Below, piece after piece: positions 1-34,458 of a stretch of 34,458 nt of DNA. The stretch's first letter is position 1; the number at the start of each line of letters is the position of its first letter. The notes beneath the pieces were generated by a model. The model saw only the letters and a list, made by a program, of their open reading frames with translations, was not told where the DNA came from and ran no database searches. Position numbers and translations under genes: made by a program. This DNA comes from Chromera velia. Taxonomy: Eukaryota > Sar > Chromeraceae. The stretch covers positions 1-34,458 of the forward strand of contig JAHBMJ010000670.1 of NCBI GenBank assembly GCA_018398765.1, written 5' to 3'.

Positions 1-25
1 TATATATATATATATATATATATAT
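1..25. repeat. (TA)n microsatellite at window edge
   Basis: An uninterrupted TA dinucleotide tract begins the window, so its true length is unknown. It is followed by three GAAT units. It lies just beyond the 3' end of the minus-strand LINE and mirrors the (TA)n tracts at that element's 5' side, so it may be the insertion target or the element's own 3' tail. Confidence 0.9.
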
Positions 26-452
26 GAATGAATGAATTTGGCTTTGCTAGAGTGGAGCCGTGCTCCCAGCAGCCCATGTTCATGCAAGAGATCGTCAATC
101 ACTCAACTCTGGAGATAAGGCTAAGCGCGAGATCCCCTGAAGTGCTCGCTTGGTGAGCTTACGAGCAGCATGCGCATTGGAGGTGGCAATAGAAGACTCG
201 AACAGAAGAAGAAAAGGTCGCGTTCACACAGAAACAGGCGTGCACAGTGAGTAACAAAGATCGCAAACAGCTCTGCATGCTTCATACAGATCGACTTGTA
301 AAGCCAAAAGCAGCATCCCCCTCGCTTCTGTTTTGGCTGCATCCGATCCCTCAATTCCTTCTCTCTGAATCCTTTGCTTCACTTTCTTTCCCTCTACCAC
401 TTTATTTAGTTTATTTCTTACTTCTACCCAAGTGGAGTATACTAAAAGCCGG

Positions 453-3029
453 CTAGGAAAGCCGGTGCCAGAGATCATCAATTTTTCTTCTATTTGAACA
501 ACCCTCTGCCAGACAAAACACCTCTCCCGGACAGTTGGCCCCCCCCGTCAGACCCTTCCGATTTAGTGTCAATGCCCTTAGGAGTAGCTCAATCTTCTCA
601 CATAAGGCATTTCTCGGCAGACAAGACATCCGTACCTTGAGGCCATTCTTTGAAGACAAAAGAAATAGAGAAGAACATGAAGAAGACAGAAGAGCTCTCT
701 ATAGTCCTGATAAAGAGGTAGACAGGGGAAAGTTGCCCCTTTCTTCCCTGTCTCCCCTTTTCATGCATTCCATTCCCTAGGCATCCTTAATTTTGGCAGA
801 AACAAACAAATTCCCCTTCGGGGCCCGTCTTTCTGAGCTCCGGACAGGGAGAAACGTCAAAAAGTCAAGGCCTGCCCATCTGAACAGACCATTGACGGCT
901 CGTCTTTGCTTTTGCCCCACTGGTCCCTTCCATGTATTCAAAAGAGCCTGAGGAATACGGAGATGCGAACGGCTAAGTGCAATCCAGAATGAAGCAAAAC
1001 GAGCACACAAGAGCGCGTCAGCAGACATTAAATTAACAGACAAAAGAGAGGGTACATGCAAACTCCTGACCAGAAGTCGGGCCGCCCATCGAACAAACCG
1101 GAGACGCAAGTTGTCAATCACCTCCCAGTCTCCCTGTCTTATCGGAAAGGACTCCAGGCTATAGAGTGCCACCGGCTCCCAGCATACCTTCAGCAGCTGC
1201 ATCTTTCCCCCGAGAGGTAACCCAGACAGACTTGCAGCCAGACCAATCACCGCCCCCATTGCATGCTCTGCACTGTATAGGCGTGCTTCAATCGACCGAG
1301 TCAAATCCCCTCCCTCAAACAGAAGGCAACCCAAATACTTGTACTGATCACACCAGTCTACTTCCTTCCCTTGATACAAAATCATGCCGTTACAGTCCTC
1401 ACGGTATTCACAAAGACGCAGGACCTTGGTTTTCTTTAGATTGACATTCAACCCCCACTTTCCACAATACCCCTCCAGGGTATCGAATTTTGCTTGGAAG
1501 TCGGCTGCTGAGTGTGCAAACAAGACAAGATCATCAGCGTAGCCTATACTTCCCAAACTGGCCCCAGCAAGGTGAACCCCCTCCGTTTCTTTTCCATCTC
1601 CCCGTTTTCCTTTCTGAATCTCATCATACAGGTCATTAATGAATAATAGAAAAAGTGACGAGGACAACGCATCACCTTGCTTAACCCTTGCCCCCTCTGG
1701 GAATAGAGCCGAGTCCCCATCGACTTTCGTTTTCACGCCTCTATACATTGATGTAATGATCAACAGATCTCTCTTCTCTATTCCCTCAACCTGGAGCTTT
1801 GCCAGAAGCTTCAGCCGAGGGATGGAGTCAAATACCTTTGAGAAGTCGACAAATCTGCCCAGGAGCCTCTTCTTGCCTCTTTTGCATTCCTGTACCAAGC
1901 CTACCACTGCTCCGATCCCCTCTCTTGTGCCCACCCCTTTCCTAAACCCAATCTGTCTGTCATCAAAACGAGCTTGCTGATGGATTCTATCATCCATAAG
2001 GAGACCAAAGAGCTTTACAAGGGGGTTAACGACATGGACTGGACGCTAATCATTCGGCTGTGGCGAAGGGGGACCTTTTGGGACGGGTACAATTCTCAAC
2101 AAATTCCAGTTATCAGGCCAACATGCATATGCATGCATTAAATTAAAGAAAACAAACAAAAGGAAGCGAAAGACGGGAGAGTGACAAAAGCAAAGGTCGA
2201 GTTGTTGAGGAGAGATACCATCGAGCCCTGCCGCTTTCTTTCTATTCATTCCTTTCAGATGATCAGTCATCTGCTTATACGAGAAAATGAATTGCTTCGG
2301 GGGCTCCGGCTCTGGATTAGGCTCTGGCAATTCTTCGCCCTCCCTAAAAACCCGTGCCCAATGGTTTGAGAAGTCTTTTACCCCAGGGCCTGGTCTCAGA
2401 CCGTCTTTCAACAACTTTCTCCTTTCTTTCCAAAGGAAGAGGGGGTCATTAAGCAAATGTGTCTTCGCTTTTTCAGTTTCCGCTCTCTCATATCTCTTCC
2501 TTTTCTGCTGGAAGATCTCTCTCTTTTTCTTTAAGATGTCTTCCACCCTTTCCTGCTTTAACTCTCTCTCTACCCCACTTGCACAGTCCTCAACTTCTTT
2601 CCTTACTTTCTTTAGGCATTCCTGCAGCTCTTTACATTCCTCATCCCACTACCCTTCCTTCTCTCTAAACAACGTTTTGAAGGTAGGAGGCTGTTGCTTC
2701 TCTGTCGCTTTCGCTATTACTTCCTTCATCGGCCCAACCAAAACCCGACACCAGGCTGTGGCCAAGGCTTTCACCCGGTCTTTCTTATCTTGAGGGCTCA
2801 CTGGGGAGGAGGTCAAAGAAGAGGGTAAAAAAGCTTTCGAGGAGGGTGGGAAAGAAGACACAGGAAGGGGTGGGGGAAGGGAAGGCTCTTCAAATGGTTC
2901 AACTTCTCTATGATGCTCCCAGAGTCCCTGCCATGTCTCTCCCACCAGCTCTCTTGCTGCTGCCGCTATTGGCAGCAAATCCTTATCTTTCACCGCTGCC
3001 TTTCTGATAGATTTGTAAAGCGGGGGGCA
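453..3029 (-). pseudogene. LINE reverse transcriptase region, with in-frame stops
   Basis: This part of the retroelement copies its RNA into DNA. After a lysine/glutamate-rich linker (about 2650-2450) come the RT signatures: KAAGLDGI (about 2240), motif A with FVDFSKVFD (Asp at 1845-1847), motif B as QGDALSSSLF, the catalytic YADD (1541-1530) and the following WGLNVNLKKTKV. All catalytic aspartates are present. Stops in the same frame: TAG at 2649-2651, 2046-2048, 777-779, 699-701 and 453-455. The 2046 stop falls just before RPV, where RT relatives usually have an aromatic residue. The 2649 stop falls just before WDEEC, where related linkers often have paired tryptophans. The true C-terminus may be at 777 or at 453; a Cys-rich stretch (NCPGEVFCLAEGC) lies in the downstream extension. 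Confidence 0.88.
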
Positions 3030-4292
3030 CTACTGCAGGGATGGGGTATCCGTCCGCTTTCCCACAGCCTCAAGCGAAGAAGAGAGGAGAGAAAAACAGA
3101 TAGATGCATGGTCATAATCGGAGCCAATCAGTCCATCAAAAGCGATTTCCCAGTCCGTGCAAGAGGAGAGAAGGAAAGGGTCAACCAATGCATAATCGAC
3201 AACGGATGCCTCTTTTTTCGTGTTCTTTGATTTACAGGTACAAGCACCCGAAAAGCGGAAGTCTTTGCCCCCACACTTCCCTTGCAGACCATTCAGGATA
3301 AGTAGGTTGCTTTCACTGCAAAGACGTACCAATTCACGGCCCATAGGGTCGACTGACTGCTTGTATTCTGAATGCCGGATGAAAGAGGGAGCCGACTCGT
3401 CAGAGCCGGTAGATTCGTCCTGTTTGAACAGTTACTCACGATTCCATTCGAGACCTTCTAGACAGACCACTTTCGGCTCTCCCAGGGGGACAGAGCACAG
3501 GGAATTAGACAGGATCTCTTTTGTGCCATCTTTCTTATGATTCGACCAACCCCCTGGCAAATATACCCCAAACACATGCAGTTTTCTACCCGACGAGTGG
3601 ATGGCCACCCTGGCGATGCTTGGCCCTACTAGCTCAAACTCTGGTTTGAGTTCCCCCCAACAGTCTGATTTAATCAAAATGCATACGCCTCTAGACCGGA
3701 TTTCTTTTTCTGTATAAGCGGAATGGACTTTTGTCTTTCTCCTTCTCCATTCCCTATATGACCAATTTACTCCTTTCTAACCCTCTAGTTCTAGATCGCA
3801 GGACAGGTGCTGTGTTTCGACCAGAACCACAATATCTGCATCCGTTTCAGTAAGCCATGAACGAATGTCTCCATTTTTTATCTTCCGCTGCAATCCTCCC
3901 ACATTGATGTAGGCAAAGCGCAGACGGTCCCGTGGGTGAGACACCGTCAAGTCCTGGTAGCAAACATTCCCTCGCTTCTTGAACTTGCCTCTTCTCACCT
4001 TCCAATACTCTCTCACGGCTTTCTCTATGATTATTCTCTCATCCTCCGACCTTTCTTTCATCAAGTCTATTTCTTTTACCCATTCGAGATCAGACTCAGG
4101 AGAGCGCCTGATTTTAAACCATCTCTCACCACCGTACAACCTTTTATGCCCTAATACAAGTAGAGGAGGAGAAGAAGAAAAAGAAGAAGAAGAAGAAGAG
4201 GAGGAGGGGGAGGAGGAGGAGAAGAAGAATCCAAAAAAGAAAAAAAAGAAGAAGAGGACGATTTGGGAGGAGCATGTAAGGCAGCAGAGCAA
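3030..4292 (-). pseudogene. LINE endonuclease region, with in-frame stops
   Basis: The stretch beginning LRFAYINVGGLQ, followed by DIRSWLTETDADIVVLVETQ, is the start of an exonuclease-endonuclease-phosphatase fold domain, which nicks target DNA for non-LTR elements. The Asn of INVGGL and the Glu of VETQ are conserved. Further on are GVYLPGG, VVDYALVD and SDYDHASI, matching the Tyr, Asp and terminal SDH signatures. The usual GDFN motif is degenerate (CLEGLEWN). Stops in the same frame: TAG at 3777-3779, TAA at 3432-3434 and TAG at 3030-3032. No indel disrupts the frame, and it continues directly into the RT. The N-terminal side begins in a poly-Phe/poly-Ser stretch that overlaps the serine-rich frame. 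Confidence 0.85.
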
Positions 4293-4979
4293 AAGGAAGA
4301 AGAATCATCCACAATATCACGATCTCTCTTTCGTTTCTTTCTCCTCCTTCTCTTGTTGCGTGGGACGAGGAGTGTCAAGGCTGGCACAAAAGAGGAAGGT
4401 CGATAAATAGGATGGAGATCGCCCCGCGGGGAAGAGGACTTAGAGTTAGAAAGGCGTGGCGATCCAGAAAAAAAGGACGGAAGGCCCTGTCCCCTCGAGC
4501 GAGAAAGCTCGTTAGATGATGGCGAAGGCTGTGAAAGCAAAACTTCACTCGAGCTGCGATTCAGTGCAAGATCAGATCCTCCGTCGAATCCCAGCTCACT
4601 CTCATCATAAAGAAACAACGAGGAAGAGGAAGAAGACGAAAGATGCGAAGATGCAGAGAGAAAAGGTTTTTCAGCCATAGCAGATCCAGAAAGAGGAGAA
4701 AAAGAGGAGAGAGAAAGAGAGTTCACAGGATTTTGAACCTGTATGCATGCATTCAATGGGTCGATCAGGCCGGAATAGGGGAGGGGTCCAGCTGGATGGC
4801 CCCCCTTCTTCTTAGCATAACCTGACAAATCTCGCGTGGCCCTATTTCCGTTAATCCCTCCCCCCCTTCCTTCTTTCCCCCCACTGCCTGCCGCCGAGGA
4901 AGAAGAAGAAGAAGAACAAGAAGAGGAAGAAGAAGAAGAGGAAGAAGACGGAGAAGAAGAAAAAGAAGAAGAAGAAGAA

Positions 4980-5026
<47 letters not shown>

Positions 5027-5074
5027 AGAAGAAGAAGAAGAAGAAGAAGAAGAAAAAGAAGAAGAAGGATCCAT
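4151..5074 (-). CDS. Serine-rich N-terminal frame of the LINE (ORF1-like)
   Basis: A 307-codon open frame starts MDPSSSF and opens with about 35 nearly uninterrupted serines encoded by a TCT/TCC microsatellite. Unique sequence follows (residues about 60-245) with the basic cluster NKRRRRKKRKRDRD, a plausible nuclear localisation or RNA-binding patch. A second Ser/Pro/Leu low-complexity stretch ends the frame. No zinc knuckle or RRM is recognisable. The endonuclease lies downstream in the -1 register, and both frames are open together over 4151-4292. The product could be a separate ORF1 protein or the N-terminus of one polyprotein. Unlike the downstream frame it carries no stop codons. Translation is unproven. 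Confidence 0.5.
4157..4260. repeat. GAA/GAG-rich imperfect microsatellite
   Basis: This purine-rich tract (pyrimidine-rich on the minus strand) contains GAA and GAG runs and two long A runs at 4233-4248. It lies at the junction of the two LINE frames, so length changes here would alter their register. Confidence 0.85.
4896..5069. repeat. (GAA)n microsatellite
   Basis: About 170 bp are nearly pure GAA/GAG units on the plus strand. On the minus strand they encode the N-terminal polyserine of the LINE frame. The overlapping plus-strand polyglutamate and minus-strand polyleucine frames are by-products of the repeat. Confidence 0.9.
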
Positions 5075-5088
5075 CCGGTGGCCTGGCC

Positions 5089-5137
5089 TATATATATATA
5101 TATATAGAAGAAGGGTCCATATATATATATATATATA
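5089..5137. repeat. Two (TA)n tracts at the LINE 5' side
   Basis: TA tracts at 5089-5106 and 5119-5137 are separated by a short GAAGAAGGGTCC spacer. Together with the TA tract at 1-25 they bracket the LINE. Confidence 0.85.
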
Positions 5138-5466
5138 AAATGATATCTAGAATGATGTCTTCTTATATGTTTTCTATTCTCATATCGTACGTTCACAGGA
5201 AAAATTATTCAAAAATATCTACAAACAATACATCATGCATACTAGCATGCATATAACTTTAGATCTAGCTGCCAGTGTAGATATAACTCCAACTAAATCG
5301 AACTAAATAACCATCTTGTTACATCCTGTAGTATTATATAGTTAGGTGTCACAGGAGTAATACTGACTAAAATATGATAAGGTCTCTAGGCTGTAGCCGC
5401 GTCTAGCGGGGCATTAAATTCTTTTTTTAGGCAGTCTGGAATACTGATAAATAGTAAGACTTTCTT
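5138..5466. other. AT-rich spacer, no gene seen
   Basis: This stretch lies between the LINE 5' end and the 3' end of the nucleotidyltransferase gene. I see no ORF, RNA gene or clear repeat. It presumably contains the 3' UTR and polyadenylation site of the minus-strand gene, but no signal can be singled out. Confidence 0.6.
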
Positions 5467-7956
5467 TTATTTTGTGTCTTGAACTAACGTACAAAAAACC
5501 TCCACAATCTTCTGTCTCCGCTCTTTCATCTCCTCAAGTCTGGAACATTCTTTATCCTTTGCAGCACTCTCGATAAGCGCTTTCTGCACAGTCAGTATTC
5601 TTCTATCGATTTCCGACCATCGCTGTCGCTCTGACAGAGCACCATCAGCGCCAATTCGAGACCTAGGTCCGGACCCTGCAATTCTACCCGATTCGTGGAG
5701 CACTCGCTGGATCTCGCCCAGCCGGGAGGACAGGGCATGGCGACTCGCTTTTTGGGTTGGCAGGGGCTGTGACTCATATGTCTGGCTTGGCAGGGGCTCT
5801 GCGTCTTCCTTTCGGTTCGGCAGGAGCTCTGCGTTGCCCTGGTTCAGGTGGGTCTCCGTGGCCACTGTTGAGGCTCTGGAGAGGAGAGAGAGGACAGAGT
5901 CGGGACCGTTCGAGCTCTCTCTCGTGCAAACAGCCACTGCCCCCCCTCTCTCAGAGTCCGCAGCCGTGCTTTGAGAGACGCCTTGTACGGCCACGTGCCA
6001 CGGTGCCAGTAGCCAATCAAGCACACTTTCAGTTGCACCAGAGAGAGGGCCTTTAAGGGACATTTCCTCTTCAAAGCTCACGGCGGCACTCACAGCCCAT
6101 TTCCCTCCCACACAGTCACACGAGTGACCCTGCACTGCTGCAGAGACCCCGTCCTGCCAAGTGCCTGTCGAAGCAGCAGAGTCCCCCTCAAAGGCCAACC
6201 CGGCAGCCCACGCAAACGCGTGTCCGAAGGGACTCCCGAGAGGGACCAGCTCGAAGAGGTCTGCTGAGCAGACGCTGTCTTCCACAAGCACGGGGGGGAG
6301 GGGGAGGGACGGGAAACCCAAAAACGAAAACTCCCCCTCCACGTAATCCCACGGAGTCCACCCCTCAGACTCAGAAACAATCTCCTCAGAATCACTCTGG
6401 AGAGATTCGTCTTCGTTGTTCCCCCCTCCTTCCACTGAGACTCCCCCCGTCCCATCCCCCGCTTCTACTGAAACTTCTTCTGCCTCTTCCCCTACCTCTA
6501 CTGAAACTCCTCCCCTCACTTTCTGGGGAGACCCCTCAGCAGTCCTCTCTGCCCTTCCCTCACCCTCACATGCACTCTCTGCACACGCGGCAAGTCCACC
6601 CGAGCTGCAGCAGCTCTGCAGGTGCTGGCTCAACAGAGTCTGCCTCAGAGGCGGGTTCTCAGGCTCTGTCTCTGACTTGGACTCGGCACTACAGTCGGAC
6701 GGCCTGTGACTGGGTTGCCTTCGTCTAACCTCTCTCTCTTCTTTAAGCTCGGAAGGAAAATAAACGAGACGGGGGGTCCGGTGGAGGCCTGCTCCTTCCC
6801 AGAGGACCAGACTGGCGTGTCTGTCTGGGGTTGCTCTGCAGTCCTTGTCGTGGGGGCCCGGGAACGCGTGGCGTGAGATGAAGTGGAGACTCGACAGCGC
6901 AATCTGGAAGGCACTGGGGGGGGTGCCCGTCTGCTCTGTGAGATGTACAGAAACGGCCCTGGCAAGGTGGCTGAGTGCGGTGCTATTCATCTTCGGAGGC
7001 GGGCAGCATTCATCCACCCATTGGACGCAGGTGCGGTCTCGGAGGGAGTGCAGACACATGTCTTCTGGGTCCTCTAGTCTGTCTAACAGAAGAGAACCAA
7101 CGAAAAATTCCGCTGCGAGAGCCCAGAGCTTCAGGAGACGGATTGCCCCCCTCACCTCTTGAGGCTGCTGCAGAAGCGCGTGACTTCTCTCGAGGTTCAA
7201 AGAGAAAGTCAGGAGCCACTGCGACCCTTTTCTTCTGAACATACTGCATCCCCTCCCCGTGCCGTCTCCCTCGTTTGAAACCTGATCTAGAACGTCCACT
7301 ACGGCAGGTAGGAGATCGACACTTATCTCCTCAGTGCCACTAAGGGTCCTTACAACGGCTCCCAATCTGGAATTATGAGGGTAGACGGTCGGGCTGAGAC
7401 ACAGAGAAACAGAATGATGAAATTCCCCGTCTCGTTGTCTCAGTCTGTCCTGCACTGCCATGGCGATGTCGTCTGCCACGGGGTTCACGAAGACTTTTTC
7501 GAAAAGCCTCTGGGGACACTCCCCGATCAGAGTGGGGTGCAGCGCCTCAATGGTGAAGCACAGAGCGACATCAAGGTCAGAGAGCGCCCAGGGGATCTGA
7601 GTTCCGTTGCCTGCCGACCCAATGACGCACGCCTCTTTGAATCGCGCCGTGGCGATTATCTGGCGCTTGTAGTCAGACGCCGGGGCCAGCACACAGCCAG
7701 CAATCGTTACGTAATTTTGAGAGGAAGAGCTCGAAGGATCAAGCACAGATGCGTTCACAGGAACGGAAAGTCCCATGAGACTCTCGTTCAGGCATACCTT
7801 CACATCATGTGCAGACTGAAGGGAGGACTGGAGGCGCACATCGAGTTTCGAAAGCAGCTTCTTCGTCTCCTCATCCCATCGAGACGCGAAGTTGCAGCAC
7901 GAAGACAGAGCAACGTCCCTCAAATAAGGCCGAAAGAGCCGGAGGAGCTGAACCAT
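5467..7956 (-). CDS. OAS/CD-NTase-like nucleotidyltransferase, 829 aa
   Basis: This predicted enzyme of the polymerase-beta-like nucleotidyltransferase superfamily has a core at residues about 80-360. It contains GSAGNGT (113-119), SDLD (126-129; 7581-7570) with the first two metal-binding aspartates, and SVDLLPA with the third aspartate (residue 214; 7317-7315). The helix RLLKLWA follows (273-279). The combination GSxGxGT ... SDxD ... VDxxPA ... RLxKxW resembles 2'-5'-oligoadenylate synthetase and related CD-NTases more than TUTase or poly(A) polymerase, where the GT and the Pro-Ala are not expected. OAS-type enzymes make 2'-5' oligoadenylate from ATP on sensing RNA; product and activator here are unknown. 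Residues about 410-550 are acidic low complexity with three VSVE repeats; about 750-829 are a charged coiled coil. I start at the ATG at 7956 (context ATGG): the open frame extends 28 codons upstream without an ATG. No introns. The stop is TAA. Confidence 0.72.
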   Translation of the reverse strand: MVQLLRLFRPYLRDVALSSCCNFASRWDEETKKLLSKLDVRLQSSLQSAHDVKVCLNESLMGLSVPVNASVLDPSSSSSQNYVTIAGCVLAPASDYKRQIIATARFKEACVIGSAGNGTQIPWALSDLDVALCFTIEALHPTLIGECPQRLFEKVFVNPVADDIAMAVQDRLRQRDGEFHHSVSLCLSPTVYPHNSRLGAVVRTLSGTEEISVDLLPAVVDVLDQVSNEGDGTGRGCSMFRRKGSQWLLTFSLNLERSHALLQQPQEVRGAIRLLKLWALAAEFFVGSLLLDRLEDPEDMCLHSLRDRTCVQWVDECCPPPKMNSTALSHLARAVSVHLTEQTGTPPSAFQIALSSLHFISRHAFPGPHDKDCRATPDRHASLVLWEGAGLHRTPRLVYFPSELKEEREVRRRQPSHRPSDCSAESKSETEPENPPLRQTLLSQHLQSCCSSGGLAACAESACEGEGRAERTAEGSPQKVRGGVSVEVGEEAEEVSVEAGDGTGGVSVEGGGNNEDESLQSDSEEIVSESEGWTPWDYVEGEFSFLGFPSLPLPPVLVEDSVCSADLFELVPLGSPFGHAFAWAAGLAFEGDSAASTGTWQDGVSAAVQGHSCDCVGGKWAVSAAVSFEEEMSLKGPLSGATESVLDWLLAPWHVAVQGVSQSTAADSERGGAVAVCTRESSNGPDSVLSLLSRASTVATETHLNQGNAELLPNRKEDAEPLPSQTYESQPLPTQKASRHALSSRLGEIQRVLHESGRIAGSGPRSRIGADGALSERQRWSEIDRRILTVQKALIESAAKDKECSRLEEMKERRQKIVEVFCTLVQDTK

Positions 7957-9544
7957 GCTTGACCGCTTAAAAAAAAGACATCGCAGAAAGGAGACGGCAA
8001 CCGTCACTTGAACCGTGATTTGTACCCCAAACGGCAGCACAAGAAGTCGTATTCCAAACCGGGCACCGACGTTCTAATTTTCCTCCTGCCTCTGGGAATG
8101 TGACAGATACCACACAAGATGATGCATGGTTATCTCTGCCGCACCTCCGACGGCCATTAATAATTAATCTAGAAGTTCAGGCCATAATTGGGCCTCTGCT
8201 CCTTCAAGCCGTTTGGTCGGTGCGGCGCGAAGCACCCCGCCCACCACTCCAAAACTGGCCGGCCATGCACATCTCCCCCCGCCACATAAACCCTCCAACC
8301 TCAACCATCCGTTTGCATGCTGATACCCTACACTGCGAAGTTCCAGCGACCCCCGACGCCGTTTCTCACCGATTTGCCTGAAATTGCCTCAGTCACTCAG
8401 AAGAATCTGTTCGTCTCGATGTCAAAACAGAAATAAAGAGAAATTGAGAGGCCGCATCTTATAACTCTTTGTGGATTGCTTAGTACAAATAAAACCATTT
8501 TAGTTGTTTTTCTATGTTTTGGTATATGATCAGTTATCATTAGTTTTAATTACTTTTAATCAGTATTGATCAGTATTTTCTACTGTTTTCTAACTTTGGC
8601 AGTTCAATTTGATGTATAAGGTAGCATAAGGTCTAACCTTGTAAATTAGCGTTCATCGGAGGTAATCGGAAGCCTCCTCTGACTACCTCTAAACAGTCAT
8701 GCAGTCTATATTTTTCTCAGTGGTTTGTTTAAAGAGTAGAAACTTAGTTAAAAATATACTTCTCAAACTAGTTTTAGCCTCTTAGATATGTTTATATGAT
8801 ATTCGTGTCTTTGGTTTACTGAGATCATTTCTCAGAGCGTTGTTCATAACATACATATGCAAGACGCACTGTTTCATGATGTCACACAATACGACGCTGC
8901 TGCCATTGCCACGTATGCATTACCATGCAGCTTAAGTTTCATCAATTAAGCGAAACTTGATTCACAGGTGGCAAGCAAGATGGAAAGCTGTGTTTCAGCT
9001 TGTGAAACTTCTTTCAAGCAAACACCGCACACATTGATTCAAGACGCGCGACAGACAGTTGCAAGAAACTTGAATCAATTTTTGAATTAATTTTGTAGCT
9101 GCAGCAGGACGGAAAATAGCTCCATCCGGTCACCATTTACCCACCAAAAACACCGTAGACGCAAAGTGAAGTTCAAAACTGCATCGAATTCGAAGACGAA
9201 ATGACGTCGAATCCAAAATTGCGACAGGCGGAACAAGAAACGGAAAGAGAGATCGGAGCCCCACACCCCGGCGCTATCATACAATGAATCATACCCACGT
9301 GGTAATGCACGACGACACGCAAACAGCTCTCTAAAATTCCAAAAGGATCAAAGCGGCTCACTGATGCACCGTGGGTGCAATCAGGATCGGTCTCTTCAAG
9401 AAGAAGTACATGCAAAGACGGGAGGGAGAGATCACCTGATGCCCCCAGACGGAGACGAGCGAGTACACTCACCGACCGAACGATCGAACCAAAAAGTCCG
9501 ATAAAGAAGAAGAAGAAGACGGAAAGAGAGGATGCATGCGCATG
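7957..9544. other. Intergenic region between two minus-strand genes
   Basis: About 1.6 kb separates the start of the nucleotidyltransferase from the stop of the MFS gene. It should hold the nucleotidyltransferase promoter. The minus strand just before the ATG has a pyrimidine run ending AAG (7964-7978), which could be a 3' splice site of a 5'-UTR intron, but this is uncertain. From about 8450 the DNA becomes AT-rich. Around 8933-9085 several GAAACTTGA-like words recur, including one short hairpin (AGTTTC ... GAAACT). No ORF here looks coding. Confidence 0.5.
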
Positions 9545-11551
9545 TCAAACCACTCCAACCATGGTCGATGCCTCCTCATCTGTCAACTTCTTTTTGACTC
9601 CTTCCTGCCCTGCCTCACCCTCAGCACTTCCACTTCCGTTTGCTCTCTCGGCCCTCTGCCTTTCTTCTGCAGCGAGTCGTCTCTGTTCTTTCAGATCGTC
9701 CTCTTTCAAAGGAACAATCCACAGAAGGGGGATGAAAATCGCCACTGCAAGAAAGTAGAGTCCCGCAGTCACCCCGAAAGCAAACCGATAATCCTGGAAG
9801 TCGGCAAGCCAACCCCCGAGGAAGGCACTGCCAGACCATGTCATTCCAGTCAAACTCTCCACGGCGTTCCACTTACCCCTGTGTTTCGATGGTGTGTAGT
9901 CCATCAAGATGGACTTGTCCAACGGATTCGTACCGTTCGACAGCCCACCCCTCATGAGGAAGATGGCAACAAGAAGGGGAAGCGAGCGCACGTACGCTAG
10001 GCCAATGAGGCAGCTTGCCCCAAGGATATTTGAAACGACGGAGACGGGGACGCGACCAAATCGTTTGGCCGCTAGCTCGGCTGCTTTGATGAAGAGGGCA
10101 ACGGAAAGCGGATAGGTAAAGAAAAGGAGAGAGCTTTGTTTCGGAGTGAAACTGTAATCATTCTGAAAGAAGAGGGGAAAGAACTTCACTGTCATGCCTG
10201 CACCAATACAAGCAACAAAATTCGATGTAGCAACAAGGAAGGGAACGCACTGATCCCATCCCGTCAGCACCACCACTTCATTCCCTCCCCTCCCTCTCCC
10301 CCTTCGACCCCATATCCCAGCACGCGTTCGTCTCCTCCCCCTACTCCCTCCCCCCTCGCGCACCCCGGACCCTGTCGGTGTCGAAGCAGACGCTGCGGAT
10401 GCGGAGAGATGTTGCTGTTGTCCGTGCTGCTGTCCTTCTGTTTCAGTGGACAGACTCTCAACCCGTCTGGCCTCTGCACGAAGCAGAGAGACCCCCGGGT
10501 GCTCTGCGCTGGGGCCTGCCGCTTCCCCCTCTCCCCCCCTGGTCTTTCCATTGTCCTTCTGCAGGAAAGGGGCACCTGAGGGCGATGCGTCCCCGTAGAA
10601 GGGGGACGCGGAATCGTCGGTTTCCTCTTCTCGAGGGGAACCGTCGGATGTGGCCGCACAGCCAGAGAGAGACCGCGCGTCGGTCGGAGAAACGGCAGAC
10701 GCAGACGCGGTTACAGTCCCCCAGTGGGTGCTGCTGTTTCCCGACACGTGCATTGAGGCCGCACTAGGCAGCCTCGTTACGTTATCGTCACCCACCGCCC
10801 CATCCCCGAAAGATCGCATTTCCCCGTTCGCCCTTCTACTCCCCTCCGCTTCCTCTTCTCCTTCTGCAGGAGAAAAGGGCTGTCGGTAAAGGAATAAGAG
10901 ACTGCACGCGACGGGACCGAACAACAGATTCCCCAAGATCAGGGGGATGACAATCAGGTCGATGTCCCACTTATCGCCCCAAATACAAAAAAACAGATAC
11001 ATCAACCCGGGACCCACAGCGACGAACGCTGATTCTGTCAGTCCCTTTCGAGCAAACCACTTTGCCCTTGCCCCTTCCTCCACACTGTCTGCAAAGATTG
11101 CACCTGTGGAAGAGAAAAGAAGTTCCCAAAACAAACCCCAAAGCACCAGCGCGAGACGAATCCCAAATATCGAATGGAAGTATAAAACCGTAACGAATGC
11201 ACCGATGGACACGAAACCTAGAGCCCCAGCGACTTTGCAAAGGAGCACTCGGTCATAGCGGTCGACGAGCAAGGCAAGGGGAAGGGCTGAGACTAAACTG
11301 ACAAGCCCGAGAATACTCTCCGTGATTCCGACGGCTTCGTTCTTCCCATGGGAAAGAAGAAACACGTACGAATCAAATATCGCCCCTTGGGCCACCGCGA
11401 GAAGAGTGGTAATGAGTGCCGACACGAAGAGCGTCAGCTTGAGATTGTTCTTCCTGTTCTTCGCAAATCTTTCCTCCTCATCTTGCCTTTCAGTGGAGGC
11501 ACGAGGAAGAAGAACGACCTGCCTGGAATTCGAGGGAGTTGAATCTTCCAT
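9545..11551 (-). CDS. MFS transporter with long central loop, 668 aa
   Basis: A predicted multi-pass membrane carrier. Hydrophobic helices occupy residues about 37-222 (first six) and 430-615 (last six), split by a hydrophilic Ser/Glu/Gly-rich loop of about 200 residues that ends in a basic patch (GRRRTRAGIWGRRGRGRG). The loop between helices 2 and 3 has the MFS motif-A-like DRYDR (97-101), with an equivalent KRFGR in the second half. A conserved-looking segment MDYTPSKHRGKWNAVESL lies at 550-567. The C-terminal 50 residues are charged and probably cytosolic. The open frame extends 28 codons upstream without ATG, so the ATG at 11551 (context ATGG) is chosen. The stop is TGA, with no introns. 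The substrate cannot be told. The long loop is unusual and could be regulatory. Confidence 0.82.
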   Translation of the reverse strand: MEDSTPSNSRQVVLLPRASTERQDEEERFAKNRKNNLKLTLFVSALITTLLAVAQGAIFDSYVFLLSHGKNEAVGITESILGLVSLVSALPLALLVDRYDRVLLCKVAGALGFVSIGAFVTVLYFHSIFGIRLALVLWGLFWELLFSSTGAIFADSVEEGARAKWFARKGLTESAFVAVGPGLMYLFFCIWGDKWDIDLIVIPLILGNLLFGPVACSLLFLYRQPFSPAEGEEEAEGSRRANGEMRSFGDGAVGDDNVTRLPSAASMHVSGNSSTHWGTVTASASAVSPTDARSLSGCAATSDGSPREEETDDSASPFYGDASPSGAPFLQKDNGKTRGGEGEAAGPSAEHPGVSLLRAEARRVESLSTETEGQQHGQQQHLSASAASASTPTGSGVREGGGSRGRRRTRAGIWGRRGRGRGGNEVVVLTGWDQCVPFLVATSNFVACIGAGMTVKFFPLFFQNDYSFTPKQSSLLFFTYPLSVALFIKAAELAAKRFGRVPVSVVSNILGASCLIGLAYVRSLPLLVAIFLMRGGLSNGTNPLDKSILMDYTPSKHRGKWNAVESLTGMTWSGSAFLGGWLADFQDYRFAFGVTAGLYFLAVAIFIPLLWIVPLKEDDLKEQRRLAAEERQRAERANGSGSAEGEAGQEGVKKKLTDEEASTMVGVV

Positions 11552-11970
11552 CCTGAGAATGCGAGGAGGACGAAGTCTGCCTGCGTCTCCTCTCAAGAGA
11601 TCACAGCCTGAGTTCTGAATATCAATTCTATTCAAATCACTGCACGACGTTCTTTCTTGCGGGAAGAAAGAAGGAGAACAGGATTGTCCGATCGTGCGGA
11701 TTCAACTGAGTCAAGTTCAAGCTTCAGGAAAGCAAGAATCTAAGAGTTCCTGAATGCAAAGCAGGGTCAGACCGAGGACGACCCTGAAGCTTGCGATCGC
11801 CGATCAAACGACCAGGCCAGACGACAGACAGGAGCAGGAAGACCACAACGCAGCAAACAGGAACCACGGGCAAAGGTCTCTCAGCTTTGTCTCTTCATTT
11901 TCCTTGGAACGACCTTGATCGAGATCAAGCTTTTGATCTGCATGTCTTCGATCCGCACGCGTGCTGCATC

Positions 11971-11990
11971 GGCCGGTCGGCCGACCGGCC
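11971..11990. repeat. Perfect 20-bp palindrome GGCCGGTCGGCCGACCGGCC
   Basis: The two 10-bp halves are exact reverse complements. The palindrome lies between two divergently transcribed genes, about 420 bp from the MFS ATG and 540 bp from the cullin ATG. It could bind a dimeric factor or simply reflect local GC-rich repetition, because related words continue to its right. Confidence 0.85.
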
Positions 11991-12118
11991 GGCCGCCGGT
12001 CGGACGCGATCGGGCTCCGTGCGAGTGCGTGCCCGAATATCATGTTCTTTGTGAAAGTCATGTGTTGTGTGCCCCACAAGAAAACGCGTGCACATAAAAT
12101 GGCCCCGGAAAGGCATTA

Positions 12119-12155
12119 GCCCCCCCCCCCCCCCNNNNNNNNNNNNNNNNNNNNN
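12119..12155. other. Poly-C tract and 21-N assembly gap
   Basis: A run of 16 C is followed by 21 N (12135-12155). The gap is of nominal or short length, and the poly-C is probably where assembly stopped. The true distance between the MFS and cullin starts is therefore uncertain. Confidence 0.95.
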
Positions 12156-12529
12156 CCAATCAAGTGTATAAGCCCTCACCTATGTACAAGCACTCTATAA
12201 GCCACTTGTGTCTAAAAAAGCTCCGCGCACTGTTTTCAATTCCCATATATTCATAGTGACCAAAGAGAAACTCGAGCTTCCTTCCAATACCTTCCCTAGC
12301 TGGCATCGCAAGAGTACCTTTTGTATCACTAGCTGAGTATCTGTATCCCCCAGCCAGCATCCACCAGATCTCAGACGTAGAACAGTTACTGCGTCGCGTT
12401 CGCTTTGTATTTCGGTGCGTAGCCTCACACCTGTAGTACTTTGACCAGCAACACTTTGCTGAGTGTAGTTGCTGGTGAGGAACAACCGGAGCGCCCTGCA
12501 ACCCAGTCGACGGTGCAAACAGAGGGAAC

Positions 12530-12565
12530 ATGCAGGTGGAACAGCCTATGCAGGTGGAACAGCCC
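12530..12565 (+). repeat. Tandem duplication encoding MQVEQP twice
   Basis: The first 18 bases of the cullin ORF are repeated almost exactly, giving MQVEQPMQVEQP. Each copy begins with ATG, so the duplication supplies a second in-frame start. Confidence 0.85.
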
Positions 12566-15500
12566 TCCATCGTACCCATCGGGCCGTTTGCTCTGCAGCA
12601 TGAAGTTTTTCCTGTGGATGACCTCGACCAGTACTCCATCCAACAGGGGATGGAACTTATCTACTCCTCGAACATTAAGCCTCTGCTCGACTACCTCCAA
12701 TCAGGTGCCTTCGATAGGACCACCATCAAGTTCATGAACGCCTACTCAGGTTCGTGTGAAAGATGCTTGTGAACAGTTGTTGTCCCGAAGGACAGATAGT
12801 TCCTTCTCAAGCTCAGACTGAGTCTCTGCTAGCAACAGCTTGCACTTCCCGTGTGTGCCCCCAATCTCTCCTCTTTCTCCCGGCCTGTGGGTGCCGGAGT
12901 GCGTGAGCATCTGGTAGAGTGTGAACATCATGTGTGTAGGCTAGGATTCTGTCAACAACGCCGTCCTCGGTCTTTGTTGGTTTCAGCTGTATGTTCATGT
13001 CTCTGTTCAGCCCTCTGCTCTTCTTCTTGTAGGAGTCGACTGTGTGTCTGCATGTTTCTTGCGCATGTCCATTTTGCTTGCAGTTGTCGTTCACTTCGCA
13101 GAGAGGAAATGGACAAACCCTTCCGGAGGTGTGGACTCTCTGATGGGATTGTACAAGAAGACGGTGAAGGACTTCTGCAGAGGAATGAGGGAAAGGCTCA
13201 GCCAATGGACAGGACCCGGTACGAAAAAGAACTGAAGTCTGAAGAGGGCGGTAGAGCGGCAGAGAAAGAAAACAAGCGAGGTGCTCACACACTCGACAAA
13301 AGAGAAGTAGAGAAAAGGCGAAGGAGTGTTGGGGTATGGCAGACGGGGAGGTGAAGAAGGCATCAGTAAAGGCAAAGCAAAGCAATCAGTAAAATGGAAT
13401 GGAAGCATGAAAAAGAGAAAAAGGAAGAGAAATGAAACTTCAGGAAGGAACGAAGAAACGCTTTTCCTCACCGACGAAATGAATACAAAATTACTTGGAC
13501 GAATCCTAGTTCCGAAATCCTTTATTTGAACGGAACCGTTTGGCTGGGTTTGCATTCTGACTTGTCATCCTTCTTCACTGCAGCATCGACTCACGCGCTG
13601 GTGGCAGGGTTTACAGACGAATGGCAAAAGTTCTCGATCCTCGTCTATTGGATGCAGAAGCTGTTCGCCTACCTGGACAGGTCAGTTAGTGACCTCTCTC
13701 CGTGTGTGTCGGGGGGCGGGTGTGTGTGCACTGCTTTCTTTGCCTCTCTTTGTAAGTGTCTGTAGCGAGCTTGTGCATCGAAAAAACGATTGTTGGGGAG
13801 CATCCTTAGTCGCACGCGTGTCTGTCGCTTCCCCTCCTCTCCAGTTTGCGTGTCTTTCTCCCCCGCTTTCTGTGCATCTTCTCTTTTCTGTGCATGAGAC
13901 AGACAAGACAAAGCCGCGGTGAGCGAGACAGTGTCTATAAACACGCTTTAGGCAAGTTTCAGTCGTTCTTCCTGTGCCCCTCTTGATATTTCATGCTCCT
14001 GCTGCTGCTGCTGCAGGTGCAAGAACAAAAGCGAGAAGTCGAATCTCTACCAAGTCGCGATGGCCCAGTTCAAAATGAACGTGAGCAAGCGAATGAGAGA
14101 AAACAAACGAATGCCAACATTCTCTCTGCGTCAGCCCAAGCAGGGGTCTTTTCGTCATTTCTCTTCGTGCCTTCCCCCCTCCCTGTCGCCCGCCTGCCTG
14201 CGTGCCTTTCTGTCTGTTGGGTAACTTCCTGCCGGGCTCTGTTCCCTTGAGCTCTTTCAACGTTTCGTCCGTGGATGTGCTACATGAATGAAGGGGAAGA
14301 AACAGAGATCCGTGTTATTATGTTGTTTGTCTCCTGTTGACCGATCTAATTTGATCTGATCAACCAAGTTGATCCCACATGTCCTGTATGCAGCTGTACG
14401 ACCATCTGAAGGTGAAACTCCAAGAGGCACTGATTGCCGAGATCGACCGTGAACGAGACGGTAGGTCGACCTTTGGGTTTTGCATGCAGTCCTTTCGTGG
14501 TTTTCGTCCACCATCTTAGCCTTTCCTTTGCTGATCTTTTCATTCCTGTCTTCCTCCTTCCATTTCTTGTTCACGAGTTTTGAAAATCCCTCTCAAATGC
14601 TTTTCTTCTGTCTTTCTTCCCTGGGTGCAGGGGCTGAGGTGGTCCGAGAAACGTTGAGGAGTGTGACTGAGATGTTCAAAGCGGTGGCGGACCCTGGGGT
14701 CTCGGTGAGTGGGTTGGTTGAGTCAGTTTGTTTGTTTGGGCTTCTTTCTTGACCTCTGCTTCTTCTCTTACGTTCTTTGCTTCCCATTTTTCTGAAATCT
14801 GTTGATTGTGGACCTGCCGCCTCTTACTGTTGATATTTTTTTCGTTCTTTCGCTGCGGATCTAAAGGAGGAGAGGAAAATTGGAAAAGAGAGGAGAGAAA
14901 AAGAAAACGTTGGGGGAGGCGAAAGGAAAAGATCGGGACCCGGCGAGACAGAAGAGCAATCGTCTGAGTTGATGAATTAATCACTCAAGGAGTAGCTACA
15001 CACATAGTGGGCTTCATGCCGACGTGTTTGATTTCTTCTACAGGGGCAACGAAGGACGGCTTCGTGAGACGGCTTTGGAGGGAAAAGACAAATACGAAAT
15101 CAGATTGATTTTTTTTCTCGATCCTTTCACAATGCGGTTCTTTTCTCCTTTCCCTTGGCTGTGCATCTTGTCCCCCTTGTGTGCGCTGAACAGGTGAAGA
15201 GGGGCGAGAACTGCCTCGTGTGGCTTCAGAAGGAAAAGGGGTTGTATTTCTGCGATTTCGAAGAGTGAGTGAGTGAGTTTGTGAATATGTGATCGAGTGA
15301 TTTGTTTAAGGGGACTATGCAGAGAGGGGGGATAAAAATTTGAAAACGGAATTGTTCCGCTACCGCCATTGTCGTGTTGTTTACCTTTGTACACACCTCG
15401 AGGAAGGACTGACTTGATTGATTCATTTAGTTGTTTGTGCACAGGGAGGGTGAGTCAATGATTCACTCGGCCAAAGTTGTGCAACCAACCAATCAACTGA

Positions 15501-17245
15501 GTCATCCATGAGAAATTGGGTGGCCTCTCTGCACGTACATCCTCTTGTCCGCGTGTCCTTTCTATCCAGGCCTCTCTCTCTGCGCCCCTCCACGTGTATT
15601 CTGTTTGAAGTGCGAAGTCTCGCTTGCCCGGCCTCACGACCCTCTCATATACGTGCCTGCGTGCAGACATTTCCTCGACGCCAGTGCCACCTACTACGAC
15701 CGCACCTCTGCTCAGTGGCTCCAGCGGATGACCTGCCCCCAATATATTCAAAGGGCCGACAGGGCACTCGAAGAGGAGAGGGGGCGGGTGTTCTACCTCG
15801 ATGCCTCCACCAGTCAGTGAGGGAGTCTAGTAGGCCACAAATGTGCATGGTGTCATTTCGTCCTTCCGTTTCTGGCTGGCTGGTGTGTGTTTCCTTTCCT
15901 TTTCTTCCTTCGGTGTCCTTTTCCCTCTTGCGGCTTTTCTTCTCTGCTTGTGTTTTCCATCCCTCCTTCAATTCTGGACGTCCCTCTCTCCTGTCCTGAT
16001 TTTCTCTCTCACCATCGCCTTCGTTCCGGACTTTGGATGGACAGCTCGTCGGAAGAGGAGCACGGAAACAAAGGCAAAGAAAGAAGCAAACGAACAGCAA
16101 AAATGCAGTACAATGCGTTCACAGCAAGCAGCTAAACGCAGCCCGTTCTCCATGCAAAAGCAGAAAAACACGAAAAAGAGTTCTTGAAGCATCAAAAGTG
16201 TAAGGAAGAACCTGATGGCCGAATTCACCAGAGAGGTTTTTCTTTTCTTTTGATTCGACTCGCTGACATTCAATTCATTCCCCCAACACCAGAAAGGTCC
16301 CCACCTTGGAACGTTTTGTTTCCTACTTGCTGTCGTGTTGTCTTCCTGTCCTTCGATCTGCCTGCGTGCCTGTGTGCGCGAGCGAATGCAGTCGAGAAAC
16401 TGTATGAGAGGTGCCGACGGGAATTGATCATCAAAAGAGCAGGGGATCTCTCAACGGTCTGTCTGTTTGTCGGTTGGTGCTTCTGGCTGTCTGTTGTTTT
16501 CTTCTGGCGACCTGTCTAAGGTCCTCGTCCTCTGTCTCTCCGTCTCTTTCGCTCTCTCCCTTTGTCTCTCTGTGTGTCTCTATAATGTATGTCTGTATGT
16601 ATGTCTCCCTGTCTCAGACTCGCTCTTTTTCCCTCTTTCTTTGTCTCCTTCCTCCCCCCCTCTCTCTCGCTTTGTCTGTCTGTCTGTCTGTCTGTCTTTT
16701 TGTCTGTTGTGTTCATGAAGAAAAGGAGGGAGAAGAAGAAGAAACATATAGTCTGTCTATGGGTTTTGTCTGCTGTGTACATGAAAAAAGGGAGGGAGGA
16801 GAAGAAATATATAGTCTGTCTGTGGGCTCTGAAACTCTCTCACACTCTTGCCGGTGCGTCACTATTCTCTCCTTTCATTTCCTCTCTAGGTTGTTCTTTC
16901 ACGCTGTCTTACTTGCAGCTGCATGAAATGGGGCCGGTAGTGGTCTTCGGAGAGATAGATTCATTCACTTGTAGTCAAACGGAGTAATGAACGAATGAAT
17001 GAAGTGTTGTTAATCCATTCTCTCATCCTCTGAGAGCATGCATGCATGCATGTATGCATATGTATGCACATGCAGATGGAGACAGGGGCCCTGATGATGT
17101 TCGAGAACAAACAGATGGATGACTTGTCGCTGCTCTACAAGCTCTTCAAGGGAGAGCCCGAAGCCATCCACGAACTGTGTAAGATCATGAAGCCCTACTG
17201 CACAGCCCGAATGGAGGCGCATCTCAAGGAGGTCTGTTTCTGTCT

Positions 17246-17305
<60 letters not shown>

Positions 17306-17936
17306 GTTCAATTGACGGTGACGATTTTCCAGCCCTCTCGTGACACCTCTGCGTGTTCGTGCTTCGCAAAGCTTTCTCGTTTCTCCTCGGTTCCGCAAGT
17401 GAATTCGACACTGGACTGTTCCACTGTGTGGGCAGAGGCTTGAGACTGTTGACTGTCTTCATGCTCTTCGTTTGATTTTGCTTCCGTGCTTCCTTCTTTC
17501 TTTCCTTTCCTTTCGTCTTGTTTGTGCAGGAGAAAACTGTCGACTTCATCACGGGGCTGCAGAAAACGATGGCGGACCTCCAGGAAATGGTACATGAAAG
17601 AGAAGGGGGGGCGGAGGGAGAATTGGGTAGAGGCACATGTAGGCTGGACGACACTGTTCTTTCACGGTCAAGCGATAAGCAAAGACGCCACCATGATGCA
17701 CAGTGTCCTTCCTTCCTTCCTTCCTGCCGTCCTTCTGCGCACCTAAGAAAAGATTGGCAGGCTTTCTCGGTCTTGCATCTCTCTTGCTTTGCATTTGTCC
17801 TTCAATCGTTATGAAATTTTGGGGAATGCACACTGGGAGTTGCCTCGTTGCCATCTGCCTTGTGTGTGTCGTCCCGATCAGTCAGTGAGGGGCTTTGCGT
17901 CCTTCCTTCGTCCCCGCCCCCTCCCTGCAGTTTGTA

Positions 17937-17985
<49 letters not shown>

Positions 17986-20411
17986 ATCGACACCTGCTTT
18001 CCCAACGATCAAGTCTTCGAGAAAGCCCACACCGACGCCTTGGAAAACACCATCAACTATGACCAGAAGTGCGCACGGTTGCTGGCTGTGTACTGCAACC
18101 AGTGTATGAACAACTCGAATGAGTTCGGGAAGAAGTCGGAAGAGGAGGTCGGCGCCTTCGTCAACGACATCCTCCGAGTCTTCAAGCACGTCAAAGACAA
18201 GGATATCTTCCACAACACCTACAAGGTTCGTTCCTTCCTCCGTTTTTTCCAACCTGGGGGGGGATCCTCTGCTTGTGCGGAGGAGTCAACGCCAACCACA
18301 CAAGGGGAGAGAGTCAGACAGACAAAAAGGAGGAAAAGAAAAAGGGCTTTCAAAATGCAAAACCTTGAGGAGCCACTGCAGTAAGGAAGGAGCACCTGGA
18401 TGGACTCATCATGCGTTGACTGCCCGGCACACCTCTCCTTCGTCTTCAGGCCCTGTCCACGAGATTGGTTTGGGTCTGCAGAAGGATCAATCACCTTCTA
18501 GCTAAAGACGATAAGAATGGAGGTGATCAAGATTGTTGCCATTCATGCCTGCTTACTGACTGTTTCTTTTCTTGCAGGAATCCATGACAAAGCGAGTGCT
18601 CGAGAAGAAGATCTACAACGAATTCGCAGAGAGGCTCATGGTTGAGAAAATTGTTGAATTGGTCCGTCTATCTGTCTGTCAATGAGTCAAGGGAAGGAAA
18701 GGAACGAAGAAAGAAAGAACACCCTGTCTGTCCGTCGGTTCTTTTGTGTTTCTTTCTTTCTCTTTTGTCTATTGGGCCAATTGCGAGAATGAGAGAAAAG
18801 AAGGAAACATATTGTCCGTCCGTCTGTCCGTCCGTCCGTCTGTCTGTCTGTCTGTCTGTTTGTCTCCTGTTTTCCTGTCTTGTTTATCATGTGAAGACTG
18901 CTTTTCTGCTGAGAGTGGACTCAATACACAGGCATCGACGCCTTATTGCTCCGTTGTTGGTGAGCATTTCTCGTACCGTCGGTACTATTTTCACTCCAGA
19001 GAATGTAAAGGCGTTTGCTCTCTTTCATTTGCAGTCTATCAATATGTTTTTTTGACTTTTCCGCCAGTCACTGGCCTGTACTCCGCTCGTCTTCAGAAAG
19101 ACTTGGGACAAGCCTTCAGGAAGACCGACCCACCCCCCTGTGTACTCCCATAAATCGACTCGGAGTGACTCTTGAGAGCCCCCTCATCCTCTCCTGTCAA
19201 CAGGTTGTATTCTCTCTTTCTTTCTCTTTCTCTTTCTGTTGACGCATTTCTCATCCCGTCCCTCTCTCTCTTCTTGCTCGTTGCATTGTTGCAGGTTGGA
19301 AAGGGTCACTGCAGTAACCTCTATGTGATCCTGGAAGACCTGGAGGCAGTCAAGAACGAGCACAGAGAGTTCATGGGAACCGACCATGCGGTTGGTTGGT
19401 CATCGGCATTCCTTCTCGCTCTTTCCACTTCGCCCCCACTCGCGGTTTTCCTCCCCCATTCCGTCATTCTTCACTGCATTCGGTGCTCCTTACGTTCTTT
19501 TCACCCCCCCGCGTCGCATCAACATTTCGTCTATCCGCCCTGCATGCATGCTCAAAGCTTTTGGAAGTGCGTTCTCTTCTCTTCTTCATCATCATGAAGG
19601 TCCCAGCGAGGTGGGCAGGTCCGCGTCGGTGCGTTTGAAGTGTTGGTGCCAAACTTTTGATTTCTTTCTTTCTGTGTACATGCAGCGCCAGCTTCCCAGG
19701 AACCAAGATATAGCAGTGACGGTTCTGAAGAGCAACTCGTGGCCTCAGAAGCCCGATGCGTGGGAACTCCATCCCGGCCCTGCCTTCGGACCCCTTATGG
19801 AGGTGCGTGGGTATGTTCGTTTGTGTCTTCTTTCTTTATTTTGTGAAATCGAATCGACGCAGCACAAAAACAAACAAGAAAGGGGTGAAGGATCGACGGC
19901 GAATTTCTCCATAGAATGATTTGAAGCCTCGCATCCTTAGATTTATTTGATCACGTTCCTTTTCCTTTCTATCACACGAGACTTTCCGACTAGTGCATCT
20001 CCGTCTCTCTTGTTTCCGTTTTCCGCTTCCTATCGATGTGTCCTGTCGTCCTTTCAGCTTCTGCTTCAATGTGACTTTCTGTATCTGAAGGGGACACGCA
20101 GGAGGGTGCACGGCACGTTGAAGAGAAAGTGAAGGACTGCGCACGTTGGTTCCCTAGTTCTTGCGGTGCTCTTTCTGTCCGCATCAGTGTGTTTGTTTGT
20201 GTCTGCAGATGGATTAGGTTTGCCACTGTCAACCGATGTGTTTGAACGAATGAGGATTGACGCAGGCCTACAGCGCCTTCTACAAAGCCAAGTACAACGG
20301 CAGGAAACTGGTCTGGCTGTTCAACCACGTCAGTAAGTGAGTGAGGGAGTCAGAGGTGCTGACCTCACCACCCGACGCAGCGATCGTGTTTTCATTCTCT
20401 CTCTCTCTCGG

Positions 20412-20447
<36 letters not shown>

Positions 20448-20961
20448 GCACCCCGCGGAATCCGAATTTCACAACTGGGGGGAAGATTTATATCAGGCAA
20501 TTCTTTCCAACTGATGGACGATTCTCTGGGAACAGCCTGGGGTTGCAGAAGAAGTGAAGGGAATTCTCTGTATGTCGCCTTTTTTCTGGCTGGCGAGCTG
20601 GCCGCCTGGCTGGGTGCGAATAAGAGAGAGGACCTGACAGAAAGATTGCTTATACAAGTCCTTCATGAGAGACAGGGAAACCGACAGGCAGACGCTCAGA
20701 AGGCAAGAATAATGAAAGAAGGAGACAAGAGAATCAGGGAAAAGAGGGACAGAACCTCTTTTCTTTCTTGCTCTTCATTCTGTGTCTGCAGGGTTTTGCA
20801 GAGCTTTTCTGCACAAGGAATGCCTACCCGAAGAGGGACTTCAAAGTTTTGGTCCCCACCTACCTCGCCATGCTCCTCTATTGCTTCAACTCCCAGGGGT
20901 CGGTTAGCTTGCTTCCCTCTTGGTTTGTTTGTTGGTGTGCGTCTCTCCGCCACCCCTTCTC

Positions 20962-21009
<48 letters not shown>

Positions 21010-21056
21010 TGTCCGTACGTGCGTGTATCTGTGTCTTTTCGTGCGTGCGTGCGTAC

Positions 21057-21092
<36 letters not shown>

Positions 21093-21107
21093 CTATGTGT
21101 CTGTGTG

Positions 21108-21139
<32 letters not shown>

Positions 21140-21535
21140 TGTGTGTGCTCCAAGGCACACGGGTTCGCTGATTCTTTTTTGCCCCCTCTGTCTCCTTCTC
21201 TGTCTCGCTGTGGTGGTAGATGGAGCTAGAAAGCTTTCAGCGGCCACGTATCTGCATATCGACACGAAACATTTGCGTGCTCAATGAAAGTGCGTACAGA
21301 GTCGAAGTGTTCATATGCGTTGTGCTTCCACTTTTTGTGTGCAGAGTCGACGAGCTGAGTTTGGCTGCACTTTGTGAAGCGACTGGGATCGGCGAGACAG
21401 AGGCAATCAGACTCCTCGTCTCCCTCACTCAGATGGAAAACCAAAACCTGCTGGTGAAGGACAGGCAGGTACGCTGCGAGAGCGAAAAGCAGGGAGAGAG
21501 GTGGAGGCTACGCAGGTTTATTTGTGTGTATGCGT

Positions 21536-21567
<32 letters not shown>

Positions 21568-23440
21568 GTGGGACGAGAGAGACAAAGAGAGAGGACAAGA
21601 AAGTGAGAAAGCAAAGGAAGGCTTTTTCTTTGGGTCTGCGTTGCTGCAGCTGCTCGAGACGAACCATTTATGCGTCGTACGTTTTCAGGCTGTCAACGAA
21701 TGATCAAAAGAGATCCGAACGTTTCGCAGATCTGCCTGATCTGAAGGTGATCTTCTAGTCCTTTTGCAGGTCTCTGGAATCGTTCAAATGGGTGGAGCAT
21801 GCATGAATGAGATTGTCTGAATGCATGACATTGAGGGGTCACATGATCTATCTATTAATACATCAATGTGTGCACGTTGGCGTGCAGGGAGCGGGGTGTG
21901 ACGGAAGTACGAAGTTCAAGGTTAACAGCCAATTCCTTGCCCCGAGGAAGTTCTTTGACATCAAACTGGGCAAGGTAGGCCGGCCTGCTCCAATGATTTT
22001 TGCGCAGCCTGTTGGCTCACTGCCATTTCAGCTTCCTTTTGTTTCCTCTGGAAGCGCATTTTCTTTCAAACCCGCATCTCTCTTTACTTTGTCCGCTTTC
22101 ATGTGTGTGCGAAGAGGCCGGCACGCAAGTGTGCGCCTGAATGGCTGTGTCCCTTCCCCCTCTGTTTTCATTCCATCCCGCTGTGTGCAGCAAAAGGCGG
22201 GCCCCTCGGAAGCCCCGAAAGACGTGAAGGCCGAATTGGGGGCCGCTGACATGGCGAGCAGAAAGCAGGTCCTCGAGGCCGCCATTGTGAAGGTCATGAA
22301 GGTGAGTGCCTCAAGAAGGTAAAAGGCCCATATTTGTGTTTCTGTGGTAAAAGAAGGGTCGTTCTGAGGCTGCCGGAGGAACGGTCGTGCACTCGCGGTA
22401 AAGTTCCTGCTGTCTTATGTCCTTATAGAGTGGGGCTTGCATGTATCGTGTGAGTTCCTTTATCTCATCAATGGAGTGAATGAAAAAGTCGCCAGTTTTT
22501 TTTTTTTTAAGCTGCCGTTTGAATGTTGCCACGTATAGTTGGGTTCTCTTTATTTCTTCTTTGTCCGTAAGCTCGTCTTTACCGAGTTCAGTTTCTGAAA
22601 TCTGGATCCAACATGCAGTTAGTTTTTTCAACTGCATTCATGAATTGTATTGAAAAGTCGATCGTCCGGTGCGTGCAGGAGAGGAGAGCGGTGTCCTACA
22701 ACGATCTGTTCGCGGAACTGGTAAAGAACGTGGATCTGTTCAAGCCCAACTCCCAGATGATCAAGACCTCCATCCACACCCTGATGGAACGGGAGTACAT
22801 CCAGAGAGACGACCAAGATATGTTCGTCGCTTTCCTTCAATTGCATATTTATTTATGTGTCGGGTGGAAGTGCGGGCGGCGGGGTGAGGGTGGATTGCGG
22901 GTGATTGTATGGTTTCGTTGGGCGGGGGTTGTTCTGCCCCTCTCGGGATTGCGCTGTTATTTTTCTGATTTGCTCTTCATATCTTGCTGGCTGACTGGCC
23001 GACCATCCGTCATCAAGAGAGTGTAAGTGTAGTGTTTGATTGAGAGTAGGGAAAACCGATGAGCCACTCTGAAGGCCGACCTGTCCTACGCAGATTATCT
23101 TTTTGTCTTTCTTAGATGATTTTTTTTTGTTTGTCGTCAGTTTCACCTGCTCCCGCAGCGAGGAAAGAAAAAGAGATACACATGCATGCATGCTCACAAA
23201 CCGGCAAGCATGTTCGAACGCCCTTCGGAATGCACCATCCCCCCCCCATGTCTAGCGGGGGGCGATGGGTCTCATGAGATGTCTGCAGAAAGAAGCTGAT
23301 GAAGGCAGCTTGCAAATGCAAGAGTAAATGCTCTGTTTGTCTAAAGTGCATTCTCAGATGAATGGATGGATCGATGGATGAATGAATGGTTGGATGGATG
23401 GATGAGCTTGTGCAGGTCGAGGTACATCTACATTCCCTGA
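12530..23440 (+). CDS. Cullin (CUL1-like), 783 aa, 22 exons
   Basis: Scaffold of a Cullin-RING ubiquitin ligase. Exons: 12530-12749, 13084-13218, 13584-13680, 14017-14080, 14394-14460, 14631-14704, 15194-15264, 15667-15812, 16392-16456, 17076-17231, 17530-17589, 17986-18225, 18578-18661, 19295-19390, 19686-19802, 20266-20328, 20792-20898, 21345-21468, 21888-21974, 22191-22301, 22679-22821, 23416-23440. They total 2352 nt, all GT-AG and phase-consistent, ending in TGA. Residues about 20-385 are the helical cullin repeats (for example NLYDHLKVKLQEALIAEIDRERDG is cut only by introns). About 390-690 are the cullin homology domain (DKDIFHNTYK, VTVLKSNSWP, GRKLVWL). About 700-783 are the neddylation winged helix, with AAIVKVMK placing the NEDD8-acceptor lysine at residue 728, and the C-terminus SRYIYIP. 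Length and spacing match CUL1-type cullins (about 776 aa). Paralogue assignment is tentative. In-frame ATGs at 12530 and 12548 are both possible starts. Confidence 0.93.
16670..16840. repeat. (TGTC)n and a ~60-bp tandem duplication in cullin intron 9
   Basis: A TGTC tetranucleotide tract (about 16673-16700) is followed by two similar ~60-bp copies. Each contains TCATGAA/ACATGAA, a GGGAGAAGAAG-type purine run and TATAGTCTGTCT. Intron 9 spans 16457-17075 and has no supported exon. Confidence 0.7.
17243..17300. repeat. (TC)n(TG)n microsatellite in cullin intron 10
   Basis: A TC run passes directly into a TG run inside intron 10 (17232-17529). Such compound tracts recur in several introns of this gene. 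Confidence 0.9.
17936..17982. repeat. (TG)n tract abutting the exon 12 acceptor
   Basis: About 20 TG units run straight into the CAG acceptor at 17983-17985, so the dinucleotide repeat replaces the usual pyrimidine tract. A conventional-looking acceptor (CCCTCCCTGCAG) ends at 17930, before the repeat. Confidence 0.9.
18811..18866. repeat. (TCCG/TCTG)n microsatellite in cullin intron 13
   Basis: TCCG tetranucleotides grade into TCTG tetranucleotides within intron 13 (18662-19294). Confidence 0.85.
20396..20443. repeat. (TC)n microsatellite in cullin intron 16
   Basis: A nearly pure TC run lies in intron 16 (20329-20791). The long plus-strand ORF crossing this intron and the next is an artefact of repeats and exon 17 read in the wrong frame. 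Confidence 0.85.
20963..21150. repeat. Alternating (TC)n/(TG)n cluster in cullin intron 17
   Basis: Three successive TC-then-TG blocks occupy most of the middle of intron 17 (20899-21344). The repeated block structure suggests duplication of a compound microsatellite. Confidence 0.9.
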
Positions 23441-23985
23441 GCAGAGGACGGACGAGAGAGGTCAAGGAGACGAGAGGAGACGACCGAGGGCGCAGAAGAC
23501 CAAAGTTGTCGGCTGGTCATGGTCAATAGACATATCCGTGTAGCATGAGGGAAGGAAACGAGCGGGGGAGGGAGGGATGGGACGTTGGAAATATAAAAGC
23601 GAATAGCGGCAGCGCATGTCACGGGCGGATTGATGGGAAAAGGTCGGAGGGATCGAGGCAGGTGGGGGGCAACCGCACAGACAGAGCGGAGCGCACTATG
23701 CAGAGAAGCAGGGGACAAGTTGCGGCTGCCTACGCGACAGAGACCAGAATTCAGATTAATTGATCACATTAAAACAAAACAAAACAAGACAAAACAGCAC
23801 AAACCCCAACTTGTACAACACTGCGGACACTGCATCAGCATGCAGCATTATTAGTAGACACGTTCGTCATCATCTTATCTTACTCATTGGCAAACATCGA
23901 CAAGTGCGGCTTTCAGCCATGCATCCAATCACAGTCAAATCACCAGTACACATTACCGTACAATGCATAAATCATTGTCATGTAG
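23441..23985. other. Downstream flank of the cullin gene
   Basis: This region presumably contains the cullin 3' UTR. It includes a short AAAAC-type repeat at about 23768-23800. No further ORF or RNA gene is supported, and no clear AATAAA signal close to the stop could be chosen. Confidence 0.5.
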
Positions 23986-23993
23986 ATTGTCAG
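23986..23993. repeat. Left target-site duplication ATTGTCAG
   Basis: It is identical to 26326-26333 and sits immediately outside the left terminal inverted repeat. Confidence 0.8.
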
Positions 23994-24314
23994 TAAAGAC
24001 GGGAAAAGGTGCATTCCAGAAAAGGTGCATTCTCAAAAAATGCATCTGATGCACCTGATTTGCACCTATGTACCTGGATGCACCTGATAGGTGTATTGTG
24101 TGGAGCAAAGAGATTGCTTTAAGAGTCGAATGTCTCAGTGAAGATGCAGCAGCTGACGCGGCCCTTCACTAGCGTGGCGCCCGTGCGGCGCCTCTATAGC
24201 GCTGGGTCTTCCAGTCTCGCATGCAAAGATGCATACGCATGCATGCATGCATGCAAGCAGATCCATATCATCTGACAAAAACCATGCATGCAGTTCTTAA
24301 TTGTAGTTGACCAG

Positions 24315-25239
24315 AAACCTGACTGTTCCTCTTTCTTTCTCTGCTAAGTCGACAGCATGACTACACCTCTTTCATTCTCTGCTCAGACAGCAGTATGACC
24401 GTATCTCTTTCATTCTCTGCTCATGAGCAGCGTGACTGCATGACACGATCCCTCTCTCTCTGCATGTCTCACTCTCTGCCCAGGAGCGGCACCTCTACTT
24501 TTCTTTCACTCTCTACCGAGGCAGGCTTAGGCAGCAGCGTGACTGTGCCTCTTTCATTCTTTACTTAGGCAACAGCATGATTCCATGGCTCTCACTTTCT
24601 GCTCAGTTAGTAACATGACAGTCACTCCACCTCTCCAGATTTATTCTTTGCTGAGGCAACAGCATGACTGCACCTCTTTCATTCTCCACTCAGACAGCAG
24701 TATGACCACATCTCTTTCATTCTCTGCTCACGAGCAGCCGGACTGCGTCCCTCTCACTCCATCTCACTCTCTGCCCATGAGCGGTATGTCCACATTTCTT
24801 TTAGTCTCTGACGAGGCAGCAGTATGACTATACCTCTTTCGTTCTTTGCACAGTCAGCTGCATGTCTCTATCGCTCTCACTCTCTGGCAGTGCTCAGTCA
24901 ATATCAGGACTACACCTCTTTTACTTTCTGCTCAGGCAGCAGCATGACTGCACCTCTCTTATTCTCGGCTCAGGCCGCAGCGTGGCTCACTCTAGATCAC
25001 TCTCTGCTCTATCAGCAGCATGACTGCACCTCTTTCATTCTTTATTTAAGCTACAGCATGTCTGCATCTCTTTCATTCTCTGCTTAGTCAGCGGTATGAC
25101 TACACCTCTTTCATTCTTTCCTCAGTCAATAGTATGACTACACCTCTTCCATTCTTTGCTGAGGCAACAGCACGACTACACCTCTTTTATTCTGAGTTCA
25201 GACAACAGTATGACTGCATCTCTCTCATTCTCGGTTCAG
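24315..25239. repeat. Diverged ~38-bp tandem (satellite-like) array, left part
   Basis: Some two dozen diverged copies of a roughly 38-bp unit are present. Typical words in order are CAGCATGACT, (G/A)CACCTCTTTCATTCT and CTGCTCAGGCAG. Unit length varies, with insertions, so the array is old. It is not coding and, lacking conserved repeats with unique spacers, is not a CRISPR. It resumes at 25697 after a foldback insertion. Confidence 0.8.
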
Positions 25240-25694
25240 CGTATGCCGGGGGCGAGTAAGGTGCTTTTTGCCCACCCCTCTGCATAGGAGACCAGCGCTT
25301 TTCCGCAAAAAACTCATTCTCATAATTGGTAAGGAGTTAGAAGCTGAAAATTTGTGTAAGAAGACGTTATAATGATAGAAAAAGAACTATGGAACAGATT
25401 TTTCATATCATTTCTAGAAACATAGGCTACCATACAAATTTTGTAAGTTTTATACGGTTTTTCTTACTATTCAAAACCGTTAAAAAATAGCCTCAAAATC
25501 AAAAAATTTGTATGACAGCCTATGTTTTTAGAAATGATATAAAAAATTTGTTTCATAGTTCTTTTTCTATCGTTACAACGTCTTCTTACACCAAGTTTCA
25601 GCTTCTAACTCCTTACCAATTATGAGAACGAGTTTTTTGCGGAAATATGCCGCTTTAGGGGGGCAAAAAGCACCCTACTCACCCCTGGCATACG
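25240..25694. mobile_element. 455-bp foldback (palindromic) element
   Basis: The two halves are near-complete reverse complements, from CGTATGCC at the left end to GGCATACG at the right, with the centre near 25465 containing a smaller inverted pair (ACGGTTTT / AAAACCGT). It interrupts the ~38-bp satellite. Removing it and one copy of AG (25238-25239 / 25695-25696) restores the satellite's usual word order, so a 2-bp AG duplication is likely. It has no ORF. Transcribed, it would form a hairpin of more than 200 bp. Confidence 0.82.
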
Positions 25695-25696
25695 AG

Positions 25697-25880
25697 GTCG
25701 CAGCGTGGTTCCATCTATCTTACTCTCTGCTCTGTCAGCAACATGATTGCACCTCTTTTATTCTATAGTACTCAGTCAGCAGCATGTCTCCATCTCTTCC
25801 ACTCTCTACTCAGTCAGCAACATGACTGTACCTCTTTCATTCTTTGCTCAGGCAGCGGCATGTCTTTCATGCTTCGGACA
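25697..25880. repeat. Diverged ~38-bp tandem array, right part
   Basis: This continues the satellite on the far side of the foldback element, with the same CAGCATG, CTCTTTCATTCT and GCTCAGGCAG words. It ends near 25880 in AT-rich sequence leading to the transposon's right end. Confidence 0.75.
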
Positions 25881-26325
25881 GCACCGTTTAGCCCATTTCT
25901 CCACAAAATTGAGAAGATTCCCCATCGTTAGAATGCTTTTACTATTTTTCAATTTGTTGATGAATGATATGAGAATACATTTACAAGAAGTGAAATGCTG
26001 CAGTGTAGTTGAATCCAGCTCAAAGGATCGTTTTCATAATTTAAAAACGAGACTTGCTATCGGTTTTTATCAACTTTTTATGTGTTTTTCAATCAAATTC
26101 TTATAGTAAAAGATTATGCAGCTATGCTGTATGAGAAAGTGTGTTTAGGCATTGAATTATAGGCGCCTTTTAATGGTTAGAAACCCTAGGAGACGGCTCT
26201 TTAATTTATGTTTTTATAGCAGAAACAATACACCTGATGAATGCACCTGAAATGCACTCAAATTCAGGTGCATTCGTCCAAAGCACCTTGCACCTTGCAC
26301 CTATATACACCTTTTCTCGTCCTTA

Positions 26326-26333
26326 ATTGTCAG
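26326..26333. repeat. Right target-site duplication ATTGTCAG
   Basis: It is identical to 23986-23993 and sits immediately outside the right terminal inverted repeat. Confidence 0.8.
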
Positions 26334-26762
26334 TATTAATTGAATTTTAAAAAGGGGTAATATAAAAATTTATTTGAGTGTCAGTATAGCACGCAAACGG
26401 GCTTTATAAGGGGGCCTAGGGGGGGTCTTTGCGTATCTGATAACTCAGTTAAACAAAAAAGACTATTTGGCCAGAGCCTATATAGCTTACCGGCTTTAAC
26501 CTCATACATCATCATCATCATCATCATTCTTCTTCTCTACTATAGCTATCAAAAACCTCGCTATGAAACTAGCTTACACTGGAACTATAGTGTGTTACAA
26601 TACGAATTTCTAGAACCTTTTGTATCATAATGATTTGTGACACAATAATTATGATTTTAAGAGCTTTTGACTAATTTAATTAAATCATACTTATGTATGA
26701 AAAAAATAGTTGTAGATCACGTGTTCACTATGTTTGGCACGGCTTAACACGCCTCCAGAGGC

Positions 26763-26885
26763 AGTGAGTGAGTCAGTGAGTGAGCCAGTGAGTGTCACTG
26801 AGTGAGTAAATGAGTGGAGTGAGTGAATGAGGTCTATAGGAGTGAGGTGAGTAAGTGAATGAGTGAGTGAGTGAGTGAGTGAATA
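26763..26885. repeat. (GTGA)n-type microsatellite
   Basis: An imperfect tetranucleotide tract of GTGA/GAAT units occurs only in the left arm of the foldback element and partly explains that arm's extra length. Confidence 0.85.
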
Positions 26886-27022
26886 TAGAAGAACAGCTAG
26901 GCGCCGGCTAAAGAAAAACAAAAAGATCCCCCAAAACCTTTTCATTTTTTTTTTTTTTTCCTGTATCAGTCAAACAACTGTTGTTCAATTGTTGTACAAG
27001 TGTTATTTGTGTGTTTCATATC

Positions 27023-27494
27023 TGTGGAGTCCTACCCTGTGGTGCCGCCCTCTGGATTCTCGCATACGCTGCATCTGAATGAGCCCACGTGCCGACGCCA
27101 TGCTCTGCCGCCGCGTGTATACGCAGTCTGCTTGTACGTGTCGCACTCAAAGCTCTGCGCATGCATGCAAGTCTACGTTTGGCCTCTTTAGCAACATGTT
27201 GTCTGAGCAATTAACATCCTACGGCAGGTTCGAGTTGAAGTCAGCCGAAGTCATTGAATCTCTAGCTGAACCTATAGAGTTGGATTCCTTTGGAGTTGGG
27301 AGAAGTCTGAAGACAAAGCCCAATAGAACCTCCTAGAGTCAAAGTAGGATTGAGACCTTGCTTACGTGAACCTGTAAGGTGTTGCTTGAGTTAGTGTTGC
27401 ATACGTTCCTTCTCCTAACCTTCCCTAAGGTTCTTATCCTCGCTTTACCTTCTGTCTGGACGCCATAAAGTGGCCGGACAGGAGGGATAAAACA
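27023..27494 (+). repeat. 5' LTR, 472 bp
   Basis: About 94% identical to the 3' LTR over 455 aligned bases, apart from a 17-bp insertion relative to it at about 27209-27225. By hand I count 26 substitutions, 25 of them transitions. Confidence 0.88.
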
Positions 27495-27496
27495 TT

Positions 27497-27510
27497 ATGG
27501 TAACAGCTCA
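27497..27510 (+). promoter_or_regulatory. Putative primer-binding site
   Basis: TGGTAACAGCTCAG lies two bases after the 5' LTR. The TGG start matches the CCA end of tRNAs, and the sequence resembles initiator-Met-type sites. The tRNA was not confirmed. Confidence 0.5.
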
Positions 27511-29159
27511 GCTCGATGAGTGTCGACTCTCGTTTTCCTTCTGTGATAGAGATTAGATGTGTCTTTTTATGCAACCGTTGAAAGCCGATTGCAACGATAT
27601 GGGCACAGTCAGACAAAGGCCGTGAGTGGGGGAATTCAGCGTCCCCTTGCGTCGCAAGCTGTCCGGAGCCCTCTTTTCAAGATCATTGTAGGGGGATCAA
27701 AGAATAGTTACTCGGGGTGGCATTCTTGATTGGAGAAGTGAATCGGAGACCTCTGCATGGAACCGATTGTGGAGATATTGCTTGGTATTGCTTGGACTTT
27801 GGAGTGACTCCATTTTATAGAGATTGCCGTCTATGAGTGCATCGCAAATGAAATGGCCAGTAGATTGCTTCTTTTGCTTGCTGTTTTGTAAGTGTATAAC
27901 TAGTTCCATACCTGATCGATCGGAACCAGGGTATGCATGTCCGGCGTTGACTCTGCTGTTTACTGCGTGCGTGTCTGCATACGACCGACTGTCCACATTT
28001 GGTCTGACTCTGTCAGCTGGTGTGTGTACTTATTCATGGCGGTTGGCATCTTTGTGCAATAATCCTTTTATGTTGAAATGATGTAAAAGGTATGGGCGCT
28101 TAGCAGGAGGCTGAGTGTGCCACGGCCCTACAACCACTTCATCCATTGTGTACATATGCACAATGTCATGAAGTCGTCGGGACTTCCCTCCAAAAGAGCA
28201 GAGCTGAGAGAGTTCTTTTCTACTGCAAAGTAACACGCCATTGGAAGCCAAGAAGACTTGCACTTTTGATCTTGATGTTGAGCCAGGAGGCATTGGATAT
28301 ATTTGATACCCCTGAGGGAATGGCAGGCCTGAAGTACAAAAATTCAAGTGTGTGACTGCTGCTGCATGGCTGGGTTGCCCTGTGATGGGTCGATATGTTC
28401 CAGTTGCACCGTTCCTCTCGACTGACAGTAAAAAGGTGGAAGACTTTGAAGCTGGTGATGGCTGCTCATGAAGTAAACGATCGAACAATCGGAGCAATGC
28501 ACCTCGAGGAGTGAGGTCATAACAGGGTATTCTGAAGTTACAGTGACTTGGTTTAGCATGGTAGTTTAGCAAAAACGAGGATGGCCGGCCCTCAAACAAG
28601 CTTACAGGAGACCGTGAGTAAAGCAGTGTGTAGCTGCACTCTTTTCTTTTTTCTTCATCCCTTTGCAGCTATTAACAATTTGTTGACGCATGTTGACGCC
28701 GAGTTGGACGTATACATATGGGTATCATGCTCCCGAACTGGCTGGTGCTGGAGACCCACGACTCTGATCGAGTCTTCCAGTCGACGACATACATACACGG
28801 TGGATGAGTGCTCTTATTGGTGCCACCAGTATCTGCGTCGTATACTTACGTCTGGGTGATCTTGGACTTACGAGCACGCCTCATATATTATGACATTTTG
28901 AGATCGTTCTGAGTATACCTACGGAGGTGATTTGCGTGGCCTCCCGGAGATTTTAGATACGGATGCCATTGAGATGAAGGTTTTGAAGCTCTAACGACAT
29001 CTATAGCGACTTGGATGAGATCGACTTCGGGCATTGAAGCGCATGCTCAACCTACGGTCCCGCACTCCTAGTAGTTTTTACTAACCCTAGGTTAGATATA
29101 GGTACAGACTACTAAGTCTACTATCAATCTAGCCTCTAAAAACGCTTGTTTTAAGCTTT

Positions 29160-29985
29160 TTACAACATGTTGATTCAAGTTCCTAGGAGTTCTTTATACC
29201 TAGATGAGAGATTGATGTTGGTTCCCGACGATAAAGTCATGTCCAAGCTTTTGGTTCTCACGTTGACCAAAAAGCCTAGGAACCGCCTTTTAGGAACCAT
29301 GAAGGAACCGGAAGGAACCGTCAAGAACCAATAAGAACTGACATTTCTCTGTAAAGAAATGCATTCAAAAGAGGCTGTAGATGAGTTTACAACTGATTAA
29401 ATGCAGACAAAAGTCGTGCCAGCTTGTGCTAGCTCGCTCTTATCCATAAATACGCTTCCATCGATCCTCTTTGGCCCCTCCCCGGAAGATGGCTTCCCTC
29501 TTGCCCAGTCTAAAGAAGCAAGCAGCACTAGTATCACTTAAGCACCAGGAGCGTTTCGGGCCAATTGAGGGACTGAATTCTTTGTAGTTCCCCAGGTAGT
29601 TCCTAGTAACTTCCTACATAGTTCTTTAATTCTCATATGGTTCCTACTAGTTTTTCAGGGTTCTTCCCTAGGTTTTTCCATAGATCCTAAGGTTTCTGTT
29701 TAACTTTCTAGCAATTTTGGTATTCATATACTTAATTTAAGTCCTTTGTGGTTCCTGTGGCAGCCTCAGTTCAGAGTGGTCAGGAACCATATTTTAGGAA
29801 CTTAGGAACTAAAACGCTGGACACCTACTTTTTACGTGAGAACTAGTGGGAACCGGTCAAGAACCAAGCTAAAACATGTCACAATATACTTTTCAGACAT
29901 TATTTTATATTCTATTTGATGAATTTTCTTTTAAATAGAATCTGTTTATCACTTTTGATACTAGGAACCAAGTAGGCATTACCAT
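29160..29985. repeat. Cluster of GGAACC/GGTTCC words in the LTR-element interior
   Basis: GGAACC or its complement, and near variants (AGTTCCT, AGGAACT), recur many times. TTCTCACGT (about 29255-29265) recurs in inverted form as ACGTGAGAA at 29835-29845. This could be a further nested inverted-repeat element or a degenerate short-repeat array. No ORF is supported. Confidence 0.45.
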
Positions 29986-30053
29986 GGGCCGCACTGTAGT
30001 GCTCGACCCATTCTTTCATTTATTACGAGGACGCGATTTTCTTGTCCGTGACC

Positions 30054-30061
30054 GGGGGGGA
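30054..30061 (+). promoter_or_regulatory. Putative polypurine tract GGGGGGGA
   Basis: It lies two bases before the TG of the 3' LTR, where plus-strand DNA synthesis is primed in LTR retrotransposons. Confidence 0.6.
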
Positions 30062-30063
30062 TC

Positions 30064-30518
30064 TGTGGAGTCCTACCCTATGGTGCCACCCTCTAGACCC
30101 TCGTATGCGCTGCATCTGAATGAGCCCACGTGCTGACGCCATGCTCTGCCGCCGCGTGTATACGCAGTCTGCCTGTACGTGTCGCACTCGAAGCTCTGCG
30201 CATGCATATAAGTCTACGTTTGGCCTCTTTAGCAACATGTTGTCTGAGCAGGTTCGAGTTAAAGTCAGCCGAAGTCATTGAATCTCTAGCTGAACCTATA
30301 GAGTCGGATTCCTTTGGAGTCGGGAGAAGTCTGAAGACAAAGCCCAATAGAACCTCCTAGAGTCAAAGTAGGATTGAGACCTCGCTTACGTGAACCTGTA
30401 AGGTGTTGCTTGAGTTAGTGTTGCACACGTTCCTTCTCTTAACCTTCCCTAGGGTTCTTGTCATCGCTTTACCTTCTGTCTAGACACTATAAAGTGGCCG
30501 GACAGGAGGGACAAAGCA
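30064..30518 (+). repeat. 3' LTR, 455 bp
   Basis: Direct repeat of 27023-27494. It lacks that copy's 17-bp insertion. Confidence 0.88.
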
Positions 30519-31022
30519 GTTTCACAACTGTTGCTAAGTGTTGTTTAGGGTTGAAAAGTAAAAAAAAAGAGAAAAAAAAGATCTCCTAGCTCAAATCATT
30601 TTTTATTTTTTTTCTCTAGCCGGCGCCTAGAAGAATAGCTGGTCTGATCTTCAATGACCTGACTGAAGACTTCAAGTCATTTTGAAAGTCTAGGATCACT
30701 TCAATTTTTGTCGGACAATTTTTTTACACCTAAGTTACTCTAACCATTTCATCAAACCTATTGTGACACAATTATTTATGTTACGGGTACTAGTATATGG
30801 GGTATTGTGTCATAATTTGAATTGTATCATACTATAGTTTCAGTATAAACTACCTATTAAAATATGTTTTTAAGTAAAAAAAACTGGGTTTTCAAATTTT
30901 TTGGGGGGCTGCGTACCGCTGTCACGGCGCTATGGTAGCTAAAAAGGATGGAGAGGGGGGGGGTTGCGTGCCACTAACACTCAAATAAATTAATTTTCAC
31001 ATTGCCCTAAAATAACATATTA

Positions 31023-31617
31023 ATCAATAATCATCACTATTAAATCAGTCAATTAGATAATCATCTATTCAATCATCTAGTCAATCATATAATCATCATC
31101 ATACGTAATCGCCATCAACCCATATTAGGCATCTTAGACTAGCATTCGGCACTGAGGTCACAACATGCGGCCGGGGCAGATTGTTAAATGATAGACTTGG
31201 CAACCATATTTCACTAAATGTTTTTATAATCACTTTTATTCAAACTTATTTTGAGTACCAGTAGTAGTATAGTACCCTAAATTAGACTAAAAGTTAAATT
31301 AAAACTGATATGATAATTTGACAAATAAAATGCTAACATTGCTAAGAATGATGATTAGTAATCATAATAATTATTTTTTGAGTAGAGCTTAAAACCGATG
31401 CGAGCTATGAAGCTCAAATTAATATGTAAATTTACGTTACAAAAAATTGTTTAGTACTTTACTATACTTTTACTACTTTACTTAGCCTAAAGCCCTATTA
31501 GGGCTGCAATCATTAGTGCAATGAGGCATTCAAACCTCCGTAAAGGCCGTAACTAGCCGTAACAACCTGAGCAATGATGATATCATCATAATTATGATAT
31601 ATTATTAGTTGCAGTTG
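31023..31617. other. AT-rich region, nothing recognised
   Basis: Rich in ATCA/TCAAT words (31021-31110) and otherwise AT-rich without ORFs, RNA genes or clear repeats. Confidence 0.5.
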
Positions 31618-31843
31618 TCTTTCCTTATACTGGTAGATGCATCTAGGTAGGTCTGTATGCTGTATTCAGTGCTATTCATATACGTTATATATGATACGTA
31701 TGCCTTCCTTGTACCAGCAGATGCATCGAGGTAGGCCTATATGCTGTGTTCACATACGTACGCCTTCCTTGTAGCAGCAGATGCATCTAAGTAGGTCTGT
31801 ATGATCTGTTTACGCACGTATGCCTTCTTTATACCAGTGGCTA
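31618..31843. repeat. ~60-bp tandem repeat, about four copies
   Basis: Each copy carries GCCTTCCTTGTACCAGCAGATGC-type sequence followed by (A/G)GGTAGGTCTGTATG and TACGTA. Copies start near 31618, 31701, 31761 and 31821. The first is longer because of extra TATATGATACGTA sequence, and the last runs into the inverted repeat that follows. Confidence 0.75.
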
Positions 31844-32048
31844 CATCCGGCTGCAATGCAAAGAAACAAGGAAGACACGTCACTCAGCATGGCTGGGGAG
31901 ACAGCAGAAAGCCTACTCAGTGTCACAAAGGTGTTGATAGAGGGACAGACAGGTGTTACTCACACCGTGACGGTCTTCAGATACCTTCACGCTGGACCTT
32001 TCAAAAGGGTCTCATCACACAACCACCGTAAAAGGTGAAATCCGGACA
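31844..32048 (+). repeat. Inverted coding-like repeat, left copy
   Basis: This 205-bp segment is the inverted copy of 32252-32451. Read on the plus strand it gives a peptide from HPAAMQRNKEDTS to SSHNHRKR, then TGA. The partner read on the minus strand gives the closely related HPAVMQRNKEETL ... SSHNHYKR, then TGA. The domain is not recognised. Confidence 0.75.
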
Positions 32049-32251
32049 TAAAACAGAGTCTGAGTATATTATAAAAACATAACTGTGCCAGTTAACTTTG
32101 CTAAAAGGATCTGCTTCCCAGCCACTCTTGTCCATTGAGAACAATTCAGACTGGGTGTGACTGAATGTATCTCGTTGGGTTTATTTTGAGCCTTCAGAGC
32201 CGATTTTGAAAGCCGATTTTTCTCAGTGATGCATGCAAGGGTACGCAGTTG

Positions 32252-32451
32252 TGTCCGGGTTTCACCTTTTGTAGTGGTTGTGTGATGAGACCCTTTCGAA
32301 GGGTCCAGCGTGAAGGTATCTGGAGACCGTCTCAGCAACACCTGTCGGCTCTTCCATCAACACCTTTCTGACACCAAAAAGGCTGCTCTCACTCTGCCCA
32401 GCCATGTTGGGCAACGTCTCTTCTTTGTTTCTTTGCATTACAGCCGGATGC
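32252..32451 (-). repeat. Inverted coding-like repeat, right copy
   Basis: Reverse-complement partner of 31844-32048 across a 203-bp spacer. The two differ by many substitutions but only a 3-nt net length change in the reading frame, and they end at the same stop codon. Confidence 0.75.
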
Positions 32452-32816
32452 AGTTTGTCCGCTGTGATGGTATCAGAAGCAAAAATAATAGAACGGGAAG
32501 GCAGGGCAACAAGAATGGACTGGTCTGTTCCTAAGCGGTAGAATGCTTTTTGAACAGTCTGAGAGTCTGTTGCCTTTCTGTGGGAGAGTTTGTGCTGATG
32601 GAGCGTAAAGAGCCCCAAGGTCCACCCAGAAGCTGTCCTGACTGGGTCACCCACTACAGCTAAGGTCAGTATACTGATATATATCTTTTGTACTCTTTGG
32701 ATGCAGGCTTGAAGCACTTCAGAGGAGTAAAACCCCTCCAGTGGCTGCAAATACAGGTAAGTGGGAGGGATATGTGGCGTGTGATGCGTGACTGACAGGC
32801 ACTGTGTGTCTGGCAT
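32262..32816 (-). CDS. Hypothetical 184-aa ORF or gene fragment
   Basis: An ATG-initiated frame (ATG at 32816) ends in the conserved-looking peptide shared with the left inverted repeat copy. The N-terminal two thirds have no motif, signal peptide or low complexity that I recognise. It could be the last exon of a gene, a fragment of a mobile element's protein, or chance. The shared frame and stop with the inverted copy are the only support for coding. Confidence 0.25.
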   Translation of the reverse strand: MPDTQCLSVTHHTPHIPPTYLYLQPLEGFYSSEVLQACIQRVQKIYISILTLAVVGDPVRTASGWTLGLFTLHQHKLSHRKATDSQTVQKAFYRLGTDQSILVALPSRSIIFASDTITADKLHPAVMQRNKEETLPNMAGQSESSLFGVRKVLMEEPTGVAETVSRYLHAGPFERVSSHNHYKR

Positions 32817-33877
32817 TGGTCAAACTCTGTGGGAAATGCTTTCTATCGATTATGTGAAGCTTCAGACACGTTCAGACATCCTACAACATTCCTTGGATGA
32901 TGCTGGAATCATTCCGTGATGCTTCCGGGGTGTGACCCGGGGTGCATCCCGGAATATCTACTCCATATTCCAGGATGCTGACGGGTTGTTTGTCGTAACG
33001 GACGGGATGATATGTGAGAGGCATGTAGGGAGGGGGATGTCACGCAGGGTCAAAACATATAAGACAGGGGCTAGGACAGGGGGGAGTGGGGTGCGGCGGG
33101 GAAGCAGATCCCCACAAGTCGCCGATAGAGTGGAGGTCTTCGACCCACAGTATATATAAAGAGGGAAAACACAGGGGGAGAAGGGCATAAAGTAATTAAC
33201 AAACATCACATTGGGCCTCTCTTCGATCGTTTCATACAGTAAGGAAGTTTTGAAAACAACTTTTTACATCTCTGCACTATATGGCTTCATGTTTAGAAAC
33301 TGAGAGTCTCATCTCTCAACCTGCCCGAACTTTGACCTTCTCTGGATCGGGAAAGTGCTACTCACCCGACTTTCTACAACAGAGCAAACATGCTGCTTCT
33401 GCCAATTCTTTAGCTGCATGGGGGAACGGCACAATAAAGTCGTGCCGGCACGGAGCCCCCGTGAACTATGTCATGTCGCACCCACGAGATTCAGATAATA
33501 CTTTAACGGGACCTGAATTGTCTTGTTACAAATTTCGTTAATTTTTCAGATAACAGAAACAGAGAGAGCGAGGGCAAAAGAGAATAATAGAACGACACCG
33601 ACCATTACCAAGAACTATTGAAGGGCCCAAGTGGAGCCCTCCCGTTATACTTAAAGAAAAAGACGGACACATGAACTCCTTCTCGAGCACCTCTAGACAA
33701 AAATCAGGGATCGATTGAGGCTTTATGACGGTAGTGGATCGGACTCAAAGAGAAATGGGAAACAAGGCAAAGCAGCAGATTAAGGAAGACTGAGACTGTT
33801 ACTTTTCTCACTTCAAGAACAATGAAAACCAAGAGAGCTATCTCAGAATCGATCGTATGCATGTTAATCTGTTTATA
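32817..33877. other. Intergenic; TATA-like site and small ORF, unsupported as a gene
   Basis: GGAATC/CCGGGG words recur at 32900-32970. A TATATATAAAG at 33150-33160 resembles a TATA box and lies about 125 bp upstream of an 86-codon plus-strand ORF (33281-33541). That ORF has no homology I recognise. Nothing else stands out. Confidence 0.3.
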
Positions 33878-33904
33878 GATTGATTGATTGATTGATTGAT
33901 TGAT
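33878..33904. repeat. (GATT)n microsatellite
   Basis: About six and a half GATT units. Confidence 0.9.
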
Positions 33905-34458
33905 GCCAAACCCTATGTAGAGTTAATTCTTTTTTATTGTTCTTTCTTTTTTTCTATATGTCTGTATGCATCAGCTTTTTGGCTCTCTTTCTCCTCTTTT
34001 AGGTCAGTTTCTTGATCTATTTGCTATTACAGAAAATTTCACAGCATTCTCATTGAATTTCATAAATTCTTCCCAACTGACTGTACTGACAATTGAAACT
34101 TTTATACTGGAAAGTGACTTTGAAAAACTTAGTTTTTAAAACATTAAAATAGATAGTTTAACCTTTAAACTAATTGATTTTCATAATTTATTTAAGACTA
34201 TTTAAGCTTAGTAAGATGTTTAAAAAATGAAATAAAAAAATGTATATATATAGAGTATATATTTTTTTAAAACCATAAATTGTCTGGTACCTATCATCGT
34301 AAATTAACGCTAAGACGAAAACATAATAAGAAATGTATCTGAATGGCTCTGAATCGATCTTAGACTAATTGAAGCATTTCTTCTCATGATCATAACTGTT
34401 TTGTTTTCAATTCATATGAGGCACTGCTCAACGGCGGGTATGTCAGGGGCAGGGGGGG
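33905..34458. other. AT-rich region to window end, nothing recognised
   Basis: There are no ORFs or clear repeats. The window ends in a G run (34452-34458). Confidence 0.6.

Follow-up and report, generated by a model that had tools for sequence, protein, structure and literature searches.

The window, by which we mean the whole 34,458-nt stretch of Chromera velia DNA analysed here, corresponds to the complete contig C669; the 177.8-Mb genome to which it belongs (4040 contigs) was also searched. On its minus strand an uninterrupted frame of 829 codons runs from an ATG at 7956 to a stop at 5467 and would encode a protein of 829 aa. The remaining five frames across 5467-7956 contain 15-37 stops each, and at the base composition here 829 open codons would arise by chance with a probability of about 1e-14. 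The features of this gene and of its surroundings, in window coordinates, are the following:

5467..7956, minus strand: 829-aa open reading frame, apparently a single exon, with an upstream exon possible (frame analysis)
6862..7899, minus strand: nucleotidyltransferase core, residues ~20-365 (profile comparison and alignment; the profile match spans 109-282)
7600..7620, minus strand: GSAGNGT, residues 113-119, the GS or P-loop motif (motif and alignment)
7570..7581, minus strand: SDLD, residues 126-129, with D127 and D129 as presumed metal ligands 1 and 2
7306..7317, minus strand: DLLP, residues 214-217, with D214 as presumed third metal ligand
7123..7140, minus strand: RLLKLW, residues 273-278, the equivalent of the LIRL helix, here AIRL
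6985..7017, minus strand: VDECCPPPKMN region, residues 314-324, in weak alignment with the D-P-x-x-x-N stretch of bacterial CD-NTases
6409..6507, minus strand: three VSVE-type repeats in the tail, residues 484-516 (starts at 484, 495 and 506)
5743..5835, minus strand: three LP[NST][RQ][KT] repeats in the tail, residues ~708-738 (712, 722 and 732)
5470..5649, minus strand: charged last 60 residues, a coiled coil here being unsupported by a heptad test
777-1997, minus strand: RVT_1 reverse transcriptase (E 6e-24)
9545-11635, minus strand: MFS transporter in a single open frame that includes a long loop of low complexity (E 2e-28)
~17848-23026, plus strand: several pieces of a cullin gene, neddylation domain included (Cullin E 2e-13; Cullin_Nedd8 E 1e-14)

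Immediately 5' of the ATG (7890-7970, minus strand) there is a T-run followed by AAG that could be a splice acceptor, and it is for this reason that an upstream exon is possible. The N-terminus encoded in the same interval, MVQLLRLFRPYLRDVALSSCCNFASRW, looks presequence-like.

The contig is most likely nuclear eukaryotic DNA. A CAG opens three of the five cullin pieces looked at, as would follow an intron, and a second Cullin match on the contig falls under the cut-off (E 4.5e-4). An earlier reading of the DNA, made from its letters alone (hereafter the sequence-only reading), had assigned it to an apparently unicellular eukaryote; the cullin pieces bear out the eukaryote, and its "algal or protist" was a surmise. 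Unlike a member of a bacterial CBASS operon, the 829-codon gene is eukaryotic and its neighbours are a transporter and a retroelement. Pieces of this non-LTR retroelement, the reverse transcriptase among them, occupy 777-4292 of the minus strand, where the frames at 2046-2546 and 3777-4292 resemble parts of such an element and have no Pfam match. A 38-base minisatellite unit containing CTCTTTCATTCT is repeated in three arrays at 24320-25865.

Catalytic motifs of the core

The motifs GSxGxGT, SDxD, VDLLPA and RLxKxW, which had been proposed from the letters together with an intact set of catalytic aspartates, are all where they were said to be, and D127, D129 and D214 are all present. GS, D-x-D and a third D, the criterion for the CD-NTase superfamily, occur in the core in the right order, and its DLLP is an instance of the D-h-h-P feature common to CD-NTases and to the active OAS rows. 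Taken together, the motifs form a pattern that turns up once across the six frames of the whole 34,458-nt window, in none of 20,000 shuffled versions of the protein and in none of 1,200 frames from 200 simulated windows; since the pattern was written after the protein had been seen, these counts speak of rarity only.

The sequence-only reading had also claimed the order and spacing of OAS. The order holds; the spacing is near that of human OAS1 yet unequal to it. Relative to the human positions G62, D75, D77 and D148, as given in the available parts of PMC6071104, and to the helix tryptophan W215 that we assigned by motif comparison, G113 and D127 are 14 residues apart (human OAS1: 13), D129 and D214 85 (71), and D214 and W278 64 (67). 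The second of these differences implies an insert ahead of the third aspartate. When the five OAS motifs set out in those same parts of PMC6071104 were checked, the core proved to have the P-loop and the D-box, and to have AIRL in place of LIRL, so that LIRLVKHW of OAS1 reads AIRLLKLW. The exact LIRL motif is absent from the window protein, and neither YALELLT nor RPVILDPADP was found in it, the nearest stretches being matched by 1,740 and 1,987 of 2,000 shuffles.

Comparison with CD-NTases, OAS and TUTases

Standard family libraries are silent on this protein: Pfam, NCBIfam, PADLOC and the PDB sequences gave zero matches at E<=10, and the lack of a Pfam match counts equally against the OAS, CD-NTase and TUTase families. 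OAS1_C (PF10421), which PMC10732462 gives as the domain of the OAS superfamily, did not match the window protein at E<=10 either in the protein scans or in the genome search; nor did SMODS (PF18144), the PADLOC cyclase models or the Mab21 family of Pfam. Two bacterial CD-NTases served for comparison, a short type (L006, PADLOC PDLC00803) and a CdnC type (L008, PDB 6p80). L008 passes the SMODS cut-off, L006 falls below it (E 0.001) and both match PADLOC cyclase models; membership of the bacterial SMODS families is thus less likely for the window protein, and the wider superfamily claim is untouched. No plasmid or phage was matched by the core in tblastn. The viral contigs searched with the core held no relative; of the scans with OAS or CD-NTase queries some were empty, and others yielded L115 and L116-L117, which are bacterial-type CD-NTases. 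When genome contigs were scanned with the bacterial CD-NTase alignment as the query, the best 80 of 109 relatives were kept. HMMER profiles built from 92, 4 and 88 sequences failed to raise the core above its shuffles. If standard models overlook a divergent protein whose active site is intact, HMM surveys would be under-counting such enzymes.

Profile-to-profile comparison with hhalign supports a kinship to CD-NTases, enzymes whose members in bacteria and in animals produce nucleotide signals against viruses. The query was residues 20-385 and the profiles comprised 18 bacterial CD-NTase rows, 6 OAS rows and 5 TUTase rows. With the 18-row CD-NTase profile the core gave a probability of 72% (P 3.4e-5, with 0 of 150 shuffles as high), the match extending over residues 109-282 and remaining in register from GS to RLLKLW; the full-length protein gave P 9.5e-5, and addition of the six OAS rows to the profile gave P 9.8e-6, limited to residues 209-284. 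For scale, the same CD-NTase profile scored human OAS1 at 6e-12, L091 (an OAS-like locus of the same genome) at 8e-8, OAS2 domain 1 at 1.8e-6, NF45 at 1.4e-5, human cGAS at 0.033 and four TUTase-family queries at 0.0018-0.082, and two unrelated window proteins used as controls at 0.23 and 0.68. By these values the test detects the kinship of OAS and NF45, and that of cGAS escapes it. With moderate confidence, we assign the window protein to the CD-NTase superfamily on these sequence comparisons.

The five-row TUTase profile matched the GS/SDLD stretch only (P 0.013, with 1 of 150 shuffles as high), so that profile similarity is higher to the CD-NTases (3.4e-5). A TUTase or non-canonical poly(A) polymerase, an enzyme adding nucleotides to RNA 3' ends, is for this protein a decidedly unlikely identity. 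Six-row CD-NTase profiles, with a median P of 0.0024, also outdo the TUTase profile, and D-h-h-P, present in 17 of 18 CD-NTase rows and 3 of 6 OAS rows, occurs in none of the 5 TUTase rows; the silence of Pfam weighs on this identity as on the other two families. The families do overlap: the TUTase Cid1 scored P 0.0013 on the OAS profile, better than the window core (0.0032), and the TUTase profile gave 1.1e-4 and 7.8e-4 with two OAS2 domains; some of the signal is therefore common to the wider fold.

The match to the six-row OAS profile runs from the third aspartate to the helix. Its P of 0.0032 is close to the median of 24 random six-row CD-NTase profiles, which ranged from 6.6e-6 to 0.052; at equal depth the result is thus a tie between OAS and the bacterial type. 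In pairwise tests (residues 96-365 against 26 targets, 1,000 shuffles each, two matrices) human OAS1 was the best target, with z 5.0 and 5.6; its match covers residues 155-278 or 174-289 and leaves out the GS motif. Pig OAS1, though close to the human protein, reached 1.8 and 3.3. The two domains of OAS2 gave 2.7 and 4.4 (domain 2) and -0.1 and 0.9 (domain 1), and L091 gave 2.0 and 2.9. Among bacterial rows, L006 gave 4.2 and 3.6, L008 gave 3.8 and 1.7 (the first matrix keeping it in register all the way from GS to the helix) and the remaining seven lay between -0.4 and 3.1. Like OAS2 domain 1, L050 and L080 were near zero, as was human cGAS (0.7 and 0.4), which together with the missing Mab21 match sets the core apart from the cGAS, cGLR and Mab21 proteins. 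Five TUTase-family proteins scored -1.3 to 2.5 and NF45 0.5 and 1.2; the controls, two unrelated window proteins and three reversed sequences, scored -0.6 to 0.7 and -1.1 to 1.1. This pairwise sequence signal is uneven and leans towards OAS/CD-NTase.

Could the gene then encode a member of the OAS superfamily proper (OAS1/2/3, OASL; PF10421), that is, a dsRNA-activated maker of linear 2'-5' oligoadenylates in which the recognisable OAS1_C sequence has been lost? We regard this as possible but unlikely. The core does share with that superfamily the GS motif, the three D-box aspartates and a D214-W278 spacing at most 3 residues off that of OAS1; QQPQEVRGAIRLLKLW is similar to the OAS helix; human OAS1 heads the pairwise scores; and further OAS-like loci exist in the same genome. 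Against it, OAS1_C, RPVILDPADP, YALELLT and the exact LIRL are all wanting, the OAS profile does no better than CD-NTase profiles of six rows (n=24), Cid1 outscores the core on that profile, the pig enzyme falls far below the human one, and the OAS match stops near RLLKLW. Ribonuc_2-5A gave no match either, though here the controls were silent too. Hence the OAS/CD-NTase call of the sequence-only reading survives as kinship to CD-NTases, on the profiles with their controls, an unforced alignment and its invariant catalytic columns, and fails in the narrow sense of OAS on the missing domain and motifs and the tie at equal depth.

In that unforced MAFFT alignment with seven CD-NTases (A6, in which four bacterial and three viral-contig loci are counted together), 14 columns are invariant, among them G, S, T, D, D, D, P, R, K and W. 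The core is 15-19% identical to the seven rows. It shares with the bacterial CBASS CD-NTases (the types of L006 and L008) the order GS - DxD - DhhP - RLxKxW and the invariant catalytic columns, and of the three families compared by profile they scored best; the window protein differs from them in its low identity, in the insert between SDLD and the third aspartate and in its long tail. In larger CdnC-like sets, MAFFT aligned the third aspartate and RLLKLW and misplaced GS or SDLD, SDLD being misplaced in 6 of 6 runs with 33-row sets. In a tree of 31 rows and 258 columns the window row stands beside bacterial rows with weak support (59/83), on a branch of 4.5 changes per column; none of the tested placements was rejected, the one with OAS having p-AU 0.483 and the one with TUTases 0.505.

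Structure prediction was of limited use. AlphaFold on residues 1-400 as a single sequence gave pLDDT 31 and was discarded; with bacterial and viral-contig relatives only in the alignment the model was poor as well (pLDDT 37). On the latter, porcine OAS1 fills the top three Foldseek rows, a point in favour of OAS proper as far as a poor model allows, and cGAS, OAS3, GLD-2 and MiD51 tie among the matches listed. CdnD02 is among the 50 structural matches listed and CdnC is not, which from such a model excludes nothing. The result that was to count against the call, a TUTase or MiD/Mab21 protein clearly ahead, was not seen, and the tie on a poor model takes much of the weight from this.

OAS-like loci in the same genome

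A search of the genome with the whole window protein returned the protein itself as the sole match at E<=0.001, and with the core two weak matches (E 0.23 and 4.9). OAS1_C is above the cut-off at two places, C3577 and C3426, and nowhere else in the genome at E<=10. The C3426 protein, which matches human OAS2 in the PDB (E 1.3e-10), finds C3577 as a query and adds C690 and C1785, making four OAS-like loci:

C3426:43999-44922: OAS-like locus L091, OAS1_C above the cut-off
C3577:64110-65411: OAS-like locus L090, OAS1_C above the cut-off
C690:29996-31720: OAS-like locus found by the C3426 protein search
C1785:7531-9976: OAS-like locus found by the C3426 protein search

All four share an OAS-type helix (RLLKWW at C3426 and C3577, RLMKWW at C690, RLVKFW at C1785) with Q-P, Q-Q or Q-S just before it. 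In the exons read, their active-site stretches are GNVGKGTAISGCASTDLV (C3426), GNVGKGTAISAKGAASAELV (C3577), GSVGKGLVTIENRDAAFV (C1785) and GTAVTGSCDAELV (C690), and at the position of DVLPAF in OAS1 they have, in the same order, ALFPVPF, RILVAPYF, SIQLSPEY and RIRVCPQV. Judged against OAS1, the triad is incomplete in every one of them as far as these exons go; provisionally, they look like OAS pseudoenzymes. The window protein differs from them on both counts: two of the four are above the OAS1_C cut-off and none has the full triad, which among the five loci compared is found in the window's alone (exons read). Against the L091 and L090 pieces, the window core reached no more than E 0.019 and 0.11 in BLASTP.

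Such losses make it conceivable that the window protein too is catalytically dead, a protein of the same fold with a binding or scaffold role like human OASL or the NF45/NF90 family. Available parts of PMC6071104 describe human OASL as inactive yet antiviral, and goose OASL as still antiviral with its active-site residues changed. We nonetheless hold this to be highly improbable, the three aspartates and the GS motif being intact despite great divergence, which suggests that active-site residues are being kept. The window protein is probably a working nucleotidyltransferase, as predicted from its motifs.

The genome is in this respect a natural contrast, with one apparently active enzyme and several apparently dead relatives. 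A bolder proposal would be a eukaryotic CD-NTase lineage outside OAS, cGLR and eSMODS, missed by HMM surveys, whose sole catalytically complete member here stands beside at least four OAS-like pseudoenzymes and may have them as regulators or partners; we think this quite unlikely. NTP_transf_2 matches ten places in the genome, nine of them above the cut-off and none of them in the window, and further nucleotidyltransferases, CD-NTases included, may be among these. The SMODS profile finds one place, below its cut-off (E 0.21). STING and Ribonuc_2-5A profiles had no match in the genome; control genomes were equally silent, so absence is not implied.

Predicted activity and the C-terminal tail

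The reading that we favour, and consider somewhat probable, is that of a nuclear eukaryotic gene for a divergent nucleotidyltransferase of the CD-NTase superfamily, predicted to make an oligonucleotide signal. In the predicted fold, the core (residues ~20-365) would form an active site of the polymerase-beta type, in which G113-S114 would be the triphosphate site and D127, D129 and D214 the ligands of two metal ions. Such a core may join NTPs, template-free, into a short oligonucleotide, 2'-5' or 3'-5' linked and linear or cyclic; this product would act as a second messenger, presumably after some trigger and perhaps with an immune role.

The sequence-only reading had termed this a little-described enzyme. 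According to the available parts of PMC10732462, OAS-like proteins occur in 8 of 12 eukaryotic supergroups, likely dating to the last common ancestor, and are the commonest CD-NTases across eukaryotes; the kind of enzyme is therefore already known, outside animals as well, and "little-described" fits this divergent form only. The gene seems to belong to a kind known in many eukaryotes and to be an unusually divergent example of it, set apart by its sequence, its tail and the degenerate relatives in the same genome. "Chromera" is absent from the main text of PMC10732462. In the literature searched we found no report that joins Chromera velia with oligoadenylate synthetase and none of this CD-NTase-like protein; nor, within the accessible parts of the literature, did we find one of an experimentally tested product of a protist OAS-like protein.

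The repeat-bearing tail of ~460 residues might control activity, binding or location. The earlier description of it as acidic and repeat-bearing is upheld by the two short triple repeats and by a mild acidity (D+E 16% and K+R 9% over residues 401-829). The terminal coiled coil that had been added to it finds no support: in a crude test of heptad a/d scoring, 913 of 2,000 shuffles did as well as the best value in the last 60 residues. Downstream of the stop of the gene, at 4899-5067, there is an array of about 56 GAA copies, which opens spurious poly-Glu, poly-Ser and poly-Leu frames.
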